Shown here: positions 1 through 64,000 of the stretch, piece after piece
How positions within the stretch are numbered: position 1 is the first letter of the stretch
Layout of the letters: every line of letters begins with the position of its first letter
Assembly: GCF_000021985.1 (NCBI RefSeq)
Contig: NC_011901.1
Location: 124,001-188,000, forward strand
Length of the DNA: 64,000 nt
Origin: Thioalkalivibrio sulfidiphilus HL-EbGr7
GTDB taxonomy: Bacteria > Pseudomonadota > Gammaproteobacteria > Ectothiorhodospirales > Ectothiorhodospiraceae
Reading direction: 5' to 3'
The notes under the pieces: model-generated
What the model saw: the letters and a program-made list of their open reading frames with translations, nothing else
Told to the model about the DNA's origin: nothing
The model's database searches: none
Program-made: the position numbers and the translations under genes

Positions 1-898
<898 letters not shown>

Positions 899-901
899 GA
901 G

Positions 902-989
902 GATTCAAAATTCAAAATTCAAAATTCAAAGGTAGGGGCACGCGTCTTTTGCGCCTTCCCTTTGAATTTTGAATCTTGAATTTTGAATC
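902..989. repeat. Hairpin repeat, ATTCAAA type, copy 1
   Basis: The left arm is three or four tandem units of ATTCAAA. The right arm (about 955-989) is their reverse complement, built from TTTGAAT units. The two enclose about 25 nt of unrelated DNA. The repeat lies between the convergent ends of hemF and the GGDEF-EAL gene and could act as a bidirectional terminator, though there is no clean U-tract. The same type recurs near 5950 (partial), 58418 and 63701. Confidence 0.85.
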
Positions 990-995
990 GCCCCA

Positions 996-3533
996 TCAGT
1001 GCAACGGGCGTTTCGGCGCCGCAATGACCCGGCCGGGAGCCGCCCCGGGCTGCATCTCGACACCCCTGGCGGGTGGCGTGGGTGACTCCACAGGGTGGCC
1101 CAGGTAGAAGCCCTGAACATAGTCCACCCCCATGGCCTGCAGGCAGGCCAGCACCTCGGGGCCTTCCACGTATTCGGCCACGCTCTTCAGGCCCATGGCA
1201 TGCACGATGTCGTTCATGGCCGCGACCATGGCCCGGTCGGTGGCATCCAGGTGCAGTTCGCGCACGAACTGGCCGTCGAACTTGACCACGTCCACGGGCA
1301 GCTGCTTCAGGTGCGACATGGAGCAGAAGCCGGTGCCGAAATCGTCCAGGGCGAAGCGCACCCCGTGTGCCCGCAGCCGGTCGATGAAGGCGCGCGCCGC
1401 CGCCAGGTTGAGGATGGCGCAGGTCTCGGTGATCTCGAACACCAGGCAGGTGAGATCGAGTCCTGAGCCGAGCACCCGGTCGCGGATGCGCTCCAGGGTG
1501 GGGATGTCGCTCAGGGTGCGTCCCGAGAGGTTGAGGTTGAACACCACTTCGCGGCCCTGGCCGTGCAGGTCGCGCAGTACAGCCAGGGCCCGGTCCAGGG
1601 CCCAGGCGTCGATCTCCGGCATCAGGCCGAAGCGCTCCGCCACCGGGATGAAGTCGCCGGGCAGGGTGAGCACCTGCGGGGCGATCTCCAGGCGCAGCAG
1701 CACCTCGTAGTGTTCCCGGCTGGTCGTCTGCGGCATGACCGGCAGGATGGGCTGGTAATGGAGCTGGAACTGGTTCTGCTGCAGGGCCTCCCGCAGCCGG
1801 TCGGCCCAGGCAAGGTCCCGGCCCATGAAGGCGCGCTCGTCCCGGTTCGGATCGTAGACATGGAACTGGTTGCGCCCGGCGCGCTTGGCGGCGTGGCAGG
1901 CGATGTCGGCACTGGCCAGCACGTCGGCCGCGGTCTCCCGGGCGTTGCCCAGCCAGGCGGCGCCGATGCTCAGGTTGAGCCGGTAGTTGCGTTCGTCCAC
2001 CCGGAAGGTGCTCTCGTGCAGCAGCCGCCGCAGACCGCCGCTGAGCTTCTCCAGCGCCTGCGGGTCGGTCTGGGGCAGGATTACGGCGAACTCGTCACCG
2101 CCCAGGCGCGCCAGCACCGGGCCTTCGCCCAGGTGGGCCCGCAGCCGGTGGGAGACCTCCACCAGCAGGCTGTCGCCCACCGGGTGGCCGGCGGTGTCGT
2201 TGATGTACTTGAAGCGGTCCAGGTCCAGCAGCAGCAGGGCGCTGCGATGGCCGGTGGCCTGGCAGCGCGCCTGCTCCGCCTCCAGGGACCGTTCCAGGTA
2301 GCGCCGGTTGTACAGGCCGATGAGTTCGTCGTGCTCCGCCTGCCAGTGCAGCTGGGCCTCCATGGCATTGCGCTCGGAGACATCCTGGAAGGCCACCACC
2401 GAGCCCGATTCGCGGAACGCGTCGCTCAGGGGGTGGATGCTGCCGGCCACGGGGATCAGTCGTCCGGAGCGATGCCGGAACACCGTCTCCCAGCCCCCCA
2501 TGACCTCGCCGCTGGCGTAGGCCTGGCTCAGCGGGCAGCGTTCCGGCGGCACGGGGCGCCCCTGCCGATTGATGCCGTGGAACAGCACGTGGGCCGACTG
2601 GCCCAGCACCTCGTCCGGGTCGCGGATGCCCAGGATCCGGCAGGCGGCGGGGTTGATGAAGGTGATGCGGCCTTCCCGGTCCACCCCGTAGATGCCGTCG
2701 CCCGCCGATTCCAGGATGGCGGCCTGGCGCTGGTGGCTCAGGGCCACTGCCTTGTGGGCGCGGATGGAGCGCCACAGGGCGCCGATGCGGGCCAGGAACA
2801 GGTGTTCCGCCTCGTTCTTGAACAGGCACTCCACGGCGCCGGCATCCAGGCAGTTGCGGATCACCTCGTCGTTGTAGACGCCGGTGAGGACCGCCAGCTC
2901 CATGTGGCGGCTGCGAGGGTCTGACTTGAGCCGGGTACACAGGCGGTCGCCGTTCTCCCCGGGCATGAAGTAGTCCACCACCGCCAGGTCGAAATGTTCA
3001 CGGCAGGCCAGTTCAAAGGCGCTGGCCGGATCGGCGCAGGCCTTCACCTCGTAGCCGTCGCGGGTGAGCAGCCGCTGGTAGAAGAAGCGCACACTGGGGG
3101 AGTCGTCCACCAGCAGGACGCGGATGTCACGGTTGGGGGACTCGCGGGTCTCCTGGACGGGTTTCAGCAGCACGGCCAGGGTACCGGCCGCCTCGCCATG
3201 CTCGTCCCAGGGCACCACGGCGGAAAGGCGCCGCCCCTGGGCCCAGGCCATCAGCCGTGACTGCATCTCGGGCACCAGCAGCACCACGGCCAGGTGGCTG
3301 AAGTCGGGGGCGTTCAGGCGATCGAGGAGTTCATGGTCCCGGTCCCCGGGGATGCCGGGCCAGCCCAGCAGGATGCCCGCGAGGCCATCCAGGCAGTGGC
3401 TGTCATCGAGGCACGACAAAGCCGCCTGCGTGTGTTCGCAGGCGACCGGTTCCAGTCCATGGCGCTCCAGGCCACGGCACAGGATGTAGCGAAGCGTGGA
3501 AGACTCCTCTACCACGAGGATGCGATGGGTCAT
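996..3533 (-). CDS. REC-REC-PAS-GGDEF-EAL c-di-GMP regulator
   Basis: Predicted cytosolic protein of 845 aa that makes and/or breaks cyclic di-GMP, with no membrane segment. Domain order: a degenerate receiver (residues 1-125), a canonical receiver (137-255; VLLVDD at 139-144, phospho-acceptor D187 in VVDYFMPGENG, K239), a PAS domain (about 273-390), GGDEF (400-560; intact GGDEF at 478-482) and EAL (580-830; signature EVLLRLE at 610-616, DDFGTGF, and a YVQGFYLGHP end). In the first receiver the expected phospho-Asp is Gly (GILLGWPG), so it is probably a pseudo-receiver. ATG 3533 is the start. It faces hemF and is probably driven by the second receiver through an unlinked kinase. Confidence 0.93.
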   Translation of the reverse strand: MTHRILVVEESSTLRYILCRGLERHGLEPVACEHTQAALSCLDDSHCLDGLAGILLGWPGIPGDRDHELLDRLNAPDFSHLAVVLLVPEMQSRLMAWAQGRRLSAVVPWDEHGEAAGTLAVLLKPVQETRESPNRDIRVLLVDDSPSVRFFYQRLLTRDGYEVKACADPASAFELACREHFDLAVVDYFMPGENGDRLCTRLKSDPRSRHMELAVLTGVYNDEVIRNCLDAGAVECLFKNEAEHLFLARIGALWRSIRAHKAVALSHQRQAAILESAGDGIYGVDREGRITFINPAACRILGIRDPDEVLGQSAHVLFHGINRQGRPVPPERCPLSQAYASGEVMGGWETVFRHRSGRLIPVAGSIHPLSDAFRESGSVVAFQDVSERNAMEAQLHWQAEHDELIGLYNRRYLERSLEAEQARCQATGHRSALLLLDLDRFKYINDTAGHPVGDSLLVEVSHRLRAHLGEGPVLARLGGDEFAVILPQTDPQALEKLSGGLRRLLHESTFRVDERNYRLNLSIGAAWLGNARETAADVLASADIACHAAKRAGRNQFHVYDPNRDERAFMGRDLAWADRLREALQQNQFQLHYQPILPVMPQTTSREHYEVLLRLEIAPQVLTLPGDFIPVAERFGLMPEIDAWALDRALAVLRDLHGQGREVVFNLNLSGRTLSDIPTLERIRDRVLGSGLDLTCLVFEITETCAILNLAAARAFIDRLRAHGVRFALDDFGTGFCSMSHLKQLPVDVVKFDGQFVRELHLDATDRAMVAAMNDIVHAMGLKSVAEYVEGPEVLACLQAMGVDYVQGFYLGHPVESPTPPARGVEMQPGAAPGRVIAAPKRPLH

Positions 3534-3800
3534 CGCTCCTCCCCTGGGTGATCCGTGCCTGTCTGTCGCAGGTGGCAGTGCCCCGCCCGGCTCCCGAGCG
3601 GGGGCGCCAGTGCGGCGGATCGATGGTTATGTGCGTGAGATGCTTTATACCCTGGACGCCCGAGCTGCCATGAATCATGGCCGTCGAGCCGACCAACGGT
3701 ATGTTTTTGCAGCTTTTACAGCAGTGTGACAGTCCATACAAGCACATTCAGTGCATGCGAATATTCTGCGTGCCGAATGCTCTCCCTGCCCGCGGATCCC

Positions 3801-5033
<1,233 letters not shown>

Positions 5034-5103
5034 AGGCAAGAGGCAAGGTACAAGAGGCAAGTGAAACCCCATCTTGTATCTTGCCTCTTGTATCTTGTCT
5101 CTC
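5034..5103. repeat. Hairpin repeat, CAAGAGG type, between hemB and aroE
   Basis: Left arm: AGAGGCAAGAGGCAAG-type units. Right arm: TCTTGTATCTTGCCTCTTG-type complement. The hairpin fills the whole hemB-aroE gap and ends at the base before the aroE ATG, so aroE has no recognisable Shine-Dalgarno sequence outside it. Similar CAAGTGG/CAAGAGG units occur at 12507-12533, 53282-53312, 53755-53790 and 54651-54683. Confidence 0.8.
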
Positions 5104-5925
5104 ATGGATAAATACGCCGTCATCGGCCACCCCATCGGCCACAGCAAGTCCCCGCGCATCCATGCCCTGTTTGCCGGGCAGACCGGGCAGGACATGGCCT
5201 ACGAGGCCGTGTTCGCGCCCCTGGACGGGTTCGCCGACACGGTGCGTCGCCTGGTGGCCGAGGGCTACCGGGGCTTCAACGTCACCGTGCCCTTCAAGGG
5301 CGAGGCCTTCAAACTGGCCGATGCGCTCACGGACCGCGCTCGCTGTGCGGGCGCGGTGAATACGCTCAAGGTGCAGGACGACGGCACGCTGCTGGGCGAG
5401 AACACCGACGGCGCGGGGCTGGTGACGGACCTGGTGAACAACCTGGGCGTGGCGATCGCCGGCCGCGACCTGGTGGTGCTGGGGGCGGGCGGCGCGGTGC
5501 GCGGCGTGCTGGCGCCGCTGCTGGCGCTCGGGCCCGCTTCACTGCATATCGCCAACCGCACCGGGGCCCGGGCCGAACAGCTGGCGCGAGACTTCGCCGA
5601 CCTGGGGCCGGTCACCGGCGGGGACCTGGACAGCCTCATGGGACGCCAGGCCCACGTGCTGATCAACGGCACCTCCGCCGGGTTGGATGACGAGGTGCCG
5701 CCCCTGCCCGATGACCTGCTCCACGCTGATGGCGGCTGTTATGACATGATGTACGGAGACCGGCCCACCGCCTTTCTGCGCTGGGCCGCTGCGCACGGTG
5801 CTGCCTGGACGGCTGATGGTCTGGGCATGCTGGTGGAGCAGGCGGCGGAATCCTTTGCCCTCTGGCGTGGCGTGCGACCGCAGACCGGGCCGGTGATACA
5901 GATCCTGCGCCCCGTTCAGCCCTGA
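5104..5925 (+). CDS. aroE: Shikimate dehydrogenase (NADP+)
   Basis: Reduces 3-dehydroshikimate to shikimate with NADPH in the chorismate pathway; 273 aa. The shikimate-binding SKS is at 14-16 ([10 protein letters not shown]) and the catalytic lysine K65 sits in [10 protein letters not shown], at the same number as in the E. coli enzyme. The Rossmann loop GAGGAVRGV follows in the middle, and the C-terminal [14 protein letters not shown] block is present. I chose ATG 5104 because the family starts here ([15 protein letters not shown]); the open frame further upstream only runs through the repeat. It is probably co-transcribed with hemB, but a hairpin abuts the start codon, so translation may depend on mRNA structure. 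Confidence 0.96.
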
Positions 5926-5949
5926 TTCAGACAAACCGCAGTTTCATGT

Positions 5950-5998
5950 CCAAAATTCAAAATTCAAAGGGTTTGGTGTATCAACTTGAACCCTGAAT
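5950..5998. repeat. Partial ATTCAAA-type repeat
   Basis: Two or three ATTCAAA units (5950-5969) followed by a degenerate complementary arm (ACTTGAACCCTGAATC, near 5983-5998). This looks like an eroded copy of the hairpin at 902-989. It lies between aroE and the OmpA-like lipoprotein gene. Confidence 0.6.
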
Positions 5999-6033
5999 CC
6001 GTCACCATGGATCGTCCTTTCCGGAGAGTGTTT

Positions 6034-6690
6034 ATGAAAAAGTCCCTGCTCGTACTCGCCCTGGCCAGTGTGGTCGGCTTCACCGGCTGCACCACCCTGG
6101 ACCCCTACACCGGTGAGCAGCGCACCAGCCGCGCCACCCAGGGCGCCCTGATCGGCGCCGCCGCCGGCGCGGTGATCGGCAACGTCACCGGCAGCCGCGA
6201 CCGCACCAGGCGGGCCATGATCGGCGCCGGCATCGGCGCGCTGGCCGGCGCCGCCGTGGGCAACTACATGGACCAGCAGGAGGCGGAGCTGCGCCGCGAG
6301 CTGGAAGGTACCGGCGTGAGCGTGACCCGCGACGGTGACAACCTGATCCTCAACATGCCCGGCAACATCACCTTCGACGTCAACCGCGACGAGGTGAAGT
6401 CCGAGTTCTACCCGGTGCTCAACTCGGTGGCCAAGGTGCTCAAGAAATACGACAAGACCGCCATCGAGGTGGCCGGTCACACCGACAGCACCGGCACCGT
6501 GGAGCACAACATGGCCCTGTCCCTGCGCCGCGCCGACAGCGTGGCCGGCTACCTCCTGGGCCAGGGCATCCAGAACGTGCGCATCGCCACCATCGGCTTC
6601 GGCCCCCACCGCCCCATAGCCGACAACAACACCGCCCAGGGCCGCAGCCTGAACCGGCGCGTGGAGCTGACGCTGATTCCGCTGACCTGA
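6034..6690 (+). CDS. OmpA-family outer-membrane lipoprotein with Gly-zipper (YiaD-like)
   Basis: A 218-aa predicted lipoprotein linking outer membrane and peptidoglycan. MKKSLLVLALASVVGFTGC is a type II signal with the lipidated Cys at 19. A glycine-zipper segment follows (about 45-90; repeats such as GALIGAAAGAVIG and GAGIGALAGAAVG), then an OmpA-C peptidoglycan-binding domain (about 110-215) with HTDSTGTVEHN and the RSLNRRVEL ending. The layout matches the YiaD family. ATG 6034 is chosen for the signal peptide and the GGAG-containing sequence just upstream; longer in-frame starts add 16 residues before the signal and are unlikely. Confidence 0.93.
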   Translation: MKKSLLVLALASVVGFTGCTTLDPYTGEQRTSRATQGALIGAAAGAVIGNVTGSRDRTRRAMIGAGIGALAGAAVGNYMDQQEAELRRELEGTGVSVTRDGDNLILNMPGNITFDVNRDEVKSEFYPVLNSVAKVLKKYDKTAIEVAGHTDSTGTVEHNMALSLRRADSVAGYLLGQGIQNVRIATIGFGPHRPIADNNTAQGRSLNRRVELTLIPLT

Positions 6691-6755
6691 TGGGTCGTAA
6701 GGCGTAAGGGGTGAAGGGTGAGGAGTAAGGCGGTGATGTTTTCCTCCTTGCCCTT

Positions 6756-6881
6756 CACCCTTCACCCTTCACCCTTCACCCTTCACCCCTCACCCCTCAC
6801 CCCTCACCCCTCACCCCTCACCCCTCACCCCTCACCCCTCACCCCTCACCCCTCACCCCTCACCCCTCACCCCTCACCCCT
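6756..6881. repeat. Heptanucleotide tandem repeat tract
   Basis: Four direct copies of CACCCTT (6756-6783) followed by fourteen of CACCCCT (6784-6881). A short complementary segment with GGGGTGAAGGGTGAGG lies upstream at about 6705-6723, so the tract can also fold back. It sits between the lipoprotein gene and the macrodomain gene. Seven is not a multiple of three, so a reading frame crossing the tract would change with copy number. The tract is a likely hypervariable locus. Confidence 0.95.
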
Positions 6882-6948
6882 CATCTACACCCCCATCCTC
6901 GTCTATCCTCCTATCAAGGATCTGCCATCGACGAGGAGACGCCGGCCC

Positions 6949-7485
6949 ATGACAGCAAGGACCGTGCACGGGGTCATCATCGAATGCGTCAGCGGCGACA
7001 TTGCCCACCAGTCGGACATGGATGCCGTGGTCAATGCCGCCAATGCCTGGCTGCGCAGCGGCGGCGGTGTCGCCGGGGCCATTCACCGGGCAGCCGGACC
7101 GGGGCTCGAGGCCGAGTGCGCGCCACTCGCGCCCATCGAACCGGGACAGGCGGTGATCACCAGCGGGCACGACCTGCCCAACCGCTTCGTCATCCATTGC
7201 CTCGGGCCGGTCTACGGTCATGACGAGCCGGCAGACGCGCTGCTCGCGGCCTGCTATCGCAATGCCCTGAAGCTGGCCGACCAGGCAGGCATCGAGTGCA
7301 TCGCCTTCCCGGCCCTGTCCACCGGCGCATTCGGTTATCCCATGGAAGAGGCGGCCCGGGTGGCGCTGCGAACCGTGATCGACACCCTCAAGACCCGATC
7401 GTCCGTGCGCCACCTGCGCTTCGTGCTGCACACCCAGGCCGACCGGGATCTGCATGTGCGCGTGCTCGACGAACTGATTCACTGA
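6949..7485 (+). CDS. Macrodomain protein, YmdB-type ADP-ribose/O-acetyl-ADP-ribose hydrolase
   Basis: A single macrodomain of 178 aa that should bind ADP-ribose and probably deacylates O-acetyl-ADP-ribose. Key motifs: SGDIAHQSDMDAVVNAAN (about 15-32), the catalytic loop SGGGVAGAIHRAAG (about 37-50) and the phosphate loop PALSTGAFGYPMEEAA near 120. ATG 6949 is chosen because AGGAG lies 10-15 nt upstream (6933-6937) and the family begins here; upstream in-frame sequence only reads the heptamer repeat. pncB and pncA follow on the same strand after 18 and 165 nt. That context fits turnover of NAD+-derived ADP-ribose beside NAD+ salvage; the link is inference. Confidence 0.92.
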   Translation: MTARTVHGVIIECVSGDIAHQSDMDAVVNAANAWLRSGGGVAGAIHRAAGPGLEAECAPLAPIEPGQAVITSGHDLPNRFVIHCLGPVYGHDEPADALLAACYRNALKLADQAGIECIAFPALSTGAFGYPMEEAARVALRTVIDTLKTRSSVRHLRFVLHTQADRDLHVRVLDELIH

Positions 7486-7503
7486 CCGCCACGGAGTTGC
7501 CCC

Positions 7504-8901
7504 ATGGATGAGATGGCGACACCAGGGACCCCCTGTGACCGGGGCCTGGCCCTGTTCACGGATCTCTATGAACTCACCATGCTGCAGGCCTACCTGGAGG
7601 AGGGCATGCACGCGGAGGCGGTGTTCACCCTGTTCGTGCGCCGCCTGCCGAAGCGGCGCAACTACCTGCTTGCCTGCGGGCTGGACACGGTGCTGGGTCA
7701 GCTGGAAGGCCTGCGTTTCACCCGCGCGGACCTGGACTACCTGGCCGGTCTTGGACCGTTCAAGGAAGGATTCCTGCGCTGGCTGGAGGACTTCCGGTTC
7801 ACCGGTGACGTGCACGCCGTGCCCGAAGGCACGCCGGTGTTCGCCAACGAGCCCATCCTGGAAGTGATCGCGCCCCTGCCCGAGGCGCAGCTGATCGAGA
7901 CCCTGGTGATGAACCAGATTCACCTTCAGACCGTGATCGCCAGCAAGGCGGCGCGCCTGGTGGAGGCGGCCGGCGGGCGGCCGGTGGTGGATTTCGGTGC
8001 CCGGCGCATGCACGGCCTGGATGCCGCCATCAAGGGCGCCCGGGCGTTTCACATCGCAGGCGTGGCCGCCACCTCCAATGTGCTCGCGGGCCGGCTCTAC
8101 GGCCTGCCGGTGCGCGGCACCATGGCCCACAGTTACATCCAGGCCCACGTGGACGAGGCCGCCGCCTTTGCCGCCTTTGCACGGCTGTATCCCGAGACCG
8201 TGCTGCTGGTGGACACCTACGACACGATCGCAGGCATCGACCGCGTGATCGCGCTGGCAAAGGAGATGGGCGAGGCGTTTCACGTCAGCGCCGTGCGCCT
8301 GGATTCCGGCGACCTGGCGAGTCTCGCCCGGGAAGGGCGCGCACGGCTGGACGAGGCGGGTCTCTCGCGGGTGGGCATCTTCGCCAGCGGTGGACTGAAC
8401 GAGGACGTGATCGCCGAACTGCTGCTGCGCGGCGCACCCATCGACGGCTTTGGCGTCGGCACCAGCATGGGGATTTCCAGCGACGTGCCGGACCTGGACA
8501 TCGCCTACAAGCTGGCCGAGTACGCCGGTGAAGGCCGGCTCAAGCTCTCCAGCGGCAAGCCCATCCTGCCCGGGCGCAAGCAGGTCTTCCGGGAACTTCG
8601 GGACGGGCTCTACGCGGGCGACGTGATCGGCCGCCTGGGCGAGGACCTGCCGGGAGAACCCTTGCTGGTGAAGGTGATGGAACACGGGCAGCGTCTGGAC
8701 AGCCACCTGCGGGACCTGAAGTGCCTCCGTGACCATGCCGCGGACTGTCTCAAGCGCCTGCCCGCGGATATCCGGGCCATCACCCCGGCAGACGCACCCT
8801 ACCCCGTGCAGATCAGCGCGGCGCTCGCCGATCACCAGCGATCGGTGCGCGAGGCAATCACCGGGCGACATCTTGTACGCGGTTCAAAGACTGATGGTTA
8901 G
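7504..8901 (+). CDS. pncB: Nicotinate phosphoribosyltransferase
   Basis: Converts nicotinate and PRPP to nicotinate mononucleotide in the Preiss-Handler salvage pathway; 465 aa, cytosolic. The N-terminus ALFTDLYELTMLQAYL is diagnostic of the family, and the body carries RRLPKRRNYLLACG, DFGARRMHGLDAAIKGARAF, GLPVRGTMAHSYIQAH, DTYD and VRLDSGDLASLAR, with GVGTSMG near the phosphate site. The length and the DLYELTM start fit the NAPRTase/PncB2 type rather than the shorter E. coli PncB. It follows the macrodomain gene by 18 nt, so the two are likely one operon. Confidence 0.96.
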   Translation: MDEMATPGTPCDRGLALFTDLYELTMLQAYLEEGMHAEAVFTLFVRRLPKRRNYLLACGLDTVLGQLEGLRFTRADLDYLAGLGPFKEGFLRWLEDFRFTGDVHAVPEGTPVFANEPILEVIAPLPEAQLIETLVMNQIHLQTVIASKAARLVEAAGGRPVVDFGARRMHGLDAAIKGARAFHIAGVAATSNVLAGRLYGLPVRGTMAHSYIQAHVDEAAAFAAFARLYPETVLLVDTYDTIAGIDRVIALAKEMGEAFHVSAVRLDSGDLASLAREGRARLDEAGLSRVGIFASGGLNEDVIAELLLRGAPIDGFGVGTSMGISSDVPDLDIAYKLAEYAGEGRLKLSSGKPILPGRKQVFRELRDGLYAGDVIGRLGEDLPGEPLLVKVMEHGQRLDSHLRDLKCLRDHAADCLKRLPADIRAITPADAPYPVQISAALADHQRSVREAITGRHLVRGSKTDG

Positions 8902-9033
8902 CCACAGAGGACACAGAGGGCACAGAGGAATCAAAGCAAGAGCAATTCAGGATGAGACGCTGGTGATCAGGCAATGAATATTCTTGATTGTCTTCACGGT
9001 GTTTTTCTCTGTGACCTCTGTGTCCTCTGTGAC
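8902..9033. repeat. Hairpin repeat, CACAGAGG type
   Basis: Left arm CCACAGAGGACACAGAGGG (8902-8930 region); right arm TCTCTGTGACCTCTGTGTCC (9007-9033). About 75 nt of unrelated sequence lies between the arms. It separates pncB from pncA. Confidence 0.85.
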
Positions 9034-9066
9034 TAAAAAATGCCGTTATCAACACGAGGTACAGCC

Positions 9067-9633
9067 ATGTCCAAACCCGAATTCCAACCCGGCGACGCCC
9101 TGCTGCTGGTGGATGTGCAGATCGATTTCTGCCCCGGCGGCGCCCTGCCCATCGAGGAGGGTGACCAGGTGGTGCCGGTGCTCAACCGCTACATCGATGC
9201 GGCGGTCGCCCGGGGTGTGCCGGTCTACGCCTCCCGGGACTGGCACCCGGCAGGGCACCCGAGCTTCAAGGACCAGGGTGGCCCCTGGCCGGTGCACTGC
9301 CTGCAGGATAGCGAGGGGGCGAGATTCCATCCCGACCTGTGTCTGCCGCAGGACACGATCCTGATCACCAAGGGCACGCGCTTCGATCAGGACCAGAACT
9401 CCGCTTTTGATCAGACCGGCCTGGCCACCGAACTGCGCCGTCGCCAGATCCGGCGCCTCTGGGTGGGCGGCCTGGCCGAGGACGTGTGCGTGGCGGCGAC
9501 GGTGCGCGATGCCCTGGATGAAGGCTTCGATGTGCTGCTGATCGGCGCAGGCACGCGGCCGGTCACCGTCGAGGGTGGACAGCAGGCGCGCCGCCGCATG
9601 TCAGCCTCGGGCGCCCACGTGGTGGATGCGTGA
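9067..9633 (+). CDS. pncA: Nicotinamidase (pyrazinamidase)
   Basis: Hydrolyses nicotinamide to nicotinate, the substrate of the pncB product just upstream; 188 aa, isochorismatase-like fold. The catalytic triad is D16 (LLVDVQIDF), K102 (ITKGTRFDQ) and C141 (GLAEDVCVAATVRDA). Metal ligands lie in SRDWHPAGH (about 57-64). ATG 9067 is preferred because CGAGG lies about 10 nt upstream; an ATG at 9040 would add nine residues partly from the repeat region. A 132-nt hairpin repeat separates it from pncB, so it may be partly uncoupled from that gene. Confidence 0.95.
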   Translation: MSKPEFQPGDALLLVDVQIDFCPGGALPIEEGDQVVPVLNRYIDAAVARGVPVYASRDWHPAGHPSFKDQGGPWPVHCLQDSEGARFHPDLCLPQDTILITKGTRFDQDQNSAFDQTGLATELRRRQIRRLWVGGLAEDVCVAATVRDALDEGFDVLLIGAGTRPVTVEGGQQARRRMSASGAHVVDA

Positions 9634-9641
9634 AGGATCAG

Positions 9642-9998
9642 TCAGCCGGTGCGCGCCGATGACAGGCTCAGGTGGGCGCCGGCGAGGATACGGTCGAGGA
9701 GCCGGTCCATCTGCGTCAGCAGATCATGGGCCCGGTCGTGATGGCCTGCGCGCAGCAATGCCTCGATGTGCTGCGCCAGTTCGGTGACCTGGGGGTAGCC
9801 CACACCGCCGCCGGCCCCCTTGAGGCGGTGGATCAGTTCGGCGACCTCGTGCCAGGCGCGGCTGTCCATGGCCCGCCGCAGGGATTCACGGATCTGCGGC
9901 AGGCCCTGGATGAAGCATTCGATGGCAGGATGGAAAAGTTCGTCCTCGGCGGCCAGTTCCGACACCAGGGGCTCATCCCCCTGAGACATCCGGTTCAT
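9642..9998 (-). CDS. Hpt (histidine phosphotransfer) domain protein
   Basis: A 118-aa helical-bundle phosphorelay protein. The phospho-accepting H57 sits in IHRLKGAGGGVGY, the canonical Hpt signature. It overlaps the 3' end of the hybrid histidine kinase gene by 26 nt, so the two are translationally linked. It most likely takes phosphate from that kinase's C-terminal receiver (D540) and passes it to an output regulator not found in this window. A start three codons in (ATG 9989) is possible. Confidence 0.9.
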   Translation of the reverse strand: MNRMSQGDEPLVSELAAEDELFHPAIECFIQGLPQIRESLRRAMDSRAWHEVAELIHRLKGAGGGVGYPQVTELAQHIEALLRAGHHDRAHDLLTQMDRLLDRILAGAHLSLSSARTG

Positions 9999-11820
9999 GC
10001 AGCGGCAGGTAAGGGGCGATGGCCTCCAGGAAGGCCGAGAGGCGAACCGGCTTGGGGATGAAGCCGGTGCAGCCGACCTTCAGACAGCGTTCCCGATCCT
10101 CCCGGAAGGCATTGGCGGTGAGCATCACGATAGGTTTGTCGAAACCCGCGTCACGCAGACGTTCAACCGCCTCCATACCCCCCATCACGGGCATCTGCAT
10201 GTCCATCAACACCAGGTCGTAATCGCCGACCAGAGCCTCTTCCACCGCCGCCTTGCCATTGTCCACGCTGTGCACCTGTGCGGCGGTCTTCTTCAGGTAG
10301 GTGGTAAACAGCAGGCGGCTGTCCGGTGCGTCCTCGGCCAGCAGAATGCGCCCGCCGAGGGCGCTGAAATCTGTCGATGGCGTGGCGGATTGCACCGTGG
10401 GGTCAAGGCTGGGGAGGTCGTGCAGCATCGTCTCTGGCGCGATGGGACCCGTGTCGAGGTGCAGACTGAACCGTGAGCCGTGACGCGGCACGCTGTCGAC
10501 CTGGATATCGCCCCCGAGCATCCGCGCCAGTTCGCGGGACAGGTAGAGGCCCAGGCCGGTGCCGCCGAAACGCCGGGTGATGCTGGCGTCCGCCTGGGTG
10601 AAGGGGTTGAACAGGCGGGCCAGTTGTTCCGGGTTCAGGCCGATGCCGGTGTCCATCACGTCGATGCGCATGCGCTGCTGGGTTGGATCCGCGCTCACCA
10701 CGATGCGGATCATGCCCTGTTCGGTGAACTTCACGGCGTTGTTGCCCAGGTTGAACAGGATCTGCTTGAGCCTTACCGGGTCGGTGTGAATCACGGCGGG
10801 CAGGGGAAACCGGTGTTCCAGCTCCAGCGTGAGTCCCTTTTCCCGGGCCTGCATGCGCAATACGGAGGCCACCTCCTCGATCAATTCCAGGGGGCGGATC
10901 TCCATGGGTTCCACGTGCAGCTTGTTGGCCTCCAGCTTGGAGAAGTCCAGGATCTCGTTGACCACCTGCTGCAGGTGGTTGCCGTTGCGCAGGATGGTGC
11001 GGATGGCCTCCTCGCGCTGACGCACCCGGGTGCGTGGGTCCAGCAACAGTTCGGCGAAGCCGGTGATGGCGGTCAACGGGGTGCGGATCTCATGGCTCAT
11101 GGTGGCCAGGAAGCGCGATTTCACCGCCATGGCATCGCTGAGCCGGATGTTTTGCCGGGTGACATAGCCCGAGACATAGTGGGCGATGCTCGCCGCAAGC
11201 ATGACCAGCAGCAACCCGAGCAGGCTCATGATCACAAATTGCCGCTGGTATTGCTGCTGGAGTTGCTCGGCAGCACGAACCGCCGCGGTCCGCTGCATCT
11301 CGCTCAGGGTGTTCAGTTCAAGCAGGATGCGGTCTTGTCCCTCGATGCCCAGCTCGAAAGCCTCTCGCATCTGTCCAAGGGGCACGCCTTCTGAAAGCTG
11401 GGTCACCACCAGGTCCAATCGTGCCTGGTACTCGATGGCCATGCGGTTGAGGCGCTCATGCAGGGCGGTCTCGGCGGCGTCCATGGGCAGGCCCTGGAGT
11501 TGCTCACGGGCCTCTCGGTAGATGCGCGCCTGATCGAAGTAGTTGAGCATCTCGGCGTCCCGCAGAAACGGGTCGTCCGCATCCAGGATGCGCCGCACAC
11601 TGTTCCAGCGCTGGCGAATGCCTTCGCGCATGGTCTCCACGTGGGCGATCTTCTCGTAGTTGACGTGGGCGATCTGGGAGATGGTGGTGATGTGGGCACG
11701 GTGCTGCACGAGGGTGAGCATCAGCACCGCGATGATGATGAACAGCATCGCGCCGAAGCCGATCGCCAGGGCACGGGTGACTTTGTCGAGATCGCCGTGA
11801 TTATTATTTTTGTTGTCCAC
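9973..11820 (-). CDS. Hybrid sensor histidine kinase with C-terminal receiver
   Basis: Inner-membrane sensor of about 615 aa. TM1 is at 15-38, a helical periplasmic domain of about 150 residues follows (four-helix-bundle-like), then TM2 at about 195-217. HisKA carries H243 in TMSHEIRTPLTAI. The HATPase domain has NLGNNAVKF, DTGIGL and FGGTGLGLYLSR (to about 450), and the receiver (490-605) has D540 in LMDMQMPVMGG and K590. I use GTG 11820 (VDNKNNNHGD); a longer frame opens with TTG at 11913 but adds 31 residues that look untranslated. It partners the overlapping Hpt gene. The domain set resembles BarA/ArcB-type phosphorelays. Confidence 0.92.
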   Translation of the reverse strand: MDNKNNNHGDLDKVTRALAIGFGAMLFIIIAVLMLTLVQHRAHITTISQIAHVNYEKIAHVETMREGIRQRWNSVRRILDADDPFLRDAEMLNYFDQARIYREAREQLQGLPMDAAETALHERLNRMAIEYQARLDLVVTQLSEGVPLGQMREAFELGIEGQDRILLELNTLSEMQRTAAVRAAEQLQQQYQRQFVIMSLLGLLLVMLAASIAHYVSGYVTRQNIRLSDAMAVKSRFLATMSHEIRTPLTAITGFAELLLDPRTRVRQREEAIRTILRNGNHLQQVVNEILDFSKLEANKLHVEPMEIRPLELIEEVASVLRMQAREKGLTLELEHRFPLPAVIHTDPVRLKQILFNLGNNAVKFTEQGMIRIVVSADPTQQRMRIDVMDTGIGLNPEQLARLFNPFTQADASITRRFGGTGLGLYLSRELARMLGGDIQVDSVPRHGSRFSLHLDTGPIAPETMLHDLPSLDPTVQSATPSTDFSALGGRILLAEDAPDSRLLFTTYLKKTAAQVHSVDNGKAAVEEALVGDYDLVLMDMQMPVMGGMEAVERLRDAGFDKPIVMLTANAFREDRERCLKVGCTGFIPKPVRLSAFLEAIAPYLPLHEPDVSGG

Positions 11821-11937
11821 GAAGCGCCTTGCCCCCGCCTCTGGTGGACGGGCGGAATCCAAAGAGTGGTTTTTTCTAGGAGTGAACCTAGACCTAGACC
11901 ACACAAAAAGCAAGGTTTATGAGGTCGGCGCGCTGCC

Positions 11938-12495
11938 TCAGCCGACGGGGCCGGCGGATGCGCGCCGGTGACGTTCCATCAAGCGCACATAGTGCGCGGC
12001 CGAGTATTCCAGGTATTCCCGCTCCTGGTCGGTGAGCGGGCGTACCCGGCGCGCCGGGCTGCCCTGCCACAGGTAACCGCCTTCCAGGTGCTTGTTGGGC
12101 GTGACCAGGCTGCCGGCGCCGAGCAGGGTGCCCGGCTCGATCACCACGCCGTCCATGACGATGGCACCCATGCCGATCAGGCAGCGGTCGCCGATGCTGC
12201 AGGCGTGCAGCACCACCTTGTGGCCCACGGTCACGTCATCGCCGACCACCAGCGGCAGGCCGCCCGGCTTGAAGCGGCTGTCATGGGTCACGTGCAGCAC
12301 CGAGCCGTCCTGGATGTTGCTGCGCGCGCCGATCTCGATGCGGTTGATATCGCCGCGCACCACGGTCATGGGCCAGACGGAACTCTGCGCCCCGATGCGT
12401 ACCTCACCGATCACCAACGCAGTCTCGTCCACCCACGCGCTGGCATCGATGTCCGGCACAAATTTCTCAAACGTGCGAATCACATTCAGCCCCAA
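11938..12495 (-). CDS. Gamma-class carbonic anhydrase family protein (YrdA-like)
   Basis: A 185-aa left-handed beta-helix protein of the gamma carbonic anhydrase/hexapeptide-repeat family, normally a trimer with metal bound by histidines between subunits. Visible features are VVRGDINRIEIGARSNIQDG, the metal-site stretch VLHVTHDS, and TVGHKVVLHAC with its paired histidines. It aligns well with E. coli YrdA from memory. The real activity of YrdA-type proteins is uncertain, so carbonic anhydrase is a family label only. The start is unclear: TTG 12495 or GTG 12483, with weak ribosome-binding signals for both. It lies 39 nt downstream of the glutathione reductase gene, with a CTTGCCTCTAG repeat between them. 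Confidence 0.9.
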   Translation of the reverse strand: MGLNVIRTFEKFVPDIDASAWVDETALVIGEVRIGAQSSVWPMTVVRGDINRIEIGARSNIQDGSVLHVTHDSRFKPGGLPLVVGDDVTVGHKVVLHACSIGDRCLIGMGAIVMDGVVIEPGTLLGAGSLVTPNKHLEGGYLWQGSPARRVRPLTDQEREYLEYSAAHYVRLMERHRRASAGPVG

Positions 12496-12534
12496 CCCGG
12501 TTTTACTTGCCTCTAGCCACTTGCCTCTAGAGCC

Positions 12535-13881
12535 CTACTTCATGGTCACCAGCTCTTCCGCGCTGGTCGGATGCAGCGCCACCGTGTCATCCAGATCCCG
12601 CTTGGTCGCGCCCATGCGGATGGCCACGGCGAAGCCCTGCAGCATCTCGTCGGCGCCCGGACCGATGATGTGCGCGCCCACCACCTTCTCCTTGACGCCC
12701 ACGGTGATGAGCTTCATGGCGGTCATCACCTTGCGCTCGGTCATGGCGTGGTACATGCCGGTGAAGCGGGTGGTGTAGACCTTCACCGCTTCGCCGTGGG
12801 TCTCCCGAGCCTCGTCCTCGGTGAGTCCCACGGTGCCGATGGGCGGGTGGCTGAACACGATGGTGGGGATGTTCTCGTAGCTGAGGTGTCGTTCCGGCTG
12901 ATTGCCGAACAGCCGGTCCGCCAGGCGCCGTCCGGCGGCGATGGCCACCGGCGTCAGTGCCGGCCCGCCGGTCACATCGCCGATGGCGTAGATGCCGGGC
13001 ACGTTGGTGTTCTGGAAGCCGTCCACGGGGATGAAGCCCTCGCCGTCCTGGATCACCCCGGCGGCATCGAGGTTGAGATCATCGGTGTTGGGCACCCGGC
13101 CGATGGCCCAGATCACTGCGTCGAACTCGCCGCCGCATTCACCCTGCTCGCAGTCCAGGCCGATGCCGCCCTCGGTCTTCTTCAGGCCCGTGATGGCGGT
13201 GCGTGGCAGCACGTTCACCCCGTCGGCGAGCATCTGCTCCATGAGGGTGTCGCGCAGCATGGCGTCGAAGCTGCGCAGGAAGGTCTCCTTGCGCAGGTAC
13301 AGGCTCACCTGGGAGCCCAGGGCATTGAGCACGCCGGCCAGTTCCACGGCGATATAGCCGGCGCCGATCACCGCCACCCGCTGGGGGCGTTCCTCGAGGG
13401 CAAAGAAACCGTCCGAGTCCATGCCCAGCTCCGCGCCGGGCACATCCGGGATCAGGGGCCGGCCGCCCACGCTCACCACGATGTGATCCGCGCGGATGAG
13501 GCGCCCATCCACGTCGAGGGTGTTGGCGTCCACGAAGCGGGCGCGGCCGGGGATCTCGGTGACCTCTGAATCCTCGAGATAGGTGTGGTACCAGGTGTTG
13601 ATGCCGCTGATGTAGGCCTCGCGCTTGCGCACCAGGGCACCCCAGTCGAAGCCGCGCATGTCCAGATCAAAGCCGTAGTCGGCGGCATCGTGCAGGGCGT
13701 GGGCCAGCTCGGCGCCGTACCACATCACCTTCTTGGGCACGCAGCCCACGTTGACGCAGGTCCCGCCCAGGCGTCCCGACTCCACCACCGCGCAGCGGGC
13801 CCCGTAGCGGGCCGCGCGCTCGGCCACGGACAGGCCGCCGCTGCCGCCGCCGATGGCGATCAGATCGAAATGCTCGGACAT
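12535..13881 (-). CDS. gor: Glutathione-disulfide reductase (NADPH)
   Basis: FAD-dependent enzyme of 448 aa that keeps glutathione reduced. FAD-binding [17 protein letters not shown] is at the N-terminus and the redox-active disulfide C42/C47 is in [13 protein letters not shown]. The NADPH-binding [13 protein letters not shown] follows, then FAD contact [16 protein letters not shown], and the C-terminal interface ends with the catalytic [11 protein letters not shown]. The [10 protein letters not shown] disulfide and HPT end distinguish Gor from dihydrolipoamide dehydrogenase. ATG 13881 is supported by an ideal AAGGAG a few bases upstream. Confidence 0.95.
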
Positions 13882-13948
13882 GGTCACTCCTTACGTTGAA
13901 CGGTGGTTTGCTACACTCTACGGCCCCTGCCACCCGTGATGAAAGCCC

Positions 13949-14818
13949 ATGCACCCGGCCCTGGAACGGCTCAAGCAATACGCCCTGCTGGTGCGCCTGC
14001 ACCGACCCATCGGCATCTACCTGCTGCTCTGGCCCACCCTCTGGGCCCTGTGGATCGCCGCCGAGGGCTGGCCGCATCTCGGCATCCTGTTCATCTTCGT
14101 GGCCGGCGTGGTGCTGATGCGCTCGGCGGGCTGCGCCATCAACGACTACGCGGACCGGCACATCGACCCCCACGTGGCGCGCACCCGGGACCGGCCCATC
14201 GCCGCAGGGCGGGTCTCGCCGAAAGAGGCCCTGGCGGTGTTCGCGGTGCTGTGCCTGGTGGCCTTCGTGCTGGTGCTGTTCCTCAACCGGCTCACGATCC
14301 TGCTGTCCCTGGTGGCGGTGCTGCTCGCCGCCAGCTACCCCTTCATGAAGCGCTTCCACCACCTGCCCCAGGTGCATCTGGGCGCCGCCTTCGCCTGGGC
14401 CGTGCCCATGGCCTTCGCCGCCCAGACCGGCGAGTTCCCGCCGCCCATCGCCTGGCTGATCTTCATCGCCGCCCTGCTCTGGACCGTGGTCTACGACACC
14501 TTCTACGCCATGGCGGACCGGGAGGAGGACCTGAAGCTCGGTGTGAAATCCAGCGCCATCCTGTTCGGCGAGGCGGACCGCATGATCACCGGCATCCTGC
14601 AGCTGCTGGTGCTCTGGAGCCTGTGGCTGGTGGGCCGGGAGGCGGGCCTCGGGCCCTGGTACTGGTTGGGCCTGACCGTGGCCGCGGGACTGGCCCTGTA
14701 CCAGCAGTACCTGATCGTGCAACGGGAACCCAGGGCCTGTTTTCAGGCGTTTCTCAACAACCACTGGTTCGGGGCGGCGGTGTTTGCGGGCATCTTCCTG
14801 CACTACCTTTTGAAGTGA
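13949..14818 (+). CDS. ubiA: 4-hydroxybenzoate polyprenyltransferase
   Basis: Integral membrane prenyltransferase of 289 aa that attaches the polyprenyl tail to 4-hydroxybenzoate in ubiquinone synthesis. Both Mg2+/diphosphate-binding Asp-rich motifs are present: [19 protein letters not shown] (N65 onwards) and [17 protein letters not shown] (about 185-201). Eight or nine hydrophobic helices are visible. It is divergent from gor, with 67 nt between starts. The stop codon lies inside the first unit of a heptamer repeat tract. Confidence 0.96.
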
Positions 14819-14889
14819 GAAGTGAGAAGTGAGAAGTGAGAAGTGAGAAGTGAGAAGTGAGAAGTGCGAAGTGAGAAGTGAGAAGTGAG
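14813..14889. repeat. Heptanucleotide tandem repeat (AAGTGAG) with inverted arm
   Basis: Eleven contiguous heptamers, ten AAGTGAG and one AAGTGCG, beginning at the ubiA stop codon (TGA 14816-14818). Complementary CACTTCNCAATTCACAC-like sequence follows at about 14908-14939, so the tract can form a long hairpin between the convergent ubiA and comF genes. Confidence 0.93.
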
Positions 14890-14979
14890 AAGTTGGAATA
14901 TGGCCTTACTTCGCACTTCCCAATTCACACTTCGCACTTGAATTCCCACCTCTCTCTTCGTTTGGGTGCTGGCCTGCGC

Positions 14980-15693
14980 TCAAGCGCGGGCCAACACCCA
15001 AACCTCCACCCGCTCCGCCCCCGCCCGTTTCAGCTGCCTGGCGATTTCCCCCACCGTGGAGCCGGTGGTCATCACGTCGTCGATGATCGCCACGTGCGCG
15101 GGCACCGTGCCCGCAGCGATCTCGAAGGCAGCGCGCACGTTGCGGCGCCGCTCCTTGCCCTTGAGTCCCTGCTGGGCCCGGGTGGGGCGCACCCGTTGCA
15201 GCAGGCCGGTTTCCAGGGGGATGCCCAGCCGCCGGGACAGGGGGCGGGCCAGTTCCAGGGACTGGTTGAAGCCCCGCTCGCGCAGGCGCTCGGGATGCAG
15301 GGGCACGGGCAGGAGCAGGTCGGGCGGGTCCGTCACGGGGGCGTGGCTCGCCCAGAGTTCGCCCAGCAGGCGGGCGTGGGAGAGGCGGCCACGGTACTTC
15401 AGGCCGGTGATCAGCCGGTCCACGGGGGCGGCGTAGTGGAACAGGGCGTGGGTGGCGTCGAAGGGCGGCGGCCGTTTCAGGCAGGCGCCGCACAGGGGGC
15501 CGGCGCCGGGCGGCAGGGGACGGGCGCAGGCGGGGCAGCCGTGGCCGAACCAGGGCAGATCACCCCGGCAGCCGGGGCAGAGGTCGAGATCGCCCGCGCC
15601 CGGCGCCCGGCACAGCAGACACACCGGCGGATAGAGCCAGCGCAGCAGGGCGCCGAGCAGGCCGCCCGCGGACACCTTCCCTGTATCCTCCAT
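14980..15693 (-). CDS. comF: ComF-family phosphoribosyltransferase-like protein
   Basis: A 237-aa protein with an N-terminal zinc-ribbon-like region holding several CxxC pairs (CLLCR, CPGC, CPAC, CGAC) and a C-terminal type I phosphoribosyltransferase fold. The PRPP loop is IIDDVMTTGSTVGEIA (about 205-220), preceded by PVPLHPERLRERGFNQS and RPTRAQQGLKGKERRRNV. The family is linked to DNA uptake (ComF/GntX); the reaction is not established. ATG 15693 is selected for AGGAAGG five bases upstream; an in-frame ATG at 15750 would crowd the divergent gene at 15753. Confidence 0.9.
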   Translation of the reverse strand: MEDTGKVSAGGLLGALLRWLYPPVCLLCRAPGAGDLDLCPGCRGDLPWFGHGCPACARPLPPGAGPLCGACLKRPPPFDATHALFHYAAPVDRLITGLKYRGRLSHARLLGELWASHAPVTDPPDLLLPVPLHPERLRERGFNQSLELARPLSRRLGIPLETGLLQRVRPTRAQQGLKGKERRRNVRAAFEIAAGTVPAHVAIIDDVMTTGSTVGEIARQLKRAGAERVEVWVLARA

Positions 15694-15752
15694 AAGCCTT
15701 CCTGTATATTGATTCGTCCCTTCCGCAAGATTCTGCCTCACCGAGAACATCG

Positions 15753-16139
15753 ATGTCGAAGTCCGAATCCCGCGTCGTCACGGCCAAGTCCGCACGCTCG
15801 GCCGCCAAGCTGTTCAATTACGGCAACATCGTGGCCGTGCTGGTGCCCTTCCCGCTGATCATCTTCTGGTTCGGCGCCTCCATGTTCCTGTACGCCATGA
15901 ACCGGCATCACCCCAACGAGCGGGTGGGCCACTATACCCAGCAGGCGGCCTACCGTTTCTATGGCGTGATCGGCGCCCTGATCGTGGTGGGCACCTTCTT
16001 CCCGCCCAAGCTGAGTTATTTCCTGGTGTACTGGGCCCTTACCGCCGCGGTGATCATCCCCTGGTCCATCTACGACATCATTCGCATCAACCGGGAGAAC
16101 TGGCAGGACGTCGCCATCCCCGAGGAGCAGACCCCATGA
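15753..16139 (+). CDS. Small membrane protein of unknown function upstream of bioB
   Basis: 128 aa with three hydrophobic helices (about 24-46, 69-86, 91-112), a basic N-terminus ([14 protein letters not shown]) and a short acidic tail (IPEEQTP). I do not recognise the family. Its stop overlaps the bioB start as ATGA, so it is translationally coupled to bioB and probably heads the biotin operon. A role in biotin metabolism is only suggested by this position. Confidence 0.8.
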
Positions 16140-17158
16140 GCCCCGCGAGTCCCATGAGCGAGATCCGCCACGACTGGCAGGTGGACGAGATCCTGGAGCT
16201 GATGGGTCGGCCCTTCAATGACCTCCTGTTCGCCGCCCACACCGTGCACCGGGCCCACTTCGACCCCAACGCCGTGCAGGTGAGCACCCTGCTGTCCATC
16301 AAGACCGGGGCCTGTCCCGAGGACTGCGGCTACTGCCCCCAGAGCGCCCACCACGAGGTGGAGCTGGAGCGCGAACGCCTGCTGCCCCTGGAGGAGGTGC
16401 TGGAGGCCGCGCGCAACGCCAGGTCCCACGGTGCCAGCCGTTTCTGCATGGGCGCCGCCTGGCGCAACCCCACGGACCGGAACCTGGAGCGGGTCATCGA
16501 GATGGTGGAGGGGGTCAAGCAGCTGGGCCTGGAGACCTGCATGACCTTGGGCATGCTCACCGACGCCCAGGCCAGGCGCCTCAAGGACGCCGGCCTCGAC
16601 TACTACAACCACAACCTGGACACCTCGCCGGAGTTCTACGGCCAGGTGATCACCACCCGCACCTACCAGGATCGCCTGGAGACCCTGGCCCACGTGCGCG
16701 AGGCGGGCATCAACGTCTGCTCCGGCGGCATCCTGGGCATGGGCGAGTCCCGCCGCGACCGGGCGCGCCTGCTGCAGCAGCTGGCCAACCTGCCCAGGCA
16801 CCCGGAGTCGGTGCCTATCAACAACCTGGTGCAGGTGGAAGGCACGCCGCTCGCCGGCACCGAGGCCCTGGACCCCTTCGAGTTCGTGCGCACCATCGCC
16901 ACGGCGCGCATCCTCATGCCCGCCTCCTACGTGCGCCTGTCCGCGGGACGCACTGAGATGCACGACGAACTCCAGGCCCTGTGCTTTTTCGCCGGCGCCA
17001 ACTCCATCTTCTACGGCGACAAGCTGCTCACCACCCCCAACCCCGGCGAGAACCACGACCGCGCGCTGTTCGAGCGCCTGGGCATCCATCCCCTGGAACA
17101 CAGCGACGAAGGGGCCTCCTGCGAGACCTGCGGTGGCGTGGACATCCACGCGGCGTGA
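16136..17158 (+). CDS. bioB: Biotin synthase
   Basis: Radical-SAM enzyme of 340 aa inserting sulfur into dethiobiotin. The SAM [4Fe-4S] cysteines are C60, C64 and C67 ([16 protein letters not shown]). The rest follows the family, including [28 protein letters not shown], and RLSAGR with the [2Fe-2S]-site Arg; the C-terminus is [16 protein letters not shown] 16136 has GAGGAG about ten bases upstream and overlaps the previous gene as ATGA. An ATG at 16154 has a weaker signal. Confidence 0.97.
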
Positions 17159-17191
17159 GCCGGATTCGGCTTGCGCCTCATCCGGCTCACG
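17154..17191 (+). terminator. Hairpin at the bioB stop codon
   Basis: A perfect 12-bp stem (CGTGAGCCGGAT at 17154-17165 against ATCCGGCTCACG at 17180-17191) with a 14-nt loop includes the bioB TGA. There is no U-tract, so it may be an attenuating or mRNA-stabilising hairpin rather than an intrinsic terminator. Confidence 0.6.
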
Positions 17192-17273
17192 AAGGATGAA
17201 CACAGCTACCACCGTAGGAGGCCCGACCCCGGGCCGAACCACGGCCGGGCTCCGACCGGGCCGATCGGGGGTA

Positions 17274-17359
17274 CGCAGAGGACGCAAAGACGCGGAGAGC
17301 GCGGAGATTTTTAGAACAAGGTCTCTTTGCGCTCTCCGCGGCTTTGCGTCCTCTGCGCG
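17274..17359. repeat. Hairpin repeat, CGCAGAGGACGC type
   Basis: Left arm CGCAGAGGACGCAAAGACGC (17274 on) with GGAGAGCGCGG; right arm CTCTCCGCGGCTTTGCGTCC then TCTGCGCG (to 17359). It lies in the 530-nt gap between bioB and the methyltransferase gene, just before a MITE-like element. Confidence 0.85.
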
Positions 17360-17383
17360 ATCAGCAACGCCCGCTGGATCTCA

Positions 17384-17645
17384 AGCCCGCATATTTCACC
17401 AAGGCGGCCGTCGGCTTCGTGTAAGCTTCTGAATACGCGGCATGAATCGACACATCTGGCCCGAATTCTGAGGTGAGACTTTGTACCACCGCCGCCGGCC
17501 TATCGCGATGCTTGCGGCCTCTGGGCCTGTCTCACTTGCTCTTCAGTCGAACCGTAGAGACGGCTACGCTTCTCCTTCCAGAGACGGCGCGTGACAGGCC
17601 CAGAGACCACAATCATTCGCGATCCTTGATGAATTATGCGGGCTA
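17384..17645. mobile_element. MITE-like element, family A, copy 2
   Basis: About 262 bp with imperfect ends: AGCCCGCATATTTCACCAAG on the left and the complement of AGCCCGCATAATTCATCAAG on the right. An inner inverted pair (CTCTGGGCCTGTCTCAC near 17518 and GTGACAGGCCCAGAG near 17591) encloses CTTCAG...CGTAGAGACGGCTACG, which also occurs in reverse orientation in copy 1 (CGTAGTGTCGGCTACG). It encodes no protein. It ends 45 nt before the methyltransferase start and separates that gene from bioB. Confidence 0.75.
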
Positions 17646-17689
17646 GCCGTTCGCGGCGGGGTCGCCGCGCCTGCGGGATGGCCGACGTT

Positions 17690-18460
17690 ATGACCTCGTT
17701 CACCGATCACTTCGCCCCCGTCGCCGCGGACTACGGTCGCCACCGGCCCGGTTATCCGCCGGCACTGTTCGCCTGGCTTGCGAGCCTCGCCCCCCACCAG
17801 GCGCTCGCCTGGGACTGCGCCACAGGCACCGGGCAGGCGGCCCGAGGCCTGGCGGAGCATTTCCAGCGCGTGCTCGCCACCGATGCCTCCAATGCGCAGA
17901 TCCGCGCCGCCGAAGCGGTGCCGGGCGTGGACTACCGGGTCGCCCCGGCCACCGAGTGCCCCGCCGATGACGGGAGCGTGGCCCTGGTCACGGTGGCCCA
18001 GGCCCTGCACTGGTTCAATGGGGACCCGTTTCACCGGGAGCTGCGCCGGGTGCTGTCTCCCGCCGGCCTGCTGGCCGCCTGGAGCTACGGGCGCCTGGAG
18101 ACCGGCGAGCCGGCGCTGGATGCGCTGCTGCGCGCCTTGCACGACGAGACCCTGGGTCCCTGGTGGCCGTCGGAGCGCCGCCACGTGCTCAACGGCTACC
18201 GGGACCTGGCACTCCCCTTCGAACCCCTGGAGACACCGGACTTCGCCATGCACTGCCACTGGAACCTGCCGCAACTCTTGGGCTACCTGAGCACCTGGTC
18301 CGCCGTGGCCCGTTGCCGGCAGGCCACCGGCCAGGATCCGCTGGCCGATCTTGCCGCAGCACTGGCCGCCCGCTGGGGTGATCCCGAACAATCGCGCACT
18401 GTGCGCTGGCCCCTGAGCCTGCGCGTGACCCGCGCCTCGGGAGCCCCGGCCCATGCGTGA
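17690..18460 (+). CDS. Class I SAM-dependent methyltransferase between bioB and bioF
   Basis: 256-aa Rossmann-type methyltransferase. The SAM loop [18 protein letters not shown] (about 37-54) follows an N-terminus [20 protein letters not shown], and ATDAS and TVAQALHWF are motifs of the Methyltransf_11 group. BioC would be expected in a bio operon, but the N-terminal region is not BioC-like. It may be a replacement malonyl-ACP methyltransferase or unrelated. ATG 17690 (or 17678) is the start; upstream frame is MITE sequence. Its stop overlaps the bioF start by 8 nt, so the two are coupled. Confidence 0.85.
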
Positions 18461-19631
18461 CCTGAAGACGGAACTGGAGCAGCGCCGCGCCAAGGGGCTG
18501 TACCGCAGTCGCCGGGTGCTGGAGGGGCGCCAGACACCGGAACAGGTGGTGGACGGGCGCCAGGTGATCGCCTTCTGTTCCAACGACTACCTGGGGCTTG
18601 CCAGTCATCCCAAGGTGATCGCCGCCCTGCGCAAGGGGGCCTCGGAATACGGCGCGGGTGCCGGCGCGGCCCACCTGGTCAATGGCCATACCCGGGCACA
18701 TCATCAACTGGAAGAAGAGCTTGCGGCATTCACGAACCGCGAACGTGCGCTGCTGTTCTCCACCGGCTACATGGCCAACCTGGGCGTGGCCCAGGCCCTG
18801 CTGGGGCGCAGCGACCACGTGCTGGAGGACCGGCTCAACCACGCCTCCCTGATCGATGCGGGCCTGCTCTCCGGGGCCCGTTTCCAGCGCTACCGCCACG
18901 CCACCGCCGTGGACCTGGCCCAGCGGCTGGCGGGCCTGGGCCAGACCGGTGAGCGCCTGGTGCTCACCGACGGGGTGTTCAGCATGGACGGCAACCTGGC
19001 CCCACTGCCGGAACTGGCGAGTATCTGCACCGCCCACCAGGCCTGGCTGCTGGTGGACGACGCCCACGGCCTGGGGGTACTGGGGGAGACCGGGGCCGGC
19101 AGCCTGGAGCACTTCGGACTGAGCCAGCAGCAGGTGCCGATTCTCATGGGCACCCTGGGCAAGGCCTTCGGGACCGCCGGGGCCTTCGTGGCGGGCAGCG
19201 AGGCCCTGATCGAGACCCTGATCCAGTCCGCCCGCACTTACGTTTACACCACCGCCATGCCCGCCGCCATGGCCGAGGCCACCCGGGCGGCACTGCGGAT
19301 CGTGCAGGCCGAGGGCAAGCGCCGGGAGAAGCTCAGATCGCTGGTGGCCCGTTTCCGTGCGGGCGCCGGGCAGCTGGGTGTGAGGCTCATGGACAGCCAG
19401 ACCCCCATCCAGCCCCTGGTGATCGGCGATGCGGTGGAGGCACTGCGGCTGAGCGAGCGGCTGCTGGAACAGGACCTGCTGGTGCCCGCCATCCGCCCGC
19501 CCACGGTGCCCGAGGGCACCGCCCGCCTGCGAGTGACCCTGAGCGCTGCCCACACGGAGGCGCAGGTGGATCGGCTGCTGGAGGCCCTGGATCGATCGAT
19601 GCGGGGGAGTGAAGACGTCGGCAGTCGCTGA
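18453..19631 (+). CDS. bioF: 8-amino-7-oxononanoate synthase
   Basis: PLP enzyme of 392 aa joining pimeloyl-ACP (or -CoA) and L-alanine in biotin synthesis. Motifs: [13 protein letters not shown] near 45, the glycine-rich [26 protein letters not shown] with the PLP-binding Asp, and the Schiff-base lysine in [14 protein letters not shown] (about K237). It overlaps the upstream methyltransferase gene. bioA, bioD and bioH are not in the window, so the pathway is split across loci. Confidence 0.96.
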
Positions 19632-19651
19632 TCCGGTGCGTTCGCGCCGAG

Positions 19652-20167
19652 TCATGACCCAGTGCGTTCTGCCACCTGCACTTCGGAATCGGGTTCTCCC
19701 GTGGAATCGAACGTGTGCCCGGTCTGCACCTTGATGATGCGCGCATCGTCGTCGAAGTGCACGGTCACGATGGGTTCCCTGGCGATCTTCCGGGCATCGT
19801 CGCGCGCAATGCCGAAATGTCGGGCGAGCTCCTCGGTCCCCACCGCCGCGGGCGCGTGCCGGCGTTGCTTGCCGTGATAGCGAAACCAGTTATAGCCCGC
19901 CCAGGCGACGAAGATCACGGCCGCCGAGACGATGATGATCGCGTAGGTCTGGATCGCACGTAAGGTCCCCATCGGGTCATCCAGGATGTGCCGCTGGAAC
20001 AGCTCAAAGCCCAGGAACCAGCCAATCAGCGCGATGAGGGGCGTAAACAGATAGGTCCAGATCGCCCATCCCAGCAGATTGATGAATCGGCCGAGATAGC
20101 GTTTTCCCTTGGGCTCAAGATCCGCGCGTTCGATGATCCTGGGCAGGCGTGGTCGGGCGTGTGTCAT
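19652..20167 (-). CDS. pgaD: Poly-N-acetylglucosamine synthesis accessory protein PgaD
   Basis: 171 aa with two strong transmembrane segments (about 29-51 and 66-90) and a cytosolic tail. PgaD supports the PgaC glycosyltransferase, and in E. coli the pair is activated by c-di-GMP. It starts five bases after the pgaC stop and has the typical IIERADLEPKGKRYLGR lead-in to the first helix. The C-terminal extension (HFGIARDDARKIAREPIVTV) is longer than in the E. coli protein. The identification rests partly on position in the operon. Confidence 0.88.
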   Translation of the reverse strand: MTHARPRLPRIIERADLEPKGKRYLGRFINLLGWAIWTYLFTPLIALIGWFLGFELFQRHILDDPMGTLRAIQTYAIIIVSAAVIFVAWAGYNWFRYHGKQRRHAPAAVGTEELARHFGIARDDARKIAREPIVTVHFDDDARIIKVQTGHTFDSTGEPDSEVQVAERTGS

Positions 20168-20171
20168 GTGC

Positions 20172-21433
20172 TTAAGTTTCCGGGGGCCGAAGTCCACGAT
20201 CCGGACTGACCCATCGGGCACGCTTGCCGGAACGCTTGATGAGTGCGATGGGCACGGCAGCGACAGTGGTGGCCATGGATAATAACCAGAAGGCCAGTGG
20301 ATACCAGATCACCCAGAAGTAATTGCGGAAGAGCCGGTGATCAGGTTCATAGCGGCGGTCGATCATCAAGCTGACTAAGAACTGCATGAGCGCAGTCAGG
20401 CCGAGGATAACGCCCGCCCATTGCGGAATGAGCCCAGGACGGACCCATCCTTCTGGCAGATCGATGACCAGCCCCGTCAGGGCCAACAGGATGACGGCAA
20501 ACATCACGTACGCCCAGAGGACACTGGTCAGGTACTCGAGAGCGACACCCCACAAGCGGCGCTTGCGCCAGTGGAACAGGCTGGCACCATGACGCATCAC
20601 CGTCTCCACGCCGCCCTGTGCCCAGCGCAGACGCTGGCGCCACAGACCTTTGAAGGTCTCGGGCATGTAGATGTAACAAAGTGCATTGGGTTCGTAGCGG
20701 ATATCCCAATGGTCCAGCTGCAGACGCCAGGAAATGTCGATGTCCTCGGTGACCATATCGCTGCTCCAGTAGCCGATACGGTCGAGCGCGGTTCGACGGA
20801 ATCCCGCGATCACACCGGACACCGTGAAGATCCGTCCATAGATGCGCTGGGCGCGCTTGATCAATCCGATGATGGCCGAGAATTCCCCAACCTGAAGCTT
20901 GCCCAGCAGGGTGCTGCGATTGATGATTCTCGGATTGCCGGTGACGGCGCCCACCCGGGGGCCGGAAGTGAGGTGATGCATCATCCAGGCCACTGCATTG
21001 GGATGCAGCAGGGCATCGCCATCGATGCAGATCAGAAAATCGTGCTTGGCGGCCAGCGCACCTGTGCGCAGGGCAACGGCCTTGCCCTGGTTGCTGGCCA
21101 GGTGAACGACGCGCAGGCGGGGTACTCGCGGGTCAGTTGTTCGAGGATCTCGGCGCTGCTGTCCGTGCTCCCGTCATTGACGGCGATGACCTCGAAGTCC
21201 GGGTACTCGCTCGAATGCGCGTAGTGGATGGTGTCGCGGATCACTTCGGCCTCGTTGAAGCACGGGATGATGATGCTGCACGGTGCTGAGCGGCCGGTGT
21301 AGGGCAGGTGGTCGGGATCCCTCTTGTTGCGGCGTTCCCAGTGGAAGTAAAACACGATGCCGCCGATCATCCAGACCCAGGCCATGATCAGCGGATAGAA
21401 AAAGACAAAGTGCATCAGGGTGTTGGGGATCAT
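20172..21433 (-). pseudogene. pgaC: Poly-beta-1,6-N-acetylglucosamine synthase, frameshifted
   Basis: Family 2 membrane glycosyltransferase polymerising UDP-GlcNAc. The 5' part (21433 to about 21120) encodes the first TM helix and IIIPCFNEAEVI with VNDGSTDSS. The 3' part, in another frame, carries ASNQGKAVALRTGAL, the DxD-like CIDGDALLHP, VTEDIDISWRL, QRLRWAQGG and the C-terminal TM helices. The two parts join if one C is added to the run at 21119-21122: the sequence reads TACCCCGCC where TAC CCC CGC C is expected. Apart from this single-base deletion nothing is decayed. A sequencing error, slippage or a recent knockout are all possible. Confidence 0.85.
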
Positions 21434-21445
21434 GCGGATAACACC

Positions 21446-23500
21446 CTATCGGCGGTGCGGGAAGGCATTGAGCGAAATGCCCTCGAAGGTGGGGCCGAAT
21501 TCCGGTTGGTCCCGAAGAAAGTCGTCCGGGTAATAGCCAAAATTCATAACGCCACGGCGTACCAGCTGTTCCATCCAGTCGCGCAGTAGCGTGGCCTCCA
21601 GCCAGCGCCCGTCGCCACGCCAGTCGCGCGCCTGCAATTCGAAGACAACGTCGTCGAAGCCACCGAGCTTCTGTTCCACCGCATCCGCGAGCTGGGCGAG
21701 CCAGACCTCTGGCGCGAGATCGGTGCCATCCAGCCAGGGCATGGCCATGATGGCGACCTCGTCATAGGCGTCAACGAAGGCGGGCAGGGACTGGGCGAAA
21801 CGGGCTTCGGCCGCGGGATCCAGGATGACGCGGGCGTAGAGGTTGCGCGCGGTGCGAAAATCCATGGATGCGTTGGTGTGGTAGCGCAGGCGATCGATCA
21901 CCGCCTCTCCGAAATCAATCAAGGCTTGCGTCTTCTCTTTCGGATCCAGATCACAAGTCGGCAGGCGGCGGTCGGTGCCGGGCCAGCGTGCCTCGTCTCG
22001 GCAAGCAGCCAAGTCCTCGTCGGCCGCCAGGTAGGCATCGTCATGAATCAGGATGCCGGCAATGCCACTGGCCGCTATGCCCAGATCGGCATAGATCTCG
22101 CTCACGATCTCGAGTGACCGGGGAAGAAATGGACTCAGGCGGCGATAGTCGCGATCGGACGGCACCGGGTTGCCATCGGGTCCCGGTCGTTGCACCGACA
22201 GCTCGGCATGAAGTTCCGTGTCGGGCAGGTCGAATGCGAGCAGCGGCATCCAGGCGTATACGCGTACCCCGGCACGCGTGCGCAACTGCCAGGCGACTCG
22301 ATTGAACAGGTCGGCACGCACCGGCAGATGACGGTTCGGGAAATACAGCGCATCCGCGTTGCCATCGCCGTTCGGATCCGCAAAGGCCTGCAGGTAGACC
22401 GTGCGCACCTGCATCCGCTGGATGCGGTCCAGGAGTACACCGAGATTGCGGTTGGTCTGCTCCGGATCGGGATCGTAGACGTAGTCCAGGTCGATATGGA
22501 TCACGCGCTGCGGTTGGGGGGATGCCGCGCGCCTCGCGGATTCTGGCAGTGCGCTCCGTGCGATCTCGATCGGGCCGGGATCCTGGCTGATCAGCAGACG
22601 ATCAAAGCGCAAATGTTGGGTGTGATTGACCGGGTTCGAGCCCAGCGAGATCGACCAGGGCATGCCAGCCTGGGCCGCGAGCGCATCCACCTCCAGGCTG
22701 TGGGCACCGTATGGCCAGACGATGGCCCGCGGCGCGATGCCCACCATCGCCTCCAGCGAGGCACTGCTGGTGAGCAGGTCCTCGAGGATCCGCTGACGGA
22801 ATGCCTCGTGATCCTCGTATTGGAACGTATCGGGGTCATACTGGCGCGTGATCGCCGCCGGCTGCACATTGCCTTGCGGGTTTGCCAGGATGCCCCGATG
22901 CAGGTCGTGGCTGTGACTGGCGAACTCCACCAGTCCGGATGCCTGCATTTCGCGCAGCTCGGACAAGGACAGAAAGCCCTCCGCCCCGAGCGGCGCCTCG
23001 TTGTACTCGACCGTCCCGGGCGGGAGCGGGCCCATCGCAACGCCGTCAACGGCCGTAACGGCGAAGGTATCGGGGTTGTAGGTGATATCCTGGCCAGCCC
23101 AGACAGTCTCCAGCCAGCCGGTCTGCAGTGCGACCAGCGCGGGATAGCCATAGGCCTGAAGCAGCGGGAACACATGGCTGTAGACGCTCGCAAGACCGTC
23201 ATCGAAGGTCAGCAGGACAGCATTCTCGGGTAAGGGCTGTTTGCCTTCGTGCGCATCGACAATCTGCTGGAATGAAACCGGTTGCCAGCCGTTCCGCTTC
23301 ATCCAGTCAAACCATTCCGCCAGTCTCCGCGTGCTGACGGCATACGGATCCGGATCGAGCCCGGGCACCAGGTCGTCACGCACATCGTGATAGGACAGCG
23401 CGAGGAAGTGCCCCTCCGGGATGGTGAAGGTTTGCTGGGCAACTACAGGGTTGTGACCAAGGCCCAGGAGCACCATCAGGATCATGAGCAGACGGCGCAT
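21446..23500 (-). CDS. pgaB: PNAG N-deacetylase/hydrolase
   Basis: 684-aa periplasmic protein with an N-terminal Sec signal (MRRLLMILMVLLGLG...VVAQQ). It lacks the lipobox Cys of E. coli PgaB. Domain 1 (about 30-310) is a CE4 deacetylase: metal/catalytic motifs ALSYHDV, LLTFDDGLASVY and SHSHDLHRG. Domain 2 (about 330-670) is the PgaB-type hexosaminidase-like domain with HIDLDYVYDPD and ILIHDDAYL. It partly deacetylates PNAG before export. Its ATG overlaps the pgaA stop (ATGA) and its stop lies 12 nt before pgaC. Confidence 0.94.
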   Translation of the reverse strand: MRRLLMILMVLLGLGHNPVVAQQTFTIPEGHFLALSYHDVRDDLVPGLDPDPYAVSTRRLAEWFDWMKRNGWQPVSFQQIVDAHEGKQPLPENAVLLTFDDGLASVYSHVFPLLQAYGYPALVALQTGWLETVWAGQDITYNPDTFAVTAVDGVAMGPLPPGTVEYNEAPLGAEGFLSLSELREMQASGLVEFASHSHDLHRGILANPQGNVQPAAITRQYDPDTFQYEDHEAFRQRILEDLLTSSASLEAMVGIAPRAIVWPYGAHSLEVDALAAQAGMPWSISLGSNPVNHTQHLRFDRLLISQDPGPIEIARSALPESARRAASPQPQRVIHIDLDYVYDPDPEQTNRNLGVLLDRIQRMQVRTVYLQAFADPNGDGNADALYFPNRHLPVRADLFNRVAWQLRTRAGVRVYAWMPLLAFDLPDTELHAELSVQRPGPDGNPVPSDRDYRRLSPFLPRSLEIVSEIYADLGIAASGIAGILIHDDAYLAADEDLAACRDEARWPGTDRRLPTCDLDPKEKTQALIDFGEAVIDRLRYHTNASMDFRTARNLYARVILDPAAEARFAQSLPAFVDAYDEVAIMAMPWLDGTDLAPEVWLAQLADAVEQKLGGFDDVVFELQARDWRGDGRWLEATLLRDWMEQLVRRGVMNFGYYPDDFLRDQPEFGPTFEGISLNAFPHRR

Positions 23501-25977
23501 CAGAAGATCCCTCGCAGGCGCACAAGCCCGAACAGACGGTTTTCCCGGTCGCCATCGTAGGTGGTGGAGCCCCAGCCCACGCCGTAATCGAAGCCCCAGC
23601 GGCGATCCAGGCTCCAGCGATGCTCGTAGCGCAGTGCGATGGCCGGATCGCTGCCGAACCCGGACTGGTAGCCGGCCCCTGCTGCGGCATGGAAGTGCTG
23701 GGTCAAGGAGCGGTCATAGTGGCGCCAGGTTATCCACTGGTGGTCCACCCGGATGGACAGGCTGGCGGACTGCTCCGGGTTGAAATAGGGCCCGCCCGGC
23801 TGGCTGTTGTTCTGGAAATAGACATCGGCGCCCAGGTCGGTGGCATGGTGGGCGTTGGCGAACACCCGATGGGTCACCCCAGTGCCCAGCGAAGTGCGGC
23901 GATTGCCGTCATCGATCGAGAGCAGGCCGAGCCTGGTGTAGGCTGACAGCGATTCGTGGGCACGCCAGTCCACGGAAGCCGAGACCGCCCAGCCTTCCAG
24001 GCCCGCATCGATTGCACGCAAGGGTGTTTCCATCGAGACGCTGTCGGCTTCGATGCCGAAACGCCAGTGGTCATTGAGCCACTGCGACCACCCGGCCGCG
24101 ACACCGGGGTTGGTGTCGTTCGTCAAATCACGATCGAGACGTACCCAGGCCTGCTTGCGTCGGGCAGCCCACTCGACACCTGCGCCGATGCGTTCATGAC
24201 GTGCCTGCGTCTCATCGAAGGTAGCTGTAGAGTCACGGTGTTCCAGAAAGACCCGGTGCGCATGAGCGGACCAGGGCGAATTCAGCCGCGTACGCCACGT
24301 CCGGTCGCGATCGCCGCTGACCAGGCCATCGCCACCCGAGGTTCGGCCAAAAATCAGCTCGCTCTCGATGGAGGGGCGGTCACGGTCCTCCAGTTCTGCG
24401 GATAGACGCTGCACATCCCGGCTGCGCGGGTAGTCGGCCCTCAGGGAGGCAAGCTCTTGCTTCCAGGCATCGTGCTCACCCAGGTCCCGCGCATTTTCCG
24501 CCCGATTCAGCCGTGTATCCCGCGCATCGGGCGCCCAGCGTTCGGCGATTTCGGTGATCTCACGCGAGCGGGCCGGCCAGCCTCGCCAGCGGGCGATGCG
24601 TGCCTGGGTGTTGCGCAGCCCCGCGTGCGCAGGCGCCTGACGCACCAATTCGCTACTGCGTTCCCAGGCCAGGCCAAGATCCTGCCGATAGGCTGCGTCG
24701 TAGGCGTGAAGGTGATCAATGTCTACCCGCTCCCAGTTGGGGATCGGGTCCCGGTCCGGGCCAACACTCAGCCACACCGGGGTGTGACGGTAGGCCTCAT
24801 CCAGGTGATCCGCTGCTGCCGCATAATCCTCGAGTGCGATGTGCGTGTAATAGAGATCCAGCAACAGCGAGGCCTCCGGCGGCTCATCCTCCGGTATCAG
24901 GGACTGGTACAGGGGCAGGGCCGCTCGCGGCTGTTGCTCGGCCAGATAGGCATCCGCTGCTGCCCGGCGCACAAAGGGCGGGGCTGCTGTCGGCTCCGGT
25001 AATGCCTCGAATGCATCGATGGCCTCGGGCATTCGCTCGAGTTCGCGCAGTAATGCAACCCGGTCGAAGCGGACCCGAAGGTGTTGAGGGTGCGTATCAG
25101 GGACACGCGAAAGAAATCCGTCTACCCTCGCCAGGGCCTGATCCAGCGCCCGGTTTCGCTCACGGTGGCGGCCTGCGGCCTCCATCTCGGCGCGGATGTC
25201 GAGCGCCTGCCGGATGTCCGTTGCGATTGCCTCTGCATCGGCTTGATGGCGAATGTCATCCTCGAACAGATCCGGACGTTCCTGCATCGCGGCAAACGCC
25301 CGGTTGCTGGCCCCCAGCATCCACAGGGCCATGGCCTGTTCCTGAAAGGCCAGGGCATATTGTGGGTCGCGGGCACGCGCTCGATTGGCCAGCGCCAGTG
25401 CCTCGTGCGATGCACCCGACTGGCGCAGGGCATAGGCCATCAGGGCCAGTTCATGGGCCGATTCGGGCAAGGGGTGAATGTGTGCAATGGCCTGGCGTGC
25501 CGCCGGGATGTCGCCAGCCTCGGCGCTGGTCACGGCAAAGAGGATCTGCGCGGAGGTGCCCACCCGCTTCCTGGACTCGCGCAGGACATCCGCCGCCGCC
25601 GTGAATTCACCCTGGTCACGCAGGGCAGCAGCCCAGCTCATGTGGGCATAGTCCGGCACGGATTCGGGATCGAGGCCCGCCGTTCGTGCCGCAATCCCGG
25701 CATTGTCGCCAGACAGGCGCAGCACGACGATCAGGTCTGCCTGCAGAAGAGGCTGGTTCGGGAATTGATTATCCAGCGTCCGCAGTCGATCTGCGGCCTC
25801 GTCTATGCGTCCCTCACGGGCGAGTTCGACGGCCGATTCCCGCTGCTGGTCAAGGCTGCTGGCATACCCGGGAGCCAACAGGGCCCATGGCAGCATTAGC
25901 ACGCAGGTGATCCGCGCGAATCCCGCGATCGAGCGAAGGTGTGTCCGCCCCCGGCGATGTTCCCTTGCCGCGTCCAT
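23500..25977 (-). CDS. pgaA: PNAG outer-membrane export porin
   Basis: About 825 aa: a hydrophobic signal (ITCVLMLPWALLAPGYAS) 25 residues in, then helical TPR-like repeats (about 45-500) and a C-terminal beta-barrel ending in FGLVRLRGIF with a terminal Phe, typical of outer-membrane barrels. PgaA exports the deacetylated polymer. The start is uncertain: ATG 25977 gives a slightly long n-region, while the frame stays open to a TTG at 26115. It is first in a pgaABCD operon with tight overlaps. Confidence 0.9.
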   Translation of the reverse strand: MDAAREHRRGRTHLRSIAGFARITCVLMLPWALLAPGYASSLDQQRESAVELAREGRIDEAADRLRTLDNQFPNQPLLQADLIVVLRLSGDNAGIAARTAGLDPESVPDYAHMSWAAALRDQGEFTAAADVLRESRKRVGTSAQILFAVTSAEAGDIPAARQAIAHIHPLPESAHELALMAYALRQSGASHEALALANRARARDPQYALAFQEQAMALWMLGASNRAFAAMQERPDLFEDDIRHQADAEAIATDIRQALDIRAEMEAAGRHRERNRALDQALARVDGFLSRVPDTHPQHLRVRFDRVALLRELERMPEAIDAFEALPEPTAAPPFVRRAAADAYLAEQQPRAALPLYQSLIPEDEPPEASLLLDLYYTHIALEDYAAAADHLDEAYRHTPVWLSVGPDRDPIPNWERVDIDHLHAYDAAYRQDLGLAWERSSELVRQAPAHAGLRNTQARIARWRGWPARSREITEIAERWAPDARDTRLNRAENARDLGEHDAWKQELASLRADYPRSRDVQRLSAELEDRDRPSIESELIFGRTSGGDGLVSGDRDRTWRTRLNSPWSAHAHRVFLEHRDSTATFDETQARHERIGAGVEWAARRKQAWVRLDRDLTNDTNPGVAAGWSQWLNDHWRFGIEADSVSMETPLRAIDAGLEGWAVSASVDWRAHESLSAYTRLGLLSIDDGNRRTSLGTGVTHRVFANAHHATDLGADVYFQNNSQPGGPYFNPEQSASLSIRVDHQWITWRHYDRSLTQHFHAAAGAGYQSGFGSDPAIALRYEHRWSLDRRWGFDYGVGWGSTTYDGDRENRLFGLVRLRGIF

Positions 25978-26389
25978 CAGCCCGGCTGCCCGAGATCGTT
26001 CACGTTTGATGAGGGCGCCATGCGGGAGATGCGGGCCTCGGGATTGGCTGTCGGGTACCAGGACATATCTCACCGATACGATGGGGGATTCCCTCTGCCT
26101 CAGCGCGTAGAGCAATAAAGCTATATTTCACATGCACTTACTAAACGCGAGGGGGGCGAGGTCTGCGGTGAGAAAGTGTACCCCGTCACAGAATGAATTT
26201 CATGTCATTGACAATGCGAGATTTATATGAATTGGCATGGCGGGTGAATGAGCCCGGACGGCGGGGGGGATGCGGCGGAGTGCGAGTTGATGAGTGAGTG
26301 CCATCAATCGGCCTGTGCGGCCGTGAGGTGGTGGTGGTCAGGCGTTCCTGGTCGCCGGCATTCGTGATCCTTGATGTGCGCTATCCAGG
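25978..26389. other. Intergenic region upstream of pgaA
   Basis: About 410 nt, AT-richer than the surroundings from 26100 to 26250. It should hold the pga promoter and leader. I see no convincing -35/-10 pair on the minus strand and no repeat element. Confidence 0.5.
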
Positions 26390-26605
26390 TCAGAGATTCG
26401 CCGCCGTTGACGGCCGCTGAGACTTGCGGGATTTCACCCAGATCTCCAGCTCCTCGGCGGGCAGCGGCTTGCTCATGTGATAGCCCTGCGCGGCGTCACA
26501 GCCGTGATCCCTGAGGAAGTTCCAGGTCTGGCGGGTTTCCACGCCCTCCGCCACCACCTCCAGGCCCAGGCTGTGCAGACGCGGCTTGAGGTCAGAGACT
26601 GGCAT
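26390..26605 (-). pseudogene. Remnant of an EAL-domain phosphodiesterase (C-terminal fragment)
   Basis: The frame encodes only the last part of an EAL domain: LHSLGLEVVAEGVET, then FLRDHGCDAAQGYHMSKPLPAEELEIW. The catalytic EAL, DDFG and other metal-binding parts are absent and the sequence just upstream is unrelated, so this is a truncated gene. It lies next to the pga operon, where c-di-GMP enzymes are often found, and could be the remains of a local regulator. Confidence 0.8.
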
Positions 26606-27008
26606 GGTGTGGGTTGTGCTCCCGGGGGTGGAGGGCGCCGTCGTCGCGGCCTGCCTGGTCCCACGTCCCTGTCCGCTTGCGCTGGATTCTTGTTATTTGC
26701 TCCTCGGAATCTTATAGCAGGCTTCAAGGAGCAGCAGAAATACAATTTTTCGTGTCTATTACAACTACGCGACAGATGGTTGGATTATGGGATTGGGCTG
26801 TCTCTGGGTCGAAGACAGCCGAACGAAGCAGGGTGTCTATCAGGCTTGAGTTAAGAAATCTGGCCACCCTGGGCGTAATCGCTGTTGACCATAAAGAAAT
26901 TCCAGTTATCCGGCGGACGCCGAGAGCCGCCCCTAATGCGGACCCCGGGCCCTGGTATCGGCGGCGGGACTCGCATACCGTGATCGGAACTCACTTGTGG
27001 GAGTAGGG
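26606..27008. other. Intergenic region without a recognisable gene
   Basis: About 400 nt, relatively AT-rich between 26690 and 26900. Frames here lack family resemblance and normal codon use. No repeat or terminator was recognised. Confidence 0.5.
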
Positions 27009-27848
27009 ATGTCCGAATCTCCATCCTCCGGCGGCTGGCTGGTCCGCCAGCGCGAACTGCGCCTGATGCTCGGGCTGCTGGCCCTGATCACCCTGCTGCT
27101 GATCCTGGAGCGGGCCCTGCCGGGCATGGCCGACGGCGCCGTGCTGCTCAGTGCCGCAGTCCTGTGGCTGCCCGTGCTGGCCCTGCTGTTCTGGCGCCGA
27201 CGCATGGCCCGCCGTGCCTGGCTGCGGGTGCACCTGCGCCCCGAGAGTCCCTGGACGCGGCGCCTGCGCGGCGGCCTGCTGATGCTCATCACCCAGGCCC
27301 TGCTGGCCGCGTTCCTGGCCCTGGCCCTGCTGGTGTCCCTGGCCCGGGGGATCCCTCCCTTGACCTGGATCGTGCTGGTGCTGTGCGTGCCGCTCTGGGC
27401 CATGGCCTGGCGCGGCCTTCAGACGTATCTGGATCGGCATGCCAGCGAGGAGTTCCTGCCCGTGACCGCGGCGCGACTGCTGGTCTGGAGCGCCGCCGGC
27501 CTGTTGCTGCTGGGGCTGGCCACCTGGGGACTGTGGCGGCCGCTCCCGGATCTGGGCGAGCTAAGCCTGTTCGAAGCGGTGCGGCATTTCGCCGCCAGCC
27601 AGGAGGCGGAAAGCCCCCTGCTGCGCTTTCTGCTGACCCTGACCACCGCCCTGGACGGGGCGCGTCACTGGCTGGCCCAGCACTGGTTCGAGGGTCTGCC
27701 GGGTGTGGGGCTGCGTCTTGTCGCCTGGATGGTGGTGCTGGTCCAGGAATGGCTGTTCGTGTGGCCCTGCCTGCTGCTGTGGGAGGCCGTCTCTCATGTA
27801 GTCTATGGACATGCAGCCCGTCCCGAGTCCGGCCCCGGCGTCGCCTGA
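27009..27848 (+). CDS. Polytopic membrane protein of unknown function
   Basis: 279 aa with about six hydrophobic helices (about 18-37, 44-62, 89-113, 116-134, 156-176, 237-258) and a Leu-rich composition. I do not recognise the family. ATG 27009 is preferred because GGGAG lies a few bases upstream (26999-27003). The next gene starts 44 nt before this one ends, so the two are coupled and probably form one complex or pathway step. Confidence 0.75.
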   Translation: MSESPSSGGWLVRQRELRLMLGLLALITLLLILERALPGMADGAVLLSAAVLWLPVLALLFWRRRMARRAWLRVHLRPESPWTRRLRGGLLMLITQALLAAFLALALLVSLARGIPPLTWIVLVLCVPLWAMAWRGLQTYLDRHASEEFLPVTAARLLVWSAAGLLLLGLATWGLWRPLPDLGELSLFEAVRHFAASQEAESPLLRFLLTLTTALDGARHWLAQHWFEGLPGVGLRLVAWMVVLVQEWLFVWPCLLLWEAVSHVVYGHAARPESGPGVA

Positions 27849-28902
27849 CGCCAACCGTTTCCACCTTCCCTACCTGCTGGCGGTGCTCGCCGCCATGGCC
27901 GCCCTGCTGTGGACGCTCACCGCCGAGGATCCCTGGGGCTGGCTGATGCCCCGATACCTGGAGGTGGAGATCCAGGCGCAGGTCTACCGGGTCCCGGAGC
28001 GCGAGCTCGAACGTCTGTCCCGCACCCGGCCCGCGTGGCTCGACCAGGCCGAAGCCGAGGCCCTGGAACGCCTGTCCCTGGGCGTGAGCCGGGAGCTGGA
28101 CCTGCTGTTCGAACGGGTGCACGGGCGTGTGCCCGAGTTCGCGGAGTGGTACTACTCGGTGCCCGGCGTGACCCTGCGCCTGCTGGCCGCCGTGCCAAAC
28201 CCGTTCTGGACTGGCAGGGGTGATGTGCTGGTGGACGCCGTGACTGAGCGGCTGTTTCCCGAGGATATCTGGCGTGAGGAACTGGCGGCCCTGGACCGGG
28301 CGGTGGCGGCCCTGCACAGCCGCGAGCTGGCCACCCTGGAGGCCGGCTGGCTTGCCTGGCTGGCCCGGGAGCTTGCCCCCTTCCGCCAGGAGGGCTCTGC
28401 GGCGGCAGGCGAACCCATCGACGTGCAGCAGCGCCTGCGGGGCCACGTGGTCGGGTTACTGGATGGGGACTCGATCGGCCTGCAGATGACCGCGGGTGCC
28501 GGCGCCGGCGCCCTGCTCGCCCGGGCGGCGATCACCCGGGTAAATGCCGCCGCCGCCAGCGCCCGGGCCGCCGCCCGCCTGGCAGGCCGGGGCACTGCCG
28601 GGGCCAGCACCGCCGCCTGCGGCTTCACCGGCCCTCTGGCCATCGGCTGCGGCGTGGTGGTGTTCGTGGGCGGCATCCTGGGCACCGAGTGGGTACTCCT
28701 GAAGGCCGACGAGGCGCTCAACCGCGACGACCTGGAGCGGGCGCTGCACGCCAGCGTGGACGCCCTGCGCGGGACCATGGAGGTGGAATACGCGCGGCCG
28801 TTCCTTGCCCTGTTCGAGTCCGACGTGAACATCCTGGCCGAGGGCGTGCAGGCCAGCCTGCGTCCCGTGGATCGTTTGCGCGGTGCCGGGGTGCAGCGCT
28901 GA
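27805..28902 (+). CDS. Membrane-anchored protein of unknown function
   Basis: 365 aa. There is an N-terminal hydrophobic helix (about 22-42), a soluble helical region rich in Arg/Glu/Leu (about 50-235), then an Ala/Gly-rich hydrophobic stretch (about 237-290) with small-residue packing motifs and a CGFTGPLAIGCG segment. No family is recognised. It overlaps the preceding membrane-protein gene by 44 nt. The last 65 nt of the gene recur, diverged, at 30731-30796 beyond ppk2 and a macrodomain gene. Confidence 0.75.
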   Translation: MDMQPVPSPAPASPDANRFHLPYLLAVLAAMAALLWTLTAEDPWGWLMPRYLEVEIQAQVYRVPERELERLSRTRPAWLDQAEAEALERLSLGVSRELDLLFERVHGRVPEFAEWYYSVPGVTLRLLAAVPNPFWTGRGDVLVDAVTERLFPEDIWREELAALDRAVAALHSRELATLEAGWLAWLARELAPFRQEGSAAAGEPIDVQQRLRGHVVGLLDGDSIGLQMTAGAGAGALLARAAITRVNAAAASARAAARLAGRGTAGASTAACGFTGPLAIGCGVVVFVGGILGTEWVLLKADEALNRDDLERALHASVDALRGTMEVEYARPFLALFESDVNILAEGVQASLRPVDRLRGAGVQR

Positions 28903-28915
28903 ACAGCACCGGCTC

Positions 28916-30097
28916 CTAGAGGATAGCCACGCCCTCTTTTTCCCCCTGTTCGTACACCACGTTCGCCCGTCCGACCAGCAGCGGGTCGATGGGGCCGATG
29001 TCCGCCTGGACCTTGTCCGCATAGGGCAGCTTGTGCAGCACGTAGCGCATGGCATTGAGCCGCGCGCGTTTCTTGCAGTCCGACTTGACCACCGTCCAGG
29101 GCGAGTCCGCCGTGTCGGTGTAGAAGAACATCGCCTCCTTGGCGCGGGTGTAATCCTCCCACTTGTCCAGGGAAGCCAGGTCGATAGGGCTGAGTTTCCA
29201 CTGCTTGAGCGGGTGGGCCTCGCGTTCCTTGAAACGCCGCTTCTGTTCCCCGCGGCTTACGGAGAACCAGAACTTGATCAGGTGGATGCCGCTGCGCGCC
29301 AGGTTGCGTTCGAACTCCGGCGCCTGGCGCATGAACTCGGCGTACTCGGCGTCGGTGCAGAAGCCCATGACCCGCTCCACGCCGGCGCGGTTGTACCAGG
29401 AGCGGTCGAACAGCACGATCTCGCCGGCGGTGGGCAGGTGCTGGATGTAGCGCTGGAAGTACCATTGACCCCTTTCAGTCTCCGTGGGCTTCTCCAGGGC
29501 CACCACCCGTGCGCCGCGCGGATTGAGATGTTCCATGAAACGCTTGATGGTGCCGCCCTTGCCCGCCGCGTCACGGCCTTCGAATAGGATCACCACCCGC
29601 TGTCCCGTGGCGCGCACCCACTTCTGCAGTTTCAGCAATTCCACTTGCAGCCGGTATTTCTGTTTCTCGTAGTTCTTGCGGCTCATCAGGTTCTTGTACG
29701 GATAGCCGCCGCTGCGCCAGTCGTCGGCCAGCTCGTCGTCGGCCCTGACGCCGGTCCTGAAGGTGGCCGCCAGTTCATCCTGGAACAGGGTGCGACGCAG
29801 CACCGAGATGTCGTCGGGGGATGCCCCCTGGAGGATGGCGCCCAGGTGATCGGCCAGGGACTGTATGTCCCCCTGGGCACCCGTCTCGATGATGTCCTCG
29901 AGGGCAATCTGTTTTGAGGTCCGGGCAGCGCGCATCGCCTCGTTCGTCACGTACTGCTCGATGCCCTGAGTCGACTGGTCGGGCGACACATCACCCCCGG
30001 TTGCGCGTCGCACGCGGGATCGCGGCGCGCCCCTGCGGCTGGTGGCCGTGGATAGGGTCTCGTTGCCATCGCTGGCCTTCGGGTCTTTTAGTGCCAT
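28916..30097 (-). CDS. ppk2: Polyphosphate kinase 2 family protein
   Basis: 393 aa, cytosolic. PPK2 enzymes transfer phosphate between polyphosphate and nucleotides. The N-terminal 120 residues are a low-conservation extension. The kinase core has Walker A FEGRDAAGKGGTI (about 171-183), then the lid-region HLNPRGARVVALEKP, Walker B LFDRSWYNRAGVE (about 227-239) and a C-terminal KWEDYTRAKEAMFFYT block. Class and direction (NDP or NMP phosphorylation) cannot be fixed by eye, though one PPK2 domain with an N-terminal extension fits class I. A second macrodomain gene lies 72 nt upstream on the same strand. Confidence 0.93.
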   Translation of the reverse strand: MALKDPKASDGNETLSTATSRRGAPRSRVRRATGGDVSPDQSTQGIEQYVTNEAMRAARTSKQIALEDIIETGAQGDIQSLADHLGAILQGASPDDISVLRRTLFQDELAATFRTGVRADDELADDWRSGGYPYKNLMSRKNYEKQKYRLQVELLKLQKWVRATGQRVVILFEGRDAAGKGGTIKRFMEHLNPRGARVVALEKPTETERGQWYFQRYIQHLPTAGEIVLFDRSWYNRAGVERVMGFCTDAEYAEFMRQAPEFERNLARSGIHLIKFWFSVSRGEQKRRFKEREAHPLKQWKLSPIDLASLDKWEDYTRAKEAMFFYTDTADSPWTVVKSDCKKRARLNAMRYVLHKLPYADKVQADIGPIDPLLVGRANVVYEQGEKEGVAIL

Positions 30098-30169
30098 GAG
30101 GGTCTCCCTGCACTTGCTGGAATGGGTACATATGGTCGCGGCCCGGCATTCGGGCCGCGGCGCCGGGGT

Positions 30170-30646
30170 TCAGGCCGCCTGACCGGGGACGTAGGTCTCG
30201 TAGACGTGGACCGTGGCGCCCAGGTCACCCAGGTGGTTTTCGATCAGGGGTTTGACGTCCTGCCAGTCCAGCCCGCCCACGCCGGTGGCCAGGCGCGGCA
30301 ACGCGACCGTGTTTACGCCTTCCGATTCGACGAGCTTGCGCAGTTCGCGCAGGCAGTGGTTCACATGGCTGACGCTCGCCTTGCCGGGTTTCGCACCGTG
30401 CTCCTGGACGCCTTCCTGGGTCAGCAGGTTCGCAAAGCGCGTGCCGTCGGCAGCCACCCAGACCCACAGGGTGCCCGGGGCCGGGTGCTGGGTCTGGCAG
30501 TAATGACGGAAGTCCTTGTACATGCCCGGCCAGTTCTCGCGCAGGGACAATGCCAGGCCCTGGTTGAAATGGTCATTGGGTGCGACCCCGTGGGCGACCA
30601 GTTGTGCCTTGTCGAGCAGGATGTCGCCCTTCACGTATTTGATCAT
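30170..30646 (-). CDS. Macrodomain protein (TARG1/DarG-like subfamily)
   Basis: 158 aa, a single small macrodomain. The N-terminus MIKYVKGDILLDKAQLVAHG is typical of the TARG1/ALC1/DarG-like branch, where the usual NAAN is replaced by HGVAPN. PRLATGVGGLDWQDV supplies the phosphate-binding loop and L-W segment. Such proteins remove ADP-ribose from protein or DNA; no DarT-like toxin is beside it, so a toxin-antitoxin role is not supported here. It may be co-transcribed with ppk2. It is a different subfamily from the macrodomain at 6949-7485. Confidence 0.87.
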   Translation of the reverse strand: MIKYVKGDILLDKAQLVAHGVAPNDHFNQGLALSLRENWPGMYKDFRHYCQTQHPAPGTLWVWVAADGTRFANLLTQEGVQEHGAKPGKASVSHVNHCLRELRKLVESEGVNTVALPRLATGVGGLDWQDVKPLIENHLGDLGATVHVYETYVPGQAA

Positions 30647-30730
30647 GCTGTCTTTGCTCCCGGATGATGTTGGATGTCTTTAAACCATCATCTCGCCGGG
30701 ACAGCACCCCGGTATTGATCCAAATCATGA

Positions 30731-30796
30731 GAGGGCCGTGCAGGCCAGCCTGCGTCCCGTGGACCGCCTGCGGGGGTGCTGGCGCGCCGCGCTGAA
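30731..30796 (+). repeat. Diverged duplicate of the 3' end of the gene at 27805-28902
   Basis: GTGCAGGCCAGCCTGCGTCC and following bases repeat 28840-28904 with small changes; GCTGAA at the end of the coding copy is also present. No gene body accompanies it. ppk2 and the macrodomain gene lie exactly between the two copies. Confidence 0.8.
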
Positions 30797-30824
30797 TGTA
30801 CCGCGCGGATCCATGCTGTTCCCC

Positions 30825-30893
30825 GTAGGTCGGCCTTCAGGCCGACAACGCAGCTTCGGCGGGCACCGGCCGTCGGCCTGAAGGCCGACCTAC
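30825..30893. repeat. 22-bp perfect inverted repeat, REP-like
   Basis: GTAGGTCGGCCTTCAGGCCG (30825 on, 22 bp in all) and its exact complement at 30872-30893, separated by 25 nt. Each arm is itself palindromic (TCGGCCTTCAGGCCGA), so alternative hairpins are possible. It lies just downstream of the convergent DUF502 gene's start-side neighbours and may act as a REP element. Confidence 0.88.
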
Positions 30894-30918
30894 GAACAAC
30901 ACTTGCGTGCGTGGATGT

Positions 30919-31524
30919 TCAGGATGTGGTGCCGTTGTCCTTGCGCGCCGAGACGCCGGCGGTCAGCGCGAAGCGCATGGCGTCCTCCAGTGACAGGTCC
31001 AGGGGTTCGATCCGCGAGCGCGGCAGCATCAGGGTGTAGCCGCCGATCATGTAGCTCATGGGCAGGTAGACGGCGATGGTCTGCTCATCACCCAGGTTGG
31101 CCGGCAGTCCGGCGAAGTCCTCCCGGGTGACGAACCCCACCAGCTTGAAGTCGGTGCCGGGCAGGGTGATCAGCACCGCCTGGCCGAACTGCTCCTTGAT
31201 GTCCCCGGACATCAGTCGGGTGATGTCGCGCACCATGCCGTAGATGGTCTTCACCACCGGGATGCGCTGCATCTGCCGCTCCATCCAGTCGAACAGCCCG
31301 CGTACCACGTAGGCCCGAAGCAGCACACCCACCACCAGCACCAGTCCGATCCCCGCGATGATGCCAAGCCCCGGGAAATACAGCAGGTCCGGGAGCATCG
31401 CCCGCAACAGCCCGCCCAGCACCTGCTCGGTGGTGCTGCCCAGCCACCACAGCACGGCGAGGGTGATGACGATGGGCAGGATGGCGGCCAGGCCGGTGAA
31501 GAAGGTTTTGGGCAGGTGTCGCAC
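30919..31524 (-). CDS. DUF502 family inner-membrane protein
   Basis: 201 aa with two N-terminal transmembrane helices (about 9-28 and 48-73), followed by a soluble domain containing IPVVKTIYGMVRDITRLMSG, FGQAVLITLPGTDFKLVGFVT and VYLPMSYMIGGYTLMLPRS, as in DUF502. Function is unknown. GTG 31524 is chosen: GGAG lies about eight bases upstream and the family starts at VRHLPKTFFTGLAAILP. A much longer reading frame continues upstream only as an overlap with the next gene. Confidence 0.9.
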   Translation of the reverse strand: MRHLPKTFFTGLAAILPIVITLAVLWWLGSTTEQVLGGLLRAMLPDLLYFPGLGIIAGIGLVLVVGVLLRAYVVRGLFDWMERQMQRIPVVKTIYGMVRDITRLMSGDIKEQFGQAVLITLPGTDFKLVGFVTREDFAGLPANLGDEQTIAVYLPMSYMIGGYTLMLPRSRIEPLDLSLEDAMRFALTAGVSARKDNGTTS

Positions 31525-31580
31525 GCTGGGCTCCGGGTGGGTTCGACAGGCCGATGCTAGCGCATTTGCAGGCGCGCGAC

Positions 31581-32480
31581 TCAGCAGGGTTTCACAGCGC
31601 CGCGGGATGAGAACACCAACCCCGTGGCGATCAAGGCCGCGCCCGCCAGGTGGTAGGGCTCGATGCCTTCGCCCAGAAAGATGATCGACAGCACCGCGCC
31701 GAACAGGGGATTGAGGTGCAGGAACACCCCCGCCCGGGAGGGGCCCAGGCGCGCCACGCCGTAGTTCCAGCAGAAGTAGGCGATCACCGAGGCGAACACG
31801 CCGATGTAGAGCAGGCCGGCCACCACCGGGCCGGTGAACGCCACCGGTTCGTCCCCGGGCAGGGTGGCGAGATACACCGGCGTCATCACCAGCATGGCCA
31901 CGATCACCGTGCCGGTGATCAGCGGCGTCTGGTTCAGCTCGGCGGGCTTGGTCTTGAGCACCACGGAATAGGCGGACCAGAGGCTCACCGCCAGCAGCAT
32001 CCACAGGTCGCCGATGTTGAATTCCAGCCCCAGCAGACGTTCCAGCTCGCCGTGGGTGACCAGCACGACCACGCCCACGAGCGAGATCCCCATGGCCAGC
32101 ACCTGCACCCGGGAGATGGGGTCGCCGTAGCGCAGCCAGCTGCCCACCAGGATCATCACCGGTGAGACGGACAGGAACAGCAGGGCGTTGACCGCCGTGG
32201 TGGTCTGCAGGGCCGTGTAGACGAACACGTGAAAGCCGACGATGCCGGTGAGCGCGAGAAACACCACCAGGCGCCACTGGCTGCGGATCAGGGCCCAGTC
32301 CCGGCGCAGGGCCAGCGCGCCGAAGGGCAGCAGGATCACCAGTGCGATGGTCCAGCGCCAGAAATTCATGTCGATGGCTGGTACCGCGTCGCGCAGGGCG
32401 CGGCCCACGATGAAGTTGCCCGCCCAGAACAGGGAGGCCAGGGACAGCGCCAGGGTGGGAGGGAAGTGGAAACCCTGCAA
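31581..32480 (-). CDS. EamA-family drug/metabolite transporter
   Basis: 299 aa with ten hydrophobic helices in two EamA halves. The first half has FWAGNFIVGRALRDAVPAI and the second SLWSAYSVVLKTKPAEL and RLGPSRAGVFLHLNPLFGA, both typical of the DMT superfamily. The substrate is not predictable; several members export amino acids or metabolites. The start is TTG 32480 because the frame has no ATG before the first helix. It lies just downstream of a MITE family-A end. Confidence 0.9.
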   Translation of the reverse strand: MQGFHFPPTLALSLASLFWAGNFIVGRALRDAVPAIDMNFWRWTIALVILLPFGALALRRDWALIRSQWRLVVFLALTGIVGFHVFVYTALQTTTAVNALLFLSVSPVMILVGSWLRYGDPISRVQVLAMGISLVGVVVLVTHGELERLLGLEFNIGDLWMLLAVSLWSAYSVVLKTKPAELNQTPLITGTVIVAMLVMTPVYLATLPGDEPVAFTGPVVAGLLYIGVFASVIAYFCWNYGVARLGPSRAGVFLHLNPLFGAVLSIIFLGEGIEPYHLAGAALIATGLVFSSRGAVKPC

Positions 32481-32505
32481 GGCTAGTGTCTCGTCAGCGG
32501 TGGCG

Positions 32506-32525
32506 TGGTGAGATATGCGGGCTAG
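32506..32525. mobile_element. Solo end of MITE-like family A
   Basis: TGGTGAGATATGCGGGCTAG matches the right end of copy 1 (3965-3984) except for one base. No matching left end was found nearby, so this is a decayed or truncated copy. The TAG in its terminal CTAG, read on the minus strand, is the stop codon of the neighbouring dihydrolipoamide-dehydrogenase-like gene. Confidence 0.75.
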
Positions 32526-33919
32526 AGGTGCTGCAGTTCCACCGGCTCCGCAGGCTGCTGTTCGATCTTGCCCTTCAGGTCATAGAGGGCCGACTGCAGC
32601 CCCTCCTCGATGGAGGGGTGATAGAAGGGCATGCGCATCAGGTCGAAGACCGTGAGCCCCTGCTGGATGGACCAGGCCAGCAGGTGGGCCAGGTGTTCGC
32701 CCTTCACCGCCACCAGGCTCGCGCCCAGCAGGCGGCCGTCGCGCTTGTCGGCGTAGACGCGGATGATCCCCTTGTTCTTGCCCATGATCAGGGCGCGGCC
32801 CAGGGGGCCGAGCTTGACCTCGCCGATGGCGGTGGTGTCCGGGTCGAGATCATTCCAGGCCCGGCCCACCACGGCGATGTTGGGATCGCAGAAATTGATG
32901 GCCAGCGGCACCTGGCGGCGGAAGCCCACGGGTGTGTCCTGTACCGCGTTGAAACCGGCCACGCGGCCTTCCCATCCCGCCTCGTGCAGGATGGCCCGGT
33001 CGCCGGTCACGTCGCCTGCGATGAATACGGGCAGATCGCCCACCTGCAGGGTGTGAGGATCGAAGGCCGGCAGACCGCGCTTATCCAGCTCCACGCCGAG
33101 GTGCTCCAGGCCCAGTCCCTGCACGTTGGGACGGCGCCCCATGGAGGCCAGCACCTTGTCCACCACCACGGACTGATCGCCGGCGGTCACGCGCAGCCTG
33201 CCGTCTTCCTCGCTGATGGTTGCTCCCTCGCCGAGCCACAGGGGCATCTCCTTGCCGAGGATTTCCAGGGCCGTCTTCTGCGCCTCCGGATCCTGCAGGC
33301 CGGCGATGTGATCCAGCTGGTCGATACCGGTGACTTCCACCCCCATGCGCGAGAGCGCCTGGCCCATCTCCAGACCGATGGTGCCCAGACCGATCACCGC
33401 CATGGTGCCGGGGAGTTCCTCCAGTTCAAAGAGCTCATCGGTGGTGATGACGCGATCATGGAAGGCTCTCCAGTCGCCGGGGATCACCGGCGTGGAGCCG
33501 GTGGCGATGATGATGCGTTTGGCGTGGATGCGCTCCCCGTCCACCTCCAGTTCCGTGGGCGAAACGAAGCGGGCGTGAGCGGGGATGAACTCCTCGCCCA
33601 TGTCGTCGGTGCTGCCGCTCAGCACCTTGTCCACGAACACGTCACGCAGGTCGCGGATGTGCTCCAGCGCCTCGCGGGCATTGAGGCCCAGGGCCTCGCC
33701 CCCCTCGATGCCCATGCGCTCGAAGATGCCGCGACGGTGAAAGTCCTCGCCCACCTGGATCGCCACCTTCGACGGCATACAGCCCACTCGCGCGCAGGTG
33801 GTGCCCAGCTCTCCGCCATCGATGAGCACGTAACTGTCCGTGGCCTTGCGCACCTGGGAGAGGGCATAAAGGCCGGCGGTGCCGGCCCCGATGATGGCGA
33901 CGTCGACGTGTCTGGGCAT
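32522..33919 (-). CDS. Dihydrolipoamide dehydrogenase-like flavoprotein
   Basis: 465 aa pyridine nucleotide-disulfide oxidoreductase. The FAD-binding VAIIGAGTAGLYAL is at 7-20, the redox disulfide C42/C47 in TCARVGCMPSK, and NAD-binding VIGLGTIGLEMGQAL around 175. The FAD contact is FIAGDVTGDRAILHEA and the catalytic end is MPFYHPSIEEGL with the His-Glu pair. No lipoyl-domain or decarboxylase genes are nearby, so its partner is unknown; an orphan Lpd or a related reductase is possible. The stop codon comes from the MITE-A end. Confidence 0.9.
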   Translation of the reverse strand: MPRHVDVAIIGAGTAGLYALSQVRKATDSYVLIDGGELGTTCARVGCMPSKVAIQVGEDFHRRGIFERMGIEGGEALGLNAREALEHIRDLRDVFVDKVLSGSTDDMGEEFIPAHARFVSPTELEVDGERIHAKRIIIATGSTPVIPGDWRAFHDRVITTDELFELEELPGTMAVIGLGTIGLEMGQALSRMGVEVTGIDQLDHIAGLQDPEAQKTALEILGKEMPLWLGEGATISEEDGRLRVTAGDQSVVVDKVLASMGRRPNVQGLGLEHLGVELDKRGLPAFDPHTLQVGDLPVFIAGDVTGDRAILHEAGWEGRVAGFNAVQDTPVGFRRQVPLAINFCDPNIAVVGRAWNDLDPDTTAIGEVKLGPLGRALIMGKNKGIIRVYADKRDGRLLGASLVAVKGEHLAHLLAWSIQQGLTVFDLMRMPFYHPSIEEGLQSALYDLKGKIEQQPAEPVELQHL

Positions 33920-34121
33920 GTGATCTCCAAGGGGAGCTGCGGACAGGTGGTTTGGACCCAGTGTACACCGGGGGTGCGGTGGGCTCTAATCTGAGGGGCA
34001 TGCGCAAGTGGAGGGCATGCCTGAGAAAGCCGCGCGTGTCACCGGCCACCAGGTCCAGGACGCGGACAGGTGCTGCCGGGCGGTTCAGGCTGGGGCGCTG
34101 TGGTCTGCGGGTGAGGACATC

Positions 34122-35366
34122 ATGGGCGAACGGGTGCGACGCAGGGAGATCTTCGGCTGGTGCTTCTACGACTTCGCCAACTCGGCATTCATCACGGTGG
34201 TGATCACGGTGGTCTTCGGACCCTACTTCATCGGCGTGATCGCCGCAGGCGACCCGGCGGCGAATACCTTGTGGGGGCTGATCCTGGCGGTGTCTCAGGT
34301 CATCGTGATCGTGGCCGGCCCGGTGCTGGGCGTGATGGCGGACGTGACGGCCACGAAGAAGCGCTACCTGCTGGGGATGATGTGGGTGTGCGCGGCAGCC
34401 ACGGCGGCGCTGTGGTTCACGGGACCCGGGACGGTATGGCTGGCGGCGGGCCTGGTGGTTGTGGCGTATGCGGCGTTCTCCTTCGGCGAGAATTTCTGCG
34501 CGAGTTTCCTGAGCGAACTGAGCACGCCGGAGAACGTGGGGCGGATCTCGGGCTACGGGTGGGGCTTCGGTTATCTGGGCGGTCTGGCATCACTGGGCAT
34601 GGCCGTGCTGGTCCTCTCGCGGGTACCGGCCGGCGTACCGTGGGTGTTCGTGGCGACGGCCGTATTCATGGTGTTGGCCACGCTCCCGGTGGTGCTGCTG
34701 TTGCGGGAGCGCAAACGGCCTGAACCCCATGCCGGGTCGTGGTGGCTGCTCGGCTGGGAGAGCATGGGGCGGGCGGCGCGAGGCCTGCCCCGGCACCGGG
34801 AGTTGCTGAAGTTCTTTGTCTCCTTCCTGCTCTACATGAGCGGCCTGGGCGCGGTGGTGGGTTTTGCGGCGATCTATTCCCAGCAGGTGCTTGGATTCAC
34901 CACGGCGGAGAACCTGGTGCTGTTTGCCACGCTGCAGCTCAGCAGTGCGTTGGGGGCGCTGCTCTGCGGCTGGTGGCAGGACCGGGCCGGTTCAGTGAAC
35001 GCCCTGTCGGTGGCCTTGGCGCTCTGGTGCCTGGTGGCACTGGGCGCCTATTTCGCGGAGACCAAGACGGCCTTCTTCCTGGTGGGGAACCTGGCGGGCC
35101 TGGCCATCGGGTCGAGCCAGGCGGCGAGCCGGGCGGTGGTGACCCTGCTCTCGCCTCGGGATCGGGCAGCGGAGTTCTTCGGTTTCTGGGGGGTGTTTGG
35201 CAAGCTGGCCGCGATCACCGGACCGCTGGTCATGGGGGTGCTGGCCGATGTGTTCGACCTGCGGGTGGCGGTGCTGGCGACGCTGGTGTTCTTCGCGGGC
35301 GGGCTGCTGGTGCTGAGGCAGGTGAAGGTGGAGGACCGCGGCGGCAGGAAGAAGGTCGCGGATTAG
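34122..35366 (+). CDS. MFS transporter, UMF1 (Atg22-like) family
   Basis: 414 aa with about 11-12 transmembrane helices. The N-terminal REIFGWCFYDFANSAFITVV and the FGENFCASFLSEL and RISGYGWGFGYLGGL motifs mark the UMF1 branch of the major facilitator superfamily. SQAASRAVVTLLSPRDRAAEFFGFW in the second half is also typical. The substrate is unknown. ATG 34122 has GAGGA close upstream; longer starts add residues with no family support. Confidence 0.92.
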   Translation: MGERVRRREIFGWCFYDFANSAFITVVITVVFGPYFIGVIAAGDPAANTLWGLILAVSQVIVIVAGPVLGVMADVTATKKRYLLGMMWVCAAATAALWFTGPGTVWLAAGLVVVAYAAFSFGENFCASFLSELSTPENVGRISGYGWGFGYLGGLASLGMAVLVLSRVPAGVPWVFVATAVFMVLATLPVVLLLRERKRPEPHAGSWWLLGWESMGRAARGLPRHRELLKFFVSFLLYMSGLGAVVGFAAIYSQQVLGFTTAENLVLFATLQLSSALGALLCGWWQDRAGSVNALSVALALWCLVALGAYFAETKTAFFLVGNLAGLAIGSSQAASRAVVTLLSPRDRAAEFFGFWGVFGKLAAITGPLVMGVLADVFDLRVAVLATLVFFAGGLLVLRQVKVEDRGGRKKVAD

Positions 35367-35502
35367 AAAGCGGGGGGGCTTGTTTCGGCAGGCCGGTCAG
35401 TTAGGCTCAAGGGGTGGCGATCCGCCATGCGCGGAGCCCGTGGGATGTGGTGGTGGGTAGAAGCCGGTTCGATACAAGGTCGTTCCAAGCCGAGGTGATT
35501 TC

Positions 35503-35592
35503 GTGAAGCTCAAAGGTGTGATCGAGGGCGCGGCCTCTTTGCCGCTGGAAGAGTCACGCTGGTCGCTGCGCAGGACACTTCGACATGGGTAA
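35503..35592 (+). CDS. Possible 29-aa leader peptide before the patatin gene
   Basis: GTG 35503 with a GAGGTGA sequence about ten bases upstream opens a frame VKLKGVIEGAASLPLEESRW... ending at TAA 35590-35592, eight bases into the patatin-like gene. The ribosome-binding signal and overlap suggest translational coupling, but 29 codons give no family evidence and it may be chance. Confidence 0.3.
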   Translation: MKLKGVIEGAASLPLEESRWSLRRTLRHG

Positions 35593-36727
35593 GCGTCTCA
35601 TCAGCGTCTGCCTGCTGCTGCTCGTGGTGTCGCTGTCAGGCTGCGTCACGCCGCGGCAGGTCGACCAGCCGACGTGCTCATCCTTCGAGCCCCGCCTTGT
35701 CGGTCCGAGTCCCGTCGCTGCGCGGGAGGAGATCAACGTCCTCGCGCTCTCGGCAGGAGGTCCCTGGGGCGCATACGGCATCGGCTTTCTGAACGGCTGG
35801 TCGGAAGCCCAGGAACCGCCCGAACGTCGACGACCGCAGTTCGACATCGCAGTGGGCGTCTCCACGGGCGCGATGTTCGTGACCCATGCCTTCCTCGGAC
35901 CCGAATACGACGATCTGATCCGTGAGCAGATCAAATCGATGACAACGCGTGATGTTTTCCATCGTCGTTCTCTGCCCGCGATCCTGCTGGGTGACTCGCT
36001 CGCGGACACCCGCCCCCTGCGTGGCATGCTGGAGGCCGTGATCACCCGCGAACTGCTGGATCAGGTGGCAGAGGCGTGGGAACGGGAAGGGCGGCGCGTG
36101 GCCGTGATCGCCGTGGACATGGACTGCGGCAACCCGGAGCTGCTTGATCTAACGGCGGTTGCCCTGGAGCGCGACCGGCCGGACCGGATATCCCGCTACA
36201 TCGACTACCTGATGGCGTCCTCGGCGAGCCCCGTGGCGTTCCCGCCGGTGTTCCTGGAAGGGCGCATGCTCGTGGATGGCGCGCTGCGCCAGCACATCCC
36301 GTCGCCTGGGCAGATCGAGGAATTGATGAGCGTGTACTCAGAGGCCCCGCAGCAGGTCAATCTCTACCTGATCGTAAACAGCCCGCTCATGACCATCCCG
36401 GAGTGCATCCGGGATCACGTGCTCCTGATCGCCCTGCGGACCGGCGATGTCTGGACCGGTGAACGCTCCGTGGACTCGGTGGCCCTGACCATCGTGCAGG
36501 CCGAGCGTCGAGGCTGGCGCACGCGCTACGTGGTGGCCAGCGGCACGCCCTGCCAGCCTAATCCGCCACCGGATGATTACTTCAATCCCGCGTTCATGCA
36601 GTGCCAGTACGAGTACGGCTACCGGACCGCAGTGTCCGTCGAATCTCCCTGGCTCGAAGGGCTCGATGCCCTGCCATCACCCAGGGAGACGGATGCGGAC
36701 TTTCCCCATCCCTGTGCGCGGCGTTAG
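35585..36727 (+). CDS. Patatin-like phospholipase lipoprotein
   Basis: 380 aa. The N-terminus MGKRLISVCLLLLVVSLSGC is a lipoprotein signal with Cys at 20, so the protein is membrane-anchored on the periplasmic or outer face. The patatin fold shows the oxyanion loop LSAGGPWGAYGIGFLNGW (about 57-74), the nucleophile elbow GVSTGAM (Ser near 92) and the catalytic DGA in MLVDGALRQ (about 229-231). It probably hydrolyses lipid acyl esters. A hairpin shared with the convergent DUF2238 gene overlaps its stop. Confidence 0.92.
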   Translation: MGKRLISVCLLLLVVSLSGCVTPRQVDQPTCSSFEPRLVGPSPVAAREEINVLALSAGGPWGAYGIGFLNGWSEAQEPPERRRPQFDIAVGVSTGAMFVTHAFLGPEYDDLIREQIKSMTTRDVFHRRSLPAILLGDSLADTRPLRGMLEAVITRELLDQVAEAWEREGRRVAVIAVDMDCGNPELLDLTAVALERDRPDRISRYIDYLMASSASPVAFPPVFLEGRMLVDGALRQHIPSPGQIEELMSVYSEAPQQVNLYLIVNSPLMTIPECIRDHVLLIALRTGDVWTGERSVDSVALTIVQAERRGWRTRYVVASGTPCQPNPPPDDYFNPAFMQCQYEYGYRTAVSVESPWLEGLDALPSPRETDADFPHPCARR

Positions 36728-36755
36728 GACCTGAATCAGTCGCGATTCAGGTCCT
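36726..36755. terminator. Bidirectional terminator-like hairpin
   Basis: A perfect 12-bp stem (AGGACCTGAATC / GATTCAGGTCCT) with a 6-nt loop overlaps the stop codons of both convergent genes (patatin TAG 36725-36727; DUF2238 TGA 36736-36738). There is no long U-tract on either strand. Confidence 0.75.
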
Positions 36756-37344
36756 GGGGCTTGCGCGCCAGCCGCACGGCAGCGACCCCCGATGCAGCAC
36801 CCAGAAGGCCGAGCGCCATGTCCTTCTGCGCATCCCAGACGTCGCCCTGTGTGCCTAGGTAGGCAGCGCCGAGTTCCCCGCCGAGTGTTGCCGCAACCCA
36901 CTACTCGATGATCTCGTAGATCATGGAGTGGGACGCAAGAAACAGGGTGGGCAGGAGCAAGGCCCAGATCCCGCGCGCGGGCGCCTTGGTGTCAAACAGT
37001 TCCACCGCCATCGGGGCAATCAGAAAGCCATACAGGAAGTGGAGCCAGCGGTCGTAGTGATTGCGCTCCCAGCCGAACTGTTCGGCAGCCATGTGCCCCA
37101 AGGGGACTTCTGAATAGGTGTAATGTGCTCCCAGTGTATGGAACACCAGGAAGAGGAACGCGGCCGTGTAGGCCAGGTTGCTGAAGCGGAATTTCCTGTA
37201 GGTGATCACCAGCAGGCTAATGGCCGCCAGCGGAATCACGTTCTCAAGCCACCAGTCCGGGTGGTTGTGCGGCGAAATGCCTGCCACGGAAAAGACCACA
37301 AAGTACATGGTAAGCAGGATCGCAGGGAGCTTAGGCGTGGTCAT
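36736..37344 (-). pseudogene. DUF2238 (YjdF-like) membrane protein interrupted by an in-frame TAG
   Basis: Read through, this is a 201-residue-plus DUF2238 protein with several transmembrane helices and the hallmarks HNHPDWWLENVIP, LHTLGAHYTYSEVP-like sequence, YDRWLHFLYGF and HSMIYEIIE, then after the stop WVAATLGGELGAAYLGTQGD and VWDAQKDMALGLLGA. The TAG at 36901-36903 lies between GAG and TGG, where homologs read E-W with no gap, so the sequence GAGTAGTGG looks like GAGTGG with AGT duplicated. Everything downstream stays in frame and conserved, so the lesion is recent, or the codon is read through, or it is a sequence error. Function of the family is unknown. Confidence 0.85.
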
Positions 37345-37362
37345 GGGATGTGCCCGGGAGCT

Positions 37363-38751
37363 TCATGCCTGTTCCAACTCGCCGGCCAGGGCGTCGACGG
37401 CCACCTGGCGATCCGACGCCCTGGGCACATCCCCGAACAGTCCCGACCAGGATGGATGCGCTCGCGCGCGTTTGAGCGCATCGGGCAGGCTGCCTTCGCG
37501 AAGCGCGGAGGATGCATCGGCAAACTGACCGATGGGTCTGGGTGCGGCATGGCCGCGGGCTTCGAGCGCCGAGAGCAGATAGAGCTGTCGCAGCGCGAGC
37601 AGGCGCAGGATGGCGTCGTTGACGGTGAGTTCCATGCGCCCGGTGACCTTGCCGAGCAGGCGGTCTCCGGCATGCCGCAGGGTCTGCCAGCCGCCGCCAA
37701 TCAGCGCGCCGAGCGCGGCGGCCGCGCCCAGGGTGATGCCTCCGACCATCAGGTCGATACCGACACCCGCGGCGGCACCGGCGGCGGCGCCGCTACCGAT
37801 CCTGATGCCGAGAACGCGCAGGGTTTCGGGATGAAACAGGTCATCCTCCCAGCGGCCATCGATCAGCGGCAGCTGCGTGGCATCGAGGTCGCTGCTGCCA
37901 AATCCGTACAGGGCCAGCAGGGCATCGACGCAGGCCTGCTCGCGGGCGCGTACGCGGCCATTGAGGTCCCCGACGGCCGCCTGGATGTCGGCAGGTGCCT
38001 TGCCGGGTACCTGACGGCGGCAGGCGGCCACGTCGATCAGCAGGTCGGCGATCAGCCGCAGTGCCGCGGCATGGCGCGCTGCGGCCTCGCGCGCGTGGCT
38101 GGCTACCAGACGATCAAGCGCCGGGCGATGGCGTTCGAGCAGTGTCGCGAGCGCGCTGTAGAGACGCGGCTCGGCATCCCGCTCCGGGGCGACGGTGTCG
38201 AAGCGCACCACCGCGTGCAGGCCCAGACGCGCCAGGGCCTCGCGCCAGACAGATTCATTCGCGGCGGGGTCGGAGACGAAATTCAGTACCGGCAGCAGCG
38301 GTCTGCCGCAGCTGCCAAGCACCGCCAGTTCGTCGCGGTGCTTGGCCAGCAGCGGGTCGCGCGCGTCGACGACATAGAAGGCCGCGTCGCTGGCGAGCAA
38401 TTGCCGCAGGACCTTCGCCTCCTGCTCGAAACGCGTGGCCGCCTCCGGACTGTCAAGAAAACGGACAATGCGCGCCGGACCGTCAAGACGACCGCCATCA
38501 CTCGAAACGAAGCCTTCGATCAGTTCCAGCAACGCGATGGGGTCCTCCATCCCGGGGGTGTCGTAGAGCTCGACCAGCACCTCGCCATCGACGATCAGGC
38601 GCGCGCCTTCGACGTGGCGCGTGGTGCTCGGCCGGCTGGAGACCTCGCCGAAACCCGTGTCGCGCAGCAGCGTGCGCAGTAGCGAGGTCTTGCCGGTGTT
38701 GGTATGACCGACCACCGCGATGCGCACGGTGTCGGATGCGCGCTCAGTCAT
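37363..38751 (-). CDS. GTPase with DUF3482 domain
   Basis: 462 aa. The G domain carries G1 VVGHTNTGKTSLL (about 12-24), a Thr in RPSTTRHVEG and G3 YDTPGMEDP. The C-terminal DUF3482 region (about 290-462) holds a Gly/Ala-rich hydrophobic stretch (SGAAAGAAAGVGIDLMVGG) that may insert in the membrane. ATG 38751 overlaps the end of the DUF2868 gene by 8 nt; these two families are typically paired. Role unknown. Confidence 0.9.
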   Translation of the reverse strand: MTERASDTVRIAVVGHTNTGKTSLLRTLLRDTGFGEVSSRPSTTRHVEGARLIVDGEVLVELYDTPGMEDPIALLELIEGFVSSDGGRLDGPARIVRFLDSPEAATRFEQEAKVLRQLLASDAAFYVVDARDPLLAKHRDELAVLGSCGRPLLPVLNFVSDPAANESVWREALARLGLHAVVRFDTVAPERDAEPRLYSALATLLERHRPALDRLVASHAREAAARHAAALRLIADLLIDVAACRRQVPGKAPADIQAAVGDLNGRVRAREQACVDALLALYGFGSSDLDATQLPLIDGRWEDDLFHPETLRVLGIRIGSGAAAGAAAGVGIDLMVGGITLGAAAALGALIGGGWQTLRHAGDRLLGKVTGRMELTVNDAILRLLALRQLYLLSALEARGHAAPRPIGQFADASSALREGSLPDALKRARAHPSWSGLFGDVPRASDRQVAVDALAGELEQA

Positions 38752-40150
38752 GACCCCTCCCCAGCCAGGCAAGGGCGGCTGCGTCGTCCTCGAACACGGC
38801 GCGCGTGTCCAGGCCGGATTCGCGCAGGCTCTCGCGCCAGTGGCTGCGGCGTTCGGGGTCACCGTCCGCAAGCAGGCGAGGCAGCCACACACGGCACTCA
38901 CCGGCGTGATGGGACAGTTCGGCGATGAACTCCAGGCTGCCGCGGTCCGGCGACAGGCGCGGATCGCAGGTGATCAGCAGGCGCCGCGGTGGGGCGCTGG
39001 CAAGTTGCGCGAGGATGTTCCGTCGTTGCTCACGGGTGTCGATGATGCCGGCGTTGCGCGCGCCGGGTGGCAATGCCGGTGGCCAGGCCGGATCGGAACG
39101 CAGTTCCAGGCCGAGCAGCAGCGCCTCATGGCCGGAGACCCCATGAGCCTTGTCGATAGGGGTATGGGGCAGTACCCCCGGCGCGGCATCGGTGACGCCG
39201 ATGCGTTCACTGGACGGCGCCAGTCTCGCCGCCAGCACCGCGTAGCCTGGCAGGCCCAGATCAAGGCGCAGCCCTCGGCGGCCTTTCAGGTACAGCGTCA
39301 CGCACAGCAGCCACAACAGCAACCGCACCATCAGTCCGTAGATGACCACGCTGCCGATCAGCCATGACGCCCAGGCCAGGCGTGCGTCCTCGCTGGCCGC
39401 CACGCCACTGCCGGCGGCATGCACCGCCGATGCATCGGGCACGGCAAACCCGAACTGTGCAGGCAGCCAGCCCAGGCCCTGGATGAAGCGTATAAACGCC
39501 TCCGCGGGCAAGATGGTCGTTTCCCAGACGAAGCCATAGCGCCGCGCAGCCAGTGTCACCAGCAGCCCGGCCAGCGCGCCGAGCAGGGCCAGCAGCCACA
39601 GGCCATGGGTGACCGTGCCCAGCCACCAGCGCGTCAGGCCGGCACGGCCCAGCAATGCGGCCAGCGCGGCGGCAACCTGGCCGTTTTGATCCCCGCCCAG
39701 ACGCGTGGACAACCAAAGCCACGCCTGGCCGAGCGCGCCGCCGGCATCGCGCCCGCCCTGCCACAGGCTGAGCAGCCACAGCAACAGACTGAACAGGTGC
39801 ACCCCGAGCAGCCCGCCCAGCGCCCAGACCACGTTCACCGGCCGGCTGCCGTCGCCGAGCACCGCGAGCGCGGCACCGAAGCCGCTGAGCAGCGCGATGA
39901 CCGCCAGCACCAGCAAAAAAAGGCGCGCGCGTGGCTGCCAGGCGGCGATGGCCTGCGCCAGCCCTTCGCGCTCCCCGAGCAGGGCGGCCCGGATCAGGAC
40001 GCGCTGCTCGGTATCGTTTGCCCGGGTGCGCGCGGCGCGCACCGCGTCAGCATCCTCGAGGGCGCCAGAGGCCGTTTCACGCAGGCGCACGGCCTCCGCG
40101 AGCCAGCGCGCGTCGAAGCCGGAGGTCTGCGGGGGGCGAGGGTGGTTCAA
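38744..40150 (-). CDS. DUF2868 membrane protein
   Basis: About 468 aa. After a short acidic N-terminus (AEAVRLRETASGALEDADAV) there are four or more transmembrane helices (about 75-97, 108-132, 187-207, 265-290) and a soluble C-terminal region that may be nucleotide-binding-like. The family is usually encoded with a DUF3482 GTPase, as here. TTG 40150 has GGAAG seven bases upstream; GTG 40198 is an alternative that adds 16 residues. Confidence 0.85.
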   Translation of the reverse strand: MNHPRPPQTSGFDARWLAEAVRLRETASGALEDADAVRAARTRANDTEQRVLIRAALLGEREGLAQAIAAWQPRARLFLLVLAVIALLSGFGAALAVLGDGSRPVNVVWALGGLLGVHLFSLLLWLLSLWQGGRDAGGALGQAWLWLSTRLGGDQNGQVAAALAALLGRAGLTRWWLGTVTHGLWLLALLGALAGLLVTLAARRYGFVWETTILPAEAFIRFIQGLGWLPAQFGFAVPDASAVHAAGSGVAASEDARLAWASWLIGSVVIYGLMVRLLLWLLCVTLYLKGRRGLRLDLGLPGYAVLAARLAPSSERIGVTDAAPGVLPHTPIDKAHGVSGHEALLLGLELRSDPAWPPALPPGARNAGIIDTREQRRNILAQLASAPPRRLLITCDPRLSPDRGSLEFIAELSHHAGECRVWLPRLLADGDPERRSHWRESLRESGLDTRAVFEDDAAALAWLGRGHD

Positions 40151-40246
40151 AAGGGCTTCCGGTTGGCGGACAAAACAAAGCCTTAGGATAGCGGACACGC
40201 GCCGGGATGTGAGTGTGTCCGGGGGGGCTGTGGGTGAGCCTGGAAC

Positions 40247-40660
40247 TCAAGGCCGCACGTGATTGATCACGATTTCCAGATCCGTGGTGCCGGCAGTGCT
40301 GACCGGCCCACTCTGCCCTTCCAGGTCGCCGGGTTGCGGCATGGCCTGCCCGGAGCGGGAGACGCGGGCCACGACGATCACCTCGTCTACGGAAGAGAGC
40401 ATCACGTCGGTCATGGCGTGGCTGTCGTCCAGATGGAAACGGTACGGCAGATCGCTGACCTGCAGGCGCTGGATGGCCAGGGGCATGGGCGGGCCGGCGG
40501 GGCGCCGGGCAAACAGGAACACGGTCTCCTCGCCGGAGACCTGGTCGGCCAGTTGCGGATCCAGGCTCATCGTGCCACTGATGCCCGTGGCGGGGCCCGA
40601 ACCCCCGCAGGCCGCCAGCAGGAGGGGGAGCAGCAGGGCGAGGATCAGGGGTGCGCGCAT
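40247..40660 (-). CDS. Lipoprotein with a CcmI C-terminal-like domain
   Basis: 137 aa. A lipoprotein signal (LALLLPLLLAAC, Cys near 18) is followed by a domain with TVFLFARRPAGPPMPLAIQR, DLPYRFHLDDSHAM and VARVSRSGQAMPQPGDLEG, which matches the C-terminal part of the cytochrome c maturation protein CcmI/CycH. No TPR or other ccm genes are present here, so this is a free-standing version, perhaps a periplasmic chaperone-like protein. GTG 40669 is an alternative start. Confidence 0.82.
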   Translation of the reverse strand: MRAPLILALLLPLLLAACGGSGPATGISGTMSLDPQLADQVSGEETVFLFARRPAGPPMPLAIQRLQVSDLPYRFHLDDSHAMTDVMLSSVDEVIVVARVSRSGQAMPQPGDLEGQSGPVSTAGTTDLEIVINHVRP

Positions 40661-40744
40661 TGGGGTCACCGTCAGGACATGAGAGGGAGCCGCAGTGTAA
40701 CGTATACGGCCATCAGCCTCATGATCCTCAGAGTGAATAGACCC

Positions 40745-41275
40745 ATGCAGATTTATGAAGCTCGTCCGTCGGATCTGGACGATGTGCTCACGGTGGAACG
40801 CGCCGCCTTCGGCAGTGACGTGGAGGCGGGCCTGGTGCGCGACCTGCTGGCGGACCCCAGTGCCGCGCCGATGCTCTCACTGCTCGCCTGGGATGCGGGG
40901 CGCGCCGTCGGGCACGTGCTCTTCACCACCGTGCGCATGGGCCATGCCACGGCGCCGGTCTCCGGGATGATCCTGGCGCCTCTGGCCGTGGTGCCTGACG
41001 TCCAGGGGCGTGGGATCGGCGCTGCGCTGATCCGGGAAGGCCTGGCGCTGCTCGGGCAGCGCGGCGTGGACCTGGTTTTCGTGTTGGGCCATCCCGGCTA
41101 CTACACCCGCCACGGTTTCGAGCCCGCCACGCCCCGGGGCCTGACCGCGCCCTATCCCATCGAACCGGAAGCGGCCTGGATGGTGCGGGCCCTGCGCCCG
41201 GGCCTGCTGGGTTCGGTACATGGCCGGGTGGTATGCGCGGATGTCATGACCAGGCCGGAATACTGGCGGGAGTAG
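40745..41275 (+). CDS. GNAT-family N-acetyltransferase (YhbS-like)
   Basis: 176 aa. The acetyl-CoA loop LAVVPDVQGRGIGAALIREG (about 80-99) is textbook GNAT, and LVFVLGHPGYYTRHGFEPA is the YhbS-like ending. The substrate is unknown. It is preceded by a short gap after the divergent lipoprotein gene. Confidence 0.92.
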   Translation: MQIYEARPSDLDDVLTVERAAFGSDVEAGLVRDLLADPSAAPMLSLLAWDAGRAVGHVLFTTVRMGHATAPVSGMILAPLAVVPDVQGRGIGAALIREGLALLGQRGVDLVFVLGHPGYYTRHGFEPATPRGLTAPYPIEPEAAWMVRALRPGLLGSVHGRVVCADVMTRPEYWRE

Positions 41276-41368
41276 CGGGCAGTTTCTACGATCATCGAGA
41301 GACCCGTTCTCTCGCGACGGGAATCGTCTGTCACCCTGCTCCCTGTGCGCAACCCAAGAGGACAAGAG

Positions 41369-43843
<2,475 letters not shown>

Positions 43844-43938
43844 GGCGGGTCCGGCCTGGTGTGCTGCGCGCCGGGTGCTGTGGTTTATTCAGGGCTCCGC
43901 TGACCCTGAATGATCAGCGAAGCATCGCGATGTCGGCA

Positions 43939-44184
43939 TCAGGCTTGCAGCTCTTCGCGCAGTACCTCGCGCAGCTTTTCCACCGTGAGCGGTTCGTGGT
44001 CCTGTGTGAGGTGCTGCCGCAAGGCCTCGTTGATCGCCGTTTGGTAGCCGATGCCGAGTTTCTCCGCGTGTTCGCGGAATGCCTCGATCACATCGTTGTC
44101 TAGCATGATCGTGATGCGGGTTTTCCCGGGTGACTTGATGACCGCACCGCGCTTGCCCTTGCTGAAGTCATATTCCTTGCGCAT
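43939..44184 (-). CDS. brnA: BrnA-type antitoxin
   Basis: 81 aa. The ribbon-helix-helix core KTRITIMLDNDVIEAFREHA is followed by YQTAINEALRQHL, as in BrnA antitoxins. It should neutralise the BrnT RNase and repress the operon. Its ATG overlaps the brnT 3' end by 17 nt. Confidence 0.92.
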   Translation of the reverse strand: MRKEYDFSKGKRGAVIKSPGKTRITIMLDNDVIEAFREHAEKLGIGYQTAINEALRQHLTQDHEPLTVEKLREVLREELQA

Positions 44185-44443
44185 GGTATTGCTTAACCTC
44201 TGAACGGCTCGCTTTTCTCGCCGAAATGATGCGTGTGTGTTGTCCGCGCGGGGTGTGCATCACGACCAGCACGTGACCCAGAGGGTTCATGCCGAGCGTG
44301 ATGAAACGTTGCTCACCCATTGCGTCCGGATCATCAATGGTGATCGCCCAGGGATCCCGAAGCGCCTGCTCGGCATGTGCGAAGCTCACACCATGCTTCA
44401 TGAGATTCCGGGCAGCCTTATCCGGATCGTACTCTACGTCCAT
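44168..44443 (-). CDS. brnT: BrnT-type ribonuclease toxin
   Basis: 91 aa, RelE-like fold. The family hallmarks are YDPDKAARNLMKHGVSFAHA near the start, DEQRF-like EQRFITLGM in the centre, and RIISARKASRSEVKQYH at the end. As in the Brucella type, the toxin gene precedes the antitoxin gene. ATG 44443 is preferred because family members start with a short M-x-x-x-W/Y-D lead; ATG 44455 lies within a TATAAT-containing palindrome and may be upstream of the transcript start. Confidence 0.9.
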   Translation of the reverse strand: MDVEYDPDKAARNLMKHGVSFAHAEQALRDPWAITIDDPDAMGEQRFITLGMNPLGHVLVVMHTPRGQHTRIISARKASRSEVKQYHAQGI

Positions 44444-44448
44444 GTGGA

Positions 44449-44467
44449 TATGCATTATATATGCATA
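44449..44467 (-). promoter_or_regulatory. Palindrome at the brnT start, possible operator/-10 region
   Basis: TATGCA-N7-TGCATA (44449-44454 and 44462-44467) encloses a minus-strand TATAAT (44459-44454). A BrnA-type repressor could bind here to control its own operon. There is no clear -35 hexamer, so the promoter assignment is weak. Confidence 0.5.
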
Positions 44468-44538
44468 GCATTGGGTGCGCCTGGACGCCAGCGGTGGAGT
44501 TGCCTGAGGTGCTCGCCAGGGAAAATAAAAAACTCTTG

Positions 44539-44613
44539 CTCTCGCCAAGACGCGAAGTCGCAAAGAAAACCTATTGGAAGTTTTGCCTTTGCGGCTTCGC
44601 GTCTTGGCGAGAG
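44539..44613. repeat. Hairpin repeat, CTCGCCAAGACGCGAAG type
   Basis: A 27-bp stem with one mismatch: CTCTCGCCAAGACGCGAAGT... (44539-44565) against ...CTTCGCGTCTTGGCGAGAG (44587-44613). It lies between brnT and the longer palindromic repeat. Confidence 0.88.
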
Positions 44614-44642
44614 ATCATGATTTTGACTGTAAAGCCTGTCTT

Positions 44643-44817
44643 CTCACGGAGGCACGGCGCCACGGAGCAAAGGACTTCATTTTGAAACTCCCTGCGCCTC
44701 CGCGTCTCTGCGAGAGGATCGGTTTTCTGCCGGGAATAAAACCAAAGGCATGATGCTCTCGCGGAGGCGAAGGGAAAGTCCTGTTATGAAATCCCCGTGC
44801 CCCCGTGGCCCCGTGAG
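44643..44817. repeat. Long palindromic repeat family C, copy 1
   Basis: An outer pair (CTCACGGAGGCACGG and CCGTGGCCCCGTGAG) and an inner pair (GCGCCTCCGCGTCTCTGCGAG and CTCTCGCGGAGGCG) make a nested palindrome of about 175 bp. Related copies are at 53995-54185 and 54728-54906. It fills the gap between the brnTA pair and lhr. Confidence 0.8.
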
Positions 44818-44850
44818 AGGACAGGTTTTCTGCCCGGGTACCTTGAGACC

Positions 44851-47800
44851 TCAGGCCCTGCTGAAGCCCCGATAGTCCCGCACGAATCCCGCTTCCAGCA
44901 GCATGCCCGCATGGGGCGACTCGTTCACTGGCACGCCGTCCACCTGTTCGATGATCATCAGGCGTCTCCGGCCGGTGCGCGGGATCTGGTGCAGGGCGCG
45001 GCAGGCGGCGCGCAGGCGATGGGGTTCCTGGTCGAGGGTCACCAGGTGCTTGCCGCCGGGTCCGAGGTAGAGCACCGGCAGGCCATCGACGAGTATCACC
45101 CAGGCGCCGGGGACGCGACGGGGGCGCGTGTCGCCGGCCGGCTCGGGCCAGGGGAGCAGAGTGCCGAAGGGATTGGCGGGGTCCATGGCGGCGAGACACT
45201 GGGCCACCGGCTCCCCGCCTGCCTGCGGGTCGTCCTCCAGGCGGATGCCCCGGATGCGGTCCACGCTGCCGGCCCAGGCGAACTGGGCGCCGGACAGGCC
45301 CTCCACGAAATAGCCCCGGCGGATGCGGCCCGACTCCTCCATGGCGCGGAGCACGCCATAGACGGCGCCGAAGCCGCCGGGCAGGTTCTCGGCCAGCGCC
45401 GCCTCGCGGCTGACGATGCCGTAGCGCTCCAGCAGCATCTCGGCCCGGGCCACGGCCTGTTCGGTGTCGCTCACGGTCGGATCGCGCAGCTCGCTCACCC
45501 GTGACCAGCGCCCGCCGGCCAGCGCCTGCCCGCCGCGCCGGGTACTGCGGCCGGTGGATTTCGAGGGACCGCGTGCCAGGGCCCGCAGGGGCGCGAAGGT
45601 GTCGTTGGTGATGGCCCCTGCCCAGACCAGGTCCCAGAGGGCGGCGCGAAAGTCGGCGGCGTTGGCCTCCGGGTGGGCCCGCTGCACGGCGGTTTCCAGT
45701 TCCAGGTAGAAACTTGCGCCGCGCCTGTCCAGGTGTTCCAGCAGGGTGCGGTGCAGGGGTCCGTCGGGCAGATCGCCGGCGGGCGGCAACAGCAGCGGGG
45801 CGCGCTCGCGCCGGTACAGGGCCACCCGCCCGTCCCGCGGTCCCTGGGCCCCGGTGCCCACCCACACCACCTGCCCGGTGGCGGCGGCCATGTCCAGCAT
45901 CTCCAGGGTGAAGCCGCTCACCCGGGCGGGCAGGATCACCTCGGCGAGCAGGGACCAGGGCAGGGGCAGGCCTTCTAGTTGCGCCACCACGTCCATGAGC
46001 CGCGCCGCGCCCCCGTGGCGTTGTCCAGTCTCCCGGGTGATGCCGTGCCACTCGGGCAGGAAGCGGGCCAGCGCCCGGGCCTCCACCGGGGCGGCCTGGT
46101 GACGCAGGCTGGCCAGCGTCCGGCGCTTGAGGCGCCGCAGGATGTCCACGTCGCACCATTCGGGCTCGCGCCCGCCCGGGCGCAGTTCCCCCTGCACCAG
46201 GCGTCCCTCGGTGAGCAGGGCGCGCAGCACCGGGATCACCTGGGCCTCGGTGAGGCCGAAGCGTGCGGCGGCCTGTTTCGTCACGAATGGCCCGCGGGTG
46301 CGGGCGAAGCGGCGCAGCAGCTGTTCCAGGGCGTCGGGCACGGGCACGAGGAAGGCGTCGGGCAGGCCGGGGGGCGGGGCGACGCCCAGGGCATCCCGGT
46401 ACAGCCCTGCATCCTCGGCGGCGATGAAGCGGGGCTCGCCCGCGATGCGCACGGCGGCGGCGCGGCCCGAGTGCTTCAGGGTCTCCAGCCAGGGTGCCGG
46501 GTCTTCGGTGCAGCGGCGGGCGAGTTCATCGAGGTGCTGATCCCCCAGTCGGCGCAGCAGGTCGTGGAGTTCGTCGGCGTCCCGGGCGCGGGTCTCGTCC
46601 GTCTCGTGGGCGAGCTCCGCCTCCAGTTCCTCCAGGACCTCCGCGTCCAGCAGCTCCCGCAGCTCCGCCTGGCCCAGCAGCTCGGAGAGCAGGCCCCGGT
46701 CCAGGGTCAGCGCCTGGGCACGGCGTTCGGCCAGCGGCGCGTCCTGCTCGTAGATGTAGGCGGCCACGTAGGCGAACACCAGGGAGCGGGCGAAGGGGGA
46801 GGCGGAGCGGGTCTCCACCTCGTCCACCCGCACCCGGCGGGCGCGAATGTCGGCCAGCAGGGCCTTGAGACCCGCCAGATCGAAGACGTCCGAGAGCGCC
46901 TGGCGGTAGGTCTCCAGCACGATGGGGAAGGCCGGATAGCGGCTCACGGTGGCCAGCAGCTGGGCGGACTTCATGCGCTGGGCCCACAGCGGTGTGCGCC
47001 CCTCGGGACGGTTGCGGGTGAGCATCAGGGCCCGGGCGGCGTTTTCCCGGAACAGGCCGGCGAACAGGGCGGTGGTGGCCAGCTGTTCGGTGATCAGTTC
47101 CTCGATCTCCTCGGGGTCGGGTATCAGCTCGTCGGCGTCGGGCAGGGCGTCGGTGTCGGCGAAGCGCAGCACGATGCCGTCGTCGGTGTACATCACCTGC
47201 ACCTCGAAGCCGCTTCGCGCCGAGAGCAGGTTCTGCAGGGCCATGCCCCAGGGGGCGTGGATGCGCGCGCCGAAGGGGGAGAGGATGCAGGCGCGCCAGT
47301 CGCCCAGCTCGTCGCGGAAGCGCTCCACGGTGATGGCGGTGTCCGTGGGCAGCACGCCGGTGTGCTGCTTCTGCTCGTGCACGTAGGCGGCGAGATTGCC
47401 GGCGGCGAAGGCGGAGAGCGGCGTGTGTGCCTCCAGCCAGCGGGCCGCCTCGGCCTGGCTCAGGGCGCCCAGTTTCCCAGTGAGCGCGCCGATGCGCCGG
47501 CCCAGTTCCACGGGGCGGCCCAGGCTGTCGCCGTGCCAGAAGGGCAGCTTGCCCGGCTCGCCCGGGGCGGGGCTGACGATGACCCGGTCTCCGGTGATCT
47601 CCTCCACCCGCCAGGTGCTGGCGCCCAGCAGGATGTTCTCCCCGGCGCGGGTCTCGAACACCATCTCCTCGTCCAGCTCCCCCAGGCGCGGCCCGTCGGC
47701 GCCGCCCAGGTGCACGGCGTACAGGCCCCGGTCGGGGATGGTGCCGGCATTGAGGCGCACCGCCATGGGCGCGCCCCGGCGCGGGGTGAGCCGGTCCTCG

Positions 47801-49281
47801 GCCCGGTCCCAGGCGAGCCAGGGGCGCAGGTCGGCGAACTCGGCGGAGGGGTAGTGGCCGGAGAGCATGTCAAGCACCCCTTCCAGCAGCGGCCGGGACA
47901 GCTCCCGGTAGGGGTGGGTGCGGCGCACCAGGGCCTCCAGTTCGCTCACCGTGCGCGGCGTGTCGCAGACCATGGCCACCAGTTGCTGGGCCAGCACGTC
48001 CAGGGGATTGCGGGGCACGCTGATGGGTTCGAGCAGACCCTCCAGCATGGCCTCGCTCACCACGGCGCATTCCAGCAGGTCGCCCCGGAACTTGGGGTAG
48101 ATGAGCCCGCGGCTCACCGCGCCCACCTGGTGCCCGGCGCGGCCCACCCGTTGCAGGCCCCGGGCGACGCTGCCGGGGGACTCCACCAGGATGACCAGAT
48201 CCACCGCGCCCATGTCCACGCCCAGTTCCAGCGAACTGGTGGCGACGATGCCCTTGAGGCGACCCGCCTTGAGACCCTCCTCGATCTCGGCGCGGCGCTC
48301 GTGGGAGACACTGCCGTGGTGGGCGAGGACCAGGGGTTCGTCGGCGACTTCATTGAGTCTTTGGGTCAGTCGTTCGGCCAGGCCCCGGCTGTTGACGAAG
48401 ATGAGGGTGGAGCGATGGCTGCGGATGGCCGCCACCAGCGCCGGGTACATGGCGGGCCAGATGCCCCGCTCGGGGGTGGGCCTGGCCACCTCCCGGGCGT
48501 AGAGCTCGCCCAGGATGGAGCCGCCCCGCTTCGGGCCCGGGGGTGTGGTGGTGGCGGGCGACTGTACGGCCTCCATGTCCGCCACGGGCACCTCCACGTG
48601 CAGGTCCAGGGCGGGTTTCGCGGAGGTGTCGACGATGGCCACCTCGCGGTCGCCGCCCAGGAAGCGGGCGGCCAGCTCCGGCGGGTTCACGGTGGCGGAG
48701 AGACCAATGCGCTGGGGTTCGGCGTCGGTGATCTCCGCGAGACGTTCCAGGGACAGGGCCAGATGGGCGCCGCGCTTGCTGGGGGCCAGGGCATGCACCT
48801 CGTCCACGATCACCGTGTGCACCGTGCGCAGGTTCTCCCGGGCCTTCGAGCCCAGCAGCAGGAACAGGGATTCGGGGGTGGTGACCAGGATCTGGGCCGG
48901 GTCCTTGAGCTGCGCCCGGCGCTCGGCCTGGGGCGTGTCGCCGGTGCGCATGTCCACGCGCAGGCTGCGCGCCGGTTCGCCCAGGCGCTCGGCGGTGCGC
49001 AGGATGCCGGTGAGCGGCGCGCGCAGGTTGCGCTCCACGTCGTAGACCAGGGCCTTCAGCGGCGAGACGTAGAGCACGCGCACGCCCGCTTTCGCATCGT
49101 CGGCCTCCTGCATGAGCCGGTCGATGCCGGCGAGGAAGGCGGCGAGTGTCTTGCCGCTGCCGGTGGGGGCCACCAGCAGGGCGTGGTCACCGGCCGCGAT
49201 GCGCGCCCAGCCCTCCCGCTGCACGGGGGTGGGTTCGGTGAAGTTGTCGCTGAACCAGGTGTGGGTGGGGCGGGAGAACAT
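44851..49281 (-). CDS. lhr: Large Lhr-type ATP-dependent helicase
   Basis: 1476 aa superfamily 2 helicase, long form of Lhr. The N-terminal RecA core has Walker A VAPTGSGKTLAAF (about 38-50), Walker B DEVH in IVDEVHALAPSKRG (about 157-170) and GLSATVN. RecA domain 2 holds ATSSLELGVDMG and VGRAGHQVG. The C-terminal 600 residues include winged-helix-like sections (FARTRGPFVTKQAAARFGLT) and a long Lhr-specific tail to GFSRA. It is implicated in DNA repair and RNA/DNA unwinding. ATG 49281 (MFSRPTHTWF) is chosen; a GTG at 49380 would add 33 residues. Confidence 0.93.
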   Translation of the reverse strand: MFSRPTHTWFSDNFTEPTPVQREGWARIAAGDHALLVAPTGSGKTLAAFLAGIDRLMQEADDAKAGVRVLYVSPLKALVYDVERNLRAPLTGILRTAERLGEPARSLRVDMRTGDTPQAERRAQLKDPAQILVTTPESLFLLLGSKARENLRTVHTVIVDEVHALAPSKRGAHLALSLERLAEITDAEPQRIGLSATVNPPELAARFLGGDREVAIVDTSAKPALDLHVEVPVADMEAVQSPATTTPPGPKRGGSILGELYAREVARPTPERGIWPAMYPALVAAIRSHRSTLIFVNSRGLAERLTQRLNEVADEPLVLAHHGSVSHERRAEIEEGLKAGRLKGIVATSSLELGVDMGAVDLVILVESPGSVARGLQRVGRAGHQVGAVSRGLIYPKFRGDLLECAVVSEAMLEGLLEPISVPRNPLDVLAQQLVAMVCDTPRTVSELEALVRRTHPYRELSRPLLEGVLDMLSGHYPSAEFADLRPWLAWDRAEDRLTPRRGAPMAVRLNAGTIPDRGLYAVHLGGADGPRLGELDEEMVFETRAGENILLGASTWRVEEITGDRVIVSPAPGEPGKLPFWHGDSLGRPVELGRRIGALTGKLGALSQAEAARWLEAHTPLSAFAAGNLAAYVHEQKQHTGVLPTDTAITVERFRDELGDWRACILSPFGARIHAPWGMALQNLLSARSGFEVQVMYTDDGIVLRFADTDALPDADELIPDPEEIEELITEQLATTALFAGLFRENAARALMLTRNRPEGRTPLWAQRMKSAQLLATVSRYPAFPIVLETYRQALSDVFDLAGLKALLADIRARRVRVDEVETRSASPFARSLVFAYVAAYIYEQDAPLAERRAQALTLDRGLLSELLGQAELRELLDAEVLEELEAELAHETDETRARDADELHDLLRRLGDQHLDELARRCTEDPAPWLETLKHSGRAAAVRIAGEPRFIAAEDAGLYRDALGVAPPPGLPDAFLVPVPDALEQLLRRFARTRGPFVTKQAAARFGLTEAQVIPVLRALLTEGRLVQGELRPGGREPEWCDVDILRRLKRRTLASLRHQAAPVEARALARFLPEWHGITRETGQRHGGAARLMDVVAQLEGLPLPWSLLAEVILPARVSGFTLEMLDMAAATGQVVWVGTGAQGPRDGRVALYRRERAPLLLPPAGDLPDGPLHRTLLEHLDRRGASFYLELETAVQRAHPEANAADFRAALWDLVWAGAITNDTFAPLRALARGPSKSTGRSTRRGGQALAGGRWSRVSELRDPTVSDTEQAVARAEMLLERYGIVSREAALAENLPGGFGAVYGVLRAMEESGRIRRGYFVEGLSGAQFAWAGSVDRIRGIRLEDDPQAGGEPVAQCLAAMDPANPFGTLLPWPEPAGDTRPRRVPGAWVILVDGLPVLYLGPGGKHLVTLDQEPHRLRAACRALHQIPRTGRRRLMIIEQVDGVPVNESPHAGMLLEAGFVRDYRGFSRA

Positions 49282-49616
49282 GGTGATGAGAGTGTGACCG
49301 GGGTGTCGGCGCGAATCCAGTTGCGGGCCCGGCAGGTCGGTACCAGGTCCTGTATCACCCGGATACGGGAAATCTCTCACCCAGCGTAGGTGTTTACGTG
49401 ATGAGCGGTCTCACGCTCCCGGCATGACGCTGCCAAAATGCGACCCCTTGATCCTGACGGCGTCGAACAGGCGAAAACGGGTATGCGCCGGGATCTGTAG
49501 TAAAAAAAACAACCGTGGTCTTGCGCGCCCCTTCGGGCTCGGTGGCCGAATGTCCTTTGCAGGTACACCCCCTCGGTCAGGGCAGCCACCGTGACCGAAA
49601 ACAGGAGAACAAGAAC
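49282..49616. other. Divergent intergenic region between lhr and the chemoreceptor gene
   Basis: About 335 nt with an A-rich run (49501-49510). I see no repeat element, terminator, or flagellar sigma-28 promoter of the TAAA-N15-GCCGATAA type upstream of the chemoreceptor. Confidence 0.5.
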
Positions 49617-51557
49617 ATGAACAAGCTGTTCGCGCGCCTCGGCTTTGCCGGGACCCTCACCCTGATGATCGTCTCGCTGGTGCTGGTAGCCATCGTGACC
49701 ATCACCTCGCTGGTGTTCGCCCAGTACCGGGACTCCTTCACCCGGGCCACCATCAACCAGCTCCAGGGCACGGGCGATATGAATGCCAATGCCTTCGCCG
49801 ACTGGATCAATGCCCGCCAGGACGAGATGCGTTATCTCGCCCTGCTGGATGCGTCCAAGGAGATCCGTCCTGAGGAACTGGAGCATCTGCTCGCCCAGAT
49901 GGCCGCTTCCCAGGGTTTCTTCGATACCATCTTCGTGGTGAGCCCCGAGGGGCGCGGCATCGTGGGCGTGTCACACGACGCCGGCACCCAGCAGACCCGG
50001 GTGCTGAGCCGCGAGCAGGCACATGAGTTCAACGTGCCCGACCGGGAATGGTTCCGCCAGGCCATCTCCGGCCGCGAGGTGGTGTCGCGCCCCGTGCTGT
50101 CCCGGGCCACTGGTAACCAGGTGAGCACCGTGGCGGTGCCCATCTACCGGGACCGGCAGATCGTCGCCGTGATGCGCGGCGCGGTGCTCATGAACACCAT
50201 CTTCGAACGTATGGCAGAACTGCGGGGAGAGAGTGAGCTGGAGATCTATCTGATCAATGGCCAGGACGGGCTTGCCATCACCCCTGCCGCTTCGGTACGC
50301 AATCCCGAACAGGCCCTGGACACCGAGGCTGCCCGCGCCCTGCGTGCAGGACAGAGTGGCGTGGGGCGCTACCGGGATCCGGCCGGAACCCCGGTGATCG
50401 GCAGCTTCAGTTATGTCCCGCAGCTGAGCTGGGGCCTGGTGCTGGAGGTGCCCGAAGCCGCGGCCCTGGCCGAGGTGAACCGGGTGTTCTGGACCCTGTT
50501 GATCATCGCCCTGGTGATCCTCGCCGCGGCGGTGGCGGTGAGCCTGCTGGTGGTGCGCTCCGTGACCCGGGTGCTGGGTGGCGAGCCGGCCTACGCGGCG
50601 CAGATCGTGGAGCAGGTGGCCGAGGGTGATCTCACCGTGCCCGTGAGACTCAAATCGGGCGACAGCTCCAGCCTGCTAGCTACCATCAGCGCCATGCAGC
50701 AGAACCTGCGCGAGATGATCGGCGCCATGAGCAAACATTCCGAGGAGGTGGCCGCGGCCGCCACGGAACTGGCGCAGATCAACGAGCAGACCGACAAGGG
50801 CATCCGCCAGCAGAGCACCCAGATGGACAGTGCCGCCACGGCCATGAACGAGATGACGGCGACCGTGGAGGAAGTGGCGCGTAACACCCAGTCCGCTGCG
50901 GATGGTGCCAACCAGACCCTCGCCGAGGCTACCTCCGGCAAGCGCGTGGTCTCCGAGGCGGTCACGGCGATCGACCGGCTGGCGGACGAGGTGACACGCA
51001 TCGGTGTGGTGATCGAATCGTTGCAGAAGGACAGCGACAACATCGGCTCAATCCTGCAGGTGATCCGCAACGTGGCCGAACAGACCAACCTGCTGGCCCT
51101 GAATGCGGCCATCGAGGCGGCCCGGGCCGGTGAGCAGGGCCGTGGTTTTGCCGTGGTGGCCGACGAGGTGCGTACCTTGGCCAGCCGTACCCAGCAGTCC
51201 ACCGCGGACATCCAGGAGATGATCGAGAAGCTCCAGGCCAGCACCCGGGAGGCAGCGGCGGTGATGGAGAGCAGTCGCAAGCAGGCCAGCCAGAGTGTCG
51301 AGCAGGCGGGCAAGGCCGGTGAGTCCCTGGATCACATCACCGATGCGGTAGGCCGGATCAACGACATGGTGCAGCAGATCGCCAGCGCGGCCGAGCAGCA
51401 GAGCGCCACGGCCCGGGAGATCAACGAGAACATCCACCAGGTCCACGAGATCAGCGAGACCACCGCCAGCAACGTGGTGCACACCACGCAGGCCAGCGAG
51501 TCCCTGGCCCGGCTGGCGGAGGAGTTGCGGGCCCAGGTGCTGAGGTTCAGGACCTGA
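49617..51557 (+). CDS. Methyl-accepting chemotaxis protein (dCache-type sensor)
   Basis: 646 aa. TM1 is at 11-34, a double-Cache-like periplasmic sensor at about 35-290, and TM2 at about 291-315, followed by a HAMP domain and a cytosolic coiled-coil signalling domain. The kinase-control tip is [20 protein letters not shown] with [17 protein letters not shown]. There is no C-terminal NWETF CheR-docking peptide. ATG 49617 has CAGGAG about ten bases upstream. No che genes are nearby, so this is an orphan receptor; the ligand is unknown. Confidence 0.93.
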
Positions 51558-51603
51558 TCGATGCTGCGCGCGCCCCGGGCGCATTCGACCCGGGGCGGGC
51601 CTC

Positions 51604-51987
51604 CTACTCGCAGCTGTAGCCGAGCATGTCCAGGCCTTCGCTCAGGTAGTCCGCCACCAGGGGCGTGGCGATCAGGTATTCAGCCGTAGTGGGGGTCCAG
51701 TTGTCCTTGGCTTCGGCCAGGGCGGTGTTCCACTCGTCCGCCTCGTAGTCGCCCCGTCCCATCCACATGAGCGCCACCAGCTGCACCTGCTGCTCCGGGT
51801 CCAGGTCGTCGATCTGGGTCTTCAGGTCCTGGTAGGTCAGGTCGTCGGCGTGGTCGGCGAGTACCTGCAGGGCCCAGTCATCGGCGGGGCTGCCGGGCTC
51901 CTCGGTGATCACCACCTCCTCCTTGGCGTGGAATTCCCGTGCGCGCTCGATGATGGCGCAGACGATGTCCGGATTCATCTCCAGCAT
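51604..51987 (-). CDS. Small acidic protein, DUF3775 family
   Basis: 127 aa. DDWALQVLADHADDLTYQDL and QQVQLVALMWMGRGDY are the family hallmarks; it is acidic and probably helical, with no signal or membrane segment. ATG 51987 has an ideal GGAGG upstream. Function is unknown. Confidence 0.88.
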   Translation of the reverse strand: MLEMNPDIVCAIIERAREFHAKEEVVITEEPGSPADDWALQVLADHADDLTYQDLKTQIDDLDPEQQVQLVALMWMGRGDYEADEWNTALAEAKDNWTPTTAEYLIATPLVADYLSEGLDMLGYSCE

Positions 51988-52061
51988 GGGGTACCTCCGA
52001 TGCGGATGGGTATCGATGCCCGGAGCATAGACCAAGCAGCACGGACGGGTGATCAGGGCTG

Positions 52062-52224
52062 GGAGCCTGTCGGACTTAGGCTGCTCCTACTGCGCCGGTG
52101 GGGGAGCGGCCCATTTTTCCGATCCTTCTCGTCAAATAGCGACGGCTATTCTCCTCGAACGATCGAAAAAATGGCCTCACTCTCCCACTCGGCTCGCTAC
52201 GGGCACCTAAGTCCGACAGGCTCC
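52062..52224. mobile_element. MITE-like element, family B, copy 1
   Basis: 163 bp with 19-bp terminal inverted repeats: GGAGCCTGTCGGACTTAGG at 52062-52080 and its exact complement at 52206-52224. Inside are CGTCAAATAGCGACGGCTAT and an inverted GAGCGGCCCATTTT / AAAATGGCC pair. A second copy of equal length is at 53808-53970. The right end overlaps the 3' end of the spermidine-synthase-like gene and encodes its last residues and stop. Confidence 0.9.
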
Positions 52225-52961
52225 AGGCGGCGCAGCCGCACCGGGGTGCGGGCGAGCCCCCGGGCCGGATGCCCGGCGGGCAGGCGGGCGAGGCGCTGGC
52301 GGTAGCCCCGGGCGGTCAGGGCGTCCTGCAGAAATACGCCCACGGCGTTGTCGTAGCGGGGGTGCTGCAGCATCCAGGCTCTGGAGAAGCGCTGCCGCAG
52401 GGTCGCTTGCCGCAGCAGGGCGCAGGCCTGCAGTTCGCAGACCCCGGGGAAATTGATCACCAGGGTGCCGCCCGGGGCCAGGTGACGCAGCAGCTGCCGG
52501 ACCCAGGGGCCATCCACGGGGATGGCCCGACGGGGTTCGCCGTCCTCGCCGCCAAACAGATCGTCCACCAGGTAGTCGAACTTCGGGCCCCGGTGCCGGG
52601 CGAGCCAGTCCCGGGCGTCGGCCCGGTGCAGGCGGATGCCGGGTCCGGTGAGGCCGAAGAAACACCGGGCAATGCGCAGATGCATAGGATCCAGTTCCAC
52701 GCCGTCGACGCTTTCTGCCCCCAGGCCGCGCAGCTGGCGCAGGGCGGTGCCGCCGCCCACGCCGAGCACCAGCGCGCGCCCGATCACGGGGTCACGGCGC
52801 AGCAGCACGGGCAGACTGAACAGGTCCCAGAGGTGGCCGGTGGCCAGCCGTTCGGGATGGGCCTGGCTGTGGAAGATGCCGTCGGTGTAGAGCCGGTGCA
52901 CCCGGCCGGCGGTGCGCACCTCGTAGCGGGTGCCGCCGCGGGTGCGGGACCAGATGAGCAT
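52197..52961 (-). CDS. Spermidine-synthase-like methyltransferase-fold protein
   Basis: 254 aa. The nucleotide-binding loop LVLGVGGGTALRQLRGLG (about 65-82) and VDGVELDP with LHRADARDWLARH give a SpeE-like Rossmann fold; FDYLVDDLFGGEDG follows. It is too diverged for a confident aminopropyltransferase call. The C-terminal ...LEPVGLRCP is read from the MITE-B terminal repeat, so the original C-terminus has been replaced. Its ATG overlaps the DUF2288 stop (ATGA). Confidence 0.85.
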   Translation of the reverse strand: MLIWSRTRGGTRYEVRTAGRVHRLYTDGIFHSQAHPERLATGHLWDLFSLPVLLRRDPVIGRALVLGVGGGTALRQLRGLGAESVDGVELDPMHLRIARCFFGLTGPGIRLHRADARDWLARHRGPKFDYLVDDLFGGEDGEPRRAIPVDGPWVRQLLRHLAPGGTLVINFPGVCELQACALLRQATLRQRFSRAWMLQHPRYDNAVGVFLQDALTARGYRQRLARLPAGHPARGLARTPVRLRRLEPVGLRCP

Positions 52962-53266
52962 CAGCCGGCGGACTTTTCCTGGATCACCACCCAGGGGGCG
53001 GCCACCACGGCCCAGAAGTCAGGGCGCCGGGTCTGCCAGTCGCGGGCCTGCGCGTCGGTGGCGGGTCCCAGTTGTCCGGCGTCCATCCAGGCGCTGATGC
53101 TGTCCCGGTCGTCCTCCACCATCCGCGCGGCCACTTCCACCAGGTCCAGTTCGGGGGCCACGTGCACCACCACGCCCCGGGCGAAGTGGCGCTCCAGTTC
53201 GGGCCAGGAGATGGGCCCGGTCTCGGCATTGAGGCGGGCGCGGAGTTCGGCGGCGGTGTCGTTCAT
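52961..53266 (-). CDS. DUF2288 family protein
   Basis: 101 aa with the family pattern TGPISWPELERHFARGVVV, DLVEVAARMVEDDRDSISAW and a final FWAVVAAPWVVIQEK. Function is unknown. It is coupled to the spermidine-synthase-like gene through an ATGA overlap. Confidence 0.88.
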   Translation of the reverse strand: MNDTAAELRARLNAETGPISWPELERHFARGVVVHVAPELDLVEVAARMVEDDRDSISAWMDAGQLGPATDAQARDWQTRRPDFWAVVAAPWVVIQEKSAG

Positions 53267-53328
53267 GAATGAAGGCGCTAGAAGCAAGTGGCAAGAGACA
53301 AGATACAAGAAAAATCCTTGATGTGGGG

Positions 53329-53745
53329 TCAGTCGTCTTGGTCGGTCTCGGGCCAGGCGTTGAGCAGGGCGCGGATCTCCTGCTCGTTGCGCGAGCCGAT
53401 GAGTACGCGCTCGATGCGCTCGCCGGCGATGACGATCAGGGCGGGGGTGCCTGTGAGGCGCAGGCGTCGCACCAGTTCGGGTTCCTCCAGGGCGTTGAGC
53501 TTGAGGATGTCCCGGCGCGTCTCCAGCAGCGGGTTGATGATACTGGAGGTCTGGCCGCAGATGTGGCAGCCGGGGCGCCAGAAGTAGAGGATCAGGCGCG
53601 GCTCAAGCAGATGCTTGGGATCGATCAGGTCATCCAGCCGGGGCGCGGTGCAGCCCTCCATGAGCCGGGCGCAGCGGCGCAGCCAGAACTGCATCGCGGC
53701 GAGCAGGCCGAGGAACAGCAGGAAATAGAAGCCGAGGCCGTCCAT
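53329..53745 (-). CDS. Membrane-anchored thioredoxin-like protein, paralog 1
   Basis: 138 aa. One N-terminal transmembrane helix (about 4-22) is followed by a thioredoxin fold with active site RPGCHICGQ (CxxC = CHIC) and the cis-Pro loop LTGTPALIV. By orientation the fold may face the periplasm or cytosol. It is about half identical by eye to the gene at 54251-54640, including the flanking sequence before the start. It should reduce, oxidise or sense thiols. Confidence 0.87.
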   Translation of the reverse strand: MDGLGFYFLLFLGLLAAMQFWLRRCARLMEGCTAPRLDDLIDPKHLLEPRLILYFWRPGCHICGQTSSIINPLLETRRDILKLNALEEPELVRRLRLTGTPALIVIAGERIERVLIGSRNEQEIRALLNAWPETDQDD

Positions 53746-53807
53746 AGAGGAAGGCTCCAGAGGCAAGTGGGCAGCGTCAAGATACAAGTGTAGTGGGTGA
53801 GGTGCCA

Positions 53808-53970
53808 GGAGCCTGTCGGACTTAGGCTGCACCTACTGCGCCGGTAGGAGAGCGGCCCATTTTCCCGATCCTTTTCGTCAAATAGCGACGGCTATTCTCC
53901 TCAAACGATCGTGAAAATGGCCTCGCTCTCCCACCAGGCTCGCTACGGGCACCTAAGTCCGACAGGCTCC
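53808..53970. mobile_element. MITE-like element, family B, copy 2
   Basis: 163 bp, the same length as copy 1 and colinear throughout, with the 19-bp end GGAGCCTGTCGGACTTAGG (53808-53826) and its complement at 53952-53970. Differences are scattered single bases, and the CAAATAGCGACGGCTATTCT core is the same. Flanks differ from those of copy 1, which argues for transposition rather than a block duplication. Confidence 0.9.
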
Positions 53971-53994
53971 TAGGCGGGAGGCGAAAAACCGTGT

Positions 53995-54185
53995 CCTCTC
54001 ACGGAGCCACGGGGCACGGGGTTTTGGATCAGATGACGTTCCCTGCGTCCCAGCGCCTCCGCGAGAACATCATGCCTTTGGTTTTCTCATCCGCAAGCAA
54101 CCAAGCCTCTCGCGGAGGCGCAGGGTCGCAGGGTGAATCAAATCAAGCGCCTTTCCTCCGTGGCTCCGTGCCCCCGTGAGAGGAT
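53995..54185. repeat. Long palindromic repeat family C, copy 2
   Basis: The outer pair CTCACGGAGCCACGGGG / CGTGGCTCCGTGCCCCCGTG and the inner pair GCGCCTCCGCGAGA / TCTCGCGGAGGCGC form a nested palindrome of about 190 bp. It follows MITE-B copy 2, so the 500-nt gap between the two thioredoxin genes is almost wholly repeat DNA. Confidence 0.8.
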
Positions 54186-54250
54186 GGCCTTTTGGTATGT
54201 CGTAGACCGTATAAGCGCAACGCATCCGGCCTGCGTGATCCCCCCCGGGT

Positions 54251-54640
54251 TCACCCCACCAGTTCGCGGATGGCCTTCTCGCTCTTGGCGCCCACCAGGA
54301 TGCGCTGGATGCGGCCGTCGGAAACGCTGAGCAGGGTGGGGGTGCCCATCACACGGAAGCGGCGCGCCAGCTCAGGCTGTTCCATGGCGTTGATCTTGAC
54401 GATGTCGTCGCGGCTTTCCAGCAAGCCGTCGATCACCCGGGTCACCTGGCCGCACATGGGGCAGGCGGGACTCCAGAAGTAGAACACCAGCCTTGGCTTC
54501 GCCAGCAGGAGCGGGTCCAGCAGATCGCTCAGTTCCGGCGCGGGCCTGCCCTGCTGGTTGCGGGTGCGGTACAGCAGCCAGAACTGGAAGCCGAAGTAGG
54601 CGGCGATCAGCAGGGCGAAGAAGACGGCGAGGCGGTCCAT
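54251..54640 (-). CDS. Membrane-anchored thioredoxin-like protein, paralog 2
   Basis: 129 aa. A hydrophobic N-terminal helix (about 4-22) leads into a thioredoxin domain with active site SPACPMCGQ (CPMC) and the cis-Pro loop VMGTPTLLS. It is paralogous to the gene at 53329-53745. The sequence just upstream of both starts (GGAAGGCTCNAGAGGCAAG) is also shared, so the duplication included the leader. The different dipeptides between the cysteines suggest different redox potentials. Confidence 0.87.
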   Translation of the reverse strand: MDRLAVFFALLIAAYFGFQFWLLYRTRNQQGRPAPELSDLLDPLLLAKPRLVFYFWSPACPMCGQVTRVIDGLLESRDDIVKINAMEQPELARRFRVMGTPTLLSVSDGRIQRILVGAKSEKAIRELVG

Positions 54641-54727
54641 GGTGGAAGGCTCTAGAGGCAAGTGGGCAGAGACAAGATACAAGTGTTGGGGGGTGAGGTG
54701 TTAGGCGGGAGATGTAAAGAACAGTCC

Positions 54728-54906
54728 CCTCTCACGGAGCCACGGGGCTTTAGACCAATAAGATTTCCCTGCGTCCCTGCGCCTCCGCGAGAGGATTGGT
54801 TTATTGCAACCCAGCAAACCAAGGGCATGATGTTCTCGCGCAGGCGCTGGGACGCAGAGAAAGTCATTTGTTCCAAAACCCCGTGCCCCCGTGGCTCCGT
54901 GAGAGA
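54728..54906. repeat. Long palindromic repeat family C, copy 3
   Basis: The same outer and inner arms as copy 2 (CTCACGGAGCCACGGGG to CCCCCGTGGCTCCGTGAG), separated from the thioredoxin gene start by a CAAGTGG/CAAGATACAAG repeat at 54651-54683. About 180 bp in all. Confidence 0.8.
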
Positions 54907-54962
54907 ACGAGGGTTTCGTTCCGCCTGCGGGACTTCATGGAAACCGAACCCCCCCAACCACA

Positions 54963-54979
54963 TTCAGGCCGCGTTCAGG
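54963..54979 (+). promoter_or_regulatory. Direct repeat TTCAGG-N5-TTCAGG, candidate response-regulator site
   Basis: TTCAGG at 54963-54968 and 54974-54979, with an 11-nt period, as expected of an OmpR/PhoP-family dimer binding one helical turn apart. The same arrangement occurs at 55407-55423 ahead of the next gene. It lies 65 nt before the start of the His-rich protein gene. Confidence 0.6.
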
Positions 54980-55043
54980 GCGGCGGGGATAGCCTGACGG
55001 CGACTCTCGAGGGCATGTGCCCGCAACCGTAAGGAGAGCCGTC

Positions 55044-55394
55044 ATGAACAAGAAGCATCTGATCCGTCTGGGCGCCGGTGTCGTGGGTGCCGCGCTGCTG
55101 CTGCCGGGGCTGGCCATGGCCGGCCCTTATGGTCACACCACCACCACGGTGACCACCGTGACCTACGGTGGCAGCCATTTCCGTCCGGGTCCGCCGCCCC
55201 ATGCGCCGGCCCATGGCTATCGCGGCAAGCATCAGCACCAGCACAGGCATCACCACCGGGCGCCCGCCTACCCGGTGTACCACCATGCCCCGGTGCATCG
55301 GCCGCCGGTGTATCGCGCGCCCACGGTGATCTATCACGAGCCGGTGCCGCGCAACACCCTGGACTTCACCATCCGCTACCGCACCCAGTACTGA
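55044..55394 (+). CDS. Secreted His-rich protein
   Basis: 116 aa. A Sec signal (MNKKHLIRLGAGVVGAALLL...AMAG) is followed by a short Thr/Val-rich section and a His/Pro/Tyr-rich body (HQHQHRHHHRAPAYPVYHH), then NTLDFTIRYRTQY. No family is recognised. The histidines suggest metal binding (Ni, Zn or Cu). ATG 55044 has AAGGAG eight bases upstream. It leads a cluster ending in a two-component system. Confidence 0.85.
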   Translation: MNKKHLIRLGAGVVGAALLLPGLAMAGPYGHTTTTVTTVTYGGSHFRPGPPPHAPAHGYRGKHQHQHRHHHRAPAYPVYHHAPVHRPPVYRAPTVIYHEPVPRNTLDFTIRYRTQY

Positions 55395-55406
55395 CGCAAT
55401 GGCGGA

Positions 55407-55448
55407 TTCAGGCCGTGTTCAGGCTGCCCCAGGCAACCTGAACACGGC
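55407..55448 (+). promoter_or_regulatory. Second TTCAGG direct repeat overlapping a hairpin
   Basis: TTCAGG at 55407-55412 and 55418-55423, again 11 nt apart. A 12-bp inverted repeat (GCCGTGTTCAGG 55412-55423, CCTGAACACGGC 55437-55448) overlaps it, so the segment may also end the upstream transcript. It lies 25-65 nt before the Gly-zipper protein gene. Confidence 0.6.
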
Positions 55449-55473
55449 AAAGAACCCTCAAGGAGATGCCGTC

Positions 55474-56007
55474 ATGAAAACCCGATATGCAGCGATTCCC
55501 CTGGCCCTGGCCGCGCTGACCACCGGCGCGGCCCAGGCCTTCGACCGCCCCGGCGGCGTGTTCTACGACCAGGCCCGGGTGGTGGACGTGCGCCCGGTGA
55601 AGGAGCTGGTGCGGGTGGCCGCGCCCGCCCAGGAATGCTGGACCCAGCCGGTACGCCACGTGCAGCAGACCGGTCCGAGCACCGGTGCCTATACCCTGTC
55701 CGGCGCCATGATCGGCGGCGTGCTGGGCAACCAGATCGGCAAGGGCGACAGCCGCAATGCGGCCACCGTGGTGGGGGGCGTGGCCGGTGCCGTGATCGGC
55801 AACAGCATGGCCCAGAGCCGCCAGCAGACCCGGGTCTACACCACCCAGGAGCAGCAGTGCCAGACCGTGGAGCGCTTCTACGAGGAAGAGCGCCACGTGG
55901 GCTACCGGGTCACCTATCGCTACCAGGGCCAGGAGTACACCCGCACCATGCCCTACGATCCGGGCCGGACGGTGCGCGTGCGCGTGAGCGTCGATCCCAT
56001 CGACTGA
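55474..56007 (+). CDS. Secreted glycine-zipper (2TM) protein
   Basis: 177 aa. A Sec signal (to about residue 22, TGAAQAFDRP) precedes a domain with CWTQPVRHVQQTG and the glycine-zipper segment GAMIGGVLGNQIG followed by GGVAGAVIGN. The C-terminal half is polar (VGYRVTYRYQGQEY). Such proteins commonly lie at the outer membrane. ATG 55474 has AAGGAG upstream. It shares a TTCAGG direct repeat with the His-rich gene, which suggests common control. Confidence 0.88.
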   Translation: MKTRYAAIPLALAALTTGAAQAFDRPGGVFYDQARVVDVRPVKELVRVAAPAQECWTQPVRHVQQTGPSTGAYTLSGAMIGGVLGNQIGKGDSRNAATVVGGVAGAVIGNSMAQSRQQTRVYTTQEQQCQTVERFYEEERHVGYRVTYRYQGQEYTRTMPYDPGRTVRVRVSVDPID

Positions 56008-56047
56008 GGCCCTTTCCCCGGGGCCGCGAGGCGGTACACTTGAGTCC

Positions 56048-56422
56048 ATGAACACCCGTGTCTCTTCATCGCTTCGCGGCCTCGGCCGAGCACTCATATT
56101 GAGCGTCGGCCTGGTCATGTCCGTGCAGGCCGCCCCGTGGCCTGACCATCAAACCGCCGGGTCGATCAGCGAGCCCCCTCCCGCGATGCCCCTGATGCCG
56201 GATGCGGCTGTCCCCTACCCGGCCGACCGGCTGGCCCAGGCCAACGCCCAGATCTCCCTCAACCAGGCCGTGGCCCAGGTGCAGCGGCGCACCGGCGGGC
56301 GGGTGCTGTCCGCCGAGACGCAGCATCACAACGGCACCACGGTGCACGTCATCCGGGTGCTGGTGGACAACCAGCGGGTACGCACCATCCGGGTGGACGC
56401 CCAGACAGGGGATTGGCTGTGA
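56048..56422 (+). CDS. Periplasmic PepSY-domain protein
   Basis: 124 aa. A signal peptide (ALILSVGLVMSVQAA) is followed by a Pro-rich linker and one PepSY-like domain (about 65-124: ISLNQAVAQVQRRTGGRVLS...VHVIRVLVDNQRVRTIRVDAQTGDWL). Short secreted PepSY proteins are often linked to two-component systems and may modulate sensor or protease activity. It ends 16 nt before the response regulator start. Confidence 0.88.
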   Translation: MNTRVSSSLRGLGRALILSVGLVMSVQAAPWPDHQTAGSISEPPPAMPLMPDAAVPYPADRLAQANAQISLNQAVAQVQRRTGGRVLSAETQHHNGTTVHVIRVLVDNQRVRTIRVDAQTGDWL

Positions 56423-56438
56423 AGCGGAGAACCAGGCC

Positions 56439-57119
56439 ATGCGTGTAGTCGTGATCGAGGACGAGGCGCCCCTGCGCGAGCAGCTGCGCACCCGCCTGGA
56501 GGCGGAGGGCTGGATGGTGGACACCAGCGCCGATGGCGAAGACGGGCTGTTCCAGCTGACCGAATATCCCGCCGATGTGGCGGTGGTGGACCTGGGCCTG
56601 CCGCGCCTGCCGGGGCTGGAGGTGATCCGCCGCCTGCGCGCCGGAGGCGGCAAGGTGCCGGTGCTGATCCTCACCGCACGCAGCCAGTGGCAGGAGAAGG
56701 TGCAGGGCCTGGAGGCCGGCGCGGACGACTACCTGGCCAAGCCCTTCCACATGGAGGAACTGGTGGCCCGCATCCGGGCCCTGGCGCGGCGCGCCGCCGG
56801 CAGCGCCGACGGGCGCCTGGCCCTGGGGCCGCTGGTGCTGGATACCGCCGCCCAGGCGGTGAGCCGCAACGGCGAGCCCGTCTCGCTGACCACCTTCGAG
56901 TACCGGGTGCTGGAATACCTGGCCCGCCACGCCGGCCAGGTGGTCTCCAAGCAGACCCTGACCGACTATCTCTACGCCCACGACGACGACCGGGACAGCA
57001 ACGTGCTGGAGGTGCTCATCGGCCGGTTGCGCAAGAAGCTGGACCCGGACGGCAGCCTGACTCCCATCGAGACCCTGCGCGGCCGGGGCTACCGGCTCAC
57101 CCTGACCCCGGACATCTGA
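56439..57119 (+). CDS. OmpR/PhoP-family response regulator
   Basis: 226 aa. The receiver has E7/D8 of the acidic pocket, phospho-acceptor D51 (AVVDLGLPRLPGLE) and K101 (DYLAKPFHMEEL). The C-terminal winged helix ends in NVLEVLIGRLRKKLDPDGS and IETLRGRGYRLTL. It is closest to the PhoP/QseB group. The stop overlaps the kinase start (TGATG). It is the best candidate to bind the TTCAGG direct repeats upstream of the adjoining envelope genes. Confidence 0.95.
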   Translation: MRVVVIEDEAPLREQLRTRLEAEGWMVDTSADGEDGLFQLTEYPADVAVVDLGLPRLPGLEVIRRLRAGGGKVPVLILTARSQWQEKVQGLEAGADDYLAKPFHMEELVARIRALARRAAGSADGRLALGPLVLDTAAQAVSRNGEPVSLTTFEYRVLEYLARHAGQVVSKQTLTDYLYAHDDDRDSNVLEVLIGRLRKKLDPDGSLTPIETLRGRGYRLTLTPDI

Positions 57120-58408
57120 TGCCCCGGGGCCGCCTCAACTCCCTGAGCCTGCGGGTGGGGCTGATCGCCGCCGTGGTGGTGGCGGTGTTCGCCGGCCTCA
57201 CCGCGCTCGCCCTGGAGCGGGCCTTCCGGGACAGCGCCGCCCAGGCCCTGGACGAGCGCCTGCATGCCCAGCTGTACCTGTTGATGGGGGTCACCGAGGT
57301 GGATGCCGGCGGGCGCGTCATCCTCCCGGAACGCCTGCCCGAGGCAAGGTTGATGCTGCCGGAGTCCGGGCTGGTGGCGGAGATCCGCACCCCGGCCGGC
57401 GAGCGTCTGTGGATCTCGCCTTCGGCCCTGGGCCGTGACCCGGACCGCGACGCCCTGCCCTTCACCGTCAACCTGACCGTGAACTGGGAGCTGGGGGAAC
57501 GCCTCTACCCCCTGGAGTTCCGCATCCTGGAGGATCGCCGGGCCTTCGAGGCCCAGCTCTCGGAATACCGCCAGAGCCTCTGGGGCGCCCTGGCGGCCCT
57601 GGCGGTGTTGCTGCTGGCCGCCCAGGGCATTGCCCTGTCCCGGGGCCTCAAGCCCCTGCGCCAGGTGGCCCGGGAACTGCGCGCCGTGGAGCGCGGCGAG
57701 CAGCCCGGCCTGGAGGGCCGCTACCCGGTGGAGCTGAAGGGCCTGACCGACAACCTCAACGCCCTGATCCACCACGAGCGGGCCCAGCTGGCCCGCTACC
57801 GGGACGCCCTGTCCAACCTGGCCCACAGCCTCAAGACCCCGCTGGCGGTGCTGCGCGGCACCCTGGACACCCGGGACCCGGACCGTGATCAGGCCCTGGA
57901 GCAGCTGGAGCGCATGGAACGCATCGTCGCCTACCAGCTGCAGCGGGCCGCCACCTCCGGCCGCACGGTCTTGAGCGCGCCCATCCCCGTGGCGCCCCTG
58001 GTGCAGCGCCTGGGTTCGACGCTCGGCAAGGTCTACCCGGAACGGGACGTGCAGTTCGAGATGGACGTGCCGTCCAGCCTCCAGTTTCGCGGCAACGAGG
58101 GCGACCTGATGGAGCTGCTGGGCAACCTGATGGACAACGCCTGGAAGCATGGCGGTAGCCGGGTGCGGGTCAGTGCCGGCCAGACCGGCGAGGGCCTGGA
58201 ACTGTCCGTCTGCGACGACGGCCCCGGCATCCCCCCCGGGGAGGTGCCCACCATCCTCACCCGAGGCGGGCGTCTGGACGAGCAGGTCCCCGGCCAGGGC
58301 ATCGGCCTGGCGGTGGTGGCCGATATCGTCGCCGCCTACGAGGGCCGTATCGAGATTGACCGCAGCCCCCTGGGCGGGGCGCAGGTGAGGGTGGTGCTGC
58401 CGGGGTGA
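57119..58408 (+). CDS. PhoQ/QseC-like sensor histidine kinase
   Basis: 429 aa. TM1 is at 13-33, a periplasmic sensor at about 35-150 and TM2 at about 153-175, followed by HAMP, HisKA with H236 (LSNLAHSLKTPLAVLRG) and a HATPase domain with NLMDNAWKHG and DDGPGIPPGE, then GQGIGLAVVADIV. The AHSLKTPL H-box with a PhoQ-type layout suggests sensing of divalent cations or envelope stress. It overlaps the regulator gene. Confidence 0.95.
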   Translation: MPRGRLNSLSLRVGLIAAVVVAVFAGLTALALERAFRDSAAQALDERLHAQLYLLMGVTEVDAGGRVILPERLPEARLMLPESGLVAEIRTPAGERLWISPSALGRDPDRDALPFTVNLTVNWELGERLYPLEFRILEDRRAFEAQLSEYRQSLWGALAALAVLLLAAQGIALSRGLKPLRQVARELRAVERGEQPGLEGRYPVELKGLTDNLNALIHHERAQLARYRDALSNLAHSLKTPLAVLRGTLDTRDPDRDQALEQLERMERIVAYQLQRAATSGRTVLSAPIPVAPLVQRLGSTLGKVYPERDVQFEMDVPSSLQFRGNEGDLMELLGNLMDNAWKHGGSRVRVSAGQTGEGLELSVCDDGPGIPPGEVPTILTRGGRLDEQVPGQGIGLAVVADIVAAYEGRIEIDRSPLGGAQVRVVLPG

Positions 58409-58417
58409 GGCGAAGCA

Positions 58418-58504
58418 AGATTCAAAATTCAAGATTCAAAATTCAAAGGAGGCGGGCAGCAGGTTTTCCTTTGAATTTTGAATTTTGAATCTTGAATTTT
58501 GAAT
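58418..58504. repeat. Hairpin repeat, ATTCAAA type, copy 3
   Basis: The left arm has four ATTCAAA/ATTCAAG units (58418-58449). The right arm (58468-58504) is TTTGAATTTTGAATTTTGAA plus further units. It lies just after the kinase gene. Confidence 0.88.
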
Positions 58505-58574
58505 TCTCCCCAAAAGTTCTAAACTCCTATTTCCTGCTTCCTACTTCCCCATTCACCCTTCCCACCTCAACCCC

Positions 58575-58940
58575 GTGTCTCTCGCCCCCGTCCAGTTCGC
58601 CGCCCTGCCGCCGCCGATCATCCGTGGCGATCCGGAATCCACCTGGCCGGTGCCCGTGCGCGGCGAGGCGGAGCGCGCCGGCGCCGAATCGATCCGTCGT
58701 CCGGTGCCGTCCTCGGACTCGGCGCGCACCGAGGAGGAACGCCGCGACCGGCAGGAACGGGAGATGTTGGGCCGTCTGCGGGTGGCCCTGGCCGAACCGC
58801 AGGAGCAGCGCCAGAGCAACGTGATGCGTCGGGGAAGCTACGGCAGTCCCTACCGCGCGCCCGCTGATCTCCTGGAGCAGCGGATCAGCGAGATGCTCGG
58901 GCAGACCGGCGGGGTGAGGCGGGTGGATGAAAGTGCTTGA
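58575..58940 (+). CDS. Hypothetical protein
   Basis: 121 aa, Arg/Glu-rich and hydrophilic, with no membrane segment or recognised domain. It contains EEERRDRQEREMLGRL (possible coiled coil) and SYGSPYRAPADLLEQRISEM. GTG 58575 follows a sequence without a strong ribosome-binding site. No family is assigned. Confidence 0.6.
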   Translation: MSLAPVQFAALPPPIIRGDPESTWPVPVRGEAERAGAESIRRPVPSSDSARTEEERRDRQEREMLGRLRVALAEPQEQRQSNVMRRGSYGSPYRAPADLLEQRISEMLGQTGGVRRVDESA

Positions 58941-58943
58941 GGG

Positions 58944-59053
58944 CAGTGGCAAGTCTCAAGTGGCTAGTGGCAACTAGAGCCCCCTCTCCCTCAGGGAGAG
59001 GGTCGGGGTGAGGGTGGTGTTCCTCGCCACTTGAGACTTGCCACTAGCCACTG
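58944..59053. repeat. Hairpin repeat with nested terminator-like stem
   Basis: The outer arms are CAGTGGCAAGTCTCAAGTGG... and ...CCACTTGAGACTTGCCACTA. Inside, CCCTCTCCCTCAGGGAGAGGG forms a compact stem (about 58981-59001). It lies between the convergent hypothetical genes and could end both transcripts. Confidence 0.85.
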
Positions 59054-59062
59054 TCGATCGCG

Positions 59063-59362
59063 CTACGCGCGACCGACGTTCACATCCGTCGGCGAATGGT
59101 AGTAATCGCTGTCCTGGGCCAGCTGTTCCACCAGGCGCTTGAGTTCCGCCACCCGCAGGTCGGCGGTGGCGAAGGCGCTGCAGTCCTCGCACATGGGGTC
59201 GCCGCAGGGCTGGCGGCTGTAGAGCCAGTAGTGCACGGCGCCGGCCAGCAGGCCGTCGGCGATGTCCCAGGGGTGGTTGTCGGGGGTGTCGGCCGCCAGC
59301 CGGTTGGCCAGTTCCACGGTCTCGGTGGCGGCGGTCTGGTAGGCGTCATCTGGATCAATCAT
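59063..59362 (-). CDS. Conserved small hypothetical protein with a CxxxxCxxC motif
   Basis: 99 aa. The body contains LLAGAVHYWLYSRQPCGDPMCEDCSAF (broken here at the cysteines: C-GDPM-C-ED-C), which may bind a metal, followed by a Leu-rich helix. No signal or membrane segment. Function is unknown. ATG 59362 is chosen as the first Met of the conserved-looking MIDPDDAYQTA. Confidence 0.72.
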   Translation of the reverse strand: MIDPDDAYQTAATETVELANRLAADTPDNHPWDIADGLLAGAVHYWLYSRQPCGDPMCEDCSAFATADLRVAELKRLVEQLAQDSDYYHSPTDVNVGRA

Positions 59363-59409
59363 GGCTGCGGACCTCATGCGTAAGGCCCCGATTTTATCAC
59401 GGGTACGGC

Positions 59410-60618
59410 TCAGACCCGCGCCATCACCAGCGGCACCCGCCGTTCCGCCTCGCTGAGCCCGCCGTGCACCGCCACCATGCGTGGCGGGCGTTTCTCTCCG
59501 GGCACCCGGTCGAAGATCATCCAGCCGTCATGCATGAACAGGGCAAAGTCGCCCACCCGGCCGGCCAGCGCCGGGTGCGCGGGGCCGGGCCCGAACCAGC
59601 CGTCTTCCAGCAGCACCCGGCTGTCCACCAGGCTCAGGCAATGGCCGAGTTCCTCCCGGACACGCTCCGCGAATGCCGCCCTGGCCTCGGGGCGCACATA
59701 GGCGAAGGCCACCCGGGGTTCGCCGCACAGGGGGTGGCTCAGGCAGGCGGCGATCTGTGGGTGTTGTGACAGGTCGACGCGCCGGGGCGCGTCGATCATG
59801 CCGTGGTCGGCGGTGAGCAGCACCAGGGTGTCGCTGCCGGCCAGGCCCTCCAGCAGGCGGGCGAAGCCCGCGTCCAGTTCCGCCAGGTGGGCGCGCAGCT
59901 CGGCGCTGTCGGCGCCATGCTCATGACCCAGGTGGTCCAGTTCCGGCCAGTAGGCGTAGACAAAGCCGGGTGCGTCCAGCACGGCCCGGCGGGTCTGCCG
60001 GAAGAAGCCGGCCAGGTCCTTGTAGACATAGCCCCGGGCATCGCCGCTGATGCTGCGATTGAACGGCGAGTTGGCGATCCGTGCCGGGCTCACGCTGGCG
60101 GTGGGCACGGACAGGCGCGCGAACAGGGGATTGAGGCCCAGCAGTTCCCGGGGCGTGACGGCGAGATCCCCGTAGCCCGGGCCCTCGCCCCGGGGCAGGC
60201 CCGGCAGCACAGCCATGACCTGGTCCAGGGCCTCGATGTAGGTGAACCAGCCGGTCAGTCCGTGCCGTGCGGGCGGCTGGCCGGTGAGGTAGGTGGTGAT
60301 GCCCGCCGCCGTGGTGGTGGGAAAGACCGAGGAGAGGGCCCTCACCCGGTGGGCACGCAGGTTCGGGCACAGGCCGGGGTCGGCGAGCATGGCATCACCC
60401 AGCCCGTCCACCACGATGAGCAGCACGCGGCTGTGCCGGGCGACCGACTCGGGCGGCAGGCCATTGAGGGGCGGCAAGGCGCTGTGCGGCGCACGATCAC
60501 CCAGCCCCAAAGCGAGGCTCTGCATCAGGTTGGCGATGCCTTCGCCGGCATAGTCCGGCGGGGACCATCCCGGTTGAAGGTCCGCGAAACCTGCGGGGTT
60601 GTCATGGGCCTGTGCCAT
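59410..60618 (-). CDS. Alkaline-phosphatase-superfamily protein (type I phosphodiesterase/nucleotide pyrophosphatase)
   Basis: 402 aa. The catalytic features are VLLIVVDGLGDAML (metal Asp) and FPTTTAAGITTYLTGQPPARHG, whose Thr is the likely nucleophile. YWPELDHLGHEHG and LTADHGMID complete the two-metal site. It has no signal peptide and is probably cytosolic. The substrate is a phosphodiester or phosphomonoester that cannot be predicted. Confidence 0.88.
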   Translation of the reverse strand: MAQAHDNPAGFADLQPGWSPPDYAGEGIANLMQSLALGLGDRAPHSALPPLNGLPPESVARHSRVLLIVVDGLGDAMLADPGLCPNLRAHRVRALSSVFPTTTAAGITTYLTGQPPARHGLTGWFTYIEALDQVMAVLPGLPRGEGPGYGDLAVTPRELLGLNPLFARLSVPTASVSPARIANSPFNRSISGDARGYVYKDLAGFFRQTRRAVLDAPGFVYAYWPELDHLGHEHGADSAELRAHLAELDAGFARLLEGLAGSDTLVLLTADHGMIDAPRRVDLSQHPQIAACLSHPLCGEPRVAFAYVRPEARAAFAERVREELGHCLSLVDSRVLLEDGWFGPGPAHPALAGRVGDFALFMHDGWMIFDRVPGEKRPPRMVAVHGGLSEAERRVPLVMARV

Positions 60619-60785
60619 TTTGGGGAGCGTAACCCGATGCGGGGCGTTCCGTCATGGGAACAGGACCACCGGTCCCACTGAAGCAGCGCCAGTCGGACTT
60701 TATTCGCGTAGACTCGGTCTGAACGGGGTCATGAGACGGGCAGCGTGGAACCCGCCCCTGGCCGCTCACTCACCCAAAGGCTTCC

Positions 60786-63212
60786 ATGCCCGCCAGCAAC
60801 GACAACCTGCGCTTCCGGCTGATCTTCGAGCAGGCCCTGGATCCCATGGTCCTGATCGACCGGCATGGCGGCATCGTCGAGGCCAATCGCAGTGCCTGCG
60901 CCAGCCTCGGCTACAGCCACGAGGAGCTGGTGGGCGGACTGCACGTCACCGACTTCGACCTGAACGCCACCCGCGAGGATGTGGGCCGGGTGCACGGCAA
61001 CCCGGAACGGCACCTGCCCGCCAGCTTCCAGAGTACCTACCGGCGCAAGGACGGCAGCACCTTCCCGGCGGAGGTGCACATCAATGCCGTCCGGGTGGGC
61101 GAGCAGGCGCAGGTCTTTGCCACCTTCCTGGACATCAGTGAGCGCCTGGCCGCGGAGCGCACCCTGCGCGAGCGGGAACACCAGCTGCGTACCGCCATCA
61201 CCAGCGCGCCCATGGTGCTGTTTTCCCTGGACCGGCACGGCAATTTCATGCTCTCCGAGGGCAAGGGTCTGGAGGGCCTGGGGCTTGTCCCCGGGCAGGC
61301 GGTGGGCATGAACGCCCTGGAGATGTACGGCGCCTACCCGGAGGTGGCCGAGGGGCTGCGGCGGGCCCTGTCGGGCGAGCCGGTGCAGCTGGAAAGCCGG
61401 GTGGAGGGGCGCTGCTTCCTGCACCACTGGCAGCCCGTGCCGGATGAAGCGGCGGGTGGCTGGGGCGTGCTGGGGGTCTCCTACGACATCACCGCCCAGT
61501 GCCTCGCCGAGCAGGCACTCAGCGGCGAGCGCGACCGGCTGTTCACCACCCTGGAGTCCATCGCCGACGGCGTGATCACCGCAGACGTGGCCGGTCGGGT
61601 GGCCTACATGAATCCGGTGGCGGAACAGCTCACCGGCTTCACCCTGAACCAGGCCCGCGGCCGCCCCATGGAGGAGATCCTGCGGGTGGAGGATCTGGAG
61701 AGCGGCGAACTGTTGCCCGATCCCGTGGAACGTTGTTTCAACGGCGGCAGCCCGGTGGTGTTCAGCGAGGAGAGCCGGCTGCGCCGCCCGGACGGCGAGA
61801 GCTACGCCGTGCGCCTGACGGCCTCGCCCCTGCGGGACGGGGAGGACGGCATCAGCGGCGCGGTGCTGGTGCTGCATGACTTCAGCATGCTCTGGGACAT
61901 GGCCCGGCAGCTGAGTCACCAGGCCCGTCATGACGCCCTCACCGGGCTGATCAACCGGCGCGAGTTCGAGGACCGGGTGCGCGAGGCCCTGGAGAGCGCC
62001 CGGCGCAGCAGTCGAAGCCACGCCCTCTGCTACATCGATCTCGACCAGTTCAAGGTGGTCAACGACACCTGCGGGCACGTGGCCGGCGACGAGCTGCTGC
62101 GCCAGCTGGCCGCCGCCCTGCCCCGCCACATCCGCGACACCGACACCCTGGCCCGCCTGGGCGGCGACGAGTTCGGTCTGCTGCTGGAAAACTGCCCCCT
62201 GGACCGCGCCCTGAGCATCTGTCACCAACTGCTGGCGGAGGTGGCCGAGCTGCGTTTCATGTGGCAAGGGCGGCGTTTCGACGTGGGCATGAGCATCGGC
62301 CTGGTAGCCATCGACGGGGCCAGCGCCTCCCTCTCGGAGGTGCTGAGCGAGGCGGATTCCGCCTGCTACGTGGCCAAGGAACAGGGCCGCAACCGGGTCT
62401 ATGTCTCCCGTCCCGGGGACCAGGCCCTCAAGACCCGCTTCGGCGAGATGGAATGGCTGGGCCGCATCCGCGAGGCCATGGAGGAGGAGCGTTTCGAACT
62501 CTACTGCCAGCCGATCCGGCCGATCTCCGGGGAGGGTGTGCCCCACTTCGAGATCCTGCTGCGGCTCAAGGCCGAGGACGGCAGCCTGGTGGAGCCGGGG
62601 GCATTCATCCCGGCGGCGGAACGCTACAACCTCATGCCCCAGGTGGACCGGCACGTGATCCGCTCGGTGTTTGCCATGCTGGCGGATTCGGACTTCGCCC
62701 TGAAGCAGCATGCCATCGTGGGTATCAACCTCTCCGGCCAGTCCCTGGGCCAGGAGGATCTGCTCGACTTCGTCACCGAGGCGCTGCACTACTACGGCCT
62801 GCCCGCCCACCGCTTCTGTTTCGAGATCACCGAGACCGCGGCCATCGCCAATCTCTCCAGTGCCGCCGGTTTCATCCGCGAACTGCGCGACATGGGCTGC
62901 GCCTTCGCCCTGGATGATTTCGGTAGCGGACTGTCCTCGTTCAACTATCTCAAGCACATGCCCGTGGACTACCTGAAGATCGATGGCAGCTTCGTGCAGG
63001 ACGTGCTGACCGACCCGGTGGATGCCGCCATGGTCGGCGCCATTCACCGCATCGGCCGCGTGCTGGGGGTCAAGACCATCGCGGAATTCGTGGAATCCGA
63101 AGCGGTGCTCGAACACCTGCGCGAGATCGGCGTGGACTACGCCCAGGGCTACGGCATCGGCCGGCCGAAGCCTTTCCGAGATTGCAGCCTGTTTCAAACT
63201 GGCCGGGATTAA
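60786..63212 (+). CDS. PAS-PAS-PAS-GGDEF-EAL c-di-GMP regulator
   Basis: 808 aa, cytosolic. Three PAS domains are visible (about 10-120, 130-245, 255-370), then a GGDEF domain with intact GGDEF near 459-463 (LARLGGDEFGLLLEN) and an EAL domain with the EIL variant (FEILLRLK, near 587), ENLSG-like NLSGQSLG, DDFGSGLSSF and EFVESEAV. Both activities may be present. No membrane segment, so the signal is probably intracellular (redox, haem or flavin through PAS). Confidence 0.93.
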   Translation: MPASNDNLRFRLIFEQALDPMVLIDRHGGIVEANRSACASLGYSHEELVGGLHVTDFDLNATREDVGRVHGNPERHLPASFQSTYRRKDGSTFPAEVHINAVRVGEQAQVFATFLDISERLAAERTLREREHQLRTAITSAPMVLFSLDRHGNFMLSEGKGLEGLGLVPGQAVGMNALEMYGAYPEVAEGLRRALSGEPVQLESRVEGRCFLHHWQPVPDEAAGGWGVLGVSYDITAQCLAEQALSGERDRLFTTLESIADGVITADVAGRVAYMNPVAEQLTGFTLNQARGRPMEEILRVEDLESGELLPDPVERCFNGGSPVVFSEESRLRRPDGESYAVRLTASPLRDGEDGISGAVLVLHDFSMLWDMARQLSHQARHDALTGLINRREFEDRVREALESARRSSRSHALCYIDLDQFKVVNDTCGHVAGDELLRQLAAALPRHIRDTDTLARLGGDEFGLLLENCPLDRALSICHQLLAEVAELRFMWQGRRFDVGMSIGLVAIDGASASLSEVLSEADSACYVAKEQGRNRVYVSRPGDQALKTRFGEMEWLGRIREAMEEERFELYCQPIRPISGEGVPHFEILLRLKAEDGSLVEPGAFIPAAERYNLMPQVDRHVIRSVFAMLADSDFALKQHAIVGINLSGQSLGQEDLLDFVTEALHYYGLPAHRFCFEITETAAIANLSSAAGFIRELRDMGCAFALDDFGSGLSSFNYLKHMPVDYLKIDGSFVQDVLTDPVDAAMVGAIHRIGRVLGVKTIAEFVESEAVLEHLREIGVDYAQGYGIGRPKPFRDCSLFQTGRD

Positions 63213-63421
63213 TCCCCGTACGATTGTTATGAATTAGCCGTGACCTTTGCAAAAAACACTGGCGCGGCGTGAAAAAGTTGCGTAGCTTGTGCCTGTGGCG
63301 GTTCGTTTCTTAGGTGTCGCTCGTGTTTACAGTCTCGTCACTGGCTCGCGATTGACCCCCCTGCAATGACCTGCGCGCATCAACCGTGAGTGTTCAATTG
63401 TTTGTTTTGAGGTAGCGTTCC
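63213..63421 (+). other. Leader region of the cold-shock gene
   Basis: About 210 nt, more AT-rich than its surroundings, without a reading frame. Long structured 5' leaders are known for cspA-type mRNAs, so a thermosensing leader is plausible. No promoter hexamers stand out. Confidence 0.5.
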
Positions 63422-63625
63422 ATGGCAACTGGTACTGTGAAGTGGTTCAACGAATCCAAGGGTTTTGGTTTCATTACTCCTGATGACGGTGGCAAGGACG
63501 TATTCGTCCACTTCAGCGCCATCAGCGGCTCAGGGTTCAAGACCCTGGCCGAAAACCAGAAGGTCTCTTTCGATGTGCAGGATGGCCCCAAGGGCCCGCA
63601 GGCGGCGAACGTCGTCGCACAGTAA
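63422..63625 (+). CDS. CspA-family cold-shock protein
   Basis: 67 aa, the usual size. RNP1 KGFGFI and RNP2 VFVHF are intact in the cold-shock domain, with [20 protein letters not shown] at the start. It is a single-stranded nucleic-acid chaperone. A clear Rho-independent terminator follows at 63671-63698. Confidence 0.97.
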
Positions 63626-63670
63626 GACCGGAAATCAGTAAACGGGAGGGCCTCCATGGCCTCACGTATG

Positions 63671-63698
63671 AGCCCCGCCCCGTGCGGGGCTTTTTTTT
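63671..63698 (+). terminator. Rho-independent terminator of the csp gene
   Basis: Stem AGCCCCGC / GCGGGGCT with a 5-nt loop (CCCGT) and a run of eight T (63691-63698). It is the only textbook intrinsic terminator found in the window. Confidence 0.9.
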
Positions 63699-63700
63699 AC

Positions 63701-63788
63701 AGGCTCATTCAAGATTCAAAATTCAACATTCAAAGGAAACAGTACTGTCCCGCCTTTGAATTTTGAATTTTGAATCTTGAATGAGCCT
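63701..63788. repeat. Hairpin repeat, ATTCAAA type, copy 4
   Basis: The left arm (AGGCTCATTCAAGATTCAAA and on) and the right arm (TTTGAATCTTGAATGAGCCT) are complementary to the outermost bases and span 88 nt. The outer AGGCTCATTC lies outside the ATTCAAA units and is also paired. Confidence 0.88.
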
Positions 63789-63838
63789 GAGGCCTTCGTT
63801 ATGGTCGGTGCCTTCTGTCCGAATTCTCAGGAGTCTCC

Positions 63839-64000
63839 ATGTCTGCATTGATCTGCGGTTCCATCGCCTACGACACCATCATGGTGTTCCCCGACCGGTT
63901 CAGGAATCACATCCTGCCGGACAAGGTGCACATGCTGAACGTGTCGTTCCTGGTGCCGCAGATGCGCCGCGAGTACGGCGGCTGCGCCGGCAACATCGCC
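63839..64000 (+). CDS. PfkB-family sugar/nucleoside kinase, 5' part
   Basis: 54 residues are visible before the window ends: MSALICGSIAYDTIMVFPDR, then FLVPQMRREYGGCAGNIA. The N-terminal G-S-I-A-Y-D and the GGCAGNIA substrate-site motif fit ribokinase/adenosine-kinase-like proteins. The start has CAGGAG about six to eleven bases upstream. The specificity lies beyond the window. Confidence 0.85.
   Translation, partial: MSALICGSIAYDTIMVFPDRFRNHILPDKVHMLNVSFLVPQMRREYGGCAGNIA

Follow-up and report, generated by a model that had tools for sequence, protein, structure and literature searches.

The window is the whole stretch of 64,000 nucleotides that was analyzed. It contains two 163-bp copies of an element and a gene that ends inside the first of them (Table 1). 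The two copies had been predicted from the sequence and are present at that length. They are 93% identical, and their flanks are unrelated. The predicted 19-bp inverted ends are perfect in copy 1. Those of copy 2 are perfect over 20 bp, with one target base included.

Table 1. Coordinates of the two elements, their target duplications, and the gene that ends in copy 1
Feature	Position in window	Strand	Basis
Copy 1 of element	52062..52224	-	163 bp; strand of best fold and best R1 score
Terminal inverted repeat, copy 1 (GGAGCCTGTCGGACTTAGG)	52062..52080	+	Inverted-repeat search
Other terminal inverted repeat, copy 1, read by gene	52206..52224	-	Inverted-repeat search
Decayed target duplication CCAG, copy 1, gene-distal	52059..52062	-	CCAA in ALJ17
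Decayed target duplication CTG, copy 1, gene side	52224..52226	-	CTGG in ALJ17
Copy 2 of element	53808..53970	-	163 bp; missing at same place in ALJ17
Copy 2 target duplication CTGG (decayed CTAG)	53805..53808	-	Flank reading
Copy 2 target duplication CTAG	53970..53973	-	Flank reading
Class I methyltransferase/spermidine-synthase-like gene, 254 aa	52197..52961	-	ORF and profile matches
Element sequence translated as EPVGLRCP and stop TAG	52197..52224	-	ORF translation

The copies were scored with R1, a covariance model of 159 positions built from aligned elements. Copy 1 scored 141.6 bits on the minus strand and 71.7 on the plus strand, and copy 2 scored 142.8 and 69.2 bits; both copies are within the R1 training set. 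When compared with its own reverse complement, copy 1 shows 76% identity. The other long copies of the chromosome are 72 to 76% identical to that reverse complement, so the elements are imperfect palindromes throughout. The predicted fold energies of copies 1 and 2 on both strands range from -97 to -113 kcal/mol. The element is short, contains no transposase ORF, and has perfect terminal inverted repeats, as a MITE does.

Other repeats lie nearby. A second palindromic family (CTCTCACGGAGCCACGGGG...) is present at 53985-54184 and 54717-54916, in inverted order around a thioredoxin-like gene. In the sister strain ALJ17, the repeat that corresponds to 53985-54184 is much shorter. Three related 89-nt stretches (53230-53318, 53709-53797, and 54604-54692; 61 to 80% to the reference) share ...AAGTGG..AG...CAAGATACAAG. 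Each overlaps the start of a minus-strand gene.

Copies, target sites, and IS1182 ends

The original prediction proposed a search for further copies, and these were found. The 163-bp query retrieved 8 long copies (E values of 1.0e-62 to 8.9e-81) and shorter ones from the 3.46-Mb genome (a 3,464,554-bp chromosome). The long copies are 162 to 166 bp and the 3 short ones 49, 65, and 82 bp, with the bounds of decayed copies placed by hand. The 8 long and 3 short copies occupy several unrelated sites, which is usual for a MITE. Their usual flanks read CTA/GGAGCC...GGCTCC/TAG, that is, CTAG/GAGCC...GGCTC/CTAG.

The flanks of copy 2 are also present in ALJ17, where they enclose one CTAA and no element. 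Copy 2 itself is bounded by CTAG and CTGG, a target-site duplication with an empty allele. A clean loss from ALJ17 would, however, look alike. The comparison of copies covered 14 element-bearing loci of ALJ17. Both flanks of 4 of the 11 copies (copy 1, c1948444, c1420422, and c2298850) were found at these loci. For c1637759, one flank is similar to two of these loci over 180 bp and is probably a further repeat. The short forms have the same ends and lack the apical part. One of them is common to both strains.

The form found in ALJ17 at the copy-1 gene end is 82 bp long and oppositely oriented (L290:1495-1574). Its internal junction is that of c1420422. One insertion followed by drift is therefore too simple an account of this site. 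Two independent insertions into one CTAG would fit the different length class and the opposite orientation. Fresh insertions would not, however, share the similarly decayed duplications that are common to both strains (CTG and CTGG on the gene side, CCAG and CCAA on the distal side), and we consider this reading unlikely.

The MITE ends have the form GAG[C/T]CTGTCGGACTT. GTDB species genomes were scanned for GGAGCCTGTCGGACTTAG, which retrieved at least 120 stretches. Among the matches listed, exact 17-mers stood after CTAG in 111 of 137 cases (at one end of each, the final G was fixed by the pattern), and CTAG flanked both sides of 36 of the 73 complete elements.

These ends are shared with autonomous IS1182 elements, namely that of L150, those of plasmids, and those of MITE-bearing genomes. 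L150 contains a 1562-bp element with ends GAGCCTGTCGGACTT[G/A]G, CTAG on one side, and TCAG on the other. Its 455-aa transposase matches NF033551 (IS1182) at 363.1 bits (cutoff, 270). L089 (Endozoicomonas) contains a 1550-bp stretch with similar ends (0 and 3 mismatches) and CTAG on both sides. It encloses a related, partly masked frame. Plasmid IS1182 regions, including ISAzo2, have [C/G]AGYCTGTCGGRYT ends after CTAG on both sides in 5 of 7 cases; the 2 from Simplicispira and Pseudomonas putida KF715 have one such end. At the IS1182 loci of MITE-bearing genomes, such an end (up to 4 mismatches) was found in 11 of 14, and 10 of these were behind CTAG. A table in PMC3281130 gives a 4-bp repeat for ISPse1, a published IS1182 element.

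The ends common to IS1182 elements, the CTAG target, and the empty site in ALJ17 bear out the MITE-like nature that had been proposed. The prediction also called for a search for a matching transposase, and none was found in the genome. L150-like transposases gave 0 matches there at E <= 0.001, and the examined loci of its 11 DUF772 genes had no such end within 4 mismatches. A missing donor transposase is common for MITEs, so it should not be disqualifying. An IS1182 homolog (E <= 1e-20) was present in 8 of 31 genomes with MITEs and in 0 of 20 without (p = 0.016; 31 of the 54 R1-positive and 20 of the 344 R1-negative genomes), a contrast that is weak because most of the positives and all of the negatives differ in class.

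Both copies are very probably MITEs that were moved in trans by an IS1182-family transposase and inserted into CTAG, judging by their ends and flanks. We only infer IS1182 as the mover, since the search of this chromosome gave no matching transposase. Such a transposase, with DUF772 and DDE_Tnp_1 domains, would recognize the ends given above. Insertion into CTAG would duplicate those 4 bp.

An IS630/TA origin, guessed from TA-like flanks, was rejected; the duplication is the 4-bp CTAG, and PF13358 (DDE_3) has 0 matches in the genome. Candidates for full insertion sequences found by end pairing (L083, L129, L105, L101, L109, and L169) contain other reading frames and were dropped. A similarity search of plasmid and phage DNA found no element.

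ALJ17 has at least 7 copies of an IS1182-like element (L291/L349 and L193-L218, at contig edges) with ends GAGCCTGGGCGGTAGAA at CTAG. These ends, however, match those of the MITE over 7 bp only. One of its copies occupies a CTAG adjoining a MITE end. At L337:228-266, two IS-type ends stand in tandem, CTAG-CAGCCTGTCGGACTTAGC-CTAG-CAGTCTGTCGG, as if an element had inserted at the edge of another or a solo end had been left.

Gene ends at the element edges

The 254-aa ORF ends ...RLRRLEPVGLRCP and a stop. Its last 28 nt are copy 1, and EPVGLRCP and the stop codon come from the element, as claimed. The label spermidine-synthase-like is fair but weak. The product matches Methyltransf_25 at 23.4 bits (cutoff, 27) and MFS_SpdSyn at 27 bits (cutoff, 40), both below the cutoff.

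The C terminus was compared in a MAFFT alignment with 30 homologs of 37 to 50% identity (30 of 31 rows; ALJ17's own gene, L062, excluded). The homologs end 0 to 4 residues past the last conserved Leu (the Leu246 column) in 27 of 30 cases and 0 to 9 residues past it in all 30, with a median of 2. The tail EPVGLRCP is absent from all 30 aligned C termini. The original prediction named a repeat-free homolog with the same tail as the opposing case, and none was found among the 30 homolog loci. An R1 search found no element at E <= 0.1 in 29 of these loci (default filters, which partial copies may escape). At the remaining locus, an element lies some 600 bp upstream of the gene.

The ALJ17 ortholog also ends in a member of the family but reads it in another frame. 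It ends ...HRLGACRT and a stop, versus ...RRLEPVGLRCP and a stop in the window, so the tail is not conserved. The window junction is one base shorter than that of ALJ17. Joined via a single CTAG, the ALJ17 flanks give a reading that ends ...HRLG and a stop. The window's own flanks, when joined, yield no early stop, owing to a further indel; for this reason we infer the ancestral gene end from ALJ17 alone. The 30 homologs suggest that the methyltransferase gene lost only a few residues and a stop, and the replaced part was probably that short. That the gene exchanged its original C terminus is literally true, but the loss appears to have been small.

The new tail is probably tolerated and not selected. 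Its adoption by the protein under selection is very improbable; the intact ORF encodes a product that shares 93% identity with that of ALJ17 across residues 1 to 246, but ALJ17 has GACRT instead and the 30 homologs have other ends.

Other genes end at element edges as well. The fabD gene (L004:1649-2581, minus strand; TIGR00128, 361.7 bits) ends ...ESLAQAL/GACRT and a stop. The part after the slash is encoded by the element, and CTAG is intact on both sides. The FabD of ALJ17 (L286) has the same element-encoded tail. Joined without the element, the fabD site reads ...AQALGQVQG and a stop. PDB 1mla, which we take to be E. coli FabD, aligns to residue 306 of the FabD query, just before GACRT, and ends two residues later. 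RadA (TIGR00416, 640 bits) and an RmuC-like protein (NF007686, 152 bits, far under the cutoff of 810), found among L007 and L008, stop on the TAG of CTAG at the element edge.

The target and the inverted repeat together offer a stop in two of the three frames, at once or after GACRT. Among the matches listed, 26 of 167 CTAG element ends are ORF stops (crude ORFs), and an ORF ends inside the repeat at 9 of 167. At unoccupied CTAG sites in the same loci, 23 of 650 ends are long-ORF stops, compared with 26 of 167 at the CTAG ends of elements (p = 1.7e-7). Compared with CTAG outside long ORFs, the count is 26 of 167 versus 23 of 266 (p = 0.03; crude ORFs, related genomes). An earlier control with 238 instead of 266 CTAG sites gave p = 0.09. 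The shrinkage from 1.7e-7 to 0.03 means that loss of insertions inside genes explains much of the difference, and a stop-codon preference of insertion was rejected as largely explained in this way. The long ORFs that seem capped at c123312 and at c2298850, like the one that ends at c673319, match no NCBIfam model and were left out of the gene count.

Insertion into CTAG keeps the damage at gene ends small. Where the TAG of the target is the stop codon, the gene stays as it was, as in RadA and the RmuC-like protein. A frame that reads CTA is supplied by the inverted repeat with GGA GCC TGT CGG ACT TAG, that is, GACRT and a stop, as in FabD and the ALJ17 methyltransferase. In the third frame, translation continues deep into the element. 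In the window methyltransferase, the junction with one base fewer has shifted the frame, which gives EPVGLRCP and a stop.

A MITE-encoded C terminus may thus be explained stepwise by the CTAG target, the stops built into target and inverted repeat, and a small loss. The fatty-acid gene fabD is a second case, common to the two strains. The tail GACRT with its stop is a possible element signature for gene annotators.

Distribution and hairpin fold

Among the matches listed, the GGAGCCTGTCGGACTTAG stretches come from Gammaproteobacteria and from records with other labels (Geobacter, Desulfobulbaceae, Nitrospirae, Spirochaetes, Verrucomicrobia, Lentisphaerae, Synergistaceae, and others); most of the records not labeled Gammaproteobacteria are metagenome bins, in which contamination is possible. 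Named strains among the matches listed include Massilia glaciei, Pseudomaricurvus alcaniphilus, Endozoicomonas ascidiicola, and T. denitrificans. The length from GAG to CTC is 158 to 162 nt in 49 of the 73 complete elements among the matches listed (several from the same genomes). A Geobacter omcE primer begins GAGCCTGTCGGACTTGG, which is the element's end (primer table of PMC11077965). A family member may lie beside omcE in that Geobacter.

R1 matched 54 of 398 sampled genomes of the phylum (E <= 0.001), or 20 of 213 genera, in a scan with stricter filters and at most 7 candidates scored per genome. One family (f207) contains 43 of the 54 positive genomes. Fifteen of the 43 reached 7 scored matches and so have at least 7. 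R1 did not match the insertion sequences of L150 and, partly masked, of L089, so the interior looks like a family trait and not a remnant of those elements.

Alignments A1 and A2 contain 36 hand-picked elements, 34 of the 52 with 150 to 180 nt and the two window copies. Near-duplicates, 172-nt forms, L084, L109, L124, and L153 were excluded. The aligned elements, from different lineages, have the same length and several motifs in common and differ in their stem letters. Across the 36 elements, paired cells amount to 93.8% versus 76.6% in shuffles, and compensated cells to 348 versus 118. The covariation score, which rests on few independent clusters (7), is 0.478 versus 0.175 when shuffled. 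It was reached by 0 of 500 shuffles, and slid structures scored at most 0.146. Both sides changed in 31 of 34 pairs in helices 3 to 5 (12 of 12, 16 of 16, and 3 of 6).

The long hairpin is found again and again in the family, and most likely it is of use to the element itself. It may be only a palindrome whose symmetry is maintained by templated repair or by template switching within hairpins. The covariation would then be a mutational by-product and the interior without function. Self-correction of long palindromes is known. Short forms without the apical part exist, one of them in both strains, so the full interior is dispensable for persistence. No orientation bias relative to flanking genes, the sign of an mRNA role, was found (14, 11, 10, and 9 in the 44 of 68 elements with two near neighbors; the crude gene calls missed even the gene at copy 1), which also fits a palindrome. 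Symmetrizing repair should, however, erase the similar mismatched positions that are kept, with the same length, in distant lineages. We hold this reading to be quite possible, somewhat short of an even chance.

The hairpin may instead be kept, with its fold conserved across lineages, because one strand (the minus strand in the window) functions as a structured RNA or as single-stranded DNA. The compensated cells speak for this, as does the strand. The consensus energy is -61.3 on the A1 reverse strand (the window's minus strand) versus -39.8 on the other, and the reverse strand folds better in 36 of 36 elements with RNA parameters and in 35 of 36 with DNA parameters. It has more wobble pairs in a strand-neutral self-alignment (G.T pairs, 148 versus 86; 25 versus 5 sequences, 6 ties), but by the 7 clusters the asymmetry is 5 versus 1, with 1 cluster tied (p = 0.22). 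When the other strand's predicted structure is used, which favors that strand's wobbles, G.T and A.C pairs are equal (67 versus 64). Four of the five invariant interior bases are unpaired in copy 1 (G24, G29, A30, and A133; G70 is paired), but conservation in the unpaired interior columns does not clearly exceed that in the paired ones (0.73 versus 0.68, p = 0.16). The even gene orientation also counts against this reading, as does Rfam, which gave no match in window 51900-54300 at E <= 1 and only a tRNA at gathering score in L091, L088, L114, and L107. On this balance the minus-strand function is rather unlikely, and a functional fold overall is at best as likely.

The most far-reaching form is that of a trans-phylum family, mobilized by IS1182, that would carry its own conserved cargo, a strand-specific hairpin of about 125 nt with fixed internal loops. 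We regard it as doubtful. If it is true, the cargo would act as RNA or single-stranded DNA, for example as a form recognized in transposition or as a transcript that shields host genes. The element would then be a mobile structured nucleic acid spread by borrowed transposases, and the cargo no IS remnant. MITE interiors are usually regarded as decaying remnants. In contrast, this element keeps its length and pairing in distant lineages. What looked like a local curiosity is a family that can be searched by covariance model, with a fold that can be tested.

Comparison with known systems

In the open-licence papers searched, neither the wide spread nor the covarying interior turned up. The element's end sequence was not found as a described repeat in the titles and abstract starts of the open-licence literature. 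The main text of a 2024 review of prokaryotic MITEs (PMC10969869) does not contain IS1182.

IS1182 insertion sequences (ISAzo2 in Aromatoleum, L249; L150) resemble the window element in their ends and CTAG target. Unlike it, they carry a transposase. ERIC and NEMIS/Correia are short palindromic mobile elements with long hairpins, some of them in transcripts. They are of the IS630 type and have a TA duplication, whereas the window element has a 4-bp CTAG duplication and no DDE_3 match in its genome. REP/REPIN sequences are likewise palindromic and nonautonomous. They differ in being 20- to 40-bp units tagged GTAG or CGTC according to PMC3733652, compared with 163 bp and 19-bp terminal repeats here.

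MITEPye1 of Paracoccus yeei and the Coxiella QMITEs are the closest precedents. MITEPye1 is alike in build. PMC11578231 gives it 159 bp, 18-bp IS1182-like ends, and 4-bp direct repeats. Like the window element, it has no ORF and a long stem-loop. Unlike it, MITEPye1 is reported there from one species, in intergenic positions, at 1 to 3 per chromosome; the two were compared by their descriptions.

QMITE1 and QMITE2 of Coxiella burnetii are alike in their effect on genes. According to the main text of PMC5896051, they lie at gene 3' ends and supply C-terminal residues or stops. Long stem-loops are predicted for their transcripts, a further likeness. QMITE1 is 300 to 400 bp and QMITE2 150 to 190 bp, compared with 163 bp here. 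They differ in their variable direct repeats (2 to 3 nt in QMITE1 and 7 to 11 nt in QMITE2), and that main text contains neither CTAG nor IS1182. The kind of element found in the window is therefore already known, as MITE-encoded C termini (the Coxiella QMITEs) and a 159-bp IS1182-type MITE (MITEPye1) are both published.
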